Source: Streptomyces fuscigenes
Lineage (GTDB): Bacteria > Actinomycetota > Actinomycetes > Streptomycetales > Streptomycetaceae
Assembly (NCBI RefSeq): GCF_021556455.1
Contig: NZ_JAKGCV010000004.1
Location: forward strand, 1-58,839
Reading direction: 5' to 3'
Length of the DNA stretch: 58,839 bases
The notes below the pieces were generated by a model. The model saw nothing but the letters and a program-made list of their open reading frames with translations. It had not been told where the DNA came from and did no database searches. Positions 1 to 58,839 of the stretch are shown one piece after another. The position numbers were made by a program, and so were the translations under genes. Each line of letters begins with the position of its first letter. Position 1 is the first letter of the stretch.

Positions 1-348
1 CGGCTCCTGGCCCTCCGCCGAGGCGTCACCGGCGGCGGCGGTCTCCACGCCCGCCGCGGGCGCGTTGGGGTCCTCACCGCGGACGCGCGCGGCCATGGCG
101 TCGATCTCCGCGGCGGCGGCCTCCGCGGCCGTGCGCCGTGCGGTCTGCTCCGCCCGGATCGCCTCGGAGCCGCCGGCCAGGGCCCGCATGGACGCGAGAC
201 CGTCATCATCGATCTGGTCCCGCGCGGAGAGCGTCGCGAAGGCCTGCGCGGAGAGGGTGAGGGCGTCCGCCAGGTTCTCGTCCGTGAGGGCGGTGAGGTA
301 ACCGGCGTCGGAGAGCTGGTTCAGGTCCTGCGGGAGCTCGAACTCCAT
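1..348 (-). CDS. Capsid/scaffold-type head protein, N-terminal part (cut by window edge)
   Basis: Only the first 116 codons are present; the frame is open to base 1. It starts at an ATG with GGAG about 9 nt upstream and reads MEFELPQDLNQLSDAG, followed by an Ala/Glu/Arg-rich helical stretch. This looks like the N-terminal scaffolding-like (delta) segment that many actinophage major capsid proteins carry, or a separate scaffold protein. The position just downstream of portal and MuF/protease genes fits, because capsid genes follow in that order in tailed phages. The capsid fold itself would lie outside the window, so the assignment rests on synteny and composition. Confidence 0.55.
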   Translation of the reverse strand, partial: MEFELPQDLNQLSDAGYLTALTDENLADALTLSAQAFATLSARDQIDDDGLASMRALAGGSEAIRAEQTARRTAAEAAAAEIDAMAARVRGEDPNAPAAGVETAAAGDASAEGQEP

Positions 349-391
349 GGGGGGTACTCCGGAGTGTTCACGTTCCAGAGCCCGGCCCAAA

Positions 392-435
392 ACCAGCGGC
401 GTAGGGACACAGCATAGCCACTCACCAGCGGCGTA
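392..435 (-). promoter_or_regulatory. Candidate promoter region with 12-bp direct repeat before the capsid gene
   Basis: ACCAGCGGCGTA occurs twice (392-403 and 424-435) in the 160-bp gap between two head genes. On the minus strand a TATGCT hexamer (411-416) lies between the copies and is a plausible -10 box about 65 nt before the capsid ATG. No good -35 box is visible. Confidence 0.3.
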
Positions 436-455
436 AAGCGGGTCTCACGGCCGCG

Positions 456-490
456 CGGGCGGGGAGTGGACGCGTGGCCCTCCCCGCCCG
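456..490. terminator. GC hairpin after the 508-918 gene
   Basis: Perfect 11-bp inverted repeat, arms 456-466 and 480-490, with a 13-nt loop. It starts 17 nt past the stop of the upstream minus-strand gene. There is no U-tract, as is common in high-GC actinobacteria, so it could be a terminator or an RNA-stabilising stem ahead of the capsid gene. Confidence 0.5.
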
Positions 491-507
491 TGTGCGGGCC
501 TCTACGG

Positions 508-918
508 TCAGCTTGCGGCCGGGGCGGCGGCGGTGAGGGCGGAGCCTGCGGCGGTGAGCGCGGCCGTGAGCGGGTAGACCACCGCGCCGCCACCCGTGGC
601 GCGGACCACGGCGCCCTCGTGCGCGTGGGCCTTCGCGGCCGACTGGAGGGAGGAGCGGTCCGCGGGGGTGCGCACCGTGGTGGCCGCCTTCACGACGGGG
701 CCGGCACCCGCGTGGAGAACCACCTCATACGTCCCCTTCGGCCAGGCGAAGTAGACGGCCTCGCCGGTCTTCTTGTCGCGGACGACGCTGGAGGCGTACC
801 GGTCGGCCACGGCTTCCGCGGTCCCCTGGCTGGAGGACGTGAACGCCGGGCGCTTGGCCGCCCCGGCGTTCGCGACGACCTCGAAAGTCTGGTGCTTGTT
901 CTGGCAGCTGCACGGCAT
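508..918 (-). CDS. Conserved phage head-region protein, function unknown
   Basis: A 136-residue protein opening with MPCSCQNK (Cys 3 and Cys 5), then a region rich in small residues and an Ala-rich C-terminus without clear membrane character. It lies between the MuF/protease gene and the capsid gene, a slot where actinophages often carry short proteins with an N-terminal Cys-X-Cys. The first half (FEVVANAGAAKRPAFTSSS ... VVRDKKTGEAVYFAWPKGTYEVVLH) has the alternating pattern of a small beta domain, which could suit a head accessory or decoration role, but nothing diagnostic is present. The gene is followed by a GC hairpin, so it probably ends a transcription unit. Confidence 0.6.
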   Translation of the reverse strand: MPCSCQNKHQTFEVVANAGAAKRPAFTSSSQGTAEAVADRYASSVVRDKKTGEAVYFAWPKGTYEVVLHAGAGPVVKAATTVRTPADRSSLQSAAKAHAHEGAVVRATGGGAVVYPLTAALTAAGSALTAAAPAAS

Positions 919-951
919 GAGGGCCGGCTCCTTCCGGGAGAACGGGTGGGG

Positions 952-3900
952 TCAGAAAGCGGCGGGCGCCGGGGGCGTGGTGGTGAACGCGGCGGCGAGC
1001 CGGGCCACCTCCGCCCGGCGCTCCTCGTCGCGTTCGCTCTGGCGGCGGGTCAGGGCGTCCAGGAGGCCGTCCAGGAGCTCCGGTCGGGCGAGGGCGGACG
1101 CGGTCAGGGCCTCCAGCTCCCGGGCCCCTGCGGCGGGCGCCTCCTCTGGCTGCGCCAGGACCTCGAGGTCCCCGCCGTGCCCGGCGGCGGAGGCGGCCAG
1201 GGCGATGTTCGAGCGCTCCACCGCGGCGGCCAGGAGCGGACTGGAGTGCCCGGGCACGGGGACGGAGAGCACGGCGCGGAGCTGCCATGTGCCGGACGGG
1301 GCCTGGCGCATGTGGTAGCTGGGCTGGCAGGCCTGGAACACGGTCCGGTCCCACTGGCTCAGCCACGGCGCGGCGGCCCCGGAGAACCAGAGTCCGCGGT
1401 CGTTGAGGCCCACGGTGACGACGCCCGCCACGGTGCGGGAGTCATCGAACTGGCACACCGCGCTGTCGCACTCCGCGCCGTCGCGGGAGTGGGGGACGTT
1501 CATGGTGAACGCGCCGGCCTTGACCAGGCTGCCGTCATCGAGTTGGAAGCGGGCGCGGAGGAAGTGCGTCATGTCCAGGGCGCCCAGGGACTCGATGGTG
1601 AGCTGCCGGCCGGGGTAGCCGGCGTGTGGCTCCCCGGCCTGCGCGACCCACCCGAAGATCCGGCCGTTGGCGTAGTTCACGCCCTGCGCGCCCGGCGGTA
1701 GCTCCTCCACCGTGGGCTCCCGGAACCAGGCCGCGGGCATGGGGTCCGCGTCCTGCATCGCTGACCACGCGGACGCGGTGAGCTCCCCCAGCACCTCGTC
1801 CGAGACGGGGTGAAGGGTCACGCCGGCGGACGCGCCCACGGTGGTCTCCGGCGGGCGTCCCTCCGGCATGGCGGACGCGCCGACGTAGAACCCGGGGCGG
1901 AGCCGGACCAGCTCTCCGTCCTTCGCGGCCGCGTTGAGGTGCTTGCGGACCGTGGACACGGCGAGGCCTACCGCGCGGGCGACTTCCGCCGGGCCGACCG
2001 CGGCCGGGCAGGAGCGGACGTACTGGACGATGCGGCGCCGGGAGTCACCGGCCGCCGTCACCTCCTCCGGGCGGGCGGACGCGGCGGCGTCCTCGCCCTC
2101 CGCCGGGTCCAGGACGATCCGGGCGCCGGCGAACGCGGGGACGGCCACCAGGGTGGCGCCGCGGAGCCGGGCGCGGGTGATGCGGAACAGGAACTCCCCG
2201 GAGCTCTCGGCGTGGACGACCACGCCGGTGTCCGTGTCGTCCGGGTCACCGGCCGCCGCGGTGATCGCGTCGGGGAGGAGTCCGGTACCGCGGAACGCGG
2301 CGACCAGGGCGCCCGCGTTGACCTGGCCGCCGGGGCCGGTCATGAGCTGGACGGTGTGCCGCTGCCGGGCCAGGACCGGGCCGGACGCCGTCCACTCCGC
2401 CGCTGGCTGCGCGGTGATCGCCCAACCGCCGTCATCCAGGTGGAGCACGGACATGGAGGGCAGGGACGCCAGGAGCGCGAAACCGCCGTCTTCCCCCTCG
2501 GTGAGGGTGCGGTCCACGAACTCACAGTCCACGTCGTCCAGGTCGACGGACACCCCGAGCGGCGCCTCCTCGTCCAGGAGCATCGCCGCTTCGGCGCCGG
2601 CTCGTTGGCCGAGGTAGAGGACGCCGGACCCGGCGATACGGTCGCCGTCCCGGTTGACGGAGCCGATGGCGCCGGCGAGCTCGGCGCCCTCGTGGCCGCG
2701 GAGCATTTCGTCCGCGTACTGGAGCGGCCACGGTCCGCCGGCCCACTCCAGGGCGCCGGCGGCGAAGAGGCGCCCGTCTCCGGTCTCCTGGTTCTCGAAC
2801 GCCAGGGCCGTGTCTCCGGGGGTGGTCCAGGTGCGTGTGGGCATTCCGGCCGCGGTGGTCTCTTCGGGCATGGCGTCCTCCTCGGGAGCCAGGGGGATAT
2901 CCAGGTGATCGCCCGCGAAGGCCAGGCGGACGCGGTCGAAGGTGATGGGGCCGAGGCGGTCCTCCAGGGCCGCCAGGAGGGCCGGGTCCTCGCTGTACGC
3001 CGCGCACACGTGCGGGACCCACGGGGAGTGTTGGACGGGGAGCTCCGGCCGGTGGTGGGTGTTCTCCAGGGCGTCCGTCGTCAGGGTGTGGAGGGCGGTG
3101 AGGCGGGGCGCGTCGTCCGGGGCGTCGCGGTCGTCGCCTACGGCCCACACCCATGACGGGGAGTCGGATCCGGCGTTCCAGTGGTTCGCGCCGAACGCCC
3201 GGGCGGTGAGCGGGCCGCCGAGGTCCGCCAGGCGGGAGCGGACGGCGGCCGCGAGCTCCTGGCGCTGGTCCTCGCTCCAGTCGGCGCCCTGGTCGCCCAG
3301 GAAGTAGAGGGTGAGGTGGAGCTCGGCGGCGTCCTCTCCGCCCTCGATGGCGAGGCGCGCGGCGTCCTCCTCGGTGGGCAGGAGAGCGATCATGCCGCCC
3401 ATGAGGTGGCTCCCGTCCCCGGCGGCGGTCACGCCCCGCCGATTCGTAGGTTGGTCCCCGGGGTCGTCCTGAGAAGCGAAGACGCCCGGGCGCTCCTGCG
3501 GCAACGGATCGAAGGCGGCGGAGGAGCGGTCCTCCGCGCGGGCCAGGACGAGCCGGCACCGGCAATTCACGACGAGGGAGGCCGGGGCCGTGGGGTCGCC
3601 GGGCTGCATCATGTCGACGCCGCCCACGTTGAACGGGTCGTCCAAGAGCTGGAGTTGCCCGTCCACGGCATCGTGGGTGTGGCGGACGCGGGTGTCTCCG
3701 CGGGTGCGCCACTGCTTCACCAGCGGCCGGTCCGGGCCGGTGAGGGCCCGCGCGGCCTCCAGGGTCGCGGTGTTCCAGGCGCGGGAGGCCTCCGTGGCCG
3801 CGGTGCGCTCCTCCCTGACGCGGCCGAGTTGCGCGCCGTCCGCGGCGAAGCGGGCCAGGAGCCGGGCGCGGAGCTCGTCCAGGCCCTCTCCGGCGTCCAG

Positions 3901-4302
3901 GCCCGCGGCGAGCTCCTGGCGCGCGACGTCGGCCAGGCGGTCCCCCACGGCCGCGAGGAGGTGTTCCGTGGTCGTCACGTATTGGCCGAGGTCCCCGGGG
4001 AGCTCCTGGCCGTTGTCGTGGCGGCCGGGGAGGTCGGTCCAGGTGTCGTCCAGCTCTCCGCCCACAGAGTCCGCGGCATCGTGCGCGGCGGTCTCCGCGA
4101 CGCCCAGGAGCCGGCGCACGAGGCGCGGCACGCGGGAGGTCCACATGCGGGCGATGGAGCCGACGGAGAACCGTGCGGCCACCAGCTCCTCCGCGTCAGC
4201 CACGGCGTCCGCGAAGGCCTCCGCGACCTCGTCCAGGACGGTGCGCACCAGGCGGCCCACCGCCTCCTCCTCGCCCTGGAGAGCTGTCTCCGAGTCAGCC
4301 AC
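952..4302 (-). CDS. MuF head protein / 2H phosphoesterase / capsid maturation protease fusion with internal winged helix
   Basis: A 1116-residue polyprotein-like fusion. Residues about 1-255 are a Mu gpF-like minor head domain ending in the hallmark KQWRTRGDTRVRHTHDAVDG and VNCRCRL. Residues about 300-470 form a 2H phosphoesterase (2'-5' RNA ligase-like) domain with HLTLYF (329-334) and a second His motif PHVCAAY (about 430). Residues about 510-730 resemble the actinophage capsid maturation protease (WPLQYADEMLRGHEGAELAG and GVSVDLDD). A winged HTH follows (about 752-807: AEVARAVGLAVSTVRKHL ... RPGFYVG), then a further protease-associated domain (about 830-1030). The GTG start has a strong AGGAGG SD and overlaps the upstream gene by 8 nt. 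MuF-protease fusions are known in actinophages; the 2H and wHTH insertions are unusual. Confidence 0.85.
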   Translation of the reverse strand: MADSETALQGEEEAVGRLVRTVLDEVAEAFADAVADAEELVAARFSVGSIARMWTSRVPRLVRRLLGVAETAAHDAADSVGGELDDTWTDLPGRHDNGQELPGDLGQYVTTTEHLLAAVGDRLADVARQELAAGLDAGEGLDELRARLLARFAADGAQLGRVREERTAATEASRAWNTATLEAARALTGPDRPLVKQWRTRGDTRVRHTHDAVDGQLQLLDDPFNVGGVDMMQPGDPTAPASLVVNCRCRLVLARAEDRSSAAFDPLPQERPGVFASQDDPGDQPTNRRGVTAAGDGSHLMGGMIALLPTEEDAARLAIEGGEDAAELHLTLYFLGDQGADWSEDQRQELAAAVRSRLADLGGPLTARAFGANHWNAGSDSPSWVWAVGDDRDAPDDAPRLTALHTLTTDALENTHHRPELPVQHSPWVPHVCAAYSEDPALLAALEDRLGPITFDRVRLAFAGDHLDIPLAPEEDAMPEETTAAGMPTRTWTTPGDTALAFENQETGDGRLFAAGALEWAGGPWPLQYADEMLRGHEGAELAGAIGSVNRDGDRIAGSGVLYLGQRAGAEAAMLLDEEAPLGVSVDLDDVDCEFVDRTLTEGEDGGFALLASLPSMSVLHLDDGGWAITAQPAAEWTASGPVLARQRHTVQLMTGPGGQVNAGALVAAFRGTGLLPDAITAAAGDPDDTDTGVVVHAESSGEFLFRITRARLRGATLVAVPAFAGARIVLDPAEGEDAAASARPEEVTAAGDSRRRIVQYVRSCPAAVGPAEVARAVGLAVSTVRKHLNAAAKDGELVRLRPGFYVGASAMPEGRPPETTVGASAGVTLHPVSDEVLGELTASAWSAMQDADPMPAAWFREPTVEELPPGAQGVNYANGRIFGWVAQAGEPHAGYPGRQLTIESLGALDMTHFLRARFQLDDGSLVKAGAFTMNVPHSRDGAECDSAVCQFDDSRTVAGVVTVGLNDRGLWFSGAAAPWLSQWDRTVFQACQPSYHMRQAPSGTWQLRAVLSVPVPGHSSPLLAAAVERSNIALAASAAGHGGDLEVLAQPEEAPAAGARELEALTASALARPELLDGLLDALTRRQSERDEERRAEVARLAAAFTTTPPAPAAF

Positions 4303-4522
4303 GGCCGGCCACCTCCTGGCGGGTGCACGGCTGGGCTACCGGGCCGACGTAGACGACCGCCTCCCCGCGGTAGCGGAGCCCGCCGGGCCCGTCCAGGCGG
4401 ACGTCCGTCACACCGGAGAGGCGGTTCAGGCTGGTGGTGAGGAGGCCACCGCAGGCCGGGCAGAGGGAGAGCTCGTCAAGGTGGTCCGGGCAGCGGGACG
4501 CCCAGTCCTCCGGGTCAGACAC
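4295..4522 (-). CDS. Small zinc-ribbon-like protein
   Basis: A 75-residue protein starting at a GTG that overlaps the stop of the preceding gene; a longer reading from an upstream ATG would run 10 codons into that gene. It contains CPDHLDELSLCPACG, a C-x2-H ... C-x2-C arrangement suggesting one zinc site, then a short beta-rich tail. It lies between portal and MuF genes and is translationally coupled to both neighbours. Two consecutive zinc-knuckle proteins here suggest small structural or assembly factors; the function is unknown. Confidence 0.65.
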   Translation of the reverse strand: MSDPEDWASRCPDHLDELSLCPACGGLLTTSLNRLSGVTDVRLDGPGGLRYRGEAVVYVGPVAQPCTRQEVAGRG

Positions 4523-4733
4523 GGGGGTTCTCCTTCGGGAAGCGGGGGTCATCGCAGACCTGGCACCAGGCGTAGCGGCCGACCGTGGTCACGCCGCCCG
4601 GCTCCAGGAGGAGGAGGTCCCCGGCCAGGCGCGTGTACGCCTTGCACGCCGGACACCACTCCGGGGCGGAGGTGCCGGGGGTGACGGTGAGGACGAGGTC
4701 CGCCGGCTGGGGCGTGCCCTGACGCCGGCTCAT
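4515..4733 (-). CDS. Small Cys4 zinc-binding protein
   Basis: A 72-residue protein whose ATG overlaps the portal stop as ATGA (4730-4733), indicating coupled translation. Two CxxC pairs, CPAC near residue 28 and CQVC near residue 58, can form a single zinc ribbon. It has no membrane segment. Compact Cys4 proteins between portal and head genes are common in Streptomyces phages, but their role is not known to me. A longer in-frame reading of 133 codons exists but would run through the portal coding region. Confidence 0.65.
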   Translation of the reverse strand: MSRRQGTPQPADLVLTVTPGTSAPEWCPACKAYTRLAGDLLLLEPGGVTTVGRYAWCQVCDDPRFPKENPRV

Positions 4734-6463
4734 GCGGCGACCGCCAGGCATGAGGTGCGTAGCGCGCCGGAGGTCTGGTCGAAGCTGTGCGTGATCCCGG
4801 CGGGGATGAGCTCGCGGCAGTACGTGTCCAGTGACGCGGTCAGGCACTCTGCGTCCAGGCCGAGGCGGCCGGCGACTTCCCCGAGGCGCGGCCAGGCGCC
4901 CTCCAGGAGGCCCCATTGTTCGACCTGGCCGTGTTCCACGCGGATGACGGTGTGGAGGCGGGCCGGCTCGATCTCCCGCGCGCGGGCGCGCTCGGAGCGC
5001 GGGCAGGCGGGCGTCTTGCGGAGCTTGTCTCCGGCGAGGGTGAGCGCGGTCCAGATCAGTCCGTCGACGGCCTCCAGGACGGCGGCGGGGAGGCCGGGAG
5101 CGGCGGACGCCGGGAGCGTGTCGGGGATGCCCTGGTCCTCGTCCACGGGGAGGTTCGTCTCCTCCTGGCCCGCGTCTGGGTCGTCCTCGGGCGTCTCGGG
5201 GCGGCGGCGGGCGGCCTCCTTTTCGGCGGTGGGGGCGTCGGCCTCGTCGAAGCCGGTCTCACGGCGGACGGCGGCGGCGGAGATCGCGCCCGCGTTGTAG
5301 AGCTCCAGGGCGGTGGCGGATCGGTTCGCCCGTACGCGGAGGTTGGAGGTGTCGACCACGACCAGGCAGCGGTCCGCGTCCTGCACTTTGTCGGCCTGGA
5401 GGAGCGGGCGGAGGTAGGTGGTGGTCAGGGCGTGCGCAACCGTGTCGAGGGGCGGCTCCACGCCGAGGGTGACCGCCTCGTCTTGGAGCGCCCACGCGGA
5501 CCAGTGGTTCGAGTCGCCGAGGCCGAGCATGACCTCCGCGGGGACGTCCAGGCCGGTCGCGAAGCGGCGGATTGCCTCGTCCCTCAGCTTGAGGGCGAGC
5601 TCGTCAAACGGGGACTCGAAGGTCAGGCGCTTGATTTCCCCGATCGCCTCGGCGGGCACTTCCAGGATGATCGGGACCGTGGCGGCGGCGGACTCCGGCT
5701 CCCGGTACGCGGTCTCCGCCACCTCCATGAACACCTCGATGAGGTCGTCTTCCGCGTTGCCCTGGACGGGCGTGGAAGGGAACCGGGTCCCCTGCGGAAC
5801 GAGGAGGACGCCCCGGCCGGTCAGGCGGGAGCGGGCGATTGCGGAGACGGCGGCGTTGAGGAGGTGCAGCTCCTCCAGGAGGCCGAGGGACGCGCGGAGC
5901 GGGGAGTCTGCCTCCAGGAACCGGCGGGGGTGCGGCTTCCACACGCGCAGGGCGATCGGCGCGCTGTCGTCCTGGACGCTGCTCTCCGGGTCCGCGGGAG
6001 GGATCTCCACCAGGTCCCCGTCAATCTCCGCGATCATCTTCTGCCCCTGCGTGCGGAGCTCCTGCGTGGAGAGGACGTGCCACTCATGCGTGCCGTCGTC
6101 CCGGGGGCGGATGACGATCCACCCCTCGCCGGCCACGACCAGGTGCGGGCCGAACGCGCCGAGCATCTGTGCTTGGCCCTCGGGGCCGCCGGCGATCTGG
6201 GAGACGATCTCCGCGGCCGGGTGGCCGTCCGGTACCGGCTCGATGGTCACGCCGTCATCGGCGCGGCGGCCGGCATAGAGGGTGGCGCGGCTCATGCCGC
6301 CGGACACCCACTGGGCGGCGAAGCGGACCTCCGGGGTGGTGTCGTAGAACCCCCAGGCGCGGTCCTGCCAGCCGGTGTCCGGCGCCTTCGTCTGGCCTTT
6401 GATCTTGCGGGAGGTGTACCGGGAGGCGGCGGCGGTGATGACGCGGCGGGTGCCCGGCTTCAC
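4730..6463 (-). CDS. Portal protein
   Basis: A 577-residue portal protein, the dodecameric ring at the capsid vertex through which DNA is packaged and ejected. The fold is recognisable from the N-terminal region with FAAQWVSGGMSRATLYAG, the central SPLRASLGLLEELHLLNAAVSAIARSRL helix and wing region, and the LDVPAEVMLGLGDSNHWSAW segment typical of actinophage portals, then an acidic linker (about residues 420-450) and a helical C-terminus. I chose the GTG that overlaps the stop of the upstream DUF1360 gene by 4 nt (GTGA). Longer in-frame starts would run through that gene and have shadow-like composition. Length matches the 450-600 usual for the family. Confidence 0.9.
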   Translation of the reverse strand: MKPGTRRVITAAASRYTSRKIKGQTKAPDTGWQDRAWGFYDTTPEVRFAAQWVSGGMSRATLYAGRRADDGVTIEPVPDGHPAAEIVSQIAGGPEGQAQMLGAFGPHLVVAGEGWIVIRPRDDGTHEWHVLSTQELRTQGQKMIAEIDGDLVEIPPADPESSVQDDSAPIALRVWKPHPRRFLEADSPLRASLGLLEELHLLNAAVSAIARSRLTGRGVLLVPQGTRFPSTPVQGNAEDDLIEVFMEVAETAYREPESAAATVPIILEVPAEAIGEIKRLTFESPFDELALKLRDEAIRRFATGLDVPAEVMLGLGDSNHWSAWALQDEAVTLGVEPPLDTVAHALTTTYLRPLLQADKVQDADRCLVVVDTSNLRVRANRSATALELYNAGAISAAAVRRETGFDEADAPTAEKEAARRRPETPEDDPDAGQEETNLPVDEDQGIPDTLPASAAPGLPAAVLEAVDGLIWTALTLAGDKLRKTPACPRSERARAREIEPARLHTVIRVEHGQVEQWGLLEGAWPRLGEVAGRLGLDAECLTASLDTYCRELIPAGITHSFDQTSGALRTSCLAVAA

Positions 6464-6798
6464 GACTGGCCCTTGCGGGAGTCGTCCCAGCGGTTGAGGA
6501 GGACCGCGCCTCCGGCCACGGCGAACCACTCCAGGCCGTGGATGAGGAGCGGCGCCCGGTCCCATGTGCCGGTGGTCAGGAGGTAGGTGCCGAGGACGGC
6601 GCCAGAGAGCCACCAGCCGGTGCAGTAGACGCAGGTGATCAGGGTGACGATCGCCGCGCGGAGGGTGGACTCCGGGCGGCGCGTCTGCCAGTCGATGACC
6701 TTGTCCCGGGCGGGGTCCAGGATGGAGTCCCACACGGCCAGTTGCGTGGCCCGGTATCCGGCAAGTGCCAGAACGAGCAGCACGGGAATTCCGATCAT
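6460..6798 (-). CDS. DUF1360-like membrane protein
   Basis: A 112-residue membrane protein with an N-terminal hydrophobic helix (IGIPVLLVLALAGYRATQLAVWD), a central segment containing CVYCTGWWLSGAVLG and a third hydrophobic helix near LIHGLEWFAVAGGAVLL. The CxYCTGWW pattern is the signature I associate with DUF1360, a family found in Bacillus and in actinophages near structural genes. The ATG at 6798 is preferred over one 5 codons upstream because AAGGGG lies about 6 nt before it. The stop overlaps the portal start. The role is unknown; the position before portal suggests a late-expressed membrane or entry-related function. Confidence 0.7.
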   Translation of the reverse strand: MIGIPVLLVLALAGYRATQLAVWDSILDPARDKVIDWQTRRPESTLRAAIVTLITCVYCTGWWLSGAVLGTYLLTTGTWDRAPLLIHGLEWFAVAGGAVLLNRWDDSRKGQS

Positions 6799-7181
6799 TT
6801 CCGCCCCTTGCATGATCCACCGACGGTCGGCGGAGCATCATAGGCCCACGCGGCGGAATGGTCGGCGGGTAAACCTCCAGGTCAGGGCAGGGTTTTAGAT
6901 CATGATGGGGTTTAGTGCGTAGTAATTCTGATCAATTCTGGTGCGGAATTCCCCAGGGAAAGGGGTAGGGTGCCGCGCACGGGGCCCCGGCGGTTATGCC
7001 GATGCAGTGTCCGGACGGCGTGGGGGTACGCGCCCCACTGGCCGACGCCGCCCCGCCACCCGGGCCCCGCGGCTGGCGTGCACATCCGCCGCGGGGCCCC
7101 GTTCACAGCGACGCGGAACGCGACGAAGGCTCCCGGCCTCGCCAGCGGCCCGCTGGTAGGGCGGGTGCTTACCCTTGCCCC
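6799..7181. other. Intergenic region, no gene recognised
   Basis: 383 bp between the divergent DUF1360 gene and the plus-strand gene at 7182. The part at about 6890-6960 is clearly AT-richer than its surroundings and carries an exact copy of the immunity-region operator (separate entry). The rest is GC-rich without a convincing open frame. It is the likely promoter region for the head operon; TATGAT (minus strand, about 6835-6845) could be a -10 box, without a good -35. Confidence 0.5.
6913..6923. promoter_or_regulatory. Distant copy of the immunity operator TAGTGCGTAGT
   Basis: TAGTGCGTAGT is identical to 54111-54121 in the divergent HTH intergenic region, 47 kb away. It lies in the AT-rich part of the region upstream of the structural genes and could let the lysogenic repressor silence the late operon. 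Confidence 0.45.
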
Positions 7182-7436
7182 GTGACCGAACAGACTGGCG
7201 AAGAGGCGGACCAGGAGTACGCGAAGCTCGTGGACCTGGCGGTGAGGTCCCTGGAGGCCCACGAGAGGGCCGTGGCGGGCCCGTACAGCCCGGAGGCGTG
7301 GGCGCCGTGGCGAGAGGCTGGCCACGCCTTCCAGGAGGCCGTAAGGGAGTACGTCGCCGCCGGGGAAGGGCGAAACCGCTTCGAGGTGGAGATGTCCGCG
7401 AAGGCGGCCGCGAAGGCACGGCGCGCCGGGAGCTGA
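7182..7436 (+). CDS. Small helical protein on the plus strand, unknown function
   Basis: An 84-residue, mostly helical and acidic-to-basic protein (MTEQTGEEADQEYAKLVD at the start, AKAAAKARRAGS at the end). The GTG has no SD, but TACCCT sits just upstream, so a leaderless transcript is plausible, as is common in Streptomyces. It is transcribed against the surrounding late genes and closed by the bidirectional hairpin at 7448-7483, making it look like an independently expressed accessory (moron) gene. No domain recognised. Confidence 0.6.
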   Translation: MTEQTGEEADQEYAKLVDLAVRSLEAHERAVAGPYSPEAWAPWREAGHAFQEAVREYVAAGEGRNRFEVEMSAKAAAKARRAGS

Positions 7437-7447
7437 GCAGGCACACG

Positions 7448-7483
7448 AACGCCCGCCCCCGCACGTGTGCGAGGGCGGGCGTT
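7448..7483. terminator. Bidirectional terminator hairpin
   Basis: Near-perfect 17-bp inverted repeat (AACGCCCGCCC... / ...GGGCGGGCGTT) with one mismatch, between the convergent genes ending at 7436 (+) and 7489 (-). It is placed to terminate both. Confidence 0.8.
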
Positions 7484-7488
7484 GCGTT

Positions 7489-7785
7489 TCAGCTCTCGTC
7501 CGTGTCCTGCGGGCCCCCGGGCCGGGCGGTGGTGCGCGGGCGGGCGAAGCGGGCGCGAACGGCCTTGACGGCACGCGGCGCCACGTCACCGGCCACGGCC
7601 GGGATCGCGTGGTAGGCCAGGATCATCACGGCCAGGCCGGCGACCTCGCCGAGTGCCTTAGGCGCGTAGGGCTTCCCGAGGGCCGCGGCCTCCGCGCGAC
7701 CCTGGCTCCTGTAGAACTCGCGGAAGGCGGCGGGCCCGCCTCGCTCACTCGCCTCTTTCGTCAACTCGGTGTACGCGCTCGTCAT
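7489..7785 (-). CDS. Small protein with one membrane segment
   Basis: A 98-residue protein with a charged helical N-terminus (about 1-45), one hydrophobic stretch (GEVAGLAVMILAYHAIPAVAG, about 46-66) and a basic Pro/Arg-rich tail. This layout suggests a single-pass inner-membrane protein with a cytoplasmic basic tail. It has an ATG start preceded by GGAG and reads toward the hairpin at 7448-7483. Phage proteins of this shape can be holin-like or superinfection-related, but there is no direct support for either. Confidence 0.6.
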   Translation of the reverse strand: MTSAYTELTKEASERGGPAAFREFYRSQGRAEAAALGKPYAPKALGEVAGLAVMILAYHAIPAVAGDVAPRAVKAVRARFARPRTTARPGGPQDTDES

Positions 7786-7908
7786 GGGTCACTCCTCGGG
7801 TGCTCTCCGGAAGGCTGATGCTCGCAGGCCGGCGCCGCGCCTGGAGGCCTTTTCGGGGAATGAGCCGATACGGACACCCAGCCGGGACAGGGGTGCCGGC
7901 GCACCAGG

Positions 7909-8109
7909 TCAGAAGTCCGGGCCGCTGAACGGCTCGCCCGCCGGGAGCTCTCCGCGGCCGAGCGCGGCGACCCACGCGAGGCGCGCGGCGCGGGCGGCGA
8001 CGGCCGGGCCGTAGCCGAGCGGCACGAACACCACGCGCGCGGAGAGCTCCGCCATGGTGGAGCCCGCCGGCGTGAGGCCACCTGGCGCGTACTCCGGCTC
8101 CCGGCTCAC
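7909..8109 (-). CDS. Small phage protein, unknown
   Basis: A 66-residue protein (MSREPEYAPGGLTPAGSTMAEL ...) starting at a GTG that overlaps the preceding stop (GTGA). It is Ala-rich and amphipathic (VAARAARLAWVAALGRGEL) with no domain recognised. It forms a two-gene unit with the gene at 8106-8438. Longer in-frame readings would overlap that gene fully and have shadow-like composition. Confidence 0.55.
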   Translation of the reverse strand: MSREPEYAPGGLTPAGSTMAELSARVVFVPLGYGPAVAARAARLAWVAALGRGELPAGEPFSGPDF

Positions 8110-8438
8110 GCCGCTCCTCCGGCGGCGGCCTCCTCGAGGGCGCGCCGCGCGCTGGTGGCGTAGGCGTGTCCGGCCGTACGGACGGCGTCCGCGTCGGTGT
8201 CGCCGGAGTCGTGGCGGTCCAGGGCGCGCCACACGGGCGCCAGGCGGCCGGCGCGCTGCTCCGTCCACGTCTGCCACCGGGCGAGGTCCCGCACGAGTTC
8301 CAGGGTGTCGCTGGCGGCCTGGCGGAGGCCGAGCTCCTGGAGGCGGGTGGCGACGTCGGCCAGGGTGTCCGGCCGGGCGGCGAGCTCCGCCAGGCTCCCG
8401 GCGTGCTCGTGGATGTAGTTGTGGCTCCCGCCGCTCAT
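8106..8438 (-). CDS. MSGGS-type small phage protein
   Basis: A 110-residue protein beginning MSGGSHNYIHEHAGSLAEL. Proteins that open with MSGGS and an aromatic pair and are predicted all-helical recur in phages and bacteria, and they are of unknown function. The remainder is helical, with RRALEEAAAGGAA at the end. The ATG is preceded by GAGAGGG. It is followed by an overlapping small gene and preceded by a 500-bp gap with two strong hairpins, so it probably starts a short unit with its own promoter. Confidence 0.65.
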   Translation of the reverse strand: MSGGSHNYIHEHAGSLAELAARPDTLADVATRLQELGLRQAASDTLELVRDLARWQTWTEQRAGRLAPVWRALDRHDSGDTDADAVRTAGHAYATSARRALEEAAAGGAA

Positions 8439-8496
8439 GGCGCCCTCTCGCTCCTGGTCTCCGGACCGGGAAGGGTAGAGCACCCGCGGACGTGAG

Positions 8497-8536
8497 CCGG
8501 CCCCCACCCCGTGCGTCTAGGGGAGGTGGGGGCCGG
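8497..8536. terminator. Perfect GC hairpin
   Basis: Arms 8497-8508 and 8525-8536, 12 bp, extended by ACCCC/GGGG pairing inside. It sits 59 nt upstream of the minus-strand start at 8438, so it cannot terminate that gene. It may end readthrough from the right or form a 5' leader stem. Confidence 0.45.
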
Positions 8537-8867
8537 AGTGGTGGCGCTTTCGGCCGGTCGGCATTTTGGCTACCCGATCGCCTGTCGGACCTCATCCGCC
8601 GGTGGCTGACCCCTGCACCGTCGAGCGCCGCAACCCCCGGGAGAGGTTGAGTCGGGGGGTGGGTGCCGTTCTTCCCGTATCCCGATCGCGGCCGCAGGTA
8701 CGCCCAGCCAGGCGCCGCCCAGCGTAGCCGGGTCCGGGGACGGGGTTGGAGAGCGCATGGAGGCGTAACGGGGGGCGTGTGTACGGGTGTTGCGTGCGCC
8801 TCCCGGGTGGCCGATACCGTTTGCCGTGCTGATCCTCTTCGAGGTGTCTGCTTGGCCCGGACGGCCT

Positions 8868-8898
8868 GGAGGTCCCCCGCGGCAATCGGGGGACCTCC
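8868..8898. terminator. Perfect GC hairpin before the gene at 8945
   Basis: Arms 8868-8879 and 8887-8898 (12 bp, 7-nt loop), followed by GCTTT on the plus strand. It may insulate the plus-strand gene at 8945 or act in its leader. Confidence 0.45.
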
Positions 8899-8944
8899 GC
8901 TTTCCGGTCCGTTGACGTCGGCTGAGGCGTGGGAGCCTGGCCGC

Positions 8945-9238
8945 ATGTCGCTGACTGAATCCCTCCTCCGGACGTTCATGGAGAACAACCCGCAGGCCCA
9001 CTACGCCGCGCTCCACGACGTGGAGGAGGCCGCCACCGTCCACCGCACCCGCATCGTGCTGGAGGCGCTGAGTACGGCGCTGGAGGCTGAGGGCCTGGAC
9101 ATGGAGGCACGGCGCCGGGTCGGCACCCGGCTCGTGGACACGTGCCTCCTGAGCGACCGGGCCCGGAAGTGGCGCAGTGAGGTGGAGCGCCTGGCGGCGA
9201 CCACGCCGGCCGCCAGCATCCGGGATGCGCTCCGGTAG
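8945..9238 (+). CDS. Small helical protein on the plus strand, unknown
   Basis: A 97-residue all-helical protein (MSLTESLLRTFMENNPQAHY ...) with a charged surface pattern and no Cys. The ATG has GGAG 9 nt upstream. It is convergent with the terminase operon: its stop at 9238 abuts the stop of the minus-strand gene at 9240. Like the gene at 7182 it is a lone plus-strand gene amid late genes, consistent with an accessory gene. No domain recognised. Confidence 0.6.
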   Translation: MSLTESLLRTFMENNPQAHYAALHDVEEAATVHRTRIVLEALSTALEAEGLDMEARRRVGTRLVDTCLLSDRARKWRSEVERLAATTPAASIRDALR

Positions 9239-9239
9239 G

Positions 9240-9452
9240 TCAGGCCGCTTCCCATTCGTGGGGGCGGCCCCCGCGCCACTCCACCCACGTCGGGTCATCG
9301 AGGAGGGTGTCCGGGTCGAGGAGGCCGGCTCCTTCGAGGAACACGATCAAATCGTGATCGCTGTGGGCGAGGCCGATGATGCGGTCGCGGATGGTGACGC
9401 GCCGGCCGCCGCTGGGCGACGGCCGGTGCACGACGATCGGCGCGTCCGACAT
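9240..9452 (-). CDS. Small conserved Streptomyces/phage protein
   Basis: A 70-residue protein (MSDAPIVVHRPSPSGGRRVT ... WVEWRGGRPHEWEAA). The pattern of RRVTIRDRIIGLAHSDHDLIVFLEGAGL followed by DDPTWVEWRGG resembles a short family I associate with Streptomyces genomes and phages; its function is unknown. An ATG 5 codons upstream (9467) is possible, but the one at 9452 gives the family-like MSDAP start. It lies 41 bp past the stop of the large terminase and is probably the last gene of that operon. Confidence 0.6.
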   Translation of the reverse strand: MSDAPIVVHRPSPSGGRRVTIRDRIIGLAHSDHDLIVFLEGAGLLDPDTLLDDPTWVEWRGGRPHEWEAA

Positions 9453-9493
9453 CACTGCAGCGTGCATCACGCCAGGGGGCTCCGCACGTCCGG

Positions 9494-11134
9494 TCACCGC
9501 GTGCGGGAGCTCCCGCCGCCGATGGCGCGCCCGTACCGAGACGCCGCCCGGCCGCCCTGGCCACCGGGCTGACCGCGGCGGGCCGGGGAGTGCACGGCGG
9601 ACGCTTTCAGCCACTCCGCGGCGAACGCCATGACCACCGCGTCTCCGCGGTCCGGGGACCGGCCCAGCCGCTTCACCAGGTCCTCCTTCGGCTCCACCCG
9701 GATCTTCGGCGGGACGCCGGTGGTGGTGTCCCACATCGGGGCGGTGAGATCGGCCAGGAGCTCAGTGTCCGGGGGGAGCATCACCTCCGGCTCGTACGCG
9801 GGGTCCAGGAGCTCCCGCATGCGCCAGTAGGCGGCGGAGCGCGTGTTGACGAACCCCCACTCCCCGTCACGGGTGCGGGCGGTCGTCTTCGCGGCGCCGG
9901 TGTACGCGAGGACGGGGGCCTCCAGCTCGCGGAGGCGGTCCACGACGCCGCCGCCCACGCCGATGGAATCGACCACCGGCATGATCTCCCCGGCCTCTCC
10001 AGTGGCCGCCTGGACGCGCGCCACGGTGCGCATGGTGTCTTCCTTGTCGTGGGCCTCCAGGCCCGTGATGGTGACGCCCCAGCGGTGCGCGAGGATCGTG
10101 GAGTCTCCGCCCGCGCGGGCGACGTCCACGCCGGTGAAGCGCCGGCCCTCCAGCGGCGGGCGGCCGGCCAGGTCCCACACGTGCCACCGCTCCACGGCCG
10201 CCTCCACCCACGCGAGGGGGATCACGGAGTCCTCGTCCGACGCGTGGAACTCGCCCTCCACGCGGTTGGCGTACATCGCGGAGTCCCGGCCCCACTGGCG
10301 GGCGCGCTGCTGCGCCCACTCCGGGGAGATCCGGCCGGCCGCGATCGCCTCCGCGAGGGTGACGTGGCGGACCCACCAGTCCTCCAGCCCGGGTTTGCGG
10401 GAGTGGATGTCGTAGAACCGGCCGGCGGGCGGGCCGGGCGTGGAGATCGCGAACGCGAAGGCCTCCGGGAGCTCTCCCGGGGGTCCGTCCGTGTGGCCGC
10501 CGGAGAACGCGCCCTCGATGGCGTCCCAGGTGCCGTCCGGGACGATCTTGGCCTCGTCGATGAGGTAGAGCAGGGAGTCAGCGTGGGCGCCCTCGATGAG
10601 CTCCGGCTTATGGGATGCCACGGGCGTGGCGGCGCCGTTCTCCAGCTTGAGGTTCAGCGCCAGGAGCTCCGTCCGCTCGGAGAACGGCTCCCGGCCCACC
10701 TGGTCCCACCGGATGCGCTTCGCCCACTTCCTCAGCTCCGGGACCAGGTAGACGGAGAGGTGTCTCCACGCGGAGGCCGTCATGATCACCTTCCAGTCGA
10801 TCCCGGCGGCCTCCCGGGTGGTGGCAAACCAGAGCACGGCGATCGCGGCCATGCCGGTCTTCCCGAGGCCGTGAGGGCCCCGTGCGGCGACGCGGCGGTG
10901 CGCGGGGATCGCGGCCAGGCAATCGTCCTGGTAGGCCGTCAGGCCCTCGCCCGGCTCCCACGCGAGGCAGTCCCGGGCCCAGCCGACCGGGTCGTACATG
11001 TAGCGCAGGACCCGGCGGGAGTTCTGGCGGGAGCGGGCCCGGCGGACGACGTCCCGGACCTCCCTCAGGGCCGTGATGTCGCCGGTCGCCACCAGCGCGC
11101 GGACCTCCCGCTCCAGCTCGGCGCGGGACCTCAC
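9494..11134 (-). CDS. terL: Terminase large subunit
   Basis: A 546-residue packaging motor that translocates DNA into the prohead with its N-terminal ATPase and cuts concatemers with its C-terminal RNase H-like nuclease. Visible motifs: Walker A GPHGLGKT (86-93), Walker B LLYLIDEA (188-195, catalytic Glu 194), ISTP coupling motif (230-233), nuclease acidic residues in FTGVDVARAGGD (Asp 336) and MPVVDSIG (Asp 388), and a third Asp in SPDRGDAVV near the C-terminus. All catalytic residues are present. The GTG start overlaps the stop of the small terminase by 4 nt. It works with the portal at 4730-6463. Confidence 0.93.
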   Translation of the reverse strand: MRSRAELEREVRALVATGDITALREVRDVVRRARSRQNSRRVLRYMYDPVGWARDCLAWEPGEGLTAYQDDCLAAIPAHRRVAARGPHGLGKTGMAAIAVLWFATTREAAGIDWKVIMTASAWRHLSVYLVPELRKWAKRIRWDQVGREPFSERTELLALNLKLENGAATPVASHKPELIEGAHADSLLYLIDEAKIVPDGTWDAIEGAFSGGHTDGPPGELPEAFAFAISTPGPPAGRFYDIHSRKPGLEDWWVRHVTLAEAIAAGRISPEWAQQRARQWGRDSAMYANRVEGEFHASDEDSVIPLAWVEAAVERWHVWDLAGRPPLEGRRFTGVDVARAGGDSTILAHRWGVTITGLEAHDKEDTMRTVARVQAATGEAGEIMPVVDSIGVGGGVVDRLRELEAPVLAYTGAAKTTARTRDGEWGFVNTRSAAYWRMRELLDPAYEPEVMLPPDTELLADLTAPMWDTTTGVPPKIRVEPKEDLVKRLGRSPDRGDAVVMAFAAEWLKASAVHSPARRGQPGGQGGRAASRYGRAIGGGSSRTR

Positions 11135-11562
11135 GGACCCCCCTCCGCCCCGCCGTCAGCGTCGCTGCCGTCGAACATGGCAAGGATCTCTTCGCCGAGG
11201 CGCTGCGCCTCCAGGTTGACCCTGGTCGGGGCCTTCGTGCCCTCCACGTCCGCCCGGCCGGCCAGACACCGGAGGATCACGTCCGCTGCCTTCTTGTCCT
11301 TCTTCTGGATCGCGTCCGGCCAGAACGCGGCCTGTAGCCGGTCGTAGCGGGCCACCGTGAGGGCGCGCAGCTCCTCCACGTTCTCGTGCTGCTCCCGGAG
11401 GTTCGCTTTCAGGGCCTCGCTCACCGCGGTGCACGCGGCGCCGGGTGAGGCGTAGCCGACGCGGTCAGCGATCGTCGCCCAGTCCACCCCGGCGATGCGG
11501 AGCGCCGTGGCCTGCGCTCGTTTCTTCGCCGCGGCGGCGCGCTGCGCCTTCGATGCGCCCAT
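11131..11562 (-). CDS. terS: Terminase small subunit
   Basis: A 143-residue DNA-recognition subunit. A basic N-terminus (MGASKAQRAAAAKKRAQ) leads into a helix-turn-helix (residues about 18-50, ALRIAGVDWATIADRVGYASPGAACTAV), the usual TerS pac/cos-binding domain. A helical oligomerisation region follows, with AAFWPDAIQKKDKKAADVILRCL, a pattern common in actinophage TerS. The ATG has GAAAGGGGG just upstream. It directly precedes terL with a 4-nt overlap. The 86-bp gap before it contains an imperfect GC hairpin (about 11599-11639). Confidence 0.85.
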   Translation of the reverse strand: MGASKAQRAAAAKKRAQATALRIAGVDWATIADRVGYASPGAACTAVSEALKANLREQHENVEELRALTVARYDRLQAAFWPDAIQKKDKKAADVILRCLAGRADVEGTKAPTRVNLEAQRLGEEILAMFDGSDADGGAEGGP

Positions 11563-11648
11563 GAGGCCCCCTTTCCAGGGTCTTGTGGGTTCCAGGGATG
11601 CCCGCGCCCCGGCCGTTCCGTGGGCGGGGGTGCGGGCGGGGCGGGGGG

Positions 11649-12449
11649 TTACATGCCGGTGGGGGTGGCGAACGCGCCGAGGACGCACCAGGAGTGCCAG
11701 CGGAAGAGGACTTCCGGGCAGCACCAGCCGGCCTCCTGGACGGCCTGGAGGAGGGTGGCTTCCGGGTAGGGCTGGAGGACACCGCGGAGGGCGCGGGCCT
11801 TCGCGCGGATCGCGGAGTCGGGGATGCCGTGCTGCTCCTTCCAGTCGTGGGAGGCGTCTCCGGCGATCTCCGCCCAGCGGGAGTCCGGGGGCCGTACCTT
11901 CTCCGCGACGATGAGCGCGCCGGTGGCGGCGGCGCCGGCGCGGGCGTTCGCCAGGGCCTTGACCCGGTCGCGGACGGGGAGGAACTGGAGGGTGAAGAGG
12001 GCCAGGGTGAGGTCCGCCCGGGCGTACTTCACGGCGGGCTCGCGGACGTCGCTGACGTCGTAGAGCGCGCTGAGGTTGGAGGCGCCGGAGAGTAGTTCCT
12101 CGGCGCGGGTGAGCATCGTGATTTCGCTGTCGATGAGGACCGCGTGGAGGGTGCGCTCCGGGTGGCGGGTGGCGATGCGGTGGACGGTGGTGCCGGTGGA
12201 GGCGCCGAGGTCGACCACCAGGCCGTCATCCGGGAGGAGCCAGTCCGCGGCCTCGGCCACCAGGTCCTGGATCGCGTCGTAGAACGGGACGGAGGCGCGG
12301 ACGTGCTCGGGGAAGACGGCGGTGACCTCGGGGGTGAACTGCCATCCGCCGCGGGGGAAGCGCTCCGCGATGTCCGGGCCGTCCTCCTCCCGTACGGCGC
12401 CGGAGGCGGGGGTGGTGGTGTCAGCCGTAGAGGCGGTGGTGTTCGGCAC
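11649..12449 (-). CDS. CmoA-like SAM-dependent enzyme (candidate carboxy-SAM synthase)
   Basis: A 266-residue class I methyltransferase fold that resembles CmoA along its length: GGWQFTPEVTAVFPEHV and SVPFYDAI near the start, SAM motif VVDLGASTGTT (78-88), LFTLQFLP (151-158), GALIVAEK (177-184), HDWKEQHGI (201-209). CmoA converts SAM plus prephenate into carboxy-SAM (Cx-SAM), in bacteria for tRNA cmo5U34. Aligned by eye with remembered E. coli CmoA, the residue at Arg199 is Ala 218, with Arg 219 next and Arg 215 nearby, so Cx-SAM synthesis is not certain. The GTG start, with GAGGT upstream, lies 29 nt inside the amidotransferase gene; the C5-methyltransferase is the next gene up. It may supply Cx-SAM to that enzyme. 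Alternative: a plain methyltransferase. Confidence 0.75.
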   Translation of the reverse strand: MPNTTASTADTTTPASGAVREEDGPDIAERFPRGGWQFTPEVTAVFPEHVRASVPFYDAIQDLVAEAADWLLPDDGLVVDLGASTGTTVHRIATRHPERTLHAVLIDSEITMLTRAEELLSGASNLSALYDVSDVREPAVKYARADLTLALFTLQFLPVRDRVKALANARAGAAATGALIVAEKVRPPDSRWAEIAGDASHDWKEQHGIPDSAIRAKARALRGVLQPYPEATLLQAVQEAGWCCPEVLFRWHSWCVLGAFATPTGM

Positions 12450-13833
12450 GGTAGTACCTCGCAGGGTCGGGGAGGGTGCGGGAGATGAGTGGCTTGAGGC
12501 CCAAGCCGTCCTGGAAGCCGACCTTCGGGCGGCGGGTGATGGAGGCGGGGAGCCGGTCGGCGTAGGCCGCGCTGAGGACGGCTTTGCGGCCGGCGGGGGT
12601 GTCGGCGTCTCGGACGACGTGCCGGGGCATGGAGAGGGCGAGGGTGACCAGCTCGGGGTCCAGGAACGGGAGGCGGGCCTCCACGCTGTGGGCCATGAAG
12701 GCTTTGTTGACGCGGGGGAAGTTCCGTACGGCCTGCGCGGCCACCAGGTGGCGGCGGTAGCCGTACCAGCCGGCCTCCGCGAGGCCCCGGTAGGCGTAGC
12801 CGTAGGAGGCCCAGAGCTCGTCCGAGCCCTCTCCGCTGTAGGTGACCTTGAAGCCGTCCGCGTGCATGCGGGCGGCGAGGGCGAGGCACGGCCAGGTGAT
12901 CTCCACCTGTGCCTTACGCGGCTGCTCGATGACCGCCAGGGCGTGGGTGAGGTCGTCCGCGGTGGGCGGCGCCACGTCCACCTCCACGAGCGTCACGCCC
13001 AGGGTCTCGGCGGCCTCACGGGCGCACCGTAGGTCTCGGGAGCGGGGGTCTAGGCGGGCGGTGTAGCAGGTGAGGCCGGGCCGGTGGCGGACGAGCTCGG
13101 CGACGATGGCGGCGGAGTCGAGGCCGCCGGAGAGGAGCGCGCACACGGGGACGTCGGCCACCAGGCGCCGGAACACGCCGCGCGCCAGGGCGCCCCGGAG
13201 CTCGCGGGCGGCGGTGTCCCGGGTGAGGGTGGGGTTCGGGGCGGCGGTGAGCTGGTGGTGGAGGTGCCGGCGGATGCTCCCGGCGGTGGAGAGTTCCCAC
13301 CACTGCCCGGCCGGTACGTCGACCACGGCCGGGCCGCAGCGCCGGCCGAGCGCCCGGAACGCTTTGAGCTCGGAGGCGACGAGGAGCGGGGCGGCCTGGT
13401 GGACGTGGAGGGGGACCTCGCCGTGGCGGTCGCGCGCCACGTGGAGGATGCCCGGGCGCCGGGCGTCGGTCCAGGCGAGGCCGTACATTCCGTCCAGGAG
13501 CGGGAGCGCCGTCTCGGGGCCGAGGACGTTCAGCGCGGCGGCCACGACCTCCGTATCCCCGCTGGTCGCCCAGGTGCGGCCGGGGGCTGCGTCCTCCACG
13601 CGGTCCGTGATGTCGTTCTGGTTGAACAGCTCCCCGTTGTAGACCAGGCACACGGGGCCGTCGCGATACGGCTGGTCCGCGCGGGCGGTCGGGTCCTGGA
13701 TCGCGAGGCGGGTGTGGCCGAGCGTCACCCCGCCCTCCTGAACCGTGGCGGCGGCGTCCGGGCCGCGGTGGTCGAGGGCGGCCACGGCCGCGGTGAGGTC
13801 CAGGGCGCCGGCGGCCGCGATGATGCCGCACAC
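12421..13833 (-). CDS. Asparagine-synthase-like glutamine amidotransferase
   Basis: A 470-residue class II glutamine amidotransferase / ATP-dependent synthetase. The N-terminal Ntn domain has the nucleophile Cys 2 (MCGII), RGPDA, RLAIQD (42-47), NGE (66-68) and GDTEV (92-96). The C-terminal PP-loop domain has SGGLDS (235-240), SGEGSDEL (333-340) and NKAFMAHSVEARLPFLDPEL. All parts needed to hydrolyse glutamine, adenylate a carboxylate and amidate it are present. It is shorter than typical AsnB (about 500-640). Lying between a DNA C5-methyltransferase and a CmoA-like enzyme, it is more likely to amidate a carboxylate on modified cytosine than to make asparagine for metabolism (inference). The GTG start is 2 bp past the methyltransferase stop. 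Confidence 0.85.
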   Translation of the reverse strand: MCGIIAAAGALDLTAAVAALDHRGPDAAATVQEGGVTLGHTRLAIQDPTARADQPYRDGPVCLVYNGELFNQNDITDRVEDAAPGRTWATSGDTEVVAAALNVLGPETALPLLDGMYGLAWTDARRPGILHVARDRHGEVPLHVHQAAPLLVASELKAFRALGRRCGPAVVDVPAGQWWELSTAGSIRRHLHHQLTAAPNPTLTRDTAARELRGALARGVFRRLVADVPVCALLSGGLDSAAIVAELVRHRPGLTCYTARLDPRSRDLRCAREAAETLGVTLVEVDVAPPTADDLTHALAVIEQPRKAQVEITWPCLALAARMHADGFKVTYSGEGSDELWASYGYAYRGLAEAGWYGYRRHLVAAQAVRNFPRVNKAFMAHSVEARLPFLDPELVTLALSMPRHVVRDADTPAGRKAVLSAAYADRLPASITRRPKVGFQDGLGLKPLISRTLPDPARYYRAEHHRLYG

Positions 13834-13834
13834 C

Positions 13835-15076
13835 TCAGATCACCCCGCGTTCGCGAAGCGGGATGAGGACCTGGTCCCGCACGGTCGCGGCGATGTGGCT
13901 CATCATCACCGGCGGGACCGCGCGGCCGATGCGCTCCCACCGCTGCTCATACGTCCCGGTGAGCTCGAAGTCCGGGGGGAACCCGCCGATGGCGCGGAGC
14001 TCCTGGAGGGTGAGTTTCCGGGCCTCGGCGTAGTGGGTCACGCCGGCCTTCGTGACGTGGCCGCCCTCCGCGCTGATCGTCTGGGCCGGCCGGTCCGGGG
14101 AGAGGCGCTTGAGGCTGAAGAACCGCTCCGAGGAGCCGCCGGGCGGGGTGTCACGCCAGGCCTCCCCGATCGCGTACCGGCTGATGGTGATGTCCTTCCC
14201 GGTCTCCGGGTCGTGCGTGACCTCCCCGGCTGGCGCCGGGTCGTGGACCTGGAAGTGACGGGAGTTCATGCCGCCCACGCCAACGGTGATCGCGGGGCTC
14301 GGCCTGTCCGTGACGTCGCCCTGGCCGCGCGCCCCGGACGTGTCGTGCACGAGGCGGGGGACGGCGGGGAGCGCGTCACGGACGGTGTACTGGTACGGGA
14401 GCGGCGCCGGGAAGGCGGGCTCCATGTTCAGGTCCTCGCGCACGCCCATGAAGATGAGGCGCTGCCGGGACTGCGGGACGCCGAGGCGGGAGGCGTCCAG
14501 GAGCCGCGCGGCCACGCGGTAGCCGGGGGCCTTGAGTGCGGACAGGATCTCCAGGAACATCCCCTTGGCCGTGCCCTTGACGAGGCCGCTCACGTTCTCG
14601 GCGACGAAGGTCCGCGGCTGGAGCTCGCTCAGGACGCGGGCGTACTCGAAGAACAGGTCGTCCACGCGCTGGTGGGTGTCGGAGTACGCCTTGACGGTGC
14701 CCCAGCCGGCCTCCCGCTTGCCCATGGTGGAGAACGCGGCGCATGGCGGGGACCCGTCGTAGAGGTCCAGCTCCCCCACGGCCAGGCCGGTGGCGGCGCA
14801 GATGTCCGCGCCGGTCACCTCGCGGATGTCCCGGGTGTCCAGCACGGTGTACGCCGCGGCGTTTGCGCGGTAGGTGTCCTGCGCTGCCGGGATGAACTCC
14901 GAGGCCCAGCGGACGCGGAAGCTGGCCATGCGGTAGCCGAGGGAGGAGCCGCCGCAGCCGCTGAACGTGGAGGCGGCAGTGAAGCCGTTCCACGGGAGTG
15001 CCCGGATCTCCTCCATGGACGGGACCCGGTACGGAGGCTTCGCCGCGGCCGGTGTCGCCGCGGACGGCCGCCGCAT
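13835..15076 (-). CDS. DNA cytosine-C5 methyltransferase with altered cofactor pocket
   Basis: A 413-residue C5-cytosine transferase with ordered motifs: I (FSGCGGSSLG, from residue 38), IV (GSPPCAAFS, nucleophile Cys 112), VI (AENVSG, Glu 160), VIII (QSRQRLIF), a target-recognition region (about 220-310), IX (RKLTLQELRAIGGFP) and X (RIGRAVPP). Two normally invariant residues differ. The Gln after the catalytic Cys (Q82 of M.HhaI) is Ala 113, and the motif X Asn (N304 of M.HhaI) is Arg 385. Those positions are changed in enzymes engineered for larger SAM analogues, and the second is the one mutated in M.MpeI N374K, which uses carboxy-SAM. ATG at 15076 overlaps the ParB-like stop (TGATG). Alternatively an ordinary anti-restriction methyltransferase with drifted motifs. 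Confidence 0.9.
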   Translation of the reverse strand: MRRPSAATPAAAKPPYRVPSMEEIRALPWNGFTAASTFSGCGGSSLGYRMASFRVRWASEFIPAAQDTYRANAAAYTVLDTRDIREVTGADICAATGLAVGELDLYDGSPPCAAFSTMGKREAGWGTVKAYSDTHQRVDDLFFEYARVLSELQPRTFVAENVSGLVKGTAKGMFLEILSALKAPGYRVAARLLDASRLGVPQSRQRLIFMGVREDLNMEPAFPAPLPYQYTVRDALPAVPRLVHDTSGARGQGDVTDRPSPAITVGVGGMNSRHFQVHDPAPAGEVTHDPETGKDITISRYAIGEAWRDTPPGGSSERFFSLKRLSPDRPAQTISAEGGHVTKAGVTHYAEARKLTLQELRAIGGFPPDFELTGTYEQRWERIGRAVPPVMMSHIAATVRDQVLIPLRERGVI

Positions 15077-15687
15077 CACTCCCCCGCCCCCGGGGCCGGC
15101 TTCCCGCTCCACGTGTAGGAGCACTTCGGACACTGGTACTCCGTGGGGATGTCCTCCCCGAACTGGGGGAACTCCTCCTCCCCCTCCTCCAGGGGCGGGA
15201 CGGCGTGCGCGATCTGGCGGACCTCGGCCTCCGTGTAGCCGGTGCCCTCGAACCCGTCGTCGTCCAGGTAGGACAGGAGCTCCGCCAGGGCGTCCCGGTC
15301 GTAGTCGCCCACATCGTTCGCCCGGTTGTCGACGAGGTTGATCCGGCGGGCGGTGTCGTCGTCGCAGACGATCACCTCCACGCGTGCGGCCGGCGTCCAG
15401 TCCTCGCCCTGGCAGACGCCACAGGGCCGTTCCTCACCCTGGTGGGTGGCGCGGTAGTCGCACGCGCCAGCGCCGTGGAGCTGGAGGGCCTGGAGCGTGT
15501 GGTTACCGGCCAGGACGACCAGCGGCCCGTCCGGCTGGACGTGACGGGCCACCAGGCCGCGATACTGCCCGTTTCGCTTGAGGCTGGAGAGGATGAGCTC
15601 CACGTCCCCGCGGCGGGCGTTGCCGGGGAACGGCTGGAGCTGGTCCAGGGGGACCGTGTCGGTACGGACGTGGGTGGAGGGCGGCAT
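15076..15687 (-). CDS. ParB-like nuclease-domain protein (copy 1)
   Basis: A 203-residue protein with an N-terminal ParB/sulfiredoxin-like domain: PLDQLQPFPGNARRGDVELILSSLKRNGQ, then LVVLAGNHTLQALQLHG (box II-like) and RRINLVDNRANDVGDYD. A Cys-containing insert (C ... PCGVC) splits the domain, and a CPKC pair near the end may bind zinc. Phages often carry ParB-like proteins next to DNA methyltransferases, with roles from nicking to DNA-modification partner. It heads the putative modification operon from a promoter-like block shared with the paralogue at 17263-18132. The ATG has AGGAG upstream. Confidence 0.8.
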   Translation of the reverse strand: MPPSTHVRTDTVPLDQLQPFPGNARRGDVELILSSLKRNGQYRGLVARHVQPDGPLVVLAGNHTLQALQLHGAGACDYRATHQGEERPCGVCQGEDWTPAARVEVIVCDDDTARRINLVDNRANDVGDYDRDALAELLSYLDDDGFEGTGYTEAEVRQIAHAVPPLEEGEEEFPQFGEDIPTEYQCPKCSYTWSGKPAPGAGE

Positions 15688-15721
15688 GGCGTTGCTCCTG
15701 GTCGCGTGGGGTCGGCGGCCC

Positions 15722-15747
15722 AGGAGGATAGGCGCCCCTCATGATCA
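15722..15747 (-). promoter_or_regulatory. Promoter-like block upstream of ParB-like copy 1
   Basis: A 26-bp block identical at 25 of 26 positions to 18173-18198, upstream of the second ParB-like gene. On the minus strand it contains TGATCATGA, a short GC stretch and TATCCT (15725-15730), a plausible -10 box. No TTGACA-like -35 is present, which suggests an activator-dependent or phage-specific promoter. Confidence 0.5.
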
Positions 15748-15802
15748 CTTTCAGACGGTCAGGGGAGCGCCCGTCGGCGTGCCCGGCGCCGGGGCGGAAT
15801 GA

Positions 15803-15850
15803 GCGGTTCAGCCTCGCGCGCCACCGCGGCCGGTCAGGATTCTGTTCATG
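15803..15850 (+). repeat. Conserved upstream block of paralogue 1
   Basis: About 45 bp upstream of the ATG at 15848 resembles 16504-16555 upstream of the second paralogue. It includes GTTCAGCC, a GC stretch and CAGGATTCTGTTCATGGA. GATTCT 10 to 5 nt before the ATG could be a -10 box for a leaderless transcript. The similarity shows that promoter and gene were duplicated together. Confidence 0.5.
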
Positions 15851-16453
15851 GACTCAACGATCACCGCAGCACTCGTAGGTTCCCCCGCTGTCCTGGTCAC
15901 CGCAGCGGCCGCATTTGGAGCGGGCCGGGTGCAGGGACGCGGGGCCGTGGACTCCGTGCGTCGGGCGTCACAGCGGGAGTCTTACGGAAAACTCCTGGCT
16001 GCCTGCTACACGTTCAGTTCCCAGGGCAGCCCCATCGCGGCCCGCCTCGGGAGCTGGCGACTCAACGCACCTGCCAACCCTCCGCTCCCGAATCTGATGA
16101 CCGCCCAGCAAGCGGCGGAGCTACTTGAGACCCTGGCGGAACGTATCGGTGAATGCGCAGCGGTGGTGCGGCTGGACGGCCCTCCGCACATCGCACGGCT
16201 CGCACACGATCTATGGGAGCAGGCGTCGAGTATCGCGGCGGAAGCCGTGCTGTACGTGCTCGCCCCTGAACGAATGACCGGGGCGCCGTTCGAGCACGCG
16301 GTCTTCTACGACAAAGCGGTGACGACCTTCGCGGAGGAGGCCAGCGCGTACCTGAATACGGGCCGCCTTCCCCGCTGGCGGCTTAGGACGCGACTTGCCC
16401 GTCGAGGTCGCCCGATCCGGTTGTCCGACGGGAGGACTGCCCCGGGTGAATAG
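15848..16453 (+). CDS. Single-pass membrane protein, tandem paralogue 1
   Basis: A 201-residue protein: an N-terminal hydrophobic anchor (MDSTITAALVGSPAVLVTAA), then GRVQGRGAVDSVRRASQRESYGKLLAACYTF and a helical domain ending in AEEASAYLNTGRLPRWRLRTRL. The family, with a short N-terminal membrane helix followed by an R-x-SQRE-SYG segment, recurs in Streptomyces genomes with no known role. It is divergent from the modification operon and paralogous to the gene at 16553-17176. The ATG is embedded in a conserved GGATTCTGTTCATG context shared with the paralogue. Confidence 0.65.
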   Translation: MDSTITAALVGSPAVLVTAAAAFGAGRVQGRGAVDSVRRASQRESYGKLLAACYTFSSQGSPIAARLGSWRLNAPANPPLPNLMTAQQAAELLETLAERIGECAAVVRLDGPPHIARLAHDLWEQASSIAAEAVLYVLAPERMTGAPFEHAVFYDKAVTTFAEEASAYLNTGRLPRWRLRTRLARRGRPIRLSDGRTAPGE

Positions 16454-16503
16454 AGGTGCGGCGGCTGGATACACGGCGCGCCTCGCCAGGGGTCGGACCG
16501 GAT

Positions 16504-16555
16504 TGAGCAGTTCAGCCACGCGGGCCGGGGGCGGCGGGCCAGGATTCTGTTCATG
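16504..16555 (+). repeat. Conserved upstream block of paralogue 2
   Basis: Second copy of the block described at 15803-15850, ending in CAGGATTCTGTTCATGGA at the start of the 16553 gene. Confidence 0.5.
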
Positions 16556-17176
16556 GACCCCGCGATCTCCGCCGCCTTGGTGGCCGTCCCCGCATCTCTC
16601 TTCGCCGCCGTGACCGCATACGGTGCGGGACGCGTCCAGGGACGAGGTGCGGTGGATTCCGTACGACGGGCGTCTCAGCGCGATTCGTACGCCCAATTCT
16701 TGTCCGCTTGCTGGGCGTTCAACGATGAGCTCCACCTATGGATGCATGCTGTTGACGGTCGGCCGTGGTCTTTCCATCCCCCACCGCCACCTCTTACTGG
16801 CAGTACCAGTGAGGCTCTCCAGAGGCTCGGTGAGCTGCAAGGTTCGATCGCAAAGCGCGCTGCCATCGTGGCGCTGGACGGGCCTCCGCCAATCGCCTCC
16901 ATTGCAGATCAGGCGAGACAGTGGGCAAGCAACATCATCTTTACCGCGCACACCGTCCACCGAACAGCGGACGTAGCGGAAGCGGAGCGTCTGCCCGTCT
17001 ACTACACGCTGGCTGATGAGGTCCGCGCCTTCCACTGGTCGGTCGCGCTCTTCGGGGAGGAGGCCAGTGCGCACCTGAATACCGGCCTCCTCCCCCGGTG
17101 GCGACTTAGGCCCCGGCTCCCCCTCCGAGAGAACCCCATCCGGCTAGCGGACGGGCGGACCACCCCAGACGAGTAG
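16553..17176 (+). CDS. Single-pass membrane protein, tandem paralogue 2
   Basis: A 207-residue paralogue of the preceding gene. It shares the N-terminal hydrophobic anchor (MDPAISAALVAVPASLFAAV), the almost identical GRVQGRGAVDSVRRASQRDSY segment, and the C-terminal FGEEASAHLNTGLLPRWRLRPRL and RLADGRTTPDE. The central parts have diverged strongly, so the ends are conserved and the middle variable. It is convergent with the second ParB-like gene. Function unknown; membrane anchoring of a soluble helical domain is the most that can be said. Confidence 0.65.
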   Translation: MDPAISAALVAVPASLFAAVTAYGAGRVQGRGAVDSVRRASQRDSYAQFLSACWAFNDELHLWMHAVDGRPWSFHPPPPPLTGSTSEALQRLGELQGSIAKRAAIVALDGPPPIASIADQARQWASNIIFTAHTVHRTADVAEAERLPVYYTLADEVRAFHWSVALFGEEASAHLNTGLLPRWRLRPRLPLRENPIRLADGRTTPDE

Positions 17177-17262
17177 TTGCGCGGCGTTTGTTCTCGTCGG
17201 AATGCCACTGGCGGAACGTTCGGCCGGCCTGGCGTTTGCGGAAGCGCGGGATGTGGGTGCCG

Positions 17263-18132
17263 TCATGAGACGTCCAAGCCAGCGGCCTTGAGGAGCGCAG
17301 CGACGGTGACCACGCTATCCGCTGTGTGCCGGGAGTCGATGACGGCGACGAGGGCGCGGAGCGCGCGGAGCACGATCTCCCCCGCCGGTAGGTCGGGGAG
17401 GACGTCGCGGGCGGCCGTGATGAGGCGGGAGGCCTCGTCCCCGTCCGCGACGGTGAGGACCACGGAGCCGCGTGCCGCCGGCGCGGGTGTGCCGCTGGTC
17501 GCGGGGACGCTCGAGGTGGCCGGGCCTCCAGTAGGTGACGCGGCGGTCGGGGAGGGCGCCTGGCTGCCGCTGGAGGGCTCGGGGGCGGGCGTGGGCTCCG
17601 GGGTGTCGTAGGGCTCGGGTTCGTCGGTCTCGGCCTCGGCCAGGTACTCCAGGAGGTCCGTGAGGTCGGTGTCCGTGTAGCCGGTGCCGGCGAGGTCTCC
17701 GTCCATGTCGTCCAGGAGCGCGGCGAGGGCGGCGTCGTCGTAGGAGCCGGCGTCCGAGGTGCGGTTATCGGCGAGGACGATGCGGCGGGCGGTGGCGTCG
17801 TCGCACTGGTAGATGGCGCACTGGGCGGCCGGCTTCCAGTCCTGGCCGTGGCAGAGGGCGCACGGGCGCTCCTCTTCACCGTGGCGGGTGATGAGGCCGC
17901 ACGGGCCGGGGCCGTGGGCGGCCATGGCCTGGAGGGTGTGGTTCCCGGCGAGGACGATCAGCTTCCCGTCCTCCAGCTCGCGCACCACCAGCGGCCGGAA
18001 CTGGCCGTTCGCGGTCAGGGACTCCAGGATCATGCCGACGTCGCCGCGGCGGGCGTTGCCGGGGTAGCCGGTGAGGTCGCCCAGGGGGTGGGTCTCCAGG
18101 CGCTGGAAGACGGCGCCGGGCGTGGTGGTCAT
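17263..18132 (-). CDS. ParB-like nuclease-domain protein (copy 2)
   Basis: A 289-residue paralogue of the 15076-15687 protein. The ParB-like domain matches closely (HPLGDLTGYPGNARRGDVGM, LIVLAGNHTLQAMAAHG, RRIVLADNRTSDAGSYD, then GTGYTDTDL), with the same Cys-bearing insert (C ... PCALC). A Pro/Ser/Thr-rich linker (about 165-215) leads to a helical C-terminal domain of about 70 residues that copy 1 lacks (about 217-289, VVLTVADGDEASRLITAARDV). The ATG has GGAGAGA upstream. Two ParB-like paralogues with the same promoter block flanking the membrane-protein pair imply a local duplication. Confidence 0.8.
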   Translation of the reverse strand: MTTTPGAVFQRLETHPLGDLTGYPGNARRGDVGMILESLTANGQFRPLVVRELEDGKLIVLAGNHTLQAMAAHGPGPCGLITRHGEEERPCALCHGQDWKPAAQCAIYQCDDATARRIVLADNRTSDAGSYDDAALAALLDDMDGDLAGTGYTDTDLTDLLEYLAEAETDEPEPYDTPEPTPAPEPSSGSQAPSPTAASPTGGPATSSVPATSGTPAPAARGSVVLTVADGDEASRLITAARDVLPDLPAGEIVLRALRALVAVIDSRHTADSVVTVAALLKAAGLDVS

Positions 18133-18172
18133 CTGGGGGTCTCTCCTGGTCGGCCGGGGTGCGTGAGGCCGG

Positions 18173-18198
18173 AGGAGGATAGGCGCCCGTCATGATCA
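18173..18198 (-). promoter_or_regulatory. Promoter-like block upstream of ParB-like copy 2
   Basis: Copy of the block at 15722-15747 (25 of 26 identical), with TATCCT at 18176-18181 on the minus strand as a -10 candidate and TGATCATGA conserved upstream. Confidence 0.5.
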
Positions 18199-18215
18199 GG
18201 TCTGGGCGTGCGGAA

Positions 18216-18249
18216 GGGCCCGCCCCGGGGTGTGCTCGGGTGCGGGCCC
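18216..18249. terminator. GC hairpin after the 18267 gene
   Basis: GGGCCCGC (18216-18223) pairs with GCGGGCCC (18242-18249), 17 nt past the stop of the minus-strand gene at 18267. It separates that unit from the ParB-like copy 2 promoter. Confidence 0.5.
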
Positions 18250-18266
18250 TGGCGGGTGAGGCCGGG

Positions 18267-18701
18267 TCAGGTGAGGGCGGCCACGGCCGCGCGGAGAGGT
18301 GCGGTGTACTCGTAGCCGAGCTCGGCGTGCGCGAAGTGGCCACCGTCCAGCTCATCGTCGTAGCGGATGAGCGGGGCGTGGATGAGTACCCGGTCGTCGG
18401 TGAGCGTGGCGGTGATGCTGTCCGGGAGCGGCGCCCCGCCGGCTGCCCTCCACTCCCTGTACCGCGGGTGCGTGAGGACCTGATCCAGAGCGGCGAGGAG
18501 CGCGGAGCGGGGGCCCGGGGCGAGGGTGTCCCACGCCCCGATGGCGCACCAGGCGCCGGCGCGTTCCTCCGCGGTGGTCGTCCGCTCGCGGCTGAGGGTG
18601 GCGGGCACGTAGACGGAGGCGGCCAGATAGGCGGACTCGCGGCGAACCTCGACGTCCCACCAGGGGGTCATGGTGGTGCTGGGTTTCAGGATGGCTCCCA
18701 T
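18267..18701 (-). CDS. Phage protein of unknown function
   Basis: A 144-residue protein (MGAILKPSTTMTPWWDVEVR ...) with a mixed alpha/beta pattern: RRESAYLAASVYVPATLSRERTT, then SALLAALDQVLTHPRYREWRAAGG and a beta-like ITATLTDDRVLIHAPLIRYDD. There are no Cys clusters or membrane segments. The ATG has GAAGGAG just upstream. It is probably the last gene of the run that starts at the promoter near 21.38 kb and is closed by the hairpin at 18216-18249. No family recognised. Confidence 0.6.
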   Translation of the reverse strand: MGAILKPSTTMTPWWDVEVRRESAYLAASVYVPATLSRERTTTAEERAGAWCAIGAWDTLAPGPRSALLAALDQVLTHPRYREWRAAGGAPLPDSITATLTDDRVLIHAPLIRYDDELDGGHFAHAELGYEYTAPLRAAVAALT

Positions 18702-18778
18702 GCGGTGCTCCTTCGATGCGTGCGTGTGCCCGGTTAACGAGCGGGCGGCCCGTACGGGGCTCTGAGTTGTCGACCGGT

Positions 18779-19471
18779 TCAGGGGTTGCGGTGGTGGACG
18801 GTGTAGGCGGGGAGGACCCGTTCTACGGCGGCGACCAGGTCGGCGGGGCGCCGCTGCCCGGGGATGCGGGCGCGGGCGCGGAGGTACGCGGTAAGGCGGG
18901 GCGCGGGGATGATGCGGAGGCCGTAGAGCTCCAGCTCGGTTGCGCGCCGGCCGTGGGGGCCGTGGAGGGCGGCGCCGTCCATGACGACCAGAGGCGTGAC
19001 GGGCACGCCGAGGAGGCGGGCGACGGTGGCGGCCTCGTTCTGGAGGCCGGTGAGCCGGCCCGTGACGTCCCGGTCGCCGTGGAAGAGGTGGCCGAGGCGG
19101 ACGGTGACGGGGTATCTGCTGCTCCAGCTCTTGGTGTCGGGGAGGAACACACCGCCGGCCGGGGAGATGAGGAGGTGGTCCACGTTCTCCCGGCGTCCGG
19201 GTAGGGCCAGGTCGTGGAAGATGTGCCACCCCTCGGCGTGGAGGGGTTCGAGCCGGCGGGCGGTGCGGCGTTCCCCGCGGGCGCCCTCCTCGTAGCGGCT
19301 CGCGAGGGCGCCGGCGCGGGTGGGGATGTTGAGGGCGTTCGCGAGGCGGACCAGGGGGGTGCGTAGGGCGCGGGCGCGGGCGGCGGCGGATGCTCCGGCG
19401 CCGGTGGTCGGGCGGTGGTGGCGCCACCACCAGACGGCGGCGGCCACGAGGAGGACGGCGGTTAAGGTCAC
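18779..19471 (-). CDS. Membrane-anchored NERD-domain protein
   Basis: A 230-residue protein with an N-terminal membrane helix (VTLTAVLLVAAAVWWWRHH, start GTG), a basic linker and a NERD (nuclease-related) domain: ASRYEEGARGERRTARRLEPL, then WHIFHDLALPGRRENVDHLLISPAGGVFLPDTKSWS, which matches the D-H ... G-[VI]-[FV]-x-x-[DE]-x-K core of the restriction-endonuclease-like fold, where Asp and Lys are metal and catalytic ligands. NERD proteins are suspected nucleases in DNA processing or phage conflict. A membrane-tethered form could act on incoming DNA, which would suit superinfection control; that is inference. Confidence 0.7.
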   Translation of the reverse strand: MTLTAVLLVAAAVWWWRHHRPTTGAGASAAARARALRTPLVRLANALNIPTRAGALASRYEEGARGERRTARRLEPLHAEGWHIFHDLALPGRRENVDHLLISPAGGVFLPDTKSWSSRYPVTVRLGHLFHGDRDVTGRLTGLQNEAATVARLLGVPVTPLVVMDGAALHGPHGRRATELELYGLRIIPAPRLTAYLRARARIPGQRRPADLVAAVERVLPAYTVHHRNP

Positions 19472-19490
19472 GGCTCCTGCTCTCTGGCGG

Positions 19491-19516
19491 GGCCCGGGCC
19501 GTGGGTGGCCCGGGCC
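19491..19516. terminator. GC hairpin after the 19527 gene
   Basis: Perfect 10-bp repeat GGCCCGGGCC on both sides of a 6-nt loop (arms themselves palindromic), 11 nt past the stop of the 19527-20027 gene. Confidence 0.5.
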
Positions 19517-19526
19517 GTGGGGGCGG

Positions 19527-20027
19527 TCAGTGGCACGGGCACTTGCAGGGGCAGTGACCGCAGTCGGGGTTCTGGCAGTCCTGGTGTCGGCAGTGGCCGC
19601 ACGCGTAGACCTGGTGCGGGAGGCACGAGCACGGGCGGGCGGCGGCCGGGGCGGGCGTGGGGTCCAGGAGGGCGTCCGCCGCCTCCAGGTGAAGCGCGGC
19701 GTGTTCCTCGCGGAGCGTGGCCAGGGGGCGCCCGTCGTAGGCGCGGGCCAGGGTGTCCGCCACGCGGTGGCGCTCCTCCTGCGGGGTGCGCGGCCGGTGG
19801 GCGTCCACCACCGGGTGGAGCCAGACCGGCCAAGGGAGCGTGTAGTCCGCGCGGTACGGGACCTCCTCCTCCGACACGAGGACGGACACCTCCTGGAGGT
19901 CCTGGCCGCGGTAGAGGAGACGTACACCGGTGACGGGGCCCTCCTCCTCGTCTGGGGCGCCGGTGACGGTGAACACCAGCTCCACGAGCGGGCGGGCGGG
20001 GCGGGCGGCGGTGACGGTGATGGACAT
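19527..20027 (-). CDS. Protein with a C-terminal cysteine-rich zinc-cluster-like tail
   Basis: A 166-residue protein. The N-terminal half is beta-rich (SITVTAARPARPLVELVFTVTGA ... VTGVRLLYRGQDLQEVSVLV), a helical region follows (TLREEHAALHLEAADALLD), and the last 35 residues hold 10 Cys and several His in CSC, CGHC, C-x4-C, CGHC, CKC and CPCH groupings. Such density is metallothionein-like or a multi-zinc cluster. The ATG has GGAGG upstream. It is in line with the DUF6884 gene (35-bp gap). Function unknown. Confidence 0.6.
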   Translation of the reverse strand: MSITVTAARPARPLVELVFTVTGAPDEEEGPVTGVRLLYRGQDLQEVSVLVSEEEVPYRADYTLPWPVWLHPVVDAHRPRTPQEERHRVADTLARAYDGRPLATLREEHAALHLEAADALLDPTPAPAAARPCSCLPHQVYACGHCRHQDCQNPDCGHCPCKCPCH

Positions 20028-20062
20028 CGGGTCCTCCGTGTTGTTCGGGATGTTCGGGTTGT

Positions 20063-21319
20063 TCAGGCGGCCAGGGCGTAGCGGCCCTCGCGGAGGGCCT
20101 TGAGGCGCTGGAGCTGGTAGCCCATGCCGGGCGCGCCCTCCAGAGGTGCCGTGGCGTGGGGCCATGCCTGGCGGGCGGCGGCGGTGTAGGCGGCGCCGGC
20201 GAGGACGATCACCTCCCGCGCGTGGCCGAGTCCGAGGGCGCGGGCCTGCGCGCGGAGTTGTTCGCCGGTGACGGAGCCGGCCTCGCCCATGCGGAGCTCG
20301 TAGGGCGCCAGGACGCGGTCCAGGGGGACCAGGCCGTGGAGTGCGGAGAGCACGAGGACCGTGCCTCCGGGGCGGGCCAGGGCGTCCGCGGCCCGGCGGC
20401 ATGCCCGGTGGAAGCTGCCGGTGTAGAGCTCCCCAGCGGGGGCGGGCCGGCTCAGCTTCGCGGCGCCGCACGGGATGACGATCACGCGGCCCGCGGTCGA
20501 GGTGGGGAGCGGGAGACGGGTGGCGGACGGGCGGACGGTGAGGGCGCGTCGGGTGGCGACCTCCAGGGCGACGGGGAAGAGGCGGGCCAGGCGGGCGGGG
20601 CGGCGGGCGGCGTGCTCCAGGTGGGCGGCCAGGGTCCAGCGGGTCCAGGCCGGGAAGGCGGGGAGGCCGCGGCCGGCCTTTACGGAGGCGCGCATCGCGC
20701 GGATCCACGAGCCGTAGTTGGCGTGTGCGTCGGCGTCCACGGACATGTTGTCCAGGGGGGTGCGTACGTCACGGTCCGCGCCGTACGGGCGCCAGCGCAC
20801 GCACTTCGGGCCCACGGAGATGACCACGCCGCCGTGCGCGTGGTGGACGCGGGGGCCGGGGCGGTGCTCGGGGAGGCACTGGACGCGCAGCCCGGGGACG
20901 ACGATGCCCGGCCCGGAGATCACGTCTGGCAGCTCGTCCCACGTGAGGCGGGCCTCATCCGCGGCCTGGTTGGCGGCCTCGGCGGCGGCGTGCTCCAGGT
21001 GGCGGGTAAGGGACCATGCCGTCCACTCCGCGTAGGGGAGCGGGTTCCCGGCTCGCCTTGCGGCGATCTCCGCCCGGACGGCGGCGCGGTTGTCGAGGTG
21101 GGAGGAGGCGTCCACGCGCATGTGGTCCAGCGGGGTGCGGACGTCGCGGTCCCACGCATAGGGACGCCAGCGGACGCACTTCGGGCCCACGGAAACGATG
21201 ACGCCGCCGCGGGGGTGGCGGACGCGGGGGCCGGGCTGGTGCTGCGGCAGGTACTCCACGTGCACGCCAGGCACGACGACGCCCGGCCCGGCCACGATCC
21301 CCGGCACTCTGTCCCACAT
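20063..21319 (-). CDS. DUF6884-type protein with duplicated N-terminal domain
   Basis: A 418-residue protein. Residues about 8-115 and 120-230 are clear internal repeats (GPGVVVPGVHVEYLPQHQPG versus GPGIVVPGLRVQCLPEHRPG; both with VSVGPKCVRWRPY and DRDVRTPLD). The C-terminal domain (about 270-418), with VIVIPCGAAKLSRPAPAGELYTGSFHRACRR, ALHGLVPLDRVLAPYELRM and AAYTAAARQAWPHATAPLEG, matches what I know as DUF6884, a phage-associated domain without proven function. The ATG at 21319 has GGAG 7 nt upstream; a start 18 codons earlier would overlap the -10 region. First gene after the promoter at 21364-21392. Confidence 0.65.
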   Translation of the reverse strand: MWDRVPGIVAGPGVVVPGVHVEYLPQHQPGPRVRHPRGGVIVSVGPKCVRWRPYAWDRDVRTPLDHMRVDASSHLDNRAAVRAEIAARRAGNPLPYAEWTAWSLTRHLEHAAAEAANQAADEARLTWDELPDVISGPGIVVPGLRVQCLPEHRPGPRVHHAHGGVVISVGPKCVRWRPYGADRDVRTPLDNMSVDADAHANYGSWIRAMRASVKAGRGLPAFPAWTRWTLAAHLEHAARRPARLARLFPVALEVATRRALTVRPSATRLPLPTSTAGRVIVIPCGAAKLSRPAPAGELYTGSFHRACRRAADALARPGGTVLVLSALHGLVPLDRVLAPYELRMGEAGSVTGEQLRAQARALGLGHAREVIVLAGAAYTAAARQAWPHATAPLEGAPGMGYQLQRLKALREGRYALAA

Positions 21320-21363
21320 GATGCGCTCCGTTCCCGGGAGGCTCCGCGCCACCCTGCATCCCC

Positions 21364-21392
21364 ATATTGGCAATCTGACTTTGCAAAGTCAA
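21364..21392 (-). promoter_or_regulatory. Palindrome promoter P1 (TTGACT - 17 bp - CAATAT)
   Basis: Minus-strand -35 TTGACT (21387-21392), 17-bp spacer and -10 CAATAT (21364-21369). The perfect 16-bp palindrome TGACTTTGCAAAGTCA (21376-21391) overlaps the -35 and fills most of the spacer, an ideal operator position. Drives the DUF6884 gene. One of six near-identical copies. Confidence 0.8.
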
Positions 21393-21526
21393 ATTGCATA
21401 GCGTGATTGCTAGGCGCGGCGCGGGGACAGAGGGGGGACACGGCCGGGGACACCGCCCCTACGGCTGAGGACACGGCGAGGACATCAGGCGGACACGGGC
21501 GGGCGGGGAGCGTGTCCCCACAGGTC

Positions 21527-21568
21527 AGGGGCGGAGGACACGTCCCATGCGGGATGTCCTCCGCCCCT
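21527..21568. terminator. 14-bp GC hairpin after the 21585 gene
   Basis: Arms 21527-21540 and 21555-21568 are perfectly complementary, 17 nt past the stop of the 21585-21752 gene. It closes the unit upstream of promoter P1. Confidence 0.65.
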
Positions 21569-21584
21569 GGCTGCCTTCGGGTCC

Positions 21585-21752
21585 TCAGCGGATGACGACG
21601 CCGTCTTCGTCCGTGCGGATCTCGGCGTTGCAGTGACCGCAGACGAGTTCAAAGGCGCTGCGGGAGCCGCGATAGAGGGTCATCGGGGTGCCGCAGTGCT
21701 CGGGGGGTTCGTGGAGGTCGACGCCGTCCCCCGGGCGGTATCCGTGGCTCAT
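21585..21752 (-). CDS. 55-residue Cys/His zinc-ribbon-like protein
   Basis: Short gene: MSHGYRPGDGVDLHEPPEHC, then GTPMTLYRGSRSAFELVCGHCNAEIRTDEDGVVIR. The spacing HC ... C-x2-C with surrounding beta strands suggests a single zinc ribbon. The ATG has GGAAGGG 8 nt upstream and the stop is followed by a strong hairpin, both supporting a real gene. Function unknown. Confidence 0.65.
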   Translation of the reverse strand: MSHGYRPGDGVDLHEPPEHCGTPMTLYRGSRSAFELVCGHCNAEIRTDEDGVVIR

Positions 21753-21821
21753 TGCATCTGCCCTTCCTTGTGGCTGGTGACATGTTGGCGCCCCGTGACC
21801 CAGGGGCGGAGGAGTGGAGCT

Positions 21822-22028
21822 CTACGTGGCGGCGGTGATCTCCGCCGGTGCGTAGCTGGTAGGGAGCTGGTCCGGGTCGCAGTCCAGAACGACGCCGTAC
21901 CCGCCACCTCCGCCCGGCGCGAGGCCCGTGATGGTGCCCTCGGAGCCGGCCGGTACGGCGAGCGCTCCAGACCAGGCGGCGGGGGCGCCCACGAGGGTGC
22001 GCACCCGGGTGCCGATCGCGTACGTCAT
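21822..22028 (-). CDS. Small beta-barrel-like protein
   Basis: A 68-residue protein (MTYAIGTRVRTLVGAPAAWS ... TSYAPAEITAAT). The GTRVR, Gly-rich turn and EGTITGL pattern looks like a short SH3-like or KOW-like barrel of the kind phages use as small binding modules. The ATG lies 4 nt past the stop of the preceding gene, in one unit with 22032-22262. No catalytic residues are evident. Confidence 0.55.
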   Translation of the reverse strand: MTYAIGTRVRTLVGAPAAWSGALAVPAGSEGTITGLAPGGGGGYGVVLDCDPDQLPTSYAPAEITAAT

Positions 22029-22031
22029 GGG

Positions 22032-22262
22032 TCAGCCCTCGTCCACGAGGAGGCCGGCGCGGACGTCGTCGATGGTCTCCACGGCGCCCCAGGAGAAGCG
22101 GACTTCCACCTGGCCGTGGAACCACTCGCCGGTCTCGTCGTCACCGGCTCCGGGCGACACGGCGCGGACCAGGGTGGCGTGGAGGTTGTGGTCCACGAGG
22201 ATCGCGTCCCCCTCACGGACGGCGTGCTGGTCACTTGTGCTGTTGACCTTGAGACGGGCCAT
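22032..22262 (-). CDS. Small beta-rich protein
   Basis: A 76-residue protein (MARLKVNSTSDQHAVREGDA ...) of alternating beta strands, with EGDAILVDHNLHATLVRAV and FHGQVEVRFSWGAVETIDDV. The ATG is preceded by GAAGGAG. It is tightly linked to the next gene (3-nt gap). Possibly a DNA- or protein-binding barrel; no family recognised. It lies after the hairpin at 22288-22312 that follows the PP2C gene. Confidence 0.55.
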   Translation of the reverse strand: MARLKVNSTSDQHAVREGDAILVDHNLHATLVRAVSPGAGDDETGEWFHGQVEVRFSWGAVETIDDVRAGLLVDEG

Positions 22263-22287
22263 GCTGCTGGGCTCCTTCGGTGAGGCC

Positions 22288-22312
22288 GGGGCGGCGGCGG
22301 TTCCGCCGCCCC
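22288..22312. terminator. GC hairpin after the PP2C gene
   Basis: Perfect 10-bp stem (22288-22297 / 22303-22312, 5-nt loop), 18 nt past the stop of the phosphatase gene. Confidence 0.5.
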
Positions 22313-22330
22313 GAGGGGGGTGATGGGTGG

Positions 22331-23065
22331 TCAGTAGTGGGCGCCGCGGTGAAGGTCCGCGATGAGTACGGACGCGTTGTCCGCGTACTCGCCGCTGAGC
22401 TCCACGGCCGCCTCCACGAAGGTCTCCGCGACGTCCTCCAGGTCGCCGGGAAGGTAGTCCACCAGCGGGATGGAGGAGTGGTCCTCCACCGGGTCGTACG
22501 CGCCATCGCTCGCGAGGAGAAGCCGGCCGAAGCGGTCCAGGTGGCGGGTGACGCTCTCCACCGCGGCGTGGCCGTGCGTGGCGCGGACCTCCGCGTCCGT
22601 CTCGTTGGATCCGAGGGCGCTGGTGAGGTGGTTGGCGCGGCCGTAGGGCGGATAGACGCGGCGCCGGTTGTGGTCCGCGGTCAGCTGCCTGCACGTCCCG
22701 CCCGCCCAGAGGTAGGCGCGGGCGTCGCCGCACCACGCGACGGTGAGGGGGCGGCCGGGGGCGGTGACGGCGACGACTGCCGCGGCGTACGGGAGGTCCT
22801 GGAACGGGTCCGCGGGGTAGGGGCGGCCGGTGTAGTGGTCGTACGCGGCGCGGAGGCCGGCCTCGGCGTCCTGGTGGCGGGCGGCCAGGGCGGCCACGCG
22901 GTGCGCGGCGCCGGCCGTCCAGCGGGCGACCTCGCGGGAGGTGCCCACGCCGTCCAGGAGGGCGTACGCGCGGGTGCCGTTGGGGGTGACGCGGACGGCG
23001 GTGGCGTCGCACTGGCGGGGGCGTCCCCCGACGTGCCGGGCGGTGGACCAGTTACGCATGGACAT
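22331..23065 (-). CDS. PP2C-family Ser/Thr phosphatase
   Basis: A 244-residue PPM/PP2C phosphatase, a metal-dependent enzyme that removes phosphate from Ser/Thr residues. The metal-binding Asp motifs are in order: RQCDAT (Asp 20), ALLDGVG (Asp 38-Gly 39), WCGDARAYLW, LTADHNRR, LLLASDGAYD and the final DNASVLIADL. The length fits a minimal catalytic domain with no regulatory or membrane parts. The ATG has GGAG upstream. Phage-borne PP2C enzymes are uncommon; it could reset host Ser/Thr-kinase signalling or blunt kinase-based defence (inference). It lies in a run of short units with GC hairpins after each gene. Confidence 0.8.
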   Translation of the reverse strand: MSMRNWSTARHVGGRPRQCDATAVRVTPNGTRAYALLDGVGTSREVARWTAGAAHRVAALAARHQDAEAGLRAAYDHYTGRPYPADPFQDLPYAAAVVAVTAPGRPLTVAWCGDARAYLWAGGTCRQLTADHNRRRVYPPYGRANHLTSALGSNETDAEVRATHGHAAVESVTRHLDRFGRLLLASDGAYDPVEDHSSIPLVDYLPGDLEDVAETFVEAAVELSGEYADNASVLIADLHRGAHY

Positions 23066-23101
23066 CGGGAGCTCCTTCGCTCACTGCGTGGGGGTTGTGA
23101 G

Positions 23102-23126
23102 GGGGCCGCCCGGGTGGGGCGGCCCC
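23102..23126. terminator. GC hairpin after the 23138 gene
   Basis: Perfect 10-bp stem (23102-23111 / 23117-23126), 11 nt past the stop of the 23138-23638 gene. Confidence 0.5.
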
Positions 23127-23137
23127 GGCGGGGTGGG

Positions 23138-23638
23138 TCAGGCGGAGTGCGCCGTGAGCTCCGGTCGGAAGGTGGCGGCCACGACGTCCGGGGTGGCGTG
23201 CTGGGCGGCCAGGAGGGCGAGGTGGGCCATGAGGGTGAGGCGGACCCGGCCGCCCTGCTCCAGGACCAGACGGTGGGCGTAGAGGCGGGAGGTGGCCGCG
23301 GGGCCGATGCGGCAGAGGCCGGCGCGGATGATCGGGCGTCCGTCCTCGCGGGCGGGGAGGGCGCCGGTGGCCGCGTGCACGGTGTGGAGGTCCGCGCGGA
23401 CCTGGTCCGTGAGCGGCCCGGCCGGGGTGTGCGGGGTCAGGGTGATGGAGCGCGGCTGGCGCCTGTGGCCACCGGCGCCCAGGAGGTGGACGGTCCAGGT
23501 GATGACCGCGCCACCGTTCTCCGTGGGGGTCACGGTGTACCCGCGGGTGAGTGCGCGGCGGATGAGGTGGAAGGCGTGCGCCTCGGAGGCGGTGCCCTCG
23601 GTGGTCCCTCCGGCGTGGACGACGGTTTCAGTGAACAC
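23138..23638 (-). CDS. Phage protein of unknown function
   Basis: A 166-residue protein from a GTG with AGGAGG 5 nt upstream (VFTETVVHAGGTTEGTASEA ...). Two halves: a beta-rich half with AVITWTVHLLGAG and SITLTPHTPAG, and a helical C-terminal half with RLTLMAHLALLAAQHATPDVVAATFRPEL. There are no Cys motifs or membrane helix. It is the first gene after promoter P2 and is followed by a hairpin, so it is probably a single-gene transcript. No family recognised. Confidence 0.6.
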   Translation of the reverse strand: MFTETVVHAGGTTEGTASEAHAFHLIRRALTRGYTVTPTENGGAVITWTVHLLGAGGHRRQPRSITLTPHTPAGPLTDQVRADLHTVHAATGALPAREDGRPIIRAGLCRIGPAATSRLYAHRLVLEQGGRVRLTLMAHLALLAAQHATPDVVAATFRPELTAHSA

Positions 23639-23738
23639 GATTCCTCCTGCTGGGGGTGGGGCCGGGTGCGTGGGGCGCCCGGCTGGCGGGGCGTCAGGTA
23701 CCCCTCTGTCGCTGGGCCTGTGGCCCCCTGACACCTCG

Positions 23739-23767
23739 ATACTCGCATGGTGACTTTGCAAAGTCAA
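23739..23767 (-). promoter_or_regulatory. Palindrome promoter P2 (TTGACT - 17 bp - GAGTAT)
   Basis: -35 TTGACT (23762-23767), 17-bp spacer, -10 GAGTAT (23739-23744), with the perfect palindrome TGACTTTGCAAAGTCA at 23751-23766. Drives the gene at 23138-23638. Confidence 0.8.
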
Positions 23768-23822
23768 CTTGCCCAGTCGGTACGCTTGCGGCGTGGCGTG
23801 GAGGGCCGGGCGTCCCTGGCGT

Positions 23823-24446
23823 TCAGGGCAGACGGAGGGCGGCGGAGCGCAACCGCGCCAGGCACGTACGGCAGGACGGAAGGCGGCCATCCCGCGTGGC
23901 CTCCAGGTAGGCCAGGTTCGGGGCGTTGCTCGGGGTGTGGCAGAGGGCCGTCCCGGCGTCCCGGCGGAGCCGGCCGACGCGGAGCGGGTCGAGGAGGACC
24001 ACGTGGTCCGCGCCCTGCGTGTAGAACTCCAGGTGTCGCGCGGACGTGTAGTTGTGCCGGACCTCGACGCGCACGCCGGCCCGGCGGAGCGCGTCGACCA
24101 GCTCCCGCCACTCCGCCTCCTGCCGGGCGGCGTCTTCCGCGCCGGCGCGCAGCGCGGCCCGCTCCTCCAGCTCCCGGGCCGCGCGGGCGGCCGTGGCGCA
24201 CGGCGGTGGGGGCGGCGAGGGCTCAGCCTGGACGGCCAGGTGGAGGAGGTAGAGGTCCGGCCAGGTGAGAGCGCGCGGGCCGACGTACGGGCAGCCCAGG
24301 ATCTCCGTGGCCCACTCCGCACTGTGGACCCGGAACGCGGCCTGTACCCGGGGGTCCACGAAGGGGCCGACCTCCCGGCGCGCGCGGGTGCGGAGTTGGT
24401 CCAGGGCGGTCGGCGTGAGGCCGGTGGCGCGCAGCGTGCTGCTCAT
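23823..24446 (-). CDS. Phage protein with C-terminal CxxC, unknown
   Basis: A 207-residue protein (MSSTLRATGLTPTALDQLRT ...). The first half is helical (FVDPRVQAAFRVHSAEWATEIL), the middle an Arg/Glu-rich helix (AARAARELEERAALRAGAED), the last third a small alpha/beta region with ADHVVLLDPLRVGRL and then CHTPSNAPNLAYLEATRDGRLPSCRTCLARL. That Cys/His set may bind one zinc. A GTG 5 codons upstream is an alternative start, but neither has a strong SD. Third gene of the unit from promoter P3. Confidence 0.55.
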   Translation of the reverse strand: MSSTLRATGLTPTALDQLRTRARREVGPFVDPRVQAAFRVHSAEWATEILGCPYVGPRALTWPDLYLLHLAVQAEPSPPPPPCATAARAARELEERAALRAGAEDAARQEAEWRELVDALRRAGVRVEVRHNYTSARHLEFYTQGADHVVLLDPLRVGRLRRDAGTALCHTPSNAPNLAYLEATRDGRLPSCRTCLARLRSAALRLP

Positions 24447-24467
24447 TTCGTCTCGTCTCACGGGTGA

Positions 24468-24499
24468 GGCCGGGCGCCGTGAGGGAGCGGCGCCCGGCC
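24468..24499. terminator. GC hairpin after the 24517 gene
   Basis: Perfect 12-bp stem (24468-24479 / 24488-24499), 17 nt past the stop of the 24517-25071 gene. Confidence 0.5.
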
Positions 24500-24516
24500 G
24501 GAGGCGGGTGGGGTGT

Positions 24517-25071
24517 TCAGCGGGCGAGGGCGGAGCGGATGCCGAGGCGCCACCCCTCCCCCAGGTGCGTGGCCCATGCCTCGCGGACGAGCTCCGGGAC
24601 GGGGACTCCGAGGTGGGTGCGCGGGGCGCCGGTGGTGTGCGCCGTGGCGCGGTCGGTGCGCCACTCCTGCCACTGGCCGCCCGGGGTGCGGTAGACGGCG
24701 GTCATGTGCGGGGCCTCCGCGTTGACCTCCTCCGCGGCCTGCTGGTCCGCGCAGGTCCACAGGCGGCCGTCGGGGTGGCGGACGGCCCAGTCCGTGGGGC
24801 CGGTGGGCTGCTCGGGCTCGGCCGGCGCGTTCATGAGACCGGGGATGTCCTCCAGGGCGACGGCCACGCCGTGGTCCACGCCGGGGCCGAACACGGCCCA
24901 GCCGTAGGCCCGGCCCATGTAGGCCAGGCGCCATGTGGCGCCGCGGTGCTCGGCGGAGTGCGTGACGCCCTTGCCGGGGACGAGGGGGCCGAGGGTGATC
25001 CCGGCGGCGGCGAGGACGGCCCGGAGCTCCTGGAGGGCGGCCTCGGGGATGGTGCGGGGCAGGTGACCCAT
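24517..25071 (-). CDS. Phage protein of unknown function
   Basis: A 184-residue protein (MGHLPRTIPEAALQELRAVL ...). The N-terminal alpha/beta part has VTHSAEHRGATWRLAYMGRAYGWAVFGPG; the C-terminal part has short motifs WAVRHPDGRLWTC, AVYRTPGGQWQEWRTDRA and LVREAWATHLGEGWRLGIRSA. The repeated GxxW strands hint at small beta sheets. The ATG has GAAGGA upstream. It lies between two perfect hairpins, as the second gene of the P3 unit. No family recognised. Confidence 0.55.
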   Translation of the reverse strand: MGHLPRTIPEAALQELRAVLAAAGITLGPLVPGKGVTHSAEHRGATWRLAYMGRAYGWAVFGPGVDHGVAVALEDIPGLMNAPAEPEQPTGPTDWAVRHPDGRLWTCADQQAAEEVNAEAPHMTAVYRTPGGQWQEWRTDRATAHTTGAPRTHLGVPVPELVREAWATHLGEGWRLGIRSALAR

Positions 25072-25091
25072 GGTGATGTCCTTCGGGAAGG

Positions 25092-25121
25092 GGGCCGGGC
25101 GCCGTGCGGGGCGCCCGGCCC
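25092..25121. terminator. GC hairpin after the 25136 gene
   Basis: Perfect 12-bp stem (25092-25103 / 25110-25121, 6-nt loop), 14 nt past the stop of the 25136-25903 gene. Confidence 0.5.
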
Positions 25122-25135
25122 GGGGTGAGGGTGGG

Positions 25136-25903
25136 TCAGGCGGTGAGGATGAGGGCGGCGGCGTCCGCGTTCTCCAGGGCTGCCAGGGCGGCGGTGGCGT
25201 CGCTCTTGAAGGTGGCCCGGGCCGCCTTGCGCGGGGGGACCTCGCCGCGGGCGGTGTAGTCGAGAGCGATGGCGGCGCCGTCGAGGATGGAGCGCCCGGA
25301 GGTGCGAGTGATGACCACGCCGCCGTACTGGCCGTTCGGGAGTCGGCGGAGCCAGGCCTTTTCGGCGTCCGCCGCCTTGCTCAGGGCCTTCGCCTGGCGG
25401 TCGAGCTCGGCGTAGCGGACGGCGTGGGTCTCGATGTCCTCCACCGCGGGCATGTCGGCGCCGTCCAGGAGCTGGTCCTCCGGGGCGGGGGTGGTGAGGC
25501 TCGTCTCCCCGAGGGCGGTGGTGATGCGCTCAACGGAGAGGGTGGCGGCGAGGGCGGCGCGGCGGGCGATGCGCTCCACCCGGCGGGCGGCGGTGGCCGC
25601 GTCACGGCGGGCGCCGCGGGCGGCGTGGCGGGCGGTGCGGGCGTCCTGCTCCAGGCGGGCGGCGCGCTCCATGCGGGTGGCCAGGCGGCGGGTGGCGACC
25701 GCGAGACCCTTCCCGGCGCGCTCCGCGGTACGGAGGGCCTTGCGGGCCTCGGTGACCTTCGCGCGGGCGTCCTTCGCGCGGAGGGTGGCGCGCTCGGCGG
25801 TGCGGGCGGCGCGGGCCTCCTCGCGGCGGGCGGTGGTGAGGGCGTCCTCCGCGTCGACCAGGACGGCCAGGTGGCGGGCGGCGGCGGCGGTGATCTTGCT
25901 CAT
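25136..25903 (-). CDS. Long coiled-coil Ala/Arg-rich protein
   Basis: A 255-residue protein. Residues about 1-125 are an almost uninterrupted Ala/Arg/Glu/Lys helix with heptad-like spacing (RREEARAARTAERATLRAKD and TRMERAARLEQDARTARHAA), a long coiled coil. The C-terminal third is a compact domain with LLDGADMPAVEDIETHAVRYAEL and GVVITRTSGRSILDGAAIALDY. It has no membrane segment. The ATG is about 50 nt from the -10 of promoter P3. A DNA-binding or scaffolding role is possible because of the strong positive charge; nothing more specific is visible. Confidence 0.65.
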   Translation of the reverse strand: MSKITAAAARHLAVLVDAEDALTTARREEARAARTAERATLRAKDARAKVTEARKALRTAERAGKGLAVATRRLATRMERAARLEQDARTARHAARGARRDAATAARRVERIARRAALAATLSVERITTALGETSLTTPAPEDQLLDGADMPAVEDIETHAVRYAELDRQAKALSKAADAEKAWLRRLPNGQYGGVVITRTSGRSILDGAAIALDYTARGEVPPRKAARATFKSDATAALAALENADAAALILTA

Positions 25904-25952
25904 GTCGTACCTCCGTGCTTGCGGCCGGGTCCCTCGCCCTGCCTGCACCTCG

Positions 25953-25981
25953 ATACTCACACAGTGACTTTGCAAACTCAA
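25953..25981 (-). promoter_or_regulatory. Palindrome promoter P3 (TTGAGT - 17 bp - GAGTAT)
   Basis: -35 TTGAGT (25976-25981), 17-bp spacer, -10 GAGTAT (25953-25958). The operator half facing the -35 has one change (TGACTTTGCAAACTCA, 25965-25980). Drives the coiled-coil gene. Confidence 0.75.
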
Positions 25982-26033
25982 CATGCCTAGCGGCTTTGCC
26001 CTGCCGGTTACACAACGGTGACACGAACGTCGG

Positions 26034-26067
26034 GGCGCCCCGCCTCCCTTGCGGAGGGCGGGGCGCC
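26034..26067. terminator. GC hairpin after the 26081 gene
   Basis: Perfect 11-bp stem (26034-26044 / 26057-26067), 13 nt past the stop of the 26081-27178 gene and just upstream of promoter P3. Confidence 0.55.
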
Positions 26068-26080
26068 GCGTCAGCGCTGG

Positions 26081-27178
26081 TCAGACCTGCGGCCGATAGG
26101 CGGTCACGACGCGCCGGCCGCCGCGGACGACGACCCAGCCGGCTCGGGTGAAGGCGGCACGCATCTCGCGGAGCTGGGCGACGAAGGGGCTACCGGTGGC
26201 GGTGACGTACCGTCCGTCCTCCACCCAGAACGCCCGCACGTGGCCGTTTTCCTGCGGCTCGACCACGACCCCGGTCACGCCCTCGCGGCCGGTCACCAGC
26301 GCCGAGGACGGGCTGAACCCGGCCGGGACCAAGGCGAAGTGGGCGAGCTCCAGGACGTCCAGGGCGGCCGCGACGTCCTCATGGAGCAGGTGCTCCGGTG
26401 CGGCGCCGCGCGTTTGGGCGTTCATCGCCTTGAGGTTGTGCAGGCAGGAGCGGAGAGCATCCACGCTCATGGTGGCCACGGCGTCCGGGATCGGCACGGG
26501 GGCGCCGGTGAGGCGCGCGGCCTCCAGGGCCGCCGCCTCGGCCTCCTGGCGGGTCAGCACCATGGACATGCTCCGCTTCCCGGTGCGGGCGGTGACCCAG
26601 CCGTACCGCACGCCGAGGCCTCGACTGACGCGGTACGTCCAGGCCACCGGGTGGCTCGTGTTGAGGAGCTGCACCCCGTCGAAGGCGTGGGCGTCCGGGG
26701 CGGCGGTGGTGACGGTGAGGCGCGCGGCGACCTCCTCCCAGAGGGCGGCGAGTTCCGCCGGGTCCGCGGCGGCCTCGGCCGGCTGGTCGGCGGCGACCTT
26801 GGCCAGGTCTCGGGCAGCGGAGGCGGCGCCGGCTGCGATGGCGGAGCGGACCTCCTGGTCCGTCTCTGCCGCCTTGAGGTAGTCCATGGCCGCGGTGAGG
26901 TCCGCGAGGGCGGCGCGCCATTGCGGTGAGGTGGTGTCCTTCGCCTGGCGGACGTGCTCGGCCGTCAGGTTGGAGACCTGGCGGGCGGCGCGGATGTCCT
27001 CCCAATTGGCGCGGCGGCAGTTCGCGGCGATCCACTGCGTGCCGTCCTCCACCACGACGTGGGCCGGCTCCCCGAGGGTGAGGGGCGCCATGCCCTGGAC
27101 GGTGCGGGCCACGCCGTCCGCGCACACGACGCGGTCACCGGCCTGGAACGTGACGGGGGTGGTGGTCTGGTTGTTCAT
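26081..27178 (-). CDS. Phage protein of unknown function (365 aa)
   Basis: A 365-residue protein with an SH3/KOW-like N-terminal segment (FQAGDRVVCADGVARTVQGM ... PAHVVVEDGTQWIAANCRRANWEDIRAAR), a helical middle (LADLTAAMDYLKAAETDQEVRSAI) and a C-terminal region ending in VEDGRYVTATGSPFVAQLREMRAAFTRAGWVVVRGG, which looks like a small nucleic-acid-binding fold. It has no Cys clusters. The ATG has GGAGG 5 nt upstream; a start 14 codons earlier has no SD. It shares promoter P4 with the upstream gene. Confidence 0.6.
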   Translation of the reverse strand: MNNQTTTPVTFQAGDRVVCADGVARTVQGMAPLTLGEPAHVVVEDGTQWIAANCRRANWEDIRAARQVSNLTAEHVRQAKDTTSPQWRAALADLTAAMDYLKAAETDQEVRSAIAAGAASAARDLAKVAADQPAEAAADPAELAALWEEVAARLTVTTAAPDAHAFDGVQLLNTSHPVAWTYRVSRGLGVRYGWVTARTGKRSMSMVLTRQEAEAAALEAARLTGAPVPIPDAVATMSVDALRSCLHNLKAMNAQTRGAAPEHLLHEDVAAALDVLELAHFALVPAGFSPSSALVTGREGVTGVVVEPQENGHVRAFWVEDGRYVTATGSPFVAQLREMRAAFTRAGWVVVRGGRRVVTAYRPQV

Positions 27179-27223
27179 CAGGTCCTCCGTGGTTGAGGTG
27201 TGGACGCTGCGTCCGGACACCCT

Positions 27224-27253
27224 CCGGGCCGTCCGCCGTGGCGGGCGGCCCGG
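27224..27253. terminator. GC hairpin after the 27270 gene
   Basis: 14-bp stem (27224-27237 / 27240-27253) with one G-U pair, centred on a GT dinucleotide, 16 nt past the stop of the 27270-27800 gene. Confidence 0.5.
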
Positions 27254-27269
27254 GGCGGGTCCGGCCGGG

Positions 27270-27800
27270 TCAGTAGGTGACGGCGGTCGGGTCCACGACG
27301 GACATGCGGGTCATCTCCGTGAGGTAGCGGTCATACGTGGCGAGCACGGCGGCCAGGCCGCCGGTGGCGAAGGAGCCACGGGCGGCGTCTTCGGCTTCGG
27401 CGCGGCGGGCTGGGTCGTAGCGCCACATCGCGGTGCCGAGGCGGTTGGCGTGGGCCGCGGCGACGGTGGCGGGGTCCTCGCCGGCCTCCATGCGGCGCAG
27501 GAGGACGGCGCGGAACTCGCGGAGTCGGGGAAGAGCCGAGCGGGCGCCGTCGCGGAGTTCGGTGCGGCGCGCGATGGCGGCCTCGTAGTTGGCGTAGCGG
27601 GCGGCCTTGCGGACGCGGTAGGAGCTCCAGCCCATGGCCGTGGCGGCGCATCCGGTGCCGTAGTAGGTGAGCTCTCCGTCCGGGGATCCGTCCTGGTCGA
27701 GGGGCTGGAGGGCGACGGTGGAGCGGAGGTGGGTGCGGTGGCAGCACTCGCAGTCCGTGAAGAGGTCCGTGGTGCCCATGATCTTGAATGCGGCGCGCAT
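27270..27800 (-). CDS. Phage protein with N-terminal Cys/His cluster
   Basis: A 176-residue protein. TDCECCHRTHLRSTVALQPL near the start and YYGTGCAATAMGW slightly later give a set of Cys/His ligands consistent with one zinc site. A helical region follows (YRVRKAARYANYEAAIARRTEL ... EFRAVLLRRMEAGEDPATVAA). I have seen similar zinc-plus-helix proteins in Streptomyces phages but know no function. The ATG is preceded by GAAGGAG. First gene after promoter P4, followed by a hairpin and then the 365-residue gene. Confidence 0.6.
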   Translation of the reverse strand: MRAAFKIMGTTDLFTDCECCHRTHLRSTVALQPLDQDGSPDGELTYYGTGCAATAMGWSSYRVRKAARYANYEAAIARRTELRDGARSALPRLREFRAVLLRRMEAGEDPATVAAAHANRLGTAMWRYDPARRAEAEDAARGSFATGGLAAVLATYDRYLTEMTRMSVVDPTAVTY

Positions 27801-27843
27801 GTCGTGCTCCTTCCGCCGGGACCTGGCGTCCCCGTGCACCACC

Positions 27844-27872
27844 ATGTTGGCAAAGTGATTTTGCAAAGTCAA
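27844..27872 (-). promoter_or_regulatory. Palindrome promoter P4 (TTGACT - 17 bp - CAACAT)
   Basis: -35 TTGACT (27867-27872), 17-bp spacer, -10 CAACAT (27844-27849). Operator TGATTTTGCAAAGTCA at 27856-27871. A second partly overlapping inverted repeat (GGCAAAGTGATTTTGC) extends toward the -10. Confidence 0.78.
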
Positions 27873-27913
27873 CACGCTAAGGGTGTGGCGGAGGTGATCG
27901 CGGGAGGCCACCT

Positions 27914-27949
27914 GTCTCCCCTCGGGGACACGGCAGCGCGAGGGGAGAC
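27914..27949. terminator. GC hairpin between P4 and the 28002 gene
   Basis: Perfect 11-bp stem (27914-27924 / 27939-27949); with a further imperfect stem at about 27955-27992 it forms a double structure downstream of the 28002-28697 gene. Confidence 0.5.
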
Positions 27950-28001
27950 GTGAGGGCCGCCTCCGCCCTTCGAAGGGAGGACGGGGCGGCCGGACGGGGC
28001 C

Positions 28002-28697
28002 TCAGGCGAGGGGGGCCGTCCAGTACTTCCCGGCGGCCCCGAAGAGGGAGAGCTCGCGGCCGGTCTCATCCTCGGCGTGGCGGAGGCCGCGGGACATCCA
28101 CACGCGGGTGATGCGGAGCGGCTGCCCGGTGACCTGCTTCCGATCGCCGGCCGGGTGCCAGTGGCCGCCGCGCTCGAAGCCATAGAGGAAGAACGGGGCA
28201 GCGAGGCCCTTGAGGGTGCGCCATTCCGGCTGCCCGGGGGTCGGCTCGGCGGGCGGGGTGGCCGTGCCCTCGGTGCGGGCGGCCAGGGTTTCGCGGATCA
28301 CGGTCACGGCGGGGCCGGTGAGTACGGCGTCCCCGTCTTGCGGGGGCGTCTGGAAGACGGCGCGGCGGCCTCGGCCGACCCAGTCGGCGGTCAGGTTGGC
28401 GGCCTCGTCCAGGACGTCCGCCACGGTGGCGCCGGCGGTCTCGGCGACGGTGGAGGCCTTCGCGGGGAGGGTAGCCAGGAGGGCGTCCACGGCCTCCTCC
28501 ACGTCGTCGGTGAAGGTGAGGATGCCGCCGGGTCGGCTCGCGTTCGGGCTCCAGACAGCCCACCGGCCGCGCTTCATGCCCTTCTCGTCGTAGATGACGC
28601 CCATGACGCCGGCGCGCTCCACGGCCCACGTCATGCTCCCGTCTTTCCAGGTGGTGACGCCGGGGCGGGTGACGTCGGCGGGGGTGATGTCGGACAT
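28002..28697 (-). CDS. Phage protein of unknown function (231 aa)
   Basis: A 231-residue protein (MSDITPADVTRPGVTTWKDG ...). Its N-terminal part (SMTWAVERAGVMGVIYDEKGMKRGRWAVWSP) looks like paired beta strands, the middle is helical (VEEAVDALLATLPAKASTVAETAG), and the C-terminal region is rich in aromatic residues (FFLYGFERGGHWHPAGDRKQ ... RELSLFGAAGKYWTAPLA). No catalytic signature. The ATG has GGGAGG upstream and sits about 50 nt from the -10 of P5. Likely a single-gene transcript. Confidence 0.6.
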   Translation of the reverse strand: MSDITPADVTRPGVTTWKDGSMTWAVERAGVMGVIYDEKGMKRGRWAVWSPNASRPGGILTFTDDVEEAVDALLATLPAKASTVAETAGATVADVLDEAANLTADWVGRGRRAVFQTPPQDGDAVLTGPAVTVIRETLAARTEGTATPPAEPTPGQPEWRTLKGLAAPFFLYGFERGGHWHPAGDRKQVTGQPLRITRVWMSRGLRHAEDETGRELSLFGAAGKYWTAPLA

Positions 28698-28745
28698 GGG
28701 GTACCTCCCTGATGGCGGTGAGGTCTGGCGACCTCCTACACCACC

Positions 28746-28774
28746 ATGTTGGCAAAGTGACTTTGCAATGTCAA
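28746..28774 (-). promoter_or_regulatory. Palindrome promoter P5 (TTGACA - 17 bp - CAACAT)
   Basis: Consensus -35 TTGACA (28769-28774), 17-bp spacer, -10 CAACAT (28746-28751); operator TGACTTTGCAATGTCA at 28758-28773, plus an overlapping GGCAAAGTGACTTTGC repeat as in P4. Confidence 0.78.
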
Positions 28775-28810
28775 CGCTCCACCGGGTGCGCGCCACGTGC
28801 ACCCTTAGCA

Positions 28811-28840
28811 TTGCGACCGTGCAAACTCGGGTGGCATAGT
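28811..28840 (+). promoter_or_regulatory. Divergent promoter for a leaderless HTH gene
   Basis: Plus-strand -35 TTGCGA (28811-28816), 18-bp spacer, -10 CATAGT (28835-28840). The ATG at 28848 lies 7 nt after the -10, so transcription would begin at the start codon. The spacer contains TGCAAACTC, a half of the phage operator, suggesting autoregulation by the same factor. Confidence 0.65.
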
Positions 28841-28847
28841 GGCCCCC

Positions 28848-29354
28848 ATGACCTCCACCACGCCCCGCCGCTTCACCCGCCTGGACCGGCACACAGCCGA
28901 CTTCCGGGCCGGCGAGGAAGCACAGGAAGAGGCCCGTAAGGCCCTCTACGCGGCGATCATTCGGCACCTGACGGAGCGCAACGCCAGGCCGGGGAAGATC
29001 GCAGACCACACCCCGTATGACCGGAACTGGATCGGGGAGCTCGGCCGCCAGGCCGGCGTCCCGCCGCTCAAGGGCCCGAACGCGGTCGGTCCGGCGCCGA
29101 AGTACGACCCGGCCACGCAGGCCGCCGCGCTGGAGGAGCTGGACGCGCTGACCGCCGAATACGACCGCGCGAAGGCTGCCATCGAGAAGGCACGCGGCCC
29201 CATCCACGAGGAGATCATCAAGCACTACGAGGCGGGCGTGGGACCGGAGGTCCTGGCGCAGCACTCCCCGTATGACCGGAACTGGATTGGGCAGATCGCC
29301 CGGTCCGCGAGCGTCACCCGCCAGCGGCAGAAGTCCCCCGCGCCCACGGAGTGA
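28848..29354 (+). CDS. Tandem-HTH regulator candidate
   Basis: A 168-residue protein with two related modules: about residues 38-75 (HLTERNARPGKIADHTPYDR then NWIGELGRQAGVPPL) and about 125-160 (HYEAGVGPEVLAQHSPYDRN then WIGQIARSASVTRQ). The shared H-[ST]-PYDRNWIG-x-[IL] core followed by a short helix matches actinobacterial/phage HTH proteins in which a turn precedes the recognition helix. They are joined by a charged helix (about 85-120). It is the only plus-strand gene in this region, expressed from a leaderless promoter back-to-back with P5, and is a good candidate for the factor that binds the TGACTTTGCAAAGTCA operators (inference). It ends at a bidirectional hairpin. Confidence 0.65.
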   Translation: MTSTTPRRFTRLDRHTADFRAGEEAQEEARKALYAAIIRHLTERNARPGKIADHTPYDRNWIGELGRQAGVPPLKGPNAVGPAPKYDPATQAAALEELDALTAEYDRAKAAIEKARGPIHEEIIKHYEAGVGPEVLAQHSPYDRNWIGQIARSASVTRQRQKSPAPTE

Positions 29355-29404
29355 ACTCCCGGGGCCGGCGGGCCGCCTCGAGGTGGCGGGGCCTGAACGC
29401 ACGA

Positions 29405-29435
29405 AGGGCCGCACCCAGCTGTCGGGTGCGGCCCT
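29405..29435. terminator. Bidirectional terminator between convergent genes
   Basis: Perfect 12-bp stem (29405-29416 / 29424-29435), between the plus-strand stop at 29354 and the minus-strand stop at 29458. Confidence 0.7.
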
Positions 29436-29457
29436 CCGTCATGCCCGGGAGGCAGGC

Positions 29458-29784
29458 TCACATGATCTTGAAAAGGACCAGCGCGAGGACGAGCGCCAGG
29501 GCGACGACCGCGGCCACGCGCTGCTCCGTGGGGAGCTCCGCCAGGCTCATACGGGCCGGCTGGAGGACCAGCTCGCCGTCCGGGATGAGGCCGCCGTGCG
29601 CCTGCATCCGGTGGGCGTACTGGACGTCCTCCAGCTCCCGCCGACTGTAGACCTCCGGCGAGGTCTCCCCGCACTTCACGCACCTGTACTCGTACGGCCC
29701 GAACACGGCGGCCCTCCTCTCGTCCAATCCGCTCACTTCCAAGGGTGCCCGGCCGCGCGGCCCGGAAGGGTTGATTCCTGCCAT
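29458..29784 (-). CDS. Tail-anchored membrane protein with CxxC
   Basis: A 108-residue protein with YRCVKCGETSPEVYSRRELED (one visible CxxC; a His pair follows in YAHRMQAHGG) and a C-terminal hydrophobic helix (RVAAVVALALVLALVLFKIM), giving a cytoplasmic zinc-like knob with a tail anchor. Its ATG overlaps the stop of the GIY-YIG gene by one base (TGAATG arrangement), so the two are probably co-expressed. Function unknown. Confidence 0.6.
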   Translation of the reverse strand: MAGINPSGPRGRAPLEVSGLDERRAAVFGPYEYRCVKCGETSPEVYSRRELEDVQYAHRMQAHGGLIPDGELVLQPARMSLAELPTEQRVAAVVALALVLALVLFKIM

Positions 29785-30600
29785 TCACGCACTGGCACCG
29801 GTGTTCGGCTCCTTCACGGGCGGGAGGTCGTCACGGTGGATGCCGATGTGAACTCGGCCGTCCACGCGCACGCCACTGCGGACGGTGACCCCGGCCTCCT
29901 CGTACGCGCGGGCAAGCGCGGCCAGAGACCACAGAGCCCGGTGACCCTCAGCGCGAAAGATCGCCACGATCGCCGACAGATGGACTCCTCTGTCTCCCTG
30001 TCGGTAAGCCATGGCAGCCACTCGCCGCAGCTCTTCGGGCTCCACCTCGACCGGGTACCGGGCCAGGGAGCTCACGGGTGCGTCGCGTGGCAGAGGTGGC
30101 GCGGGCGCGACCAGCGGCCGAAGCCGCATCTTCCGGACGTAGTCCTCAACGCATGCCGCGCGCTCGAACCATTCCGATGTGCCGACGCGGAAGTCAGCGA
30201 ACCGTTCATGCAGCGCGCCCTCCAGTCGAACGCCCCCGCCCAGAGTCAGGAGTACGTCGGAGGCCTGCGCGTGAAGAGCTTCGAGCCGTCGCCGGAGATG
30301 CGTGGTGTACCCGATCTTGAAGCGGTCGCCACGCGCGATGAAGTACACACACGCCGGGTGCATCCCGTCCAAGTGCGGCGGCACTCTCCGAGCTGAGTCC
30401 ACGAGTTCCTGGAGATGCGCCGGGAGCTCCCGCGGCTGCCTTGCATCACCGGCCGCAGTGCGCAGCATCTCAGGGACGATCGCCATCGCGATCTGCATGC
30501 GGTGACGGCGGCAGATGGGCGCCGGAACGGCGGACGTTACAACGTCCGTGCACGTCTGCCCTCCGTCGGTGCAGATGCACCCCGGCGTGCCATTGGCCAT
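29785..30600 (-). CDS. GIY-YIG (T5orf172-type) nuclease
   Basis: A 271-residue protein. A Cys-rich N-terminus (CICTDGGQTC ... ICRRH) could bind metal. Residues about 84-147 form a GIY-YIG domain of the T5orf172/MUG113 type: VYFIARGDRFKIGYTTHLRRRL (degenerate GIY as VYFI and YIG as KIGYT, with Arg), LEGALHERF (catalytic Glu) and SEWFE. The C-terminal part includes VHLSAIVAIFRAEGHRALWSLAALARAYEEAGV, a possible HTH-like DNA-binding region. Such enzymes cut DNA and are typical free-standing phage or repair nucleases. The target is unknown. Confidence 0.75.
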   Translation of the reverse strand: MANGTPGCICTDGGQTCTDVVTSAVPAPICRRHRMQIAMAIVPEMLRTAAGDARQPRELPAHLQELVDSARRVPPHLDGMHPACVYFIARGDRFKIGYTTHLRRRLEALHAQASDVLLTLGGGVRLEGALHERFADFRVGTSEWFERAACVEDYVRKMRLRPLVAPAPPLPRDAPVSSLARYPVEVEPEELRRVAAMAYRQGDRGVHLSAIVAIFRAEGHRALWSLAALARAYEEAGVTVRSGVRVDGRVHIGIHRDDLPPVKEPNTGASA

Positions 30601-30683
30601 AGTTGACTCCTCGTCACTCGGCTGCCTCCAAGAGGGGTCCAGTCCCCCCGAAGGCGCTTCCCGTCAGTCTGACGCTAGCTCGC

Positions 30684-31889
30684 TTAGAGCTCGAACCGGT
30701 TCCGCTCGCTGAGGTCGAAATAGGTCACCCCGCCGTAATCAGTGCGCACCACGCGCACCCCTTCTTCAGACGTCCCCTCCGCCGTTGTTGTTGTTGGCGT
30801 TGGCTCCTGACCTGCGACAACGCCCGATGCCGCTGGCGCCTCCTGGGGACCGGGTAGCTGCGGGACGTCCGACCGGTGCACGCCGGGACCGTTGCCGCGC
30901 ATCGAACGGACCCCCGCCCGGGATGGGATTCCGGCCGTCTCCAGGGCCTCACGGAGGGCTCGGGTGGAGGGGTAGCGGAGGTGGTCGCGGAGGGCGGTGT
31001 GGAGCACCCCGGAGGACCCGCCGACGAGGGCGTGAAGCGCCCTCACGATGTCCTCTCGGGAGGGGGCCGGCGGGGCCTCGACGGCGGGGGCGCCAGCCGG
31101 CTCTTCCTCGGGCTCCTGGCCAGCCGCCGCCGAGGTCTCTACGCCGGGTTCGTCGACGGGCTCCCCGGCCGGCTCCGGGACGGGCTCGGCCAGCACCTCG
31201 GGGGAGGACTCTGCCGGGAGCTCCGCGGCGGGCCGCTGGAGCGCGGCCGCGAGGCGCCTGGTGAAGTCGGCGCGCGGGTCCTTCCGCGCGTCCTTCCCGG
31301 AGGTCGGCGCCTTCGCCGCGCGGGCTACCTGGAGGGCGGCCCAGCGCTCCGCGACGGCCGCGGTGATGAGCCACCCCGGGATGAGCAGCACGGCACCGGT
31401 CCAGGAGTACCGGGTCAGGGTGTGCACGATGGCGGCTCCGACCACAGCGGGGATGAACAGGAAGCGGGGCAGGGGGCTGACCTTCGGGCAGAGCTGGCCG
31501 GCGAGCCATCCGCGACCGACCAGCACCAGCACGGTGGACCCGGCGCGGAGCAGGTGCCCGGCCTCGCGGCACACGGGCGCCAGGCCCTGGCGTATACGGG
31601 GCGCGGTGGCCTTCGTGGCGCCCACGGCGAGGCTGCCGAACTCGTGGGCGGTGCGCCGGTCCGGGACGTACGGGCGGAGGTCGGGGAGCGCGAACGCGCG
31701 CGGCCGGGCGCCCGCCGCCTCGCCCTGCTCCGTCTTCTCCAGCTCGTCCCCGGCTTCGGTGGCCGGCTGGTCCTGGACGTACCGCTCCCCCGGCGTGGCG
31801 CGCGCGGGCCCCGGCCCGGGCGCCTCCGCCGGCTCGGTGGCCGGGGAGTCGTCCGGGTCGGGGACCGGGTAGAGGTGAGCCGTGCTCAT
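30684..31889 (-). CDS. Membrane protein resembling plasmid/ICE spread proteins
   Basis: A 401-residue protein with an acidic, Pro-rich N-terminus (about 1-70), two or three hydrophobic segments (about 110-185, with FLFIPAVVGAAIVHTLTRYS and TGAVLLIPGWLITAAVAERW), a Glu/Pro-rich linker and a C-terminal region with REDIVRALHALVGGSSGVLHTALRDHLRY and TRALREALETAGIPSRAGVR, an HTH-like segment. The layout resembles the Spd-type proteins of Streptomyces conjugative plasmids and integrative elements. The ATG overlaps the preceding stop (ATGA). Last gene of a five-gene membrane cluster. Confidence 0.55.
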   Translation of the reverse strand: MSTAHLYPVPDPDDSPATEPAEAPGPGPARATPGERYVQDQPATEAGDELEKTEQGEAAGARPRAFALPDLRPYVPDRRTAHEFGSLAVGATKATAPRIRQGLAPVCREAGHLLRAGSTVLVLVGRGWLAGQLCPKVSPLPRFLFIPAVVGAAIVHTLTRYSWTGAVLLIPGWLITAAVAERWAALQVARAAKAPTSGKDARKDPRADFTRRLAAALQRPAAELPAESSPEVLAEPVPEPAGEPVDEPGVETSAAAGQEPEEEPAGAPAVEAPPAPSREDIVRALHALVGGSSGVLHTALRDHLRYPSTRALREALETAGIPSRAGVRSMRGNGPGVHRSDVPQLPGPQEAPAASGVVAGQEPTPTTTTAEGTSEEGVRVVRTDYGGVTYFDLSERNRFEL

Positions 31890-32296
31890 GACGCCATGCC
31901 GTGGACGGCGGCCGCGATCCTCTTGGACAGGACCGCCCAGGGGCCGCCCGCTCCGGACGCCACGTAGGTGAAGAACACGACCAGGTAACTGATGCCGCGT
32001 CGGGACCACTTCTTGAACACCGCCAGGAGGGCGAGGATCAGGGCCAGGGCCGGCATGGTCAGCTCCGGCGCGAACGCCCCGATGAGGCCGACCAGGTCAT
32101 TGACCAGGGAGGAGATGAGGTCGAAGGGGGTGCCGGCCGCGTTGAAGGCGGCGCCGGCCAGGAGCGAGAGAAGGACGCAGGCCCACCAGTTGAGCGGACC
32201 GACCTTCGCGTTCTCGTTGTCCTTCGTGCCGAACCACAGGACGACGAGGAGGGCCGAGGCAATGCCGAACACGCCGATGCCGCTGAAGAAACTCAT
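31886..32296 (-). CDS. Multi-pass membrane protein
   Basis: A 136-residue protein with about four hydrophobic helices (VFGIASALLVVLWFG, PLNWWACVLLSLLAGAAFNAA, LISSLVNDLVGLIGAFA ... MPALALILALLAVFKKW, ISYLVVFFTYVASGAGG). It resembles small membrane proteins encoded next to Spd genes on Streptomyces plasmids and ICEs. It is coupled to the following gene by an ATGA overlap. Its role would be within a membrane complex, possibly DNA spread between hyphal compartments, but that is inference from context. Confidence 0.6.
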   Translation of the reverse strand: MSFFSGIGVFGIASALLVVLWFGTKDNENAKVGPLNWWACVLLSLLAGAAFNAAGTPFDLISSLVNDLVGLIGAFAPELTMPALALILALLAVFKKWSRRGISYLVVFFTYVASGAGGPWAVLSKRIAAAVHGMAS

Positions 32297-32326
32297 GAGG
32301 GGGTCCGTTCTCGGGGTGGAGCGGGG

Positions 32327-33271
32327 TCAGAACAGTTGCGAGATGGGCGTCTGGACGCCGTCCAGGAGCACGCCGACGACCAGGGAGGCGGAGAGACCGC
32401 GGGCCGCCCACGCGAGCGGGAGCACCCACCTGCGGCCGCGCCAGTCGAGGACGAACACCGCGGCGGCCAGGGCGTAGCACTGGAAGGAGTAGCCGTCCGT
32501 CAGGGACGGGTGTTGTGCGGCTAGTACGGCCGTTCCGTGCATGACCCACTGCGGGGCGCCGACGTAGAACCCGGCGCCCAGTGCGCTGCCGGTGTAGAGC
32601 ATCCACACGACGTGATCCGGCACGGACCGGATCACCTCCAGGAGGGAGCGCCGGTCACGCGCCCGCATGGTGAAGGGGACACCGTGCGCGGCGAGCCGGG
32701 GGCGGCGGCGGGGCCGCGGGGCGCGGGGAGCTCGCCGCGCCCCGCGCCACCTCTTCCCGGCCGGCTCCGCGCCGTCCTCCGCCTCGGGCTCCTCGGCGTC
32801 GTCGGTGTCCTCCTCCGCCTCCTCCGTGTCCCCCGCGTCCTCCTCCTGGGGTTCCTGTGCGGCCGGTCGGCCGGCGCGGGAGACCACGGCCTCCTTCACC
32901 AGGGTCAGCCGGCCCCGGCGCGGGGAGGCGTCCTCCCCCGGCTCCTGGTCCTCCGCGGGTGCCTCCTCCTCCGCGTCGGCCGGCTCCTCCTCGTGGGCGG
33001 GGAGCTCGGCTTTCGGGAGGCGCCAGTCAGGCAGGCGGGACGCGGTGGCCCGGGCCGGAACGGTCCGCACGAGCGGAGCCTCCCGCGCCGCGAGGGTTGA
33101 CTCCGCCGCAGGCGGAGCGTCCTCGAGGTGGGGCTCCTCCCCCAGCGCGGCGTCCGGTGCGTGCTCCGGCGCGGTCGCCGTGCCGGAGGGCGGGGTGGGC
33201 GCGTAGGAGACGCCGAGCTGGTTGAGCCGCGCGCGGGTCTCCAGCTCGTCCGTGTCGGGCGTGGTGGTCAC
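32327..33271 (-). CDS. Acidic-linker membrane protein, spread-like cluster
   Basis: A 314-residue protein from a GTG overlapping the previous stop (GTGA). The N-terminal 200 residues are low-complexity, Glu/Asp/Ala-rich then Arg/Pro-rich (KRWRGARRAPRAPRPRRRPR), and the C-terminal third has about three membrane helices (VPDHVVWMLYTGSALGAGFY, YSFQCYALAAAVFVLDW, LPLAWAARGLSASLVVGVLL). The charge pattern suggests a cytoplasmic disordered domain and a membrane anchor. In Streptomyces mobile elements such proteins cluster with Spd/Tra genes; no family assignment is possible by eye. Confidence 0.55.
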   Translation of the reverse strand: MTTTPDTDELETRARLNQLGVSYAPTPPSGTATAPEHAPDAALGEEPHLEDAPPAAESTLAAREAPLVRTVPARATASRLPDWRLPKAELPAHEEEPADAEEEAPAEDQEPGEDASPRRGRLTLVKEAVVSRAGRPAAQEPQEEDAGDTEEAEEDTDDAEEPEAEDGAEPAGKRWRGARRAPRAPRPRRRPRLAAHGVPFTMRARDRRSLLEVIRSVPDHVVWMLYTGSALGAGFYVGAPQWVMHGTAVLAAQHPSLTDGYSFQCYALAAAVFVLDWRGRRWVLPLAWAARGLSASLVVGVLLDGVQTPISQLF

Positions 33272-33498
33272 TTCGCCCTCCTGACGAGCACGAGGAGGAG
33301 GACGCCCGCGACACCGGCGGCCCCGGCCGTCCGCCAGTAGGCGTCCGAGACGAGGAGACCGAAGACGCCCAGGCCCAGGCCGGCGAGGACGGCCCGCGCC
33401 TGAATCGCGCGGGACACGCCGTAGGCCGCGACCACCAGGGCCAGAGCGAGGGCCGTGGCGTATTCGAGGAACCAGAAGGTGGTGGGGGTGGGGATCAT
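33268..33498 (-). CDS. Small two-to-three-helix membrane protein
   Basis: A 76-residue protein, nearly all hydrophobic (FWFLEYATALALALVVAAYG, VLAGLGLGVFGLLVSDAYW, GVAGVLLLVLVRRAK), ending in a short basic tail. Both ends overlap neighbours by 4 nt (ATGA and GTGA), showing tight coupling in the membrane cluster. The size resembles SpdA/Spd-type peptides. Function unknown. Confidence 0.6.
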   Translation of the reverse strand: MIPTPTTFWFLEYATALALALVVAAYGVSRAIQARAVLAGLGLGVFGLLVSDAYWRTAGAAGVAGVLLLVLVRRAK

Positions 33499-34778
33499 GA
33501 GGCCTCTTTCTCGATGCGGCGACGGAGGCGGCCCACGTCCTTACGCAGGTCCTTCTTGTCGCCGAAGGCGTCACGGACCTGGTCCGTGAGGTCGTCCAAG
33601 CTGATGGAGGGGTCCGCCTTGACGGCGGCCCGGATGAGTCCCGATTTCGTCGGCTCGCCCAGCACCGGCACGCCCGGGTGGTGGGCCGTGGCCGGGGCCG
33701 CCGGAGCGGGCCCACCGGCGGGAGCCGGAGCCGACGGCGCCGGGGCGGCGGGGGCCGCCGTGGCGGGCGGCACGTGGGCGCGCTGGTACATGACCGGGTC
33801 GGGGGTGGCCACCGGCGGGGCCGGGGCCGAGACGGGCACGCCGGTGGGGCGCGCCACGTTCAGGCCGAGGCTCTTGAGGAAGCTCGTCCCCGTGTCCCCG
33901 ACCGGGGCGGACACGGCGTCCCCTGCCGGTGCGGACACCGGGGGGACGGGCGGCGTGGCCTGCGGGGACACCGGCACGGCCGGGCCCTCGACGGGCGCGG
34001 CCACGGGTGCCGGCGGGGCGGCCTGGACGGGCGGCACCGGCGCCGGCGCGGACACGGAAGGGACACCGGGGACGCCCGGGGACACCGGCCCCGCCGGGGC
34101 CTCCTCCCGCTCCACCTGGACGTCCTGGTCCAGCTGCGGGTACAGGAGCCGCTGGTGCGCCTCCATGGCCGCAAGCTGGCGCCGTTCCGCGCCGAGCGCG
34201 AGCTTGACGGAGATCCGCCGGCGGCGGGTGAGGAGGTGGTGCGCCATGCCCTCGTCCAGCGGCACGGCGTAGTACCCGAGGACGTTGATCCACATGGCCT
34301 TTGCCAGGGCGGAGATCCCCGCGCCGACAAGGCCGGACGTGAGCTCATCCTCCACGTGCCCGTGAGCGATGATCGCGGCCATCGTTCCGGCCAGAGCGAC
34401 GTAGCCCAGTGCGCGCGGAATCCGCGCGCGGCCCGGGTCCCGGCGGTCCAGCCACTCCCGGGCCTGGCAGGTGAGCCACGCCAGGTCAAAGATCACGGCC
34501 ACGGCGTACGCCGCCCAGGGGTCCGCGGACCGAGCGAGGAGATCCCCGATGCTGTCCGTCGACCACGCCAGGGACAACGCAGTCACCAGGACCGTCCCGC
34601 CGATCATGGCGCGCACCAGGAGCGCGTCCCAGTCACGCGGCGGGGCCGGCACACGCACGGTCCGCTCCACCGGCCGGTACGTGGTCTCCCCGTCCAGGGT
34701 CGTCGCCTCCCACTCCGTCACCCGCCGCTTCACGTAGCGGAGGCCCGGAATGTCTGGCTGCTGGTTGTCGTCGCTCAC
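33495..34778 (-). CDS. SpdB2-like membrane protein
   Basis: A 427-residue protein. After a beta-rich N-terminus (about 1-50), several membrane helices follow (about 55-185: AMIGGTVLVTALSLAWS, PWAAYAVAVIFDLAWLTCQA, ALGYVALAGTMAAIIAHG, GISALAKAMWINVLGYYAV), then RRRRISVKLALGAERRQLAAMEAHQRLL, a long Pro/Val/Ala linker and a C-terminal basic helix region (SGLIRAAVKADPSISLDDLT ... KDVGRLRRRIEKEAS). This arrangement matches SpdB2-like proteins of Streptomyces conjugative plasmids and ICEs, which help DNA spread through mycelium. First gene of the membrane cluster; GTG start. Confidence 0.65.
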   Translation of the reverse strand: MSDDNQQPDIPGLRYVKRRVTEWEATTLDGETTYRPVERTVRVPAPPRDWDALLVRAMIGGTVLVTALSLAWSTDSIGDLLARSADPWAAYAVAVIFDLAWLTCQAREWLDRRDPGRARIPRALGYVALAGTMAAIIAHGHVEDELTSGLVGAGISALAKAMWINVLGYYAVPLDEGMAHHLLTRRRRISVKLALGAERRQLAAMEAHQRLLYPQLDQDVQVEREEAPAGPVSPGVPGVPSVSAPAPVPPVQAAPPAPVAAPVEGPAVPVSPQATPPVPPVSAPAGDAVSAPVGDTGTSFLKSLGLNVARPTGVPVSAPAPPVATPDPVMYQRAHVPPATAAPAAPAPSAPAPAGGPAPAAPATAHHPGVPVLGEPTKSGLIRAAVKADPSISLDDLTDQVRDAFGDKKDLRKDVGRLRRRIEKEAS

Positions 34779-34804
34779 CGGATTGCCCTTCGTGGTTGAC
34801 ACCG

Positions 34805-34848
34805 CGGCAGGTTGCCGGGCCCGCGCACGCGGACCCGGCAACCTGCCG
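34805..34848. terminator. 15-bp perfect hairpin after the 34860 gene
   Basis: Arms 34805-34819 and 34834-34848 are perfectly complementary (CGGCAGGTTGCCGGG), with additional inner pairing. It starts 11 nt past the stop of the 34860-35048 gene and separates it from the SpdB2-like gene. Confidence 0.7.
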
Positions 34849-34859
34849 TCATCGGGGGG

Positions 34860-35048
34860 TCAGAAGAGGCTGGCGCCGCTGCCCTTACGGGCAAGTCGCG
34901 CCTTGGAGGCCCGGGCCCGCTTCACGCGGTCCGCCTCCGCCTTCTCCCGCTGCTGCTTGCCGCGCGCCTCCTGGCTGCGGCGGAGCTGGTTCGCCCGCAC
35001 CACGTCATTGCCAGGGGTCACGGAGATCAGGAAGTCGCGGAGGCCCAT
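34860..35048 (-). CDS. Small basic protein
   Basis: A 62-residue Lys/Arg-rich helical protein (MGLRDFLISVTPGNDVVRAN ... RKGSGASLF). Its ATG overlaps the previous stop as TGATG. Possibly nucleic-acid binding given the charge; no family known. It ends just before a very strong hairpin. Confidence 0.55.
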   Translation of the reverse strand: MGLRDFLISVTPGNDVVRANQLRRSQEARGKQQREKAEADRVKRARASKARLARKGSGASLF

Positions 35049-35170
35049 CACCGACCACCCGCCCGCGGGCCGCGCGCGTTCGCGTCGTCCCGGTGCGAGG
35101 AAGCGCGCCGCGCCGCCTCGGCCTCCTTGTACTCCTTGGCCGCCTTCTTCAACTCGTCCTTCGCGCTCAC
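35048..35170 (-). CDS. Very small basic protein (40 aa)
   Basis: A 40-residue Lys/Glu/Arg-rich helix (MSAKDELKKAAKEYKEAEAA ...). The GTG overlaps the preceding stop (GTGA) and its own stop overlaps the next ATG, so it fits exactly between two coupled genes. The case rests on this tiling; the function is unknown. Confidence 0.45.
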   Translation of the reverse strand: MSAKDELKKAAKEYKEAEAARRASSHRDDANARGPRAGGR

Positions 35171-35496
35171 TGGCCCGCCCTCCAGCCACGCGACACGGCC
35201 TCACGGCGGAGGGCCTTCGCGTACTGGGCGCGGGTCGACCGCGGCGCCGCCGCCGGCAGGACGTCCATGACCGCGTTCAGCAGGGCGGACGCGCCACCGA
35301 AGGCGCTGCGCCCGGTCGCGCGGTAGACCTCCGCCGACGCGCAGATGCCCGTGGCGTCCGGGGCCAGGAGGCCGTTCGGGTCGTGGGCGGTGAAGTGGTC
35401 GGCCATGGCCGCCAGGACCCCGGGCACCTTGGCCGGGTCCGCGGCACTGGCGCCAGTACGGGCGCCGGCCGAATTCTGATCAGTACAGTTGCTCAC
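35167..35496 (-). CDS. Small protein of the element's regulatory region
   Basis: A 109-residue protein starting at a GTG with AGGAG 8 nt upstream (VSNCTDQNSAGARTGASAAD ...). It is mostly helical, with VPGVLAAMADHFTAHDPNGL, a possible amphipathic region ICASAEVYRATGRSAFGGASALLNAV, and a basic end (RSTRAQYAKALRREAVSRGW). It leads a three-gene coupled set, transcribed away from the excisionase-like gene through the repeat-containing region 35497-35734. Function unknown. Confidence 0.55.
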   Translation of the reverse strand: MSNCTDQNSAGARTGASAADPAKVPGVLAAMADHFTAHDPNGLLAPDATGICASAEVYRATGRSAFGGASALLNAVMDVLPAAAPRSTRAQYAKALRREAVSRGWRAGQ

Positions 35497-35563
35497 TGCG
35501 TCAGCTCCTGTCGATACCAGGAATGGCGTACCGGCCCGTGCTTCACGGGCCGGGCCCGCTTCC

Positions 35564-35654
35564 GTGTGCGACCACGGGGCGGGGTCGGCGGTGCCCGGTG
35601 TGCGACCACCGGGCACCGTCTGTCTCAGCGACCCCGGCCACCGTGTGCGACCAC
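35564..35654. repeat. Three iteron-like direct repeats GTGTGCGACCAC
   Basis: GTGTGCGACCAC occurs at 35564-35575, 35598-35609 and 35643-35654, in one orientation, spaced 34 and 45 bp, between divergent genes. Likely binding sites for one protein: a regulator of the spread-like cluster, or replication/excision iterons. Confidence 0.6.
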
Positions 35655-35697
35655 GGAGGGCCGGGGTTTCGTGCTGAGATTGCAAGAGTGCCACTTG

Positions 35698-35714
35698 TTT
35701 GCGTCAGACGCAAA
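35698..35714. promoter_or_regulatory. Palindromic operator TTTGCGTC-A-GACGCAAA
   Basis: Perfect 8+1+8 bp palindrome upstream of the excisionase-like gene, immediately followed by TAGGTT (35715-35720), a plausible -10 box 15 nt before the ATG. On the minus strand CTGACG - 17 bp - TGCAAT overlaps it as a possible divergent promoter. It probably binds a dimeric repressor. Confidence 0.6.
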
Positions 35715-35734
35715 TAGGTTGAGAGGATGTCGCC

Positions 35735-36013
35735 ATGCCCAACTCCCCCGCGGAGAGGGAGCCCGCTCCAGGGCTGACGCTTGTACAGATCCCGGACATG
35801 CCGGATCACCTGGAGGAGGCCGGCCTCAAGCGGCTCACCCCTGCCCGCCTCCGACAGCTGGCCGCCGAGGACGTGACCTTCCCCGCGCCGGTCTACCAGC
35901 GTGGGCAGGTGCGGATTTGGGACATGCGCGACGTCGTCCAGTACCTCCAGAGCCGCGTCCTACGCCAAGGAGAGCGCACGGACCTATCGGCGAAGCGGCC
36001 CGGTGAGGAGTGA
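35735..36013 (+). CDS. Excisionase/AlpA-like HTH protein
   Basis: A 92-residue protein with a MerR-like winged helix of the excisionase (HTH_17) type: LKRLTPARLRQLAAEDVTFP then APVYQRGQVRIWDMRDVVQYLQSR. The pattern of helix, turn, [FP]-P, then R-G-x-x-R-x-W is typical of AlpA/Xis-like proteins that bend DNA for excision or activate mobile-element genes. GAGAGG precedes the ATG. It is divergent from the small-gene/spread-like cluster and downstream of a palindrome and iterons. No integrase lies beside it, so it could instead be a transcription regulator of the cluster. Confidence 0.7.
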   Translation: MPNSPAEREPAPGLTLVQIPDMPDHLEEAGLKRLTPARLRQLAAEDVTFPAPVYQRGQVRIWDMRDVVQYLQSRVLRQGERTDLSAKRPGEE

Positions 36014-36042
36014 AACCGTCTCGGGCGCCGGCCGGACATGAC

Positions 36043-36079
36043 GCGGCCCCTGGCGGTATGACCTCCTGCCAGGGGCCGC
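36043..36079. terminator. Terminator hairpin after the excisionase-like gene
   Basis: Perfect 12-bp stem (36043-36054 / 36068-36079), about 30 nt past the stop at 36013. A second perfect 9-bp hairpin lies near 36166-36188. Together they isolate the gene that follows on the opposite strand. Confidence 0.7.
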
Positions 36080-36229
36080 GGTACGAAGCGGCCCCCCCGC
36101 CGGTGTCTAGGCCTGGCGTGGGGGGCCGTTCCCGTGGAGCCCGACCCACGGAGCGCGGGGGCCGGGCATCGGGTGACGCGCACCCGATGAGCGTGGTCGA
36201 GGGTAGCGGCTCGGATTGATCAGATGTGG

Positions 36230-37441
36230 TCAGCCGAGCGCGGAGGGCGGCTCCGGAGCGGGGGTGGCATCTCTGGCGGTGAGGTCGAGTGCCGCGATGA
36301 TGTCCCCGGGTGAGCGGGCGAGGGTGGGTTGGTGGTCGAGCTTGGCCTGTTGGGCTGCGGTGAGCTGGAAGACGTGGACGGCCCAGTCGACCTTGACGAT
36401 CAGGAGGGCACCGACACGGACCACGGCGTCTTTCGTGGGCCCTAGGGACGTGATGACCGGGCCGAGGTTCTGCATGAGCGTCGCGGTCACGGCCGCGTCC
36501 TGAGCGAGGACCAGGCGCGTGTCTGCGATGTGCATGGCGACGCCGGCGGCTTCGCGTGCCGCTTCACGCGTTGCTTCCGAGCGGACCGCGGTACGCACCC
36601 CGGCCCGCATGTTTCGAAACCAGGAGCCGAGGACCGGCCTGTCTCGCCAGATAAAGGTCAGGCCGGCGGTTTCTAGGAGGTCTTTTACGGCCTCCTCGAC
36701 TTGTCGATGGGAGGCCTCATCGGACAGGTAGACGGTCACGGGTATGGATGATTCGGCCGGGCGGATATCGGGCCTATTGATCGGGGTAGGGGGGTAATAT
36801 CGGGCGCCGGGGTTGAACCCGGTGGTATCAGTGAACCCGAATTCAATTCGTTCATCGGATTCGCCGCTTGGCTGCTTCGGGATGTCGGTTGGCTGCGGGA
36901 GGTCGGAGTCAGTGGGCCGATGTGGATCGGGAGTACGTGGAGTCTGGGGCGATCCGGGGACTCCCCCGCTTTCCGAGACGACGCCATCCGCCGCCATGGC
37001 GGCGGTTAGGGTAGCGAATTCCCTGCTTTCTTCTGAGGCCTCGGATTCCATTACCAATTCTGCCGTGCGCCTCAGGAACTCATATACGGACTGAGGGATG
37101 GGAGGAAGATTCCCCACAATGTCCCGCAGTCGGCGGGTGAATTCCTGGTCCACACCCATTCTGAGGTCGATTGCACGCCTGAGCACCCGACGTTGCGTGA
37201 GATACGCAACGGCAGCGGAAACGTGAATATGGCGTCGAGCATAGAACGACGACCGAATAAAAGGCGTCACGTCATCCACACCGATGCGCGCCATAAGGAA
37301 TGTATAGAACTCGCTCAGATGGACGCTGTACTCCGGGCGCTCAGACGGCATGCCGCTGGGGTGAGACTGTTCCACGTGCGCGTCCAGATAGAGAAGCGCT
37401 TGTTCGACCATCGGGTTCGACCTTGAGCTTCCACTGGCCAT
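36230..37441 (-). CDS. Probable cargo gene, lower GC, function unknown
   Basis: A 403-residue protein. The N-terminal helical domain (about 1-130) includes LYLDAHVEQSHPSGMPSERP ... FYTFLMARIGVDDVTPFIRS. A Pro/Ser/Thr-rich linker (about 160-225) contains several PTD and PQP repeats. The C-terminal domain (about 230-400) has VTVYLSDEASHRQVEEAVKD, TFIWRDRPVLGSWFRNMRAG and LMQNLGPVITSLGPTKDAVVRVGALLIVKVDW, looking like a ferredoxin-like/helical module. Base composition is visibly less GC-rich than in neighbours, and it stands alone between hairpins and a gap, so it was probably acquired separately. Two-domain proteins with such linkers are often defence or signalling proteins; that is inference. 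Confidence 0.6.
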   Translation of the reverse strand: MASGSSRSNPMVEQALLYLDAHVEQSHPSGMPSERPEYSVHLSEFYTFLMARIGVDDVTPFIRSSFYARRHIHVSAAVAYLTQRRVLRRAIDLRMGVDQEFTRRLRDIVGNLPPIPQSVYEFLRRTAELVMESEASEESREFATLTAAMAADGVVSESGGVPGSPQTPRTPDPHRPTDSDLPQPTDIPKQPSGESDERIEFGFTDTTGFNPGARYYPPTPINRPDIRPAESSIPVTVYLSDEASHRQVEEAVKDLLETAGLTFIWRDRPVLGSWFRNMRAGVRTAVRSEATREAAREAAGVAMHIADTRLVLAQDAAVTATLMQNLGPVITSLGPTKDAVVRVGALLIVKVDWAVHVFQLTAAQQAKLDHQPTLARSPGDIIAALDLTARDATPAPEPPSALG

Positions 37442-37606
37442 CCGCTTCCCCTGACTCCCACCCGCCGGATGTAGGCGTCAACCGTACTGGCTCCCCTACT
37501 AGTTGGGGGCCGGATTGCGCCTTCATGTCGAGTTTGACGCGGCGGGAGCGTTCAGCGCGAAAGGCCCTGAGGCCGGTGTGGTCTGGGGCCCTTCACGCTG
37601 CTCGGG

Positions 37607-38065
37607 TTATCGGGTGCCGGCGGCGGCCAGGCCTGCGGCAAGTCCGATGCATACCTTGTGCCAGGCCTGGTCCAGGAGCGGTCCGGCGCCGGGGTCACTC
37701 TGTAGCCACTTGCCCTTGCCTGCGGCGTGGGCGGCGCGTACGAGGAGCGGGGCGCCGGGGTCGTCTTCCGCCCAGTGGCTGGCGCACCGGTCGGCCAGGT
37801 AGTGGGTGGCGGCGGAGAGGGCCAGGGCGGCGGTGGCGTGCTTCCAGTTCAGGCGGAGGCGGAGTCCGCGGTCGGCCGCCAGGAGCGCGAGGGCCTGTGT
37901 GGCCGTGTAGGTGGTGACGTGGCGGGCGCATGCGGCGCGGCCGATGGCGCCTGGCTTCCCTTTGTCGCGTGCGTCGGCGTCGCGTTGGACCCAGTAGTCC
38001 GCGCCTTCGTGGGCGGCGGTGAGGACGGCATATACGGCGGCGTAGGTGGCGGCTTTGCTGCTCAT
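37607..38065 (-). CDS. DUF3307-like protein
   Basis: A 152-residue protein with TYAAVYAVLTAAHEGADYWV, RAACARHVTTYTATQALALL and ATAALALSAATHYLADRC: hydrophobic helices carrying His and Asp at positions that recall DUF3307 proteins (H-x-x-x-D-Y/H-W near the start, H-Y-x-x-D-R later). Relatives occur in Streptomyces phages and plasmids as small membrane proteins. The ATG is preceded by GGAG. Last gene of the long run 45485 to 37607. Role unknown. Confidence 0.55.
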   Translation of the reverse strand: MSSKAATYAAVYAVLTAAHEGADYWVQRDADARDKGKPGAIGRAACARHVTTYTATQALALLAADRGLRLRLNWKHATAALALSAATHYLADRCASHWAEDDPGAPLLVRAAHAAGKGKWLQSDPGAGPLLDQAWHKVCIGLAAGLAAAGTR

Positions 38066-38166
38066 CGGGTGCTCCAGGTGTAGGGGTTGGTCGGCCGGTA
38101 GGGCCAGGTTGGCGGGTGCTGGCGTTGCGCTGTGCCCGGCGTTGGTCACTGCGGCGGTGGGGTGCC

Positions 38167-38748
38167 TCACGTATCGGTCATGCGTGTGGGGATCGGCGCG
38201 GGTGTGGGGAAGCCGGGCGGGGGTGGGGGGACGTCGGTGCGGGCGAGGACGGCGACGTTGCCGTGCTGCACGGTGCCGGGCATTGGTTGCGGCGAGCCGG
38301 CGGGCCAGGAGTACGCGTTGACTCGGTGGAGGCGGCCGGCCGCGTGGAGTTCGTGACCGGGCCGCGGGGTGATCGGCCACTCGTCCGGGGCCCGGTAGGT
38401 GAAGTGCGGCAGGAGGGCGTACAGCCGGACGTCGTCCTCCGGCTCCGTCCAGGCCTCCAGGCTCCTGGCCGGCGCTGTGGTCCGGCGGCGGAGGTTCTGC
38501 GTGAGGTAGTGGGCGCCGTCGCGCTCCGGGTGGTCGTGGGGAGCGGAGAGCGCGGCGAGGTATCTGATATCGGGCTCCACGTTGGGGGCGTGGGTGCCGT
38601 GTTGGGCGACGGTGAGGGTGAGGGGCGCCGTGAAGCGGTAGGTGACCGCCCACTGGTGGTCCGGGTTGCCGGACTTGTCGAGCCAGGTGAGGCGGACGGT
38701 GGTCACCGGCAGGGTGAATACGGGGTCCGTGTCGTGCTCGTCAGGCAT
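38167..38748 (-). CDS. Phage protein of unknown function (193 aa)
   Basis: A 193-residue beta-rich protein (MPDEHDTDPVFTLPVTTVRL ... AVTYRFTAPLTLTVAQHG), with a His-containing middle (LSAPHDHPERDGAHYLTQNL) and a Pro-rich C-terminus (PPPPPGFPTPAPIPTRMTDT). It overlaps the preceding gene by 8 nt. No family recognised. It belongs to the run of small overlapping genes downstream of the replication gene. Confidence 0.55.
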   Translation of the reverse strand: MPDEHDTDPVFTLPVTTVRLTWLDKSGNPDHQWAVTYRFTAPLTLTVAQHGTHAPNVEPDIRYLAALSAPHDHPERDGAHYLTQNLRRRTTAPARSLEAWTEPEDDVRLYALLPHFTYRAPDEWPITPRPGHELHAAGRLHRVNAYSWPAGSPQPMPGTVQHGNVAVLARTDVPPPPPGFPTPAPIPTRMTDT

Positions 38749-39463
38749 CAGGGGCTCCGCCGTGGAGCTCGTGGTCCAGGAGCTCGAAGGCTTCCGTGAG
38801 GGCGGCGTGGACCTGGTCGCGTCGGACGCTCGCGCGGTAGGCGAAGCGGACGCCGTCCGGGCGCTCGTCCCCGGGGGTGTCCCCTGTCGTGTCCCCGGTG
38901 TCCCCGGGCTGGGGACGCGTGGGGACATTGCTGGTCAGGTCGTGTGCGGTGCCGTCCGTGAGGAGTGGTGTCTCCAGGTCTCCGCCCGTTCCGGGGACGC
39001 GTCGGGGCGGCGTGTCCCCCGGGGTGCGGACGGTGTCCCTGGTGCTGTCCCCGGGGTGGGTGGAGAGCGTGACGGTGGCGCCGGGTGGCGCGTCCGGGTT
39101 CGCGGCCGAGGAGACGCCGGCGGCGTCGAGGGCGGCCGTGACCGCGCGCCAGATGTCTGCGTTGCGGTGGACGGTGTCCGGGGGGAGGTCGGGGCCGAGC
39201 TGGCGGATCAGCTCGTGGGCGGTGTCGTACGCGGCCTGGCGGCGTGGGGAGATGCTGCCGGGCGGGGGCGGGTCGGCCGGGGTGATGGCGAAGCCCTGCG
39301 GGAACACGCCCTGTCCGCCGCCTGGCGCTTGGATGATGACGGTCGGGTCGTCGGAGAGGGCAACCAGGCGTCCGTACCAGGACGCGGTCAGGCTCGGGTT
39401 CGGGTTGGTGACGGTGACCCACTGGCCGAGGTGGTCCAGGAGCTCGGGGCGGGTGAGGCTCAT
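38741..39463 (-). CDS. Phage protein of unknown function (240 aa)
   Basis: A 240-residue protein with an N-terminal SH3-like segment (LLDHLGQWVTVTNPNPSLTA ... SWYGRLVALSDDPTVIIQA), a helical part (PRRQAAYDTAHELIRQLGPD ... IWRAVTAALDAAGV), a disordered Thr/Pro/Gly-rich region encoded by GACACC-type repeats, and a helical C-terminus (RRDQVHAALTEAFELLDHEL). ATGA overlap with the previous gene. No family recognised. Confidence 0.55.
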   Translation of the reverse strand: MSLTRPELLDHLGQWVTVTNPNPSLTASWYGRLVALSDDPTVIIQAPGGGQGVFPQGFAITPADPPPPGSISPRRQAAYDTAHELIRQLGPDLPPDTVHRNADIWRAVTAALDAAGVSSAANPDAPPGATVTLSTHPGDSTRDTVRTPGDTPPRRVPGTGGDLETPLLTDGTAHDLTSNVPTRPQPGDTGDTTGDTPGDERPDGVRFAYRASVRRDQVHAALTEAFELLDHELHGGAPDA

Positions 39464-39864
39464 GGGCTGGTGTCCTCCGGGGTGTCGGGCAGGGTGATGG
39501 TGGCGGTGACGGTGAGGCGGGTACCGGGCGGGAAGCCGTCCGCGAGGGCGCAGAACCCGGGGCCGGAGACGGCCCCGTGGGTGGGATCGCCGCCGGGTGG
39601 GCCCCAGAAGTAGCCCAGGAGGCGCCGCTCCTCCGGGCCTCGGAACACGGACGGGTGCAGGTACCGCGGCTGGAGCTCCAGGACCGTCGTGGTCTGCCGG
39701 TTGGCCGGGGTCATCCACTCGTCCGGCGCGGAGTGCTTCGCGCACTTCCAGTCCTTCGGGACGTGGTCCAGCTCGTGGGCGGCGGTGTACTCGATGACGC
39801 TGACCTCCATGCATGGGCCGGGGCCGGTGCAGCGGCGGACGTGGGTGCGGCGGCGCCCGCTCAT
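39460..39864 (-). CDS. Phage protein with Cys/His pairs (134 aa)
   Basis: A 134-residue protein with a basic N-terminus (MSGRRRTHVRRCTGPGPCME), HELDHVPKDWKCAKHSAPDEW, then a mixed alpha/beta rest (LLGYFWGPPGGDPTHGAVSG ... LTVTATITLPDT). Its Cys and His residues may bind a metal. Coupled by ATGA overlaps on both sides. No function recognised. Confidence 0.5.
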   Translation of the reverse strand: MSGRRRTHVRRCTGPGPCMEVSVIEYTAAHELDHVPKDWKCAKHSAPDEWMTPANRQTTTVLELQPRYLHPSVFRGPEERRLLGYFWGPPGGDPTHGAVSGPGFCALADGFPPGTRLTVTATITLPDTPEDTSP

Positions 39865-40424
39865 GAGTCGGTGCCGTTCTCGTCGTCGGCCGGCGCGGTG
39901 GGCTTGACCGTGAGCGGGGCAGGGTCCGTTTGGGTGCTCGCGGCCTCGTCCCAGATGTAGGAGCACGTCAGGCACTCGCGCTCCAGGCGCTCGGGGAGCG
40001 GTCCGCGGAGGAGGGTGTCGTCCCGGCGCAGGAGTGTCCTGGCGCTGCGGGCGGGCCGGTACGTCGTGGAGGCGCCGCGAGTGGAGCACTTCACACACCT
40101 CACGGAGCTCCCGGTGTACGCCGGGAAGTGAGGGCCTTCCGGGGCCGGGAGGGCGCCGGCGGCCGCGAGGGTGTCCTCCGCGCGCTGGCCGGCGGCCGCG
40201 TTGGTGGCCGCGTCGAACTCCCACGGACGGCCGTCTGGGCTCTTGAGGAGGGACCAGCCGGTGGCGGTGCCCTCGTCGCTGAGCTGGAGGGAGAGCGCCA
40301 GGCCGCGCGGGTGGAAGGCCTGGCGGTTGATCAGCCAGAGCAGGCCGGTGGAGCTGAGGTCGTGGAACGGGCGGAGCTCCTGGTCCTCGACGACGAGGGC
40401 GGGGGCGGGGGTGGTGTCGGTCAT
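39861..40424 (-). CDS. Phage protein with split CxxC zinc ribbon (187 aa)
   Basis: A 187-residue protein. The N-terminal half (RPFHDLSSTGLLWLINRQAF ... LALSLQLSDEGTATGWSLLK) is alpha/beta; the C-terminal half carries RCVKCSTRG and ECLTCSYIW about 50 residues apart, consistent with a zinc ribbon whose knuckles hold an insert. The ATG start is preceded by GGAAGG. Genes of this kind cluster in Streptomyces phages next to replication functions, but the role is unknown. Confidence 0.55.
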   Translation of the reverse strand: MTDTTPAPALVVEDQELRPFHDLSSTGLLWLINRQAFHPRGLALSLQLSDEGTATGWSLLKSPDGRPWEFDAATNAAAGQRAEDTLAAAGALPAPEGPHFPAYTGSSVRCVKCSTRGASTTYRPARSARTLLRRDDTLLRGPLPERLERECLTCSYIWDEAASTQTDPAPLTVKPTAPADDENGTDS

Positions 40425-40451
40425 GACGTCCTTCCGGTCAGGGATGGTCGG

Positions 40452-40694
40452 TCAGCGGTGGCGCTTGGCGGGCGGGCCGTAGGGGCTCATCCACGCCGGA
40501 CGTGCCGGGCCGGCAACCGCGGCCGGCGGGCGGCGGAGGGTCCGGATCGCCTCGGCCATCTCCTGGAGGGCCTGGACGGCGCGCCGGGTGAACTCGCGGA
40601 GCTGGTCCATGAGGTGGCGGACGTACGCGCAGGTACGGGCGAGAGCGGCGGAGACGGCCCGGGTCTCCTCCGGAGTAAGGCGGGTGATCGTCAT
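40452..40694 (-). CDS. Small helical protein (80 aa)
   Basis: MTITRLTPEETRAVSAALAR is followed by a long amphipathic helix (YVRHLMDQLREFTRRAVQAL QEMAEAIRTL in register) and a basic Pro-rich tail (AWMSPYGPPAKRHR). It probably oligomerises as a coiled coil. GAGGA precedes the ATG, and the hairpin at 40715-40742 lies just upstream of the gene. Confidence 0.55.
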   Translation of the reverse strand: MTITRLTPEETRAVSAALARTCAYVRHLMDQLREFTRRAVQALQEMAEAIRTLRRPPAAVAGPARPAWMSPYGPPAKRHR

Positions 40695-40714
40695 GGGGTC
40701 CTCTGCGGTGTGGG

Positions 40715-40742
40715 GGCCCCGGCCGTGCACGCGGCCGGGGCC
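40715..40742. terminator. GC hairpin after the 40758 gene
   Basis: Perfect 11-bp stem (40715-40725 / 40732-40742) extended by CGTGCACG, 16 nt past the stop of the 40758-41210 gene. Confidence 0.5.
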
Positions 40743-40757
40743 CGGGATGGGGCCGCG

Positions 40758-41210
40758 CTACGACTGCGCGCGGGCGGCGTTGACGAGCTCGGCGGCCGAG
40801 GTGACGGCCATCTCGAACAGGACTCTGATCGCCTGGCCGAGGTCCGGGGTGCCGGCGCGGTCGGACTCGAACGCGAAGGCTTCGAACAGGGCCTCTGCCG
40901 TGGCCATGTCCTGGTTGGCGAACGCGGCGGTGAACTGGGCGACGAAGCGGAGCGGCGCCGGGAGCACGTCCAGCGGCTCCGGCTCCTCGGTGACGGAGTC
41001 CACCACCACGGGCCCGAAGAACCCTTCTGACGGGGCGCTCATCCGGGCGGGGTAGGAGGCGAGTTGGGCGAGGGCGCCGCACATGAGGAAGGTCGAGAGC
41101 GGCCCGGCGTCCACGAGTGGCTGCAGCATTCCGGCAGCGCTCTCCCACCCTTCGATCAGGCCGCGGGCGACGGCCCGCTGAATGACGGCGATGTCCTCCT
41201 CTTGGGTCAT
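40758..41210 (-). CDS. Helical phage protein (150 aa)
   Basis: A 150-residue, mostly helical and acidic protein (MTQEEDIAVIQRAVARGLIE GWESAAGML ... FVAQFTAAFANQDMATAEALFEAF). No Cys clusters or membrane helix. ATGA overlap with the upstream gene and hairpin downstream. No family recognised. Confidence 0.55.
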   Translation of the reverse strand: MTQEEDIAVIQRAVARGLIEGWESAAGMLQPLVDAGPLSTFLMCGALAQLASYPARMSAPSEGFFGPVVVDSVTEEPEPLDVLPAPLRFVAQFTAAFANQDMATAEALFEAFAFESDRAGTPDLGQAIRVLFEMAVTSAAELVNAARAQS

Positions 41211-41872
41211 GACGTGCTCCCGCTGGTGGCGGCGGTGCTCGAGGTGGCGTGCCGCCCGGTGGCGGCGTCGGCGGGCGGGTGGGGGTGATCCGGGCACGCC
41301 TCGCCGGTGGAGAGCTCCCGGCCGCACGGCGGCGTGTCCCGGCCGAGGGTGGCCTCCAGGACGCGGATGCGGTCCTGGAGGTGGCCGACCCGTGCCCGGA
41401 GTCCGTACGCCTCTACCGCGGTCTCCTCGCCCGCGGTCACGGAGGCGTCGGCGGCGGCCCGCATGACGCCGAGGAGGGACGTCAGGCGTTGGTTCTGGCG
41501 CTCCAGGTGGAAGATCAGGCCCTCGCGCTCATGCGGGAGCCGGCGCAGTGCGCGCCGTTTCGCGGAGCGCAGGGCGAGGCGTGTGCGGGCGTGGGCGTGC
41601 TCCTCGTCGTGGAGCTCCACGGCGAGGGACGCGCCGGGGTGGTCGGCGGCGGCCAGGCATGCGGCGATCACCACGGCGTCCGGGGTGTCGCCCGGGAACT
41701 CGACGGAGGCGCCGTTCGGGGTGTCGAGGCCGCACCCGTCCAGCGGGGAGTGGATGCCGAATACGGCGCCGGAGGGGTGGCGGAGGAGGGTGCGGCGGTA
41801 GCCGGGTACCTCGTTCCAGCCGGCGGCCTCCAGGGCCTCCACGACGGACGTTCGGCCGGTCCAGTTGCTCAT
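41207..41872 (-). CDS. Coiled-coil phage protein (221 aa)
   Basis: A 221-residue protein. The N-terminal domain (MSNWTGRTSVVEALEAAGWN ... TPDAVVIAACLAAADHPG) resembles small alpha/beta modules of Streptomyces accessory proteins. The middle and C-terminal part is a coiled coil (RLPHEREGLIFHLERQNQRL ... LRARVGHLQDRIRVLEATLG), followed by a CGRELSTGEACPDHPH motif with possible metal ligands. The ATG at 41872 is chosen because an upstream start adds 19 residues of low quality. Function unknown. Confidence 0.55.
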   Translation of the reverse strand: MSNWTGRTSVVEALEAAGWNEVPGYRRTLLRHPSGAVFGIHSPLDGCGLDTPNGASVEFPGDTPDAVVIAACLAAADHPGASLAVELHDEEHAHARTRLALRSAKRRALRRLPHEREGLIFHLERQNQRLTSLLGVMRAAADASVTAGEETAVEAYGLRARVGHLQDRIRVLEATLGRDTPPCGRELSTGEACPDHPHPPADAATGRHATSSTAATSGSTS

Positions 41873-41913
41873 CAGGGTTCGCTCCGTTCGATGGGGTGTG
41901 GTGTGCTGGTGCC

Positions 41914-41944
41914 GGGCCGCCCCCGCCAACCTCGGGGGCGGCCC
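41914..41944. terminator. GC hairpin after the 41955 gene
   Basis: Perfect 12-bp stem (41914-41925 / 41933-41944, 7-nt loop), 11 nt past the stop of the 41955-42272 gene. Confidence 0.5.
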
Positions 41945-41954
41945 GTGCTCGTGG

Positions 41955-42272
41955 TCATCCGTTGGGCTGGTGGCCGCCGGCTGCGGCCATGAGCGCGCGG
42001 AGGAGGTCCGTGCGGCCGTTGAGGGAGATCTCGTTGGCGGCGGTCATGACGGAGCGGGTCCAGTCGGCGAGGGGCGCGAGGACCCCGGCGGCCTCGGTGG
42101 CGGCGGCGTCGGTGTCGAACGCGGCCAGGGCGTGGCCCTCGTGGTGGGCGAGCATCCACCGGTGGCGTGCGTCGTACTGCGTGGGGATCTCGTAGACGTG
42201 GAGCCCGGGGACGGGCTCGGTGGCCTCCACGATGAGCATCCCGGTGGAGGTGTAGGCGACGTGTTCAGGCAT
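41955..42272 (-). CDS. Small alpha/beta phage protein (105 aa)
   Basis: A 105-residue protein (MPEHVAYTSTGMLIVEATEP ... LHVYEIPTQYDARHRWMLAHHEGHALAAFDT). Its strand-helix pattern (VAYTSTGMLIVEA, RHRWMLAHHEG, DAAATEAAGVLAPLADWTRSV) suggests a compact single domain. It overlaps the preceding gene by 8 nt. No function recognised. Confidence 0.55.
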   Translation of the reverse strand: MPEHVAYTSTGMLIVEATEPVPGLHVYEIPTQYDARHRWMLAHHEGHALAAFDTDAAATEAAGVLAPLADWTRSVMTAANEISLNGRTDLLRALMAAAGGHQPNG

Positions 42273-43251
42273 GTGCGCGCTCCGCTTCGGGCAGGTCGGT
42301 GCGCGGTACGCCGGTGCCGTGCTGCGAAGGGGCGAGACGGCCGTAGTCGGCCTCCAACTGGTCTAGCGGGACTGGGTCGTTGGAGGTGTCTCCGTTGAGG
42401 AGGACGAGCGGGCAGCCGCGGTAGTCGAGGGCCACGGGCAGCCACCAGTCGCCGTCTCGGTCGCTGTGCCAGACGGCGGCCTGGACGGTGCGGCCCTGCC
42501 ACCGCACGGAGGCTTTCACGCAGCCCGGGGCGTGGGTGGTGGCGTCGTAGCAGCGGCAGCCGCGGGCCTCCAGTTCCTCCACTCGCGCGGCCAGGAGGTC
42601 CACGACGCCCAGGAGTTCCGGGAGGAGGGCCCGGGCGTTGCGGATGACGAACTCGTCCGTGAGGTCGGGGAACGCGGTGGGGCCGGCGGCGATGACGCTG
42701 ACGATGTCGCGGATGCGGTCCAGTCGGCCGGGGGTCCAGGTGATGGTGGGCGCGTGGTCAGGCTCGCTCCAGCCGAGCGCGTCCCGGATTTCGGACTGGC
42801 TCACCCGCCCCTCGGAGACGAGGCGGTCCTCCCGCCAGTGCTGCCGGGTCCGCATGAGGGCGGCCAGGCGTGCGGGGCCGGCCGGGTCCAGCGCTCGCGC
42901 GGCGCCCGTCGTGTCGCGGGCGCGGAGCGCGGCGGGTGTCCGGTCCGGCCAGTGCGGCTCCGGCTCCACGATGGCGTCCAGCGACTCCGTGCAGTCGGCG
43001 CACCGGCGCGATTTCTTGAAGCCGCCGGCGGTGGGGTATTCGCTGGTCACTTCCCATGAGGTGTGGGCGCACCCCGGGCTGAGTTGGACCAGGTCGGGGT
43101 CCACCGAGGCGGCGGCGGACGTGGCGGCCGCCTGGCCGTCCGGGCAGAGCTCGCCGAGGCGGGCGCCCGGCGGGCATGTGGTGCAGGTGAGGGTGTGGGT
43201 ATCGGCTGCGCGTAGGGCGGCCACGGCGGCCTCCATGGTGGTCTCGCTCAT
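42265..43251 (-). CDS. Phage protein with several Cys clusters (328 aa)
   Basis: A 328-residue protein. Cys residues group as TCTTCPPGARLGELCPDG (about 22-40), CAHTSWE, RRCADC (about 83-88) and RGCRCYDATTHAPGC (about 230-244), suggesting two or more zinc sites. A helical region includes HWREDRLVSEGRVSQSEIRD ALGW, which could be an HTH, and TPGRLDRIRDIVSVIAAG. The C-terminus is beta-rich (VRWQGRTVQAAVWHSDRDGD ... LDYRGCPLVLLNGD). The first segment recalls short Cys-rich modules in Streptomyces (TCPPGARLGELCP). Function unknown. Confidence 0.55.
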   Translation of the reverse strand: MSETTMEAAVAALRAADTHTLTCTTCPPGARLGELCPDGQAAATSAAASVDPDLVQLSPGCAHTSWEVTSEYPTAGGFKKSRRCADCTESLDAIVEPEPHWPDRTPAALRARDTTGAARALDPAGPARLAALMRTRQHWREDRLVSEGRVSQSEIRDALGWSEPDHAPTITWTPGRLDRIRDIVSVIAAGPTAFPDLTDEFVIRNARALLPELLGVVDLLAARVEELEARGCRCYDATTHAPGCVKASVRWQGRTVQAAVWHSDRDGDWWLPVALDYRGCPLVLLNGDTSNDPVPLDQLEADYGRLAPSQHGTGVPRTDLPEAERAHA

Positions 43252-43274
43252 CGGGTTCCTTTCGTGCTGGGGCT

Positions 43275-43481
43275 TCACAGGGCGCCGGTCCACGCGGCGA
43301 GTTGTTCGCCGGCCTCCGCGTTGGCGTGGATCAGGGCGTCGCGGTCTTTCAGGAGGTCGGTCAGGGCCGTGCGGCACTCCGTCAGGAGCGCCCTGGCCGC
43401 GGCCTCGTCGGCCGGTGCGGCGGCCAGGCGGGCCGTGAGGTCGCGGATGTCGCGGACCCGGGCGGGCTGGAGCTCGTTCAC
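43275..43481 (-). CDS. Small coiled-coil protein (68 aa)
   Basis: A short helical protein from a GTG (VNELQPARVRDIRDLTARLA ... LTECRTALTDLLKDRDALIH) with heptad-like leucines. GTGA overlap with the upstream gene. Probably oligomeric; function unknown. Confidence 0.5.
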   Translation of the reverse strand: MNELQPARVRDIRDLTARLAAAPADEAAARALLTECRTALTDLLKDRDALIHANAEAGEQLAAWTGAL

Positions 43482-43789
43482 CGGGCACCTGCCGTCCAGG
43501 CGGGCCGCCGGTAGAGCGGCGCGGCCGGGTCGAGGTGGACGCCGAGGGTGGCGAGCTCCTGGCGGTACGCCTCCGCCCGGACCCGGGCGCGCGCCCGCAT
43601 CCGGGCGAGGATCTGCGCGAACGTCGGCGCGGTCCAGGCGTGCACGCCGGAGCGCATGAGGGCCAGGCCGTGGGTGTCCTGTGGGCGACCGCACCAGCGG
43701 CAGCCGCTCGGCTCCGGGGGCCGGCCGTCTGGGTAGCGGATCGGTCCCCGGGCCAGACCGGTGCGGGGGTCGCGGAACATGAGGGTCAT
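43478..43789 (-). CDS. Small protein with zinc knuckle (103 aa)
   Basis: MTLMFRDPRTGLARGPIRYP is followed by CRWCGRPQDTHGLALMRSGV and HAWTAPT, a C-x2-C ... H ... H arrangement seen in many small actinophage proteins, then a basic helix (FAQILARMRARARVRAEAYRQEL). A zinc-supported nucleic-acid-binding role is plausible. ATGA overlaps on both sides. Confidence 0.6.
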   Translation of the reverse strand: MTLMFRDPRTGLARGPIRYPDGRPPEPSGCRWCGRPQDTHGLALMRSGVHAWTAPTFAQILARMRARARVRAEAYRQELATLGVHLDPAAPLYRRPAWTAGAR

Positions 43790-44223
43790 CGGTCGTTCTC
43801 CTGGCCGTGCTGGGGGGCGAGGTTGGTGGTGGTGCCCCGGCCTGCGGCGGCGAGGGCGCGGGTGACGGAGCGCGGTCCGTAGCGGCGGGCGGCGGTGTCC
43901 TGGCCGTGCTCCTCGATGGCGGCGAGCACGAGCTCCACGGGCGCGTCCCCGGCCGGGCCCGGGCGGGCCGGCGCGGCGCGGTGGCGGCGGCTGTTGCACA
44001 GCAGGCACCCGCCGCCCGCGACGTCCACCGGGCCGTCCGGGTGGATGCGGCAGCCGGTGACCGGGACGCGGCCCACGGCGGCCACCAGGCGCCGCACGAG
44101 GAGGACGGATTGGTCCAGCTCCCGCAGGAGCTCCGGGGTGGTCTCCCGGGCGGTGAGGCGGGCCTCGTACTCGCGGAGATCCGCCAGGGCGGCGCGGAGG
44201 TCCCGGAGGAGGGTGAGGTTCAT
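43786..44223 (-). CDS. Phage protein with HTH-like C-terminus (145 aa)
   Basis: A 145-residue protein: helical N-terminus (MNLTLLRDLRAALADLREYE ARL), a Cys-containing middle (VTGCRIHPDG and GGGCLLCNSRRH), and a C-terminal segment VELVLAAIEEHGQDTAARRYG PRSVTRALAAAGRG that reads like an HTH. It follows the replication-initiator candidate with an ATGA overlap, so it may assist replication or regulation. Confidence 0.55.
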   Translation of the reverse strand: MNLTLLRDLRAALADLREYEARLTARETTPELLRELDQSVLLVRRLVAAVGRVPVTGCRIHPDGPVDVAGGGCLLCNSRRHRAAPARPGPAGDAPVELVLAAIEEHGQDTAARRYGPRSVTRALAAAGRGTTTNLAPQHGQENDR

Positions 44224-45485
44224 GAGCCCACCGCCTGTCCAGCGGCGGCGGCGCGGGCCTCCACGCGACAACGGGCGCACTTCCCGGCGGGCTCCGGCGC
44301 GGGCACGGTCCGGATGACCTTCCCGCAGTCCCCCTCGCAGTCCCGGAACACGGTCTTCCGGGAAGATCGTTCAGCGGCCGTCTCCGGCTGCGTGGGCGCC
44401 TCGGCGGTCCCGGAGGGCACCCCGACCAAGATCGCGCCCTGAACAGGCAGCTGAGCAGCCGCACGGCGCTGCCTACGGTCCTCGGCCTCCCGCTCGCAGG
44501 TCCGGCAGCGGTCCCCGGTGTCGAGGTCCTGGCCGTCATCACAGCGGGCGGAGGTGCAGTTCCCGCGGCGCACCAGGGCCACGGCCACGCCGACCGGCCG
44601 GAGGATGCCCGGGCCCTCCGCGGACTCCGCGTCCGCCTCGTAGCCGTGGTTCCACCACCGGCGCTCCGTGCGGGCCACGAGCTGGTCCACCGTCAGGCCG
44701 CGGGCGAGCTCCGCCCGGATCGCGTCCTCGATGGCGGCGGGCAGGAGCTCCGGGAGCTGGTCCCTCAGCCGCGACGGGAGGAGCGCGATCACACAGCCGA
44801 TCGCCGCCCTGTCGACCTCCTCCGCCGCCGGGTCCGCTTTTGCTGCCGCGGCGGAGCCGCTCGAGGTCGGCCCTCCACTACCGGTAGTAGGCCTACGGCC
44901 GTCACCAGAGGTTCCGGACGGTTGAGTGGACGGTTCCCTGACGGTTACGGCGGCACTGAGTGCGTGACGTCCGCACTCAGAGTGCGTGACGTCACGCACT
45001 TCGAGTGCGTGACATGCGTCGTCAGAGTCCGTGACATCCCCCTCCGTCACGGCGTCAGAGTCCGTGACGGTCACGCCGTCTGCGTGCGTGACAGCAGCGG
45101 CGGCGGCGCGCCGGGCGCGGGCCTTGCGCTGCCGTTCCTTCGCGGCGCCCTTCTGGCGCTCCTCCTCCTCGATGAGCTCCGCCCAGTCCGAGGCGGGGCG
45201 GGAGAGGTGGAGGGCCAGGGCGTAGATGACGTTTTCGTGGTGCGTCCCCGTGGCCCGGATGAGGCCGGCGTCCTCCAGGCGGCGAAGCGCCCGTTGAACG
45301 GTGCGCCGGTCGAAGCCGGTGCGGTAGCGGAGCTTGACCACGGAGGGGCGGGCGCCGCGCCCCTGCTTGTCCGCGTGCTCGGCCAGAGCCTGGAGCACCC
45401 CGCGGGCCGTGGTGTCAGGGCGCCCCTTCTCCGTGCGCAGCATGGGCGCGTCGTCCATCGCCCATGTGACCGCTTCGTGGCTCAT
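44220..45485 (-). CDS. Replication-initiator-like winged-helix protein
   Basis: A 421-residue protein. The N-terminal winged helix (about 5-100: AVTWAMDDAPMLRTEKGRPD, VLQALAEHADKQGRGARPSVVKLRYRTGFDRRTVQRALRRLEDAGLIRATG) is the type found at the start of phage and actinobacterial replication initiators. A basic linker is followed by a repetitive stretch (VTHADGVTVTDSDAVTEGDVTDSDD) encoded by DNA iterons, a central helical domain (CVIALLPSRLRDQLPELLPAAI ... LVARTERRWW) and two C-terminal zinc-like pairs (CRTC, CARC). Start: the ATG with GGAAGGTGG upstream, 4 codons after an in-frame GTG without usable SD. Promoter P6 lies 84 nt upstream. Iterons inside an initiator gene parallel lambda O. Confidence 0.7.
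   Translation of the reverse strand: MSHEAVTWAMDDAPMLRTEKGRPDTTARGVLQALAEHADKQGRGARPSVVKLRYRTGFDRRTVQRALRRLEDAGLIRATGTHHENVIYALALHLSRPASDWAELIEEEERQKGAAKERQRKARARRAAAAAVTHADGVTVTDSDAVTEGDVTDSDDACHALEVRDVTHSECGRHALSAAVTVREPSTQPSGTSGDGRRPTTGSGGPTSSGSAAAAKADPAAEEVDRAAIGCVIALLPSRLRDQLPELLPAAIEDAIRAELARGLTVDQLVARTERRWWNHGYEADAESAEGPGILRPVGVAVALVRRGNCTSARCDDGQDLDTGDRCRTCEREAEDRRQRRAAAQLPVQGAILVGVPSGTAEAPTQPETAAERSSRKTVFRDCEGDCGKVIRTVPAPEPAGKCARCRVEARAAAAGQAVGS
44958..45092. other. Iteron cluster inside the initiator gene: candidate replication origin
   Basis: Direct copies of GAG-TGCGTGAC or GAG-TCCGTGAC at 44958-44968, 44980-44990, 45003-45013, 45025-45035 and 45058-45068, a further TGCGTGAC at 45085-45092, and an inverted copy at 44991-45000. 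Two opposed copies make the perfect 20-bp palindrome AGTGCGTGACGTCACGCACT (44981-45000). Most copies are spaced 22-23 bp (about two helical turns), as expected for initiator binding on one DNA face. Confidence 0.65.
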
Positions 45486-45568
45486 GCGGCGGTCCACCTT
45501 CCATCAGTGCAGATCAGTGCCGGTGCGAGCGGGCCGCCTTTTGCCGGGGCGCCCCGTTCGTGATCACC

Positions 45569-45597
45569 ACATTGATGGGGTGAGTTTGCAAAGTCAA
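45569..45597 (-). promoter_or_regulatory. Palindrome promoter P6 (TTGACT - 17 bp - CAATGT)
   Basis: -35 TTGACT (45592-45597), 17-bp spacer, -10 CAATGT (45569-45574); operator TGAGTTTGCAAAGTCA at 45581-45596. Drives the replication-initiator candidate, linking replication to the same control as P1-P5. Confidence 0.78.
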
Positions 45598-45636
45598 GAT
45601 GCACTGTCACGCACTTAAAAGGCGTACACGAACGGG

Positions 45637-46041
45637 TCACGCTGACCCCGCCTCGGCGGTCGCGCGGTTCATGAGCCGGACCCACGCCTCCGCCGACCGC
45701 GTCCGCATGAGGACCACGGGGTCCACCACGCGCACCACGTAGGCCGCCGGGCACTCCCACGAGGCCCCGGGCACCCGGCAGTCGGGATCGGGCTCCAGCT
45801 CCCCGTCCGGTGCCACCTCGTAGAGCGCGCCGTCCGGGAGGAGCGCGGCGTAGACCCGGGCCACCGTCCGACTGGTCGTCACGTACACCCGGTCCAGCCG
45901 CGCGGCGCCGCCCAGCTCGATCGCGGCCGCGGTGGTCGTCCCCTCCGCTCCGGTCTCGGCCGGCGGGAGGAGACGGCCACCAGGGGCCAGTCCGGGGACA
46001 CCGCCGTGGAAGTACCGGGCGGGAGGGCGGGGGTGGGACAC
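45637..46041 (-). CDS. Arr-like ADP-ribosyltransferase candidate
   Basis: A 134-residue protein resembling the compact rifampin ADP-ribosyltransferase (Arr) fold: RYFHGGVPGLAPGGRLLPP near the start (H in the YxHG position, then G-L-x-P-G), RVYVTTSRTVARVYAALLPDGALYEVAP (strand with Tyr and the Y/F-x-T pattern), and GELEPDPDCRVPGASWECPAAYVVRVVDPV, matching the E/D-D-P-x region and final strand. Arr transfers ADP-ribose from NAD to a small drug; related phage enzymes modify host proteins. The catalytic Asp/Glu cannot be fixed by eye. It is the last gene in the early run from 53.5 kb and could alter host transcription or defence (inference). Confidence 0.5.
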   Translation of the reverse strand: MSHPRPPARYFHGGVPGLAPGGRLLPPAETGAEGTTTAAAIELGGAARLDRVYVTTSRTVARVYAALLPDGALYEVAPDGELEPDPDCRVPGASWECPAAYVVRVVDPVVLMRTRSAEAWVRLMNRATAEAGSA

Positions 46042-46075
46042 GACGGTCTCCAGGCGGGGAGGGCGTGGGGAAGGG

Positions 46076-46107
46076 GGCCGGGCCTCCGCGACGGCGAAGG
46101 CCCGGCC
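46076..46107. terminator. GC hairpin after the lipoprotein gene
   Basis: Perfect 10-bp stem (46076-46085 / 46098-46107), 19 nt past the stop of the 46127-46498 gene. Confidence 0.5.
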
Positions 46108-46126
46108 GGGAGGGGGAGGCGCGCGG

Positions 46127-46498
46127 CTACCGGCAGCGCGTAGAGCTCGGCGCGGGCGTGGGCGTCGACCGGGGCGCCGGGAGGAGGCCGTGCCCGTGCT
46201 TGACGGTCTTGGCCGGCTTCGGGACCTTCCGCACCGGCGGAGCCAGCTTTGCGGGGGCCGGCTTGCTCAGGCCCGCCTCGCCGCCGCTGGAGCGGCTGCC
46301 GGAGCTGGAGCTCCGACCGCTGCTCCCGCCCCGGCCGATCACGGCGCCGACCGGGCTCATGGACACCGTGGCGGTGGGCGAGCAGTGCTTCACGTGACGG
46401 TGGTGGTGGCAGTCGTCGTGTGCCACACAGGCGGTGGTGAGGAAGAGGGCCGTGGCGAGGAGACCGGCCGAACGGACCCCGGTGCGTGCGCGCATCAT
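46127..46498 (-). CDS. Secreted/lipoprotein-like His-rich protein
   Basis: A 123-residue protein with an N-terminal signal peptide (MMRARTGVRSAGLLATALFL TTAC) whose Cys could be lipidated, though the residue at -3 is Thr rather than Leu. Immediately after comes HDDCHHHRHVKHC, a dense His/Cys metal-binding patch, then a Ser/Gly/Pro-rich low-complexity stalk (GGSSGRSSSSGSRSSGG) and a basic Pro-rich end. An exported protein among early phage genes suggests a surface role such as blocking superinfection. The ATG overlaps the stop of the HTH gene upstream. Confidence 0.55.
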   Translation of the reverse strand: MMRARTGVRSAGLLATALFLTTACVAHDDCHHHRHVKHCSPTATVSMSPVGAVIGRGGSSGRSSSSGSRSSGGEAGLSKPAPAKLAPPVRKVPKPAKTVKHGHGLLPAPRSTPTPAPSSTRCR

Positions 46499-46725
46499 CG
46501 GCCGGCCACCCGTCCACCGCGCCCGCGGAGCGGGACCTTTGCCTCAAGGAGGAGTTGCCGGACGGTGCCGTACGACATGGCCCGGGCCACGGCCAGGCCC
46601 CGGATCGAGGCCCCCGCCGCGTACTCCTCGCCCAGGAGGCGCGCCACGTGTGCCCGGGCCTCCCCCTTGATTCTCGGCCGGTACGCCTGCGCCAGCCGGG
46701 GAGGGCGGTGCTGTACCTCGCTCAT
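46495..46725 (-). CDS. Small HTH DNA-binding protein
   Basis: A 76-residue protein: RIKGEARAHVARLLGEEYAA then GASIRGLAVARAMSYGTVRQ and LLLEAKVPLRGRGG. The ASIR-x-[LI]-A ... S-Y-G-T-V-R-x-LL ... L-R-G-R-G-G signature is a helix-turn-helix family widespread in actinobacteria and their phages, often acting as small regulators. The ATG overlaps the previous stop. It lies directly beside the WhiB gene, so this cluster has two transcription factors. Confidence 0.8.
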   Translation of the reverse strand: MSEVQHRPPRLAQAYRPRIKGEARAHVARLLGEEYAAGASIRGLAVARAMSYGTVRQLLLEAKVPLRGRGGRVAGR

Positions 46726-46970
46726 GTGCTCTTGCCTCTCTCGCTCTCGTATCGCTCGTTCTGCTCCGCGACCCACCGGCGAGCGGCCTCCTCCGCGCAC
46801 ACCTTGTGCGCCGGCCGCCCCCGGTGGTCACGGAGGTTGGTCATCTGCGGGCAGTAGCGGCACTGCGCTCGGACGTCGGACCAGTGGCCGTGACGCCAGT
46901 CGAGGAAGCCGCCCGGGATGCTCGGGAGCTCCGGCGTTTCCTTCTCCGGCCGGCGGCGGGCGGGCGCCAT
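46722..46970 (-). CDS. Small HNH-context zinc protein (82 aa)
   Basis: An 82-residue protein (MAPARRRPEKETPELPSIPG ... AQCRYCPQMTNLRDHRGRPAHKVCAEEAARRWV). CRYC ... H ... H ... C gives a plausible zinc site. Similar short proteins occur next to WhiB or HNH genes in actinophages. The ATG is in a TGATG overlap with the WhiB stop; a GTG one codon earlier is possible. Confidence 0.55.
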   Translation of the reverse strand: MAPARRRPEKETPELPSIPGGFLDWRHGHWSDVRAQCRYCPQMTNLRDHRGRPAHKVCAEEAARRWVAEQNERYESERGKST

Positions 46971-47308
46971 CACGCGACCTCCGTCCCGGCGGCCTTGCTC
47001 GCGCGGCGCCGGGCGGCCCGGGCGCGCTCCCGCGCCCGCCGGATGGTCACGCGCCGCTCCACCTCATCCAGGCCGCCCCACACGCCCCACCGCTCCCCGC
47101 GCTCCAGGGCCTCGTCCAGACACGTCGTCCGGACGCGGCACCCGGCGCAGTAGCTCTTGGCCTCCTCCCAGATCAGCCGGACCTGTCCGGCGTCCCCCTC
47201 CGGGTGGAAGAGGTCCGGATCAGCGCCGACGCAGGCGGCGTCTTGCGACCAGTGCGGCGGCCGGGGGAGGCCGTCCGGGCTGTACCAGCGGCGGGCATGT
47301 CGGGACAT
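46970..47308 (-). CDS. whiB: WhiB-family Fe-S regulator
   Basis: A 112-residue WhiB-like protein. Four Cys ligands for a [4Fe-4S] cluster at residues 26, 54, 57 and 63 (C-x27-C-x2-C-x5-C), preceded by W20 and DAAC, followed by the hallmark GVWGG turn (75-79) and a basic C-terminus (RRVTIRRARERARAARRRAS) for DNA binding. WhiB proteins bind sigma factor region 4 and tune transcription. Phage versions such as that of mycobacteriophage TM4 interfere with host WhiB2 and superinfection. It starts at an ATG directly after the membrane-protein gene upstream. Likely a host-reprogramming regulator. Confidence 0.9.
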   Translation of the reverse strand: MSRHARRWYSPDGLPRPPHWSQDAACVGADPDLFHPEGDAGQVRLIWEEAKSYCAGCRVRTTCLDEALERGERWGVWGGLDEVERRVTIRRARERARAARRRASKAAGTEVA

Positions 47309-47586
47309 CAGGGGCCTCCCGTCGACTCATCAGGGGACACCTGGGGGACCGTGTCCCCGCAGGTCACAGCAGGAGGACCGGGGGACGTGTCCCCCGTGTC
47401 CTCCACGGCGGGGACGTCCTCCCAGACGGTGAGCACACCGGCGGACGCGTGGTCCCCGGTGTCCTCCGGGCCGTGTCCCCAGGTGTCCCCGAGCGCGAGG
47501 ACGAGGAGGACGACGGCGCCCACGGCACAGACCGGCGCCCACACGGGAAAGGTCACGACGAGGGCCAGGAGGACGTCCACGCTCAC
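47308..47586 (-). CDS. Small membrane protein with acidic/Thr tail
   Basis: A 92-residue protein from a GTG overlapping the RusA stop (GTGA): VSVDVLLALVVTFPVWAPVC AVGAVVLLVLALG gives one or two membrane helices, then a Gly/Asp/Thr/Pro-rich tail (GHGPEDTGDHASAGVLTVWE ...) encoded by GGGGAC-rich repeats. Function unknown. Confidence 0.55.
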   Translation of the reverse strand: MSVDVLLALVVTFPVWAPVCAVGAVVLLVLALGDTWGHGPEDTGDHASAGVLTVWEDVPAVEDTGDTSPGPPAVTCGDTVPQVSPDESTGGP

Positions 47587-48203
47587 CGGCCCGGCTCCTC
47601 CTCCAGGCGCCACAGCCGGATCACGCACCCGGAGACCTCCATGACGTCCCGGACCTGGCCGTGATCGGTGTGGTACCGCTTCACCAGGCGCCGGTACTCG
47701 ACCAGCAGCGCGTCATCCCGATAGATCCCGGCCGTGGTGAGGGCGTCCTCCGTCGACCGCGCGAGCTTGGAGAGGTCCGGCACGCCCGCCGGCATGGCGG
47801 GCGCGGAGGGCCGGACCTGCTCCGCGTTGCGGCCGGTCCCGAAGTGGCTCCGGGGCCGGGTGAGGGTGAACACCATCTCGGCGGCCAGGGGCCCGGTGAG
47901 GGGCTTCCAGCCTCGGCCGCGCGCGACGAGCGCGGCGCCCACGACGTCCTCCCGCCAGGGCTTCACGTACTTCGAGGACTCCACCAGGTGGATGCGGTTG
48001 GTGTGCTTGTTCCGCTTCGCGCTCTTGCTGCCCTGCGGCGCCGGGGCCCCGTACACGGTCACCTCGAACGCGGGCGGCGGCGATGCCGGTTCGGCGGGCG
48101 CCGGCTCCTCATCGGGGAGGGCGTCGTCCAGGAGCGCGGAGGCCTCGTCCAGCGCCACCGCGGCCGTGACCCGGTCGTCTTCCCACAGCGGGACGTCAAT
48201 CAC
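47583..48203 (-). CDS. rusA: RusA-family Holliday-junction resolvase
   Basis: A 206-residue endonuclease that cleaves four-way DNA junctions. RusA features are visible after a 40-residue N-terminal extension: VYGAPAPQGSKSAKRNKHTN near the start, MVFTLTRPRSHFGTGRN, PDLSKLARSTEDALTTAGIYRDDALLVEYRR with the metal-binding Asps, and a final VIRLWRL strand. Together with RecT and the YqaJ nuclease it completes a recombination module. It overlaps the next gene by 8 nt and reads with it. Confidence 0.88.
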   Translation of the reverse strand: MIDVPLWEDDRVTAAVALDEASALLDDALPDEEPAPAEPASPPPAFEVTVYGAPAPQGSKSAKRNKHTNRIHLVESSKYVKPWREDVVGAALVARGRGWKPLTGPLAAEMVFTLTRPRSHFGTGRNAEQVRPSAPAMPAGVPDLSKLARSTEDALTTAGIYRDDALLVEYRRLVKRYHTDHGQVRDVMEVSGCVIRLWRLEEEPGR

Positions 48204-48933
48204 CGTCGTCCCCCTGCTCCGTCTCCGGCGCCTCCGGCTCCGCCGGCTGCTTGCGCCAGGCGTCCGGGAGCGGCACGGGCACCGCGCGGATATCGGTCAG
48301 GACGATGTCCTCCGTGCGCTCCGCGTCGAGGTTGGCGGTGACCTCCAGCTCCGTGCCGGGGAGCGTGAGGACGTCCCCGCCCGTCGCCTGGAGGAGCTGG
48401 TCCAGGAGGACCGTCACGGACGGGTCCGGCCGGTCGACGTCCAGGAGGACGCGCGCGGTGGCGGCCACGCCGTCCAGCGTCGACACCCGGGCCCGCACAC
48501 GGGTCCGCTCGCCGTCCCGCGCGGCCAGGTACGCCCGCGCGAGGTCAGTCACGGTCAACTCGCCCTCCCCCACGGGCCGGACGAACTGCCGAAGAAGGAG
48601 CGCCATGGCGAAGCCGTGCACGTCCTCCACGTCCTCCCCGGCCGCCAGGGCGCGGAGGTGGTCCTCCATCGCCCCGGGGAGCGGGAGGTCCGCGGCCTGG
48701 AGCGTCGCGGTGACCAGGCCGGCGCGCCACGCGGCCGTGCCCTCCGTGGTGGCCGCCGAGCAACGGCAGCCACGGACAATGCCCATGAGGTCGGGGTGGG
48801 TACAGCCGGAGCACTCCAGCGCGGACGCGGCGCCCCGGCGGCACAGCGCCGCGGAGCAGCACGAGCACGCCGGACACGGCTCCTGCGCCGGGCGGAGGCT
48901 GTCCGCCGCGGTCGGATCCAGGATCTCCGTCAT
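48196..48933 (-). CDS. Cys-rich phage protein (245 aa)
   Basis: A 245-residue protein. The first 65 residues carry CPACSCCSAALCRRG, CSGCTHPD and RGCRCS, enough Cys for two zinc sites. The rest is helical (AMEDHLRALAAGEDVEDVHG ... LTVTDLARAYLAARDGERTR) then beta-rich (RARVSTLDGVAATARVLLDV ... ELEVTANLDAERTED). It sits in the recombination/early operon between RusA and the exonuclease genes, so a DNA-metabolism role is plausible but unproven. ATG in a TGATG overlap with the gene upstream. Confidence 0.55.
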   Translation of the reverse strand: MTEILDPTAADSLRPAQEPCPACSCCSAALCRRGAASALECSGCTHPDLMGIVRGCRCSAATTEGTAAWRAGLVTATLQAADLPLPGAMEDHLRALAAGEDVEDVHGFAMALLLRQFVRPVGEGELTVTDLARAYLAARDGERTRVRARVSTLDGVAATARVLLDVDRPDPSVTVLLDQLLQATGGDVLTLPGTELEVTANLDAERTEDIVLTDIRAVPVPLPDAWRKQPAEPEAPETEQGDDGD

Positions 48934-49316
48934 CACTGATCACCTGCCGTCGTGGTCTTGCACTCGCAGCACGTGCGGCTGCCGTCCGTGTGGATGAAGT
49001 GCGGGCGGGTGCGGCCCTCGGCCGGGCAGTGCTCCAGGCCGGCCCGGTCGGCCTCCAGGAGGAGCGCCACGGTGGACGGGTCCTCCACGCCGAACGGCCG
49101 GACGGTCGGCAACTGCGCGTCCAGGACCAGGACCCCGGTCCCGTAGGTGCCGGTGGGCGGCGCGGGCGGCGGGCCGGGCGGGAGCAGGAGGAACGGGCCG
49201 CGGTAGTGGCGGGGCGCCCGGTGGCGGCCCTGGCCGGCGCACCAGAGCCACGCCAGGTAGGCCGCGGCGGCGAGGGAGGCGGCCACGATGGCCGCCCCCA
49301 CGATGACCGGCGTCAC
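48933..49316 (-). CDS. Membrane-anchored protein with Cys cluster (127 aa)
   Basis: A 127-residue protein: one N-terminal membrane helix (VIVGAAIVAASLAAAAYLAWLW), a basic Pro-rich linker and a C-terminal region with LEHCPAEGRTRPHFIHTDGS and RTCCECKT, which looks like a Cys/His metal site. GTG start overlapping the exonuclease stop. Role unknown. Confidence 0.55.
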   Translation of the reverse strand: MTPVIVGAAIVAASLAAAAYLAWLWCAGQGRHRAPRHYRGPFLLLPPGPPPAPPTGTYGTGVLVLDAQLPTVRPFGVEDPSTVALLLEADRAGLEHCPAEGRTRPHFIHTDGSRTCCECKTTTAGDQ

Positions 49317-50059
49317 CGCTCGCTCACCGGCTCATGGAACGGAAGGAGCGGCCACTCCAGCCGCACGTCCTTCGCCCACTCCTCCTTGCCGGGCGTCCGC
49401 GCGAAGTAGTCCCGGAGGTCTTCGCGCTGCTCTCGTGCCCAACCCACCTGCTCCTGGTGGAGATGGTCCACGGTGAGCCGGTCCAGGACCCGGTACCGAC
49501 GACCCATCTTCCGTACCAGGGCGCACACCGCGACGGCGTCAGCCTCCGAGGAGTGCGCGCCTTCCAGCGGCACCACGTAGTGCCGGCACAGGTCCGCCAG
49601 GGTCCGCCCGCCGCGCCGGTACTGGCGGACGCGCTTGTCCAGGACGTAGGGGTCCAGCACGACCGGGGAGACCCGGTCGCCCAGCGGCGTCACGCCGTAC
49701 CGGCGGGCCTCCCGGTCCACGACCGTGAGGTCGTAGGAGGCGTTCATGATGACGAGGGGGCGGCCCTCCTCCACGGCGGCCGCGAGCGCCGCGGTGATCT
49801 CCTCGACCACCGCGGCGGCCGGGCGGCCCGCAGTGCGGGCCGCCTCGGTCGTGAAGCCGTGAATCTGGGTCGCCTCGGCGGGGATCTCCGCCCCGCCGAG
49901 GTCGGACACCCACGTGAGGGCAGCGGTGGTCCGGCCGCCGCCGGACTGGACCACGGAGCCGGTCACGATGCGTGCCGTCTCCGGGTCCGTGCTCGTGGTC
50001 TCCAGGTCGAAACCGGTCAGCCGGTGATAGGTCCAGCCGAGTTGAGAGAGCGTCCTCAT
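49313..50059 (-). CDS. DnaQ-type 3'-5' exonuclease
   Basis: A 248-residue DEDDh exonuclease that degrades single-stranded or nicked DNA from 3' ends. Exo I: GFDLETTSTDP with Asp 18 and Glu 20. Exo II: PLVIMNASYDLTVVDREARR with the Asn-x-x-x-Asp pattern. Exo III: HSSEADAVAVCALV with the His and Asp ligands. A substrate-proximal IHGFTTEAAR segment precedes Exo II, as in DnaQ epsilon-like proteins. The C-terminal extension (GWAREQREDLRDYFARTPGK) is common in phage members. In the operon with RecT and YqaJ it likely supports recombination or replication fidelity. Confidence 0.88.
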   Translation of the reverse strand: MRTLSQLGWTYHRLTGFDLETTSTDPETARIVTGSVVQSGGGRTTAALTWVSDLGGAEIPAEATQIHGFTTEAARTAGRPAAAVVEEITAALAAAVEEGRPLVIMNASYDLTVVDREARRYGVTPLGDRVSPVVLDPYVLDKRVRQYRRGGRTLADLCRHYVVPLEGAHSSEADAVAVCALVRKMGRRYRVLDRLTVDHLHQEQVGWAREQREDLRDYFARTPGKEEWAKDVRLEWPLLPFHEPVSER

Positions 50060-51084
50060 GCGGGCCTCCCCGCCCGGGCCTTGCGGCCCTTGCGCGTGGA
50101 GCGGCGCGGCTGCGCGCGCTTGAGGGACCGCTTACGCGGGAGCTCCGGCAGGGCGTCCTCGTGCGAGGCCTCCGCCGCCTCCCCGGCCGCGTCCGCGTCG
50201 GCCGTCAGGGCGGCGGCCTCCGGGTCCGGAGCGTGGAGAACCTGGACGCGGCCCTCCTCCCCGGCCTGGTCCGCGGCCACCAGGGCGCGCACCTCCGCCG
50301 AGACGGGGACGACCTTCTCCAACTGCCGGATGGCCGTCTTCCGCCACATGTCCAGCGGACGTGTGTGCCAGAAGGAGTCCCGCTTGCCGGAGGCTTCCGC
50401 CGCCACGTACGCCCGGGAGTACTCGTCCCGGATCTCCTCCATCTGCTCCCGGTTGACGGTGGCCACCTGCGAGCGGGCGTTGTTCGTGAACCAGACGAAC
50501 GCGTACGCGAAGAGGGGCGCGCCGCGGTCCTTCTCCGTCCGGGCCGGGTCCTGCCGGTGCGTGAAGTCCAGCGGGCTCGGGGCGGAGGGCTCGAACGTGT
50601 ACTCATCGCCCTCGTGGACCATGCCGACCCGCACGGACGCCACCTGGCCCGTGCGGTGCATGAGCGCGATGTATCCCCGGTATGTCGGGATGAACGTGGC
50701 CCGGCCGGCCTCGGCGGTGATGACGGCCTCCCGGCCGTCCGGCACCAGCCCGAACCGGGCGGCCGTGAGCGTGGCTTGGAGGACGGAGGCCGGGTTGCAG
50801 TAACGGAGCTCCGGGAGGACCGCGCGCACGGCAGCCAGGAACGGCTCGGGCTCCATGTGGCTGGGAAGGGCGTCCGTGACGTGGCCCTCATACCGGCGGA
50901 GCCAGGTCAGGACGGCGTCAGCGGAGTCCTGGACGGGGTCCGCCTCGGCGGCCTCCTCCAGCGTCTCCGGCGCCTGAACCGGGGCGGCCTCCTGGACGGG
51001 GGCCAGCGCCGGGCGCCCGCCGGTGGCGGGCGCCTTCGGCTGCGTGGCCGCGCGGACGCGGTCCGCGAGCGTGGTGAGCGCCAT
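50056..51084 (-). CDS. recT: RecT-family single-strand annealing protein
   Basis: A 342-residue recombinase that binds ssDNA and anneals complementary strands. RecT-like core (about 70-260): FLAAVRAVLPELRYCNPASV and LQATLTAARFGLVPDG with EAVITAEAGRATFIPTYRG, YIALMHRTGQVASVRVGMVH, then MWRKTAIRQLEKVVPVSAEV. The Ala/Pro-rich N-terminus and the basic C-terminal tail (RKRSLKRAQPRRSTRKGRKA RAG) flank the core. The ATG has GAAGGAG 9 nt upstream. It lies directly after the YqaJ exonuclease (1-nt gap), the standard RecE/RecT-type pair. Confidence 0.9.
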   Translation of the reverse strand: MALTTLADRVRAATQPKAPATGGRPALAPVQEAAPVQAPETLEEAAEADPVQDSADAVLTWLRRYEGHVTDALPSHMEPEPFLAAVRAVLPELRYCNPASVLQATLTAARFGLVPDGREAVITAEAGRATFIPTYRGYIALMHRTGQVASVRVGMVHEGDEYTFEPSAPSPLDFTHRQDPARTEKDRGAPLFAYAFVWFTNNARSQVATVNREQMEEIRDEYSRAYVAAEASGKRDSFWHTRPLDMWRKTAIRQLEKVVPVSAEVRALVAADQAGEEGRVQVLHAPDPEAAALTADADAAGEAAEASHEDALPELPRKRSLKRAQPRRSTRKGRKARAGRPA

Positions 51085-51085
51085 G

Positions 51086-52150
51086 TCAGATCTCCTTCTT
51101 CGGGACGAAGAGGCGGCGACCACGGCACGCGTCGTACGCGGCGGTGTGCTCGGCCTTGAGACGGGCCATGTCCAGGACCTCCACCGTGGTGGTGAGGTCG
51201 GCGGCCAGGTCCGGGTACTGCGCGCGGAAGTCGCGCTCGTTGAAGTTGCCGTTCGCCTTCCAGGTCCAGGCCGTGGCGGCCCCGACCCTCACGAGCTCCG
51301 CGGTGCCGGCCAGGTCCCGCATCTCGTTCTCCACGGCCGTCTTCTCCTCGGAGAGCGCCTTGACTTGCTCGTCCAGCGCCTTGCGGCGGGAGCGGAGGTC
51401 GCGGGCCTTGCCGAGGTCCACCTCAGCGATGGCCTCCGGCTTCACCTCGTAGAGGCGGCCCAGGAGATCCTTCGTGGTCTCCAGGCCGTCCACCGGCGGC
51501 GGGAACCCCTCGAGAATGTGGCGCTCGTGCCAGGCGGCGCAGTACTCCAGGAGGTGGTCCACCATGGCCTGGTCGCGCTCGATCACGTGCCAGCGCAGCT
51601 TGTTGCCGCCGACGAGGGCAGCGACGTAGCCGCGCTGGTAGCCGCCCACCGTGATGCCCCAATGGGCTTGGAGGGCAGGGGCGTCGGGGGCGCCCTCCTC
51701 CCACTCCTCCAACTGGTACTCGGACCGGTTCTTGCACTCCAGCGGCCCGACCACCTGACCGTCCTGGTCCAGCGTGTCCCGGTCGATGTTGACCAGGGCC
51801 CACGCGTGGTCAACGTGCGCGATCGTCCCGGGCGGCGTGGCCACCGGCACGCCGGTCCTCTTGGAGAAGAGGCGGGCGATGAAGTCCTCGATCTCCCGGC
51901 CGATCTCCATGGCCTCGTTGTCCCGGACGATCTCCCGGCCGTGCTTCTCCTCGTACACGTGCCGGGGGCCGCGGTACTTGTCCAGGCCGAGGATGGCGGC
52001 CACGTCGGACCCGCCGATCCCCATGCGCCGGGTGGCCTCCCACTCAGCGCGGAACGCGGGGTCGTTCTGGTCGCCGGCCGGAAGGACGAGCCGTGCCGTG
52101 GGGGCCACCAGGTCCCCGACGACCGGGGCGGTGAGGGTGTTCGGGCTCAT
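51086..52150 (-). CDS. YqaJ-type viral recombination exonuclease
   Basis: A 354-residue exonuclease of the YqaJ/lambda-exo fold that resects double-strand ends for RecT. RRMGIGGSDVAAILGLDKYR (GGSDVA motif), MEIGREIEDFIARLFSKRTG (the G-x-x-x-E helix), then WALVNIDRDTLDQDGQVVGP LECKNRS, where Asp and the E-x-K core hold the catalytic metal. The remainder, with WGITVGGYQRGYVAALVGGN, matches the family's beta strand and Gln motif, and the C-terminus is a long helix (RRKALDEQVKALSEEKTAVE). The start overlaps the upstream gene's stop by 4 nt. All catalytic residues seem intact. Confidence 0.9.
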   Translation of the reverse strand: MSPNTLTAPVVGDLVAPTARLVLPAGDQNDPAFRAEWEATRRMGIGGSDVAAILGLDKYRGPRHVYEEKHGREIVRDNEAMEIGREIEDFIARLFSKRTGVPVATPPGTIAHVDHAWALVNIDRDTLDQDGQVVGPLECKNRSEYQLEEWEEGAPDAPALQAHWGITVGGYQRGYVAALVGGNKLRWHVIERDQAMVDHLLEYCAAWHERHILEGFPPPVDGLETTKDLLGRLYEVKPEAIAEVDLGKARDLRSRRKALDEQVKALSEEKTAVENEMRDLAGTAELVRVGAATAWTWKANGNFNERDFRAQYPDLAADLTTTVEVLDMARLKAEHTAAYDACRGRRLFVPKKEI

Positions 52151-52953
52151 GCGTTCGCCTCCTGGCGGTCAGTGGCCGCGGCGGCTTGCGCGCCCACCAC
52201 GGTGAGGAAGTGGGCGCCCGACTTCGCGCCCATGCGCGAGTGGTCAGCCCGGAGCTTGGCGTCCAGGAGGCTCGCGGCCTCCGCGTGGCCGTTCACGCGC
52301 AGGAGCGCAACGGCCTGCTTCCCGGTCATCCCGCGCTCCTGGGCGGCGGTCTGGAGGATGAGCTCCACCGCCGCCTGGAACACGCCGGCGCGAGCCGGGA
52401 CGGCCGCGTGGTGCCCTCGGCCTCGGGAGGCCACGGGGTCCATGAGGGGCGGGGTACGCCGGGCCTCTTCCAGGACCCGGGCGTGGGTGTCCTCGTGGCC
52501 GCACCGGTTGTGCCACCGGTCGACCACGAAGCGCTCGCGGTCCGCCTCGCGGAGCACCGCTTGCACGCGGTCCCAGCCGCGCGGCCCGCCGCAACGCGGA
52601 CAGGTCGGGTAGATGGAGACGGTCAGGACACCGGGCGCGTCGGCCAACGCGGTCACCAGGAGACGGACCGTCATGCGTGCGGGCATCGGCGGGTAGGGGC
52701 CACCGTCCGTGGAGCGCACCCACACACAGGCGCCCTCCAGCGTGTTGGCGGCGTACGCCTCCACGGAGCCGCGCGGCGCGTAGGCGAGGAGCCGTTCCGC
52801 GCGAGGCACCAGGCGGGCGGCATCGGCCGCGCTGGCGAAGGAGCCATAGGTGCCGCCGGGCACCCACACCCCGGGCACCTTCCGGGCGCGCCTCGCGATG
52901 TCCGCGTGTTTCGGCCGGGTCCGGTGAGGGGAGCCGATCGTGCCTCTGGTCAC
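52147..52953 (-). CDS. Phage protein with Cys4 zinc region (268 aa)
   Basis: A 268-residue protein with a basic N-terminus (TRGTIGSPHRTRPKHADIAR), an alpha/beta middle (RAERLLAYAPRGSVEAYAAN TLEGACVWVRSTDGG) and SIYPTCPRCGGPRGWDRVQ ... RWHNRCGHEDTH, a likely zinc ribbon with the second pair as C-x-H. The C-terminus is helical (ELILQTAAQERGMTGKQAVA LLRVNGHAEAASLLDAKL). It precedes the YqaJ/RecT pair in the early operon. GTG start overlapping the small upstream gene. Function unknown. Confidence 0.55.
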   Translation of the reverse strand: MTRGTIGSPHRTRPKHADIARRARKVPGVWVPGGTYGSFASAADAARLVPRAERLLAYAPRGSVEAYAANTLEGACVWVRSTDGGPYPPMPARMTVRLLVTALADAPGVLTVSIYPTCPRCGGPRGWDRVQAVLREADRERFVVDRWHNRCGHEDTHARVLEEARRTPPLMDPVASRGRGHHAAVPARAGVFQAAVELILQTAAQERGMTGKQAVALLRVNGHAEAASLLDAKLRADHSRMGAKSGAHFLTVVGAQAAAATDRQEANA

Positions 52954-53171
52954 CGGTCACCGCCACGCGTCTGGCGAGGGATCGCCGCGAGGCCCTGGCG
53001 CGCCTCCCGCTGAGAGGGATGGCGCAACTGCGCGCAGTCCCGACACGTGCTCGGGTCGTGGCCCTCGGCCAAGGCGGCCTCCCGGTCCGTGAGGACGCGC
53101 CCGCACAAGGCGCCGAGCACCAGCGACATGAACAGGAGCGGGAACGCGATACGGACGATGAGGTCAAGCAC
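52950..53171 (-). CDS. Small membrane protein with CxxC (73 aa)
   Basis: A 73-residue protein from a GTG: VLDLIVRIAFPLLFMSLVLG ALCG is one membrane helix, followed by a soluble tail with AEGHDPSTCRDCAQLRHPSQ, a C-x2-C next to His. It overlaps the preceding gene by 8 nt. Function unknown. Confidence 0.55.
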   Translation of the reverse strand: MLDLIVRIAFPLLFMSLVLGALCGRVLTDREAALAEGHDPSTCRDCAQLRHPSQREARQGLAAIPRQTRGGDR

Positions 53172-53532
53172 AGCGGCCCCCCGGGAGAGGGACGGTGCCA
53201 AGCGGGCGGGGCGCCTCGGGGGCGGGGTAGGTCTCCCACACCTCCACGGGCACGCCGCGCCAGGTGGCGGCGAGTTCCGCGAGGACCACGCGGTCCGTGC
53301 CGGCCAGGACACTGGCCCGTACGGGCGTCGCGCGCATCACGGTCGCGCACTGGTCCACCGCGCGCCCGGCGTCCGCCGCGTCGCGCGCCTCCGCGTGAAG
53401 GACACCGGAGGTGGTCAGTGACCAGGTCAGACCGGATGTCTCCGGGCTGAGCTCCGGGTGGCTGGTCAAGAGGTCGGTGAGCGCCACGACGGGCGCCACC
53501 GGCGGATTCAGATGGCTAAGGTTGGGTGCCAT
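53164..53532 (-). CDS. Small phage protein, first gene of the early operon (122 aa)
   Basis: A 122-residue protein (MAPNLSHLNPPVAPVVALTD LLTSHPELSP ... ARDAADAGRAVDQCATVMRA). It has the alternating pattern of a small alpha/beta domain with VLAELAATWRGVPVEVWETY near the end. The ATG has AGGT a few nt upstream. It is the farthest-upstream gene of the minus-strand run that continues through RecT, exonuclease, RusA, WhiB and the ART-like gene, yet no clear promoter is seen in the 150 bp before it. Confidence 0.5.
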   Translation of the reverse strand: MAPNLSHLNPPVAPVVALTDLLTSHPELSPETSGLTWSLTTSGVLHAEARDAADAGRAVDQCATVMRATPVRASVLAGTDRVVLAELAATWRGVPVEVWETYPAPEAPRPLGTVPLPGGRCA

Positions 53533-53635
53533 CAGACCTCGATTCACGGTTGAGGTGTCTGGTGTGCGGGGCGTCCGGGACCCGGCCAGGTCCCCGAGCT
53601 CCCGCCGCGAGGGAACTTGCGGTGCGGTGCCCCAG

Positions 53636-53669
53636 CCGGGGAAAGCGGAGACGGCCATCTCCGCCCCGG
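53636..53669. terminator. Hairpin after the XRE regulator gene
   Basis: Outer CCGGGG/CCCGG and inner GCGGAGA (53645-53651) / TCTCCGC (53658-53664) arms, 13 nt past the stop of the 53682-53990 gene. It separates the regulator from the early operon. Confidence 0.6.
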
Positions 53670-53681
53670 CGGGCGCACCGG

Positions 53682-53990
53682 CTACGGCCCCAACGCGGTG
53701 CCGCTTTCCGGCCGTTGACCTGCGTAAGCGGACTCCTGCGCTCCCTTTGCCAGGAGCACGACCAGCGGGCAGTCCAGCCGCGCCGCCATCCGCTCCAGCA
53801 GCTCCGGCGCGGCGTTGCGGCGCCCGGCCTCGATGTCGCACATGAGCTGTTCAGAGATCCCGAGCGCGCCGGCGAGCGACCGTTTCGTCAGCCCGGCGGC
53901 GTCCCGGGCGTACGCGACGCCCTCCGGCGCGTGATCCAGCGGCGCACCACGAGGCCGACGCACCCGCTTGCGGTCCGTGCGGTCGTTCAT
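53682..53990 (-). CDS. XRE-family HTH regulator
   Basis: A 102-residue protein with a lambda-repressor-like HTH (about residues 25-80): VAYARDAAGLTKRSLAGALG ISEQLMCDIEAGRRNAAPELLERMAARLDCPLVVLLAKG. The LT-x-x-x-LA ... S-x-x-x-[IM]-x-x-[IF]-E-x-G-R core is diagnostic. It is divergent from a second HTH gene, with a 147-bp intergenic region rich in TAGYGCGTAGT repeats. As the smaller partner in such a pair it could be the phage repressor or a Cro-like factor. Confidence 0.85.
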   Translation of the reverse strand: MNDRTDRKRVRRPRGAPLDHAPEGVAYARDAAGLTKRSLAGALGISEQLMCDIEAGRRNAAPELLERMAARLDCPLVVLLAKGAQESAYAGQRPESGTALGP

Positions 53991-53998
53991 GATTGAAA

Positions 53999-54121
53999 AC
54001 TAGCGCGTAGTAGCGCGTAGTGCAATTACTTCGCGCTAGTAGCGCAATGGCGCGAAGCTACGCGTTTGCGTGCGCCCCCGCGCTGCCCACGGCGGCGTTC
54101 AGTGGCCAACTAGTGCGTAGT
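53999..54121. promoter_or_regulatory. Clustered operators of the immunity-like switch
   Basis: TAGCGCGTAGT at 54001-54011 and 54011-54021 (sharing a base), TAGTGCGTAGT at 54111-54121, and degenerate inverted copies (CGCGCTAGT near 54032-54040, AAGCTACGCG near 54055-54064). Sites sit at both ends of the divergent intergenic region, as expected for a bistable repressor switch. An identical distant site lies at 6913-6923. Confidence 0.65.
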
Positions 54122-54137
54122 CTGCGAAGCTCTAAGA

Positions 54138-54593
54138 ATGCTTAGAGACACGCGACCGGAGCCCCCGAGGGAGGCCGCGCTCATCGATGCGGCCCGCCGC
54201 CGGGCGCGTCTTTCAATGCGTGAGGCCGCGAAACGCGCGGGCATGAGTGATGCCCGGTGGCGGCAGATCAGCAGCGGATACCAGACGGTGAGCGGGGAGC
54301 AGATCCCCGTGACGGGCCCTGCGGAGACCGTGGCCCGCATGTCTCAAGTCGTCGGCGTCACCGCGGAAGAACTCCAGCGCGCCGGCCGGGATGACGCGGC
54401 GGCAGCCCTGGAGGAGATCACCCCACTGCCGCAGCCGGACACCGCCTCAGCGTTCTCGCCGCCGGTGGACGCCGTGTACCAGCTCCTGGCCGCGCTCCCG
54501 CCGGAGGCTCAGGACGAAGTCCTCCGCCGCCTCGCCAGGGAGCATCCGAATGCCGCGCAGCCGTTCGACGCTCAGGAGCATCACGCCGGATAG
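54138..54593 (+). CDS. HTH regulator divergent from the XRE gene
   Basis: A 151-residue protein. The N-terminal HTH (about 10-50, AALIDAARRRARLSMREAAK RAGMSDARWRQISSGYQTV) is of the Streptomyces type with a short R-x-SMREAAKRAGMS core and a W-x-x-I recognition helix. Then PVTGPAETVARMSQVVGVTA EELQRAG and an acidic Pro-rich linker, and AVYQLLAALPPEAQDEVLRR LAREH at the end, a likely dimerisation helix. It faces the XRE gene across the operator cluster and is the larger, so it may be the lysogenic repressor; which partner does so is not decidable from sequence. Confidence 0.75.
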   Translation: MLRDTRPEPPREAALIDAARRRARLSMREAAKRAGMSDARWRQISSGYQTVSGEQIPVTGPAETVARMSQVVGVTAEELQRAGRDDAAAALEEITPLPQPDTASAFSPPVDAVYQLLAALPPEAQDEVLRRLAREHPNAAQPFDAQEHHAG

Positions 54594-54696
54594 ACATGTC
54601 ACGAAGTAGTCACGAATAGCTATACATCTATAGAACGTTGCCCCAGGGAACCGAGGATTCACGGTACGTCACAAGCGCCACGTCTAGGGGGACACC
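54594..54696 (+). promoter_or_regulatory. AT-rich promoter-like spacer before the membrane gene
   Basis: 103 bp with lower GC than its surroundings, containing GTCACGAAGTAGTCACGAAT (a repeated GTCACGAA) and TATACATCTATAG, a possible -10. It probably drives the gene at 54697 independently of the HTH gene. Confidence 0.4.
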
Positions 54697-55626
54697 GTGA
54701 CTCACATCGTCCTAATCCTGCACACGGCGGTCCTGGGAGCCGTCGGGCTCGCCCAAGTGCTTCTGTACCTCGGATGGAAGCGGAACCGCGAGCAGATCAA
54801 CCAGCTCCGCGCGGTCATCACCGCCCAGCAGATCGCCTCCGCCATCGGCACCGGCACCGGCACCGCCGGCAACCTCAAGCCCATCACGGGCCACCAATCC
54901 TTAGAACCCGAGCCGGCCCGACGAAGGGGCCACCTCGCGCTCTACCTCGGCGGCGGAGTTGCCGCCGCCTTCACGACATGCCGCCGCAGCCTCTCGGAGA
55001 GCCGCCGGCACATCCTCACCGTGACGGCGGCGGCCACCGTGGCCGCCGCCGGCACCGCCGCGGCCACCCTCGCCCTGGTGCCCTCCGTCGAGCCCGGCGC
55101 GGTGGACGTCCCGATCACACCCGCCCCGCCGTCCAAGGAGCTCCGCCGGCCGAGGCCGCCGACCCAGTACCCCAGCGGGGCCACCGTCTCCGCCGGCGGC
55201 GACGCCAGCATGTGGTCAGGGGACGGCCCGCCGGACCCCGGGCAAGGGGATGAGGACGAGAAGAACAGGGCGCGCACGGCCGCCCCCGGCGCCTCGACTC
55301 CGCCCGCCCAGGTGCGCGACGTCCCGCCGCCGGAGCACCGGCCGCCCACCAGCACCCCGCCGATGGCGGCACCTCTGCGGACGGGGGCCCCAGAGTCATC
55401 GCCATCGGCCACCACAGAGCCACCCATGACCTCGGCGCCCACCACCGGCGGCGGCCGGGAGTCGGCACCGTCACCCACCAGGATGGCCCCGCTGCCGCAG
55501 CTCCCCGCGCTCCCCCCGCCGCTGGAGCCTCCGTCGGCACTGCCGACCCCGCCGATAGACGACGAGGGCGCGGCGTGCGTGGACATTCCGCCGCTGCTGG
55601 ACGCGTGCCTCCTCGCCGCGAGCTGA
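54697..55626 (+). CDS. Two-helix membrane protein with Pro-rich exposed domain, next to the att junction
   Basis: A 309-residue protein from a GTG with AGGGGG 5 nt upstream. Membrane helix 1 (THIVLILHTAVLGAVGLAQV LLYLGW), a cytoplasmic linker with REQINQLRAVITAQQIASAI, membrane helix 2 (about 107-130, ILTVTAAATVAAAGTAAATL), then a long Pro/Thr/Ser/Glu-rich region (about 135-290) ending in ACVDIPPLLDACLLAAS with two Cys. It is the last prophage gene before the att junction, expressed in the same direction as the HTH gene. This placement and topology are typical of lysogenic-conversion membrane proteins such as superinfection-exclusion factors (inference). Confidence 0.6.
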   Translation: MTHIVLILHTAVLGAVGLAQVLLYLGWKRNREQINQLRAVITAQQIASAIGTGTGTAGNLKPITGHQSLEPEPARRRGHLALYLGGGVAAAFTTCRRSLSESRRHILTVTAAATVAAAGTAAATLALVPSVEPGAVDVPITPAPPSKELRRPRPPTQYPSGATVSAGGDASMWSGDGPPDPGQGDEDEKNRARTAAPGASTPPAQVRDVPPPEHRPPTSTPPMAAPLRTGAPESSPSATTEPPMTSAPTTGGGRESAPSPTRMAPLPQLPALPPPLEPPSALPTPPIDDEGAACVDIPPLLDACLLAAS

Positions 55627-55710
55627 ACGCCACCGCTGTCCGGTCTCGCGGGAGGCGGCCGTGAAGGAGCGCGTGATACCCCAGCGCCCTGGCGCTGAGG
55701 ATGCTTGAGA

Positions 55711-55734
55711 GGGCCCCGGCACCGGGGCCCTTTT
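55711..55734 (+). terminator. Intrinsic terminator after the last prophage gene
   Basis: GGGCCCCGG (55711-55719) / CCGGGGCCC (55722-55730) followed by TTTT (55731-55734), a classical stem with U-tract on the plus strand, 85 nt past the stop at 55626. A smaller CAGCGCC/GGCGCTG hairpin (55682-55697) precedes it. Confidence 0.8.
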
Positions 55735-55826
55735 GCGTGGCCGGAGCACGGGCTCGCGCGGCCGGGAGGGGGTGGCCCGCATTTCGGTGGAGCCTCGGTG
55801 GAGCAAGTGATCTTGAAACGCAGAGA

Positions 55827-55857
55827 ACCCCCGGCCAGACCATGTCTGACCAGGGGT
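55827..55857 (-). terminator. Terminator-like hairpin downstream of the tRNA fragment
   Basis: 14-bp stem (55827-55840 / 55844-55857, 3-nt loop). Read on the minus strand all 14 pairs form, including two G-U. It follows the truncated tRNA-Lys and would end that transcript. It lies on the phage side of the junction. Confidence 0.55.
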
Positions 55858-55869
55858 CCTTTACTGTGC

Positions 55870-55910
55870 GCTTCGGGCCGCTAACCGGAGACGAGAAGAT
55901 TAAAAGTCCG
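55870..55910. other. Probable prophage attachment junction (attL or attR)
   Basis: Sequence right of about 55898 is host (tRNA 5' half, helicase); left of it is phage. The core shared by attP and attB probably lies in GACTTTTAATC of the anticodon region. The exact crossover point cannot be fixed without the other junction, which is outside the window. Confidence 0.6.
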
Positions 55911-55938
55911 CTGCTCTGACCAATTGAGCTAACGGCCC
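55898..55938 (-). tRNA. 5' half of tRNA-Lys(UUU), truncated at the prophage junction
   Basis: Minus-strand GGGCCGTTAGCTC ... GAGC (acceptor strand and D arm), then GCGGA-CTTTTAA, the anticodon stem and loop with anticodon UUU. After AATC the sequence no longer follows a tRNA: the 3' anticodon strand pairs poorly (TCTTC), there is no T arm with a TTCGA loop, and only a GCGGCCC that could pair with the acceptor occurs 20 nt on. The host tRNA gene is therefore interrupted at or just after the anticodon loop, the integration site of the prophage. Normally tRNA-targeting elements restore the 3' end; this one does not appear to at this junction. Confidence 0.75.
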
Positions 55939-56252
55939 CGGTACGGCACACCGAGCATAGCCCGCTTGGCCGTTGCGGCGGTCAGGGCCGCGGAGCGCGC
56001 CCCCGCCCCGTGCCCGCTCCCGGCTCCCCGCCCCGACTCCCGGCTCCCGCTCCGGCTCCCGGCTCTCCGGTCGACGAGGGTGGCCCGTACAGCGAGAGCG
56101 AGGCCGTACAGCGCCTGCGGCCCCGTACGACGACGGCGGGCCCGCACCCCAGGGAAAGAAGGGGTGCGGGCCCGCCGTCGTGTCGTGCCCGGCCGGACGT
56201 CCGCCCGCGGCCTCGGCCGCCGGGCGGCCCGGCCTGCGCGCGGCCGGAAGGA
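55939..56252. other. Host intergenic region, no gene recognised
   Basis: 314 bp between the tRNA fragment and the helicase stop. It holds a CGGCTCCC-type low-complexity run (about 56010-56075), the large terminator hairpin (56131-56180), and the tRNA promoter region immediately right of 55938. No credible open frame. Confidence 0.6.
56131..56180. terminator. 20-bp perfect terminator hairpin after the helicase gene
   Basis: Arms 56131-56150 and 56161-56180 are fully complementary with a purine-rich 10-nt loop, about 73 nt past the helicase stop. Strong bidirectional terminator. Confidence 0.85.
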
Positions 56253-58469
56253 TCAGCCGTTGCGCTTCCAGCGCGGCTTGTCGTCACGGCGCCCGAACGA
56301 GCCGGTGCCGGTGCCCGTGCCGCCGCGGTGGTCGTCCCGACGGCCGTACGGGCGGTCCGAGGAGCCGCCGCGGTAGCCGCCGCCCGCCGGGCGGTCGCCC
56401 TGCCGGTCGCGGTTGAACGGACGGTCGCTGCCCCGGTGGTCGCGGCGCTCGAAGGTGCGGCCTCCGCGGTCGTCACGACGGTCGTCACGGCGGTCGCGGT
56501 TGAAGCCGCCACGGTCGTCACGGCGCTCGCCGCGGTCGTCACGGCGCTGGAACCCGCCCCGGTCGCCACGGTCGTCGCGGCGGAAGCCGCCGCGCTCGTC
56601 ACGGTCGTCACGGCGGAACCCGCCACGGTCGTCACGGCGGTCGCGGTTGAAGCCACCGCGGTCGTCACGGCGCTCCCCGCGGTCGTCGCGCCGCTGGAAC
56701 CCGCCGCGCTCACCGCGGTCGCCCCGGTCGTCGCGGCGGAACCCGCCACGGTCGCCGCGGTCACCGCGGTCGTCACGGCGGAACCCGCCACGGTCGTCAC
56801 GGCGCTCCGTGCCGGCGCGCTGCCGCTCGAAGTTGCCGCGCTCGTCGCGCCGCTGGCGCTGCTGCTCCGCCTCGGCGGCTGCGGCCTTGGCCGCGGCCTC
56901 CTCGATCGCGCGCTCGGCCTCGGCCTGCACCTCGGCGACCGCGGCCTCCGGGTCCTCCCCGCGTTCACGGGCGGCGCGCCCCACCAGGCGGCCCGCCTCC
57001 TCGCGCAGTTCGGTGGCGCGGCGCTGCGCGCGCTCCAGCTGCTTCGCCAGGTCGGCGACCTCGCGCTCGGCCTGCTTGGCCGCGTTGTTCGCGGAGTCGG
57101 CCTGCACCTCGGTCAGCGACCGCGCGCCGGTGATCTCGGCGACCTCGGGGTCGAACGCGCCCGCGCCGCCCACCATGTGGCGCGAGGCGTCGACGCCCGC
57201 GTCCTCCATCAGCCGGAAGATCTGGCGACGCTGGTGCGGCAGCGCCAGGGAGACGACGACGCCGGACTTGCCCGCGCGGGCCGTGCGGCCCGAGCGGTGC
57301 AGGTAGTCCTTGTGGTCGCCGGCCGGGTCGACGTTCAGCACCAGGTCGATGCCGTCGACGTGGATGCCGCGGGCGGCGACGTCGGTCGCGACGAGCGCGT
57401 TGACGTAGCCGTCCTTGAAGTCGGCCAGCGTGCGGGTCCTGGCGCCCTGCGTCATGCCGCCGTGCAGCGCGTCGGCCTTCACGCCGGAGTCGCGCAGCTG
57501 CTCCGCGATCCGGTCGGCGCCGAGCTGGGTCCGCACGAAGATGATCGTGCGGCCCTTGCGGGCGGCGATGGCGGCCGTGACGGGCGCCTTGTCCTTGGGC
57601 TTCACCACGAGCACGTGGTGGGACATCGTGGTGACGTTGCCCTGCGCGCTGTCGACCTCGTGGCTGACCGGGTCGGTCAGGTAGCGCTTGACCAGCGTGT
57701 TGATCTCGTTCTCCATGGTCGCGGAGAACAGCATCCGCTGGCCGCCCGACGGCACCAGGTCCAGCAGCTCGGTGACCTCGGGCAGGAAGCCCAGGTCGGA
57801 CATCTGGTCGGCCTCGTCGATGATCGCGACCTGGATCTGCTCCATCGAGGCGGCGCCGCGGTTGATGAGGTCGCGCAGGCGGCCGGGGGTGGCGACGAGG
57901 ATGTCGACGCCGCGCTCCAGCGCGTAGATCTGGTTGCCCATGGACGTGCCGCCGCAGACGACCTTCATCTTGAGGCCGAGGACGTCGCCGTACGGCTGGA
58001 GGGCGTCCGCGACCTGCATGGCGAGCTCGCGGGTCGGGGTGAGGATCACACCGCGGGGCTTCTTCTTCTCCGTGTGGCCGCCGGAGAGCGTGGCCAGCAG
58101 CGGGAGGCCGAAGGAGAGCGTCTTGCCGGAGCCGGTGCGGCCGCGGCCGAGGATGTCCTTGCCGGCCAGGGCGTCCGGGATGGTCGCGGCCTGGATCGGG
58201 AACGGGACGGTGACGCCGTTCTGGGCGAGCTTGCGCACGATGGACTCGGGCAGGCCCAGGTCCGCGAACGTGGTCTCGGGGGCCGCGTCGGTCTCGTCGA
58301 GGCCGGCGGCGTCCGTCGCTTCGTCCTCGGTGAGGGCGTCGTCGACGCCGTGGTCGGCGGCGGCGGTCTCGACGGCGTCTGCGGTGTCTACGGCATCTGC
58401 GGCATCGACGATGTCGTCGTGGGAGTCGTTCTCGGGCATGACGGCGTGGTCAGTACTGGAAACGGACAT
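56253..58469 (-). CDS. DEAD-box RNA helicase with RGG-like tail (host gene)
   Basis: A 738-residue ATP-dependent RNA helicase of the bacterial DEAD-box family, acting in RNA unwinding and cold or ribosome-assembly functions. Motifs in order: Q (FPIQAATIPD), I (GRTGSGKT), Ia (PTRELAMQ), GG, Ib (TPGRL), II (DEAD), III (SAT), IV-V (VATDVAARGIHVDG), VI (HRSGRTAR). An acidic Ala/Asp-rich N-terminus (about 60 residues) and, after about residue 480, a coiled region followed by roughly 200 residues of RDDRGGF-type repeats, encoded by near-identical DNA repeats at about 56420-56830, which form an RNA-binding RGG-like tail. The ATG after GGAAGG at 58469 is preferred; an upstream ATG adds 18 residues. 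Confidence 0.92.
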   Translation of the reverse strand: MSVSSTDHAVMPENDSHDDIVDAADAVDTADAVETAAADHGVDDALTEDEATDAAGLDETDAAPETTFADLGLPESIVRKLAQNGVTVPFPIQAATIPDALAGKDILGRGRTGSGKTLSFGLPLLATLSGGHTEKKKPRGVILTPTRELAMQVADALQPYGDVLGLKMKVVCGGTSMGNQIYALERGVDILVATPGRLRDLINRGAASMEQIQVAIIDEADQMSDLGFLPEVTELLDLVPSGGQRMLFSATMENEINTLVKRYLTDPVSHEVDSAQGNVTTMSHHVLVVKPKDKAPVTAAIAARKGRTIIFVRTQLGADRIAEQLRDSGVKADALHGGMTQGARTRTLADFKDGYVNALVATDVAARGIHVDGIDLVLNVDPAGDHKDYLHRSGRTARAGKSGVVVSLALPHQRRQIFRLMEDAGVDASRHMVGGAGAFDPEVAEITGARSLTEVQADSANNAAKQAEREVADLAKQLERAQRRATELREEAGRLVGRAARERGEDPEAAVAEVQAEAERAIEEAAAKAAAAEAEQQRQRRDERGNFERQRAGTERRDDRGGFRRDDRGDRGDRGGFRRDDRGDRGERGGFQRRDDRGERRDDRGGFNRDRRDDRGGFRRDDRDERGGFRRDDRGDRGGFQRRDDRGERRDDRGGFNRDRRDDRRDDRGGRTFERRDHRGSDRPFNRDRQGDRPAGGGYRGGSSDRPYGRRDDHRGGTGTGTGSFGRRDDKPRWKRNG
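56420..56830 (-). repeat. Tandem GGF/RDDRG-coding repeats in the helicase gene
   Basis: Roughly a dozen imperfect repeats of about 24-33 bp (CGGTCGTCACGGCGG-type on the plus strand) encode the RDDRGGF/RRDDRGE units. They are prone to copy-number change and create long spurious open frames on the opposite strand. Confidence 0.8.
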
Positions 58470-58622
58470 GCGAAATGCGAAACCTTCCGGAGTCTCGGCA
58501 CGCGCCCAAACTCCGTGTTTCACCTCTCGACCGCCTCGATGCGGTCAGCCACGGTAAGGGAGAGTACGCGCCACACGGCGCTCTTCTTTTTCGGCGCCGG
58601 GGAAATGATCAAACGATCTACT

Positions 58623-58652
58623 ACCATACGCAGTGCCCGGCCCTTGAAGCAA
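58623..58652 (-). promoter_or_regulatory. Candidate helicase promoter
   Basis: Minus-strand TTGCTT (58647-58652), 18-bp spacer, TATGGT (58623-58628), about 150 nt before the ATG. A leader hairpin (GACCGC ... GCGGTC, about 58529-58546) follows. Modest match to consensus. Confidence 0.35.
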
Positions 58653-58680
58653 ACCGGTACCGGGCGACGCTGCTCACAAT

Positions 58681-58839
58681 CGTACGGCCGCCCCGGGGCT
58701 CCCCCTCCCCCGGCCGCCCGCGCGGCCGCCCCGCCGCCCGGGGCTCCGGGGCCCCGGCGGGCGTCCCGCCCAGGCCCGCGGGGCTCCTGACACCGAGTCG
58801 GCGCCGCCGCGGGGCGTCCGGCCGCGGGTGCCCGTCCCC
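58681..58839. other. GC-rich host sequence, nothing recognised
   Basis: 159 bp of mostly G/C at the window edge with short CCCCGG-type repeats. No gene, promoter or RNA is evident. Confidence 0.5.

What the first reader, a model, noticed from the sequence alone, without database searches (positions are those of the whole stretch)
11649..15687. Putative phage pathway for 5-carboxymethyl- and 5-carbamoylmethyl-cytosine
Four overlapping genes in one operon: ParB-like, C5-cytosine methyltransferase, asparagine-synthase-like amidotransferase, CmoA-like enzyme, directly upstream of terminase. Known chemistry: CmoA makes carboxy-SAM (Cx-SAM); class II amidotransferases turn carboxylates into amides. 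Inference: Cx-SAM is used by the C5 enzyme to put carboxymethyl on cytosine in DNA, and the amidotransferase converts it to carbamoylmethyl, hiding phage DNA from restriction nucleases. The end product resembles Mu Mom chemistry (acetamido-adenine), on cytosine. I know of no described natural system with this trio.
Basis: partly seen in the sequence, partly recalled or inferred. Interest (0 to 1): 0.93.

Follow-up and report, generated by a model that had tools for sequence, protein, structure and literature searches.

The report
Phage amide mark on DNA cytosine
This phage carries four neighbouring genes that are predicted to put a small acid group on cytosines of its DNA and then likely turn it into an amide; a close version of the first step was proven in another phage in 2025, so this is a variant of a known system whose end product is still unmeasured.

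Summary
In detail: four intact, adjoining genes (ParB-like, C5-cytosine methyltransferase homologue, asparagine-synthetase-like amidotransferase, CmoA homologue) lie just upstream of terminase on a contig colinear with temperate Streptomyces phage TurkishDelight. The chemistry is largely supported, but "no described natural system" is outdated: Yang et al. 2025 (PMC12783734) proved CmoA + CmoX + CmoY in phage S-B43 (5-carboxymethylcytosine, then a glycine amide) and predicted, untested, a glutamine-fed CmoY cluster. The window's methyltransferase has the Cx-SAM arginine and matches that CmoX best. New here: (1) viral contigs otherwise up to 90% identical to the S-B43 cassette carry a glutamine-fed CmoY exactly where S-B43 has its glycine ligase, so both very likely act on the same group; (2) K307, E311 and Q441 mark both ligase types (E311 in 64 of 66) but none of ten unlinked relatives; (3) the arginine tracks CmoA (104 of 105 Arg clusters, 0 of 17 Asn clusters), with only one or two independent switches on the tree. 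Against: the E. coli CmoA carboxylate arginine is alanine here, though the proven phage CmoA lacks it too. The end product is most likely 5-carbamoylmethylcytosine; it has not been measured.

The parts
15076..15687 (-). ParB-like protein, 203 aa; ParB/sulfiredoxin fold, conserved GNHT where the Box II arginine motif is expected, C-terminal CPKC
13835..15076 (-). CmoX: predicted DNA cytosine C5-carboxymethyltransferase, 413 aa from ATG 15076
   Evidence: best PDB match 8yf3 (SpCmoX) E 4.7e-59, next 1dct 3.8e-22; 84.9% to TurkishDelight gp123
14741..14743 (-). codon of the catalytic Cys of SPPC (Cys112 of 413 aa)
   Evidence: alignment; conserved in 120 of 120 listed rows, the window's among them
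13922..13924 (-). codon of the motif X arginine (IGRAVPP, Arg385 of 413 aa) aligned with Arg350 of SpCmoX, the Cx-SAM carboxylate ligand
   Evidence: Arg in 120 of 120 listed rows, the window's among them
12421..13833 (-). CmoY, glutamine-dependent type: class II GATase domain plus asparagine-synthetase-like ATP domain, 470 aa; predicted to amidate the carboxymethyl group
13828..13830 (-). codon of the glutaminase Cys (residue 2)
   Evidence: Cys present in 81 of 81 CmoY frames, of 85 loci, whose N terminus lies inside the contig
11649..12449 (-). CmoA homologue: predicted Cx-SAM synthase, 266 aa
   Evidence: TIGR00740 3e-26, below cut-off; PDB 1im8 and 4gek CmoA; 75.2% to TurkishDelight gp125
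11131..11562 (-). small gene before the large terminase (TurkishDelight gp1 counterpart, annotated HTH DNA-binding protein); probably small terminase, by position
   Evidence: phrog_645, labelled 'Rnase E', 1.1e-29
9494..11134 (-). large terminase subunit
   Evidence: phrog_2 6.4e-43
17263..18132 (-). second ParB-like protein (TurkishDelight gp121 counterpart), same strand, upstream
   Evidence: phrog_723 1.9e-46; 70.2% identity

Best explanation
The operon is predicted to write an amide-bearing cytosine into phage DNA: CmoA likely makes carboxy-SAM from SAM and prephenate, CmoX likely transfers its carboxymethyl group to cytosine C5 in DNA, and CmoY would then activate that carboxylate with ATP and amidate it with ammonia taken from glutamine, giving 5-carbamoylmethylcytosine. 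CmoX is held to Cx-SAM by the motif X arginine that replaces the usual asparagine. CmoY hydrolyses glutamine in its N-terminal domain and passes ammonia to the acyl-adenylate of the base. The ParB-like protein goes with this methyltransferase lineage whatever group is transferred, so it more likely helps the enzyme handle DNA than takes part in the chemistry. The genes sit beside terminase, which fits modification before packaging and protection from nucleases. Shown here: sequence, residues, linkage, gene swap. Inferred from a proven relative: the CmoA and CmoX reactions. Inferred only: the ammonia product, the ParB role, the protective role.
For: CmoX: best structure match is SpCmoX 8yf3, with Arg aligned to Arg350, shown in PMC12783734 to bind the Cx-SAM carboxylate in an enzyme that gives 5cxmC. 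Over 122 non-redundant clusters, CmoA lies in the stretch held around 104 of 105 Arg-type and 0 of 17 Asn-type genes; 84 of 85 and 0 of 17 for clusters whose representative came from a CmoX scan. Linkage: of 80 CmoY-selected viral loci, 77 have CmoA and 69 a CmoX with Arg; the three without CmoA hold a CmoA fragment at a contig edge. Swap: 23 of those 80 loci have CmoX at least 90% identical to SpCmoX, all 23 with a glutamine-type CmoY and none with a SpCmoY-like gene; in 20 of the 23 a near-full CmoA is at least 85% identical too. In 8 of 8 loci compared base by base (7 of the 23, plus L072 with CmoX at 76%), homology to S-B43 stops at the end of CmoA, is absent over the SpCmoY gene and resumes at CmoX. 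Pocket: K307 45/45 and 21/21, E311 45/45 and 19/21, Q441 45/45 and 21/21 in glutamine-type and glycine-type CmoY, 0 of 10 in unlinked AsnB-like proteins; E. coli and human enzymes have Arg at the E311 site. GATase Cys in 81 of 81 complete frames. Host: none of 150 genomes of the genus, own included, has CmoA over the cut-off; own genome has no CmoB-family match over the cut-off.
Against: No biochemistry for any glutamine-type CmoY was found; the published attempt gave no soluble enzyme (PMC12783734). E. coli CmoA Arg199, the Cx-SAM carboxylate ligand (PMC3663124), aligns with Ala218 here (column table); the proven SpCmoA has Glu there, so the test does not separate. CmoA scores 92.6 bits, under the TIGR00740 cut-off of 193.3. 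The Arg/CmoA tally rests on only two changes on the tree, one of them forced by well-supported branches. The swap is in S-B43-like contigs; the window's CmoY is about 37-41% identical to those. The own genome has one CmoB-family match just under the cut-off (20.7 against 23.8 bits, partial) and is 91% complete. The target sequence of this CmoX is unknown: its recognition region was not aligned with SpCmoX.
Confidence: 0.77

Rival explanations
1. Same first two steps, but CmoY joins the carboxymethyl group to another amine (glycine, another small amine, hydroxylamine) and its glutaminase domain is a relic or serves another nucleophile.
Against: Glutaminase Cys in 81 of 81 complete frames; C2, R42, G67, E68 and D93 invariant in 32 of 32 aligned rows; SpCmoY lacks the whole domain (271 aa).
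Confidence: 0.1
2. CmoY is inactive or limiting in this phage and 5-carboxymethylcytosine is the final base.
For: 50 of 105 Arg-type CmoX clusters have neither ligase type in the stretch held.
Against: CmoY is intact and under purifying selection (dN 0.20, dS 0.42) and is kept in TurkishDelight and in Streptomyces and Nonomuraea genome loci.
Confidence: 0.06
3. CmoX is an ordinary 5-methylcytosine methyltransferase; CmoA and CmoY modify tRNA or a small molecule for the lysogen.
For: CmoA is a tRNA-pathway enzyme in Gram-negatives (PMC4482062); AsnB-like enzymes serve many small-molecule pathways (recalled; for such families among weak matches).
Against: Arg in motif X in 120 of 120 listed rows; no CmoB-family match over the cut-off in the own genome; CmoA absent beside 17 of 17 Asn-type relatives; tight linkage of the three genes.
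Confidence: 0.03
4. The chemistry is as above, but the mark is regulatory (packaging signal, transcription timing or prophage state) and not a shield against restriction.
For: The cassette lies by terminase here and in Moraxella phage Mcat8 (ParB, CmoX with GRMVAP, CmoA, one gene, terminase); in TurkishDelight it is at the end of the record that opens with terminase. ParB-like neighbours are frequent (90 of 105 Arg-type, 17 of 17 Asn-type clusters).
Against: 5cxmC blocks HhaI in vitro (PMC12783734); S-B43 has no terminase annotated in the 11 kb around its cassette.
Confidence: 0.15

Closest known systems
CmoA-CmoX-CmoY of Synechococcus phage S-B43 (Yang et al. 2025, PMC12783734)
   Same: Same three functions in one operon; CmoX with SPPC and the motif X Arg; CmoA homologue; AsnB-like ligase
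   Different: S-B43 CmoY is 271 aa, has no glutaminase domain and adds glycine (5gcxmC); gene order CmoA-CmoY-CmoX; no ParB gene annotated or found in the 11 kb around it
Second-largest CmoY cluster of the same paper (A0A7T0Q3R0)
   Same: Glutamine-hydrolysing domain; authors suggest glutamine-derived ammonia as substrate
   Different: Untested and insoluble in their hands; I could not check whether that accession is TurkishDelight gp124 or how near the window lies to it
Phage Mu Mom (recalled, no call)
   Same: Same substituent, carbamoylmethyl (acetamido), on a phage DNA base
   Different: On adenine N6, by an unrelated enzyme
Engineered M.MpeI N374K (as cited in PMC12783734)
   Same: Basic residue lets a C5-MTase use Cx-SAM, mirrored by the CmoX arginine
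   Different: Man-made, lysine instead of arginine, CG target, no amidation
CmoA-CmoB tRNA pathway of Gram-negatives (PMC4482062, PMC3663124)
   Same: CmoA makes Cx-SAM from SAM and prephenate
   Different: Acceptor is ho5U in tRNA via CmoB; no CmoB-family match over the cut-off in this genome
5-carbamoyloxymethylcytosine (PMC8670742)
   Same: Carbamoyl-bearing cytosine in DNA
   Different: A carbamate on a hydroxymethyl group made by a carbamoyltransferase; another chemistry and another enzyme

Membership tests
CmoX (DNA cytosine C5-carboxymethyltransferase) | homology to SpCmoX with SPPC | tested here: met
   8yf3 E 4.7e-59, best of 45 PDB sequences; SPPC aligned
CmoX (DNA cytosine C5-carboxymethyltransferase) | Arg350 equivalent in motif X | tested here: met
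   IGRAVPP aligned with VGRMVPP; 120 of 120 listed rows, own included
CmoX (DNA cytosine C5-carboxymethyltransferase) | uses Cx-SAM and not SAM, makes 5cxmC | not testable with these tools
   needs enzyme assay
CmoA (Cx-SAM synthase) | homology to CmoA over most of its length | tested here: met
   1im8 3.6e-17 (residues 34-250) and 4gek 5.5e-16 (33-253)
CmoA (Cx-SAM synthase) | score over the curated TIGR00740 cut-off | tested here: not met
   92.6 against 193.3 bits
CmoA (Cx-SAM synthase) | Arg199 carboxylate ligand of E. coli CmoA | tested here: not met
   Ala218 here; among 105 representatives of fetched loci the column is E 47, R 31, A 19, S 4, rest other or gap; proven SpCmoA has Glu by my reading of its sequence. 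So filed as CmoA-like, phage branch, and not as orthodox CmoA
CmoA (Cx-SAM synthase) | makes Cx-SAM | not testable with these tools
   needs enzyme assay
CmoY | AsnB-like ATP-dependent ligase linked to CmoA and CmoX | tested here: met
CmoY | pocket residues shared with proven SpCmoY (K307, E311, Q441; proposed here) | tested here: met
CmoY | ligates an amine to 5cxmC in DNA | not testable with these tools
   needs LC-MS
Asparagine synthetase B | over the NCBIfam equivalog cut-off and AsnB stretch TTIRAS | tested here: not met
   TIGR01536 232.8 against 267.1 bits; KAQVEI in its place, Arg replaced by E311
ParB CTPase | ParB/Srx fold | tested here: met
ParB CTPase | Box II arginine needed for nucleotide binding (PMC12704722, passages read) | tested here: inconclusive
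   AGNHT at the likely Box II position, N62 H63 T64 invariant in 28 of 28 rows; placing it at Box II is my reading by eye

The most novel reading that the evidence does not exclude
5-Carbamoylmethylcytosine is a new natural DNA base, made by a glutamine-fed, asparagine-synthetase-like enzyme that amidates a carboxymethyl group on DNA. The ligase slot of this cassette is exchangeable, so otherwise near-identical phages switch their DNA between a glycyl-amide and a plain amide by swapping one gene, as would fit escape from hosts that learn to attack one version.
Probability: 0.6. Interest if true: 0.72.

Novelty: new variant of a known kind. Interest (0 to 1): 0.52.

Why it matters
It would add a DNA base for which my searches found no report, with the same substituent as Mu's acetamido-adenine (recalled) but reached by an unrelated two-enzyme route. 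The ligase swap makes the untested suggestion of PMC12783734 about ammonia-using ligases directly testable with proven partners (S-B43 CmoA and CmoX), and the three shared pocket residues name targets. Amidation removes the negative charge that carboxymethylation adds, which could matter for packaging, for polymerases and for recognition by nucleases (inference).

Tried and rejected
The idea that CmoA serves tRNA in the host was dropped: 0 of 150 genomes of the genus, own included, have CmoA over the cut-off (70 of 150 have matches at E <= 0.001; apart from the window's own, 92.4 bits, the best is 35.2 bits and partial), and the one CmoB-family match in the own genome is just under its cut-off (20.7 against 23.8 bits, partial). 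The idea that ParB is part of the carboxymethyl chemistry was dropped: it is beside 17 of 17 Asn-type enzymes without CmoA. The idea that the operon abuts a cos end was dropped: the TurkishDelight record opens at gene 1 with the operon at its other end, and I have no evidence of its end type. A first genome scan with CmoY alone gave no relative; the alignment scan gave 13, of which 8 are weak AsnB-like proteins with no CmoA or CmoX, and one closer one (L101, Chloroflexi MAG, 45%) also lacks both. Arg199 as proof of CmoA function failed as a test, since the proven SpCmoA lacks it too. The p-value of the Arg/CmoA table is not used as such, because the tree shows only two changes; the test of independent pairs had 1 pair on starred branches and could not reach significance. 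Target sequence of CmoX: not predicted, no usable alignment of the recognition region.

Papers: PMC12783734, outline and parts 1-3 of 8 (abstract to the first methods sections); PMC4482062, PMC3663124, PMC8670742 and PMC12704722, passages only; the rest search listings only. Mom and general AsnB knowledge are recalled. No supplementary file was read.
Full report
WHAT IS THERE. The window is contig C444 (1-58839) of an unnamed 6.37 Mb assembly in 811 contigs. It is colinear with Streptomyces phage TurkishDelight (34% of the first 25 kb at 80.0% identity; 23% of the next 25 kb at 78.5%), whose record carries a tyrosine integrase and an immunity repressor. The contig's left end corresponds to the TurkishDelight head genes; a TurkishDelight-like tape measure gene (61% in its best piece) lies on another contig, C11, so the phage seems split over contigs. 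On the minus strand stand ParB-like, CmoX, CmoY and CmoA, then a small gene (probably small terminase, by position) and the large terminase. TurkishDelight has the same order, with 85.8, 83.5, 73.2 and 74.2% protein identity, and dN well below dS in all four.

STEP 1, CARBOXYMETHYL TRANSFER. The closest solved structure to the methyltransferase is 8yf3, SpCmoX of Synechococcus phage S-B43 (E 4.7e-59; the next, HaeIII methylase, is 3.8e-22). SpCmoX makes 5-carboxymethylcytosine with Cx-SAM, and its Arg350 replaces the HhaI asparagine and holds the carboxylate (PMC12783734). The window has IGRAVPP with that arginine; all 120 listed rows (own protein included) of 5247 hits share it, with SPPC, AENV and QxRxR. 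I tested whether the arginine goes with CmoA. In 122 non-redundant clusters from three viral scans and one genome scan, CmoA lies in the stretch held for 104 of 105 Arg-type genes and 0 of 17 Asn-type genes; for clusters represented by a locus from the CmoX scans it is 84 of 85 and 0 of 17. The one exception, L138, has its CmoX frame starting at base 2 of the contig. The limit: the Asn types are one clade of 16 plus one single row, two changes on the tree, one forced by strong branches. The association is clean, but the independent events are few.

STEP 0, THE COFACTOR. The CmoA homologue matches CmoA over most of its length but falls under the curated cut-off, and E. coli Arg199, which holds the Cx-SAM carboxylate (PMC3663124), is Ala218. 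In SpCmoA, proven active, the site is Glu by my reading (sequence); over 105 representatives it is E 47, R 31, A 19, S 4, while the neighbouring lysine is kept in 102. So this residue cannot decide. No genome of 150 in the genus has CmoA over the cut-off, and the own assembly, 91% complete, has no CmoB-family match over the cut-off (one partial match at 20.7 against 23.8 bits): a phage here would likely have to bring its own Cx-SAM synthase, and a tRNA role is unlikely.

HOW COMMON. Among 105 Arg-type clusters, 43 have a glutamine-type CmoY, 12 a glycine-type and 50 neither in the DNA held; among the 85 represented by CmoX-scan loci the split is 23, 12 and 50. Amidation is thus one of several fates of the mark. 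Many loci are cut by contig ends, so 50 is an upper bound for 'neither'.

PARB. The ParB-like protein has the ParB/sulfiredoxin fold but GNHT where the nucleotide-binding arginine motif is expected (PMC12704722, passages). A ParB-like gene is in the stretch held for 90 of 105 Arg-type and 17 of 17 Asn-type genes, so it follows the methyltransferase and not the carboxymethyl chemistry. PMC12783734 also calls its function unknown.

NOVELTY. My searches (open-licence PMC only, no preprints) found no paper that reports 5-carbamoylmethylcytosine in DNA or an active glutamine-type CmoY. I call this a new variant of a known kind: the system is known, and the variant was foreseen but not shown.

Noticed in passing
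L002 and L278 (Gordonia phage Evaa, OP434461): gp1-gp6: A CmoA homologue (51% to the window's) sits right before terminase with a ParB gene upstream, but no C5-methyltransferase is found in 59.9 of 61.2 kb; gp2 is annotated as a ParB-methyltransferase fusion, of unknown PHROG (phrog_5475), with a methyltransferase-like motif by eye. A candidate for a different Cx-SAM-dependent DNA transferase.
   Followed up: partly
L139, L193-L195, L201, L206 and others (17 clusters): A clade inside the CmoX family (and one single row) has Asn at motif X, lacks CmoA and CmoY but keeps the ParB neighbour: probably a return to plain methylation.
   Followed up: partly
L191 (Moraxella phage Mcat8): ParB, CmoX with Arg (GRMVAP) and a CmoA homologue that tblastn at 1e-5 did not list, one gene before terminase, no ligase found: probably a maker of unamidated 5cxmC.
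   Followed up: partly
L091, L092, L093, L095: S-B43-like contigs with two Arg-type CmoX genes side by side after a glutamine-type CmoY; perhaps two target sequences.
   Followed up: no
window 15848-16453 and 16553-17176, + strand: Two tandem, similar open frames without any Pfam or PHROG match lie between the two ParB-like genes, against the direction of the operon.
   Followed up: no
window 56253-58523: DEAD/DEAH helicase with an RDM3_C-type C terminus beyond the repressor, where TurkishDelight has its integrase; may be host DNA or another module.
   Followed up: no
L101 (Chloroflexi MAG contig): A 45% identical glutamine-type CmoY with neither CmoA nor CmoX in the 12 kb held.
   Followed up: no
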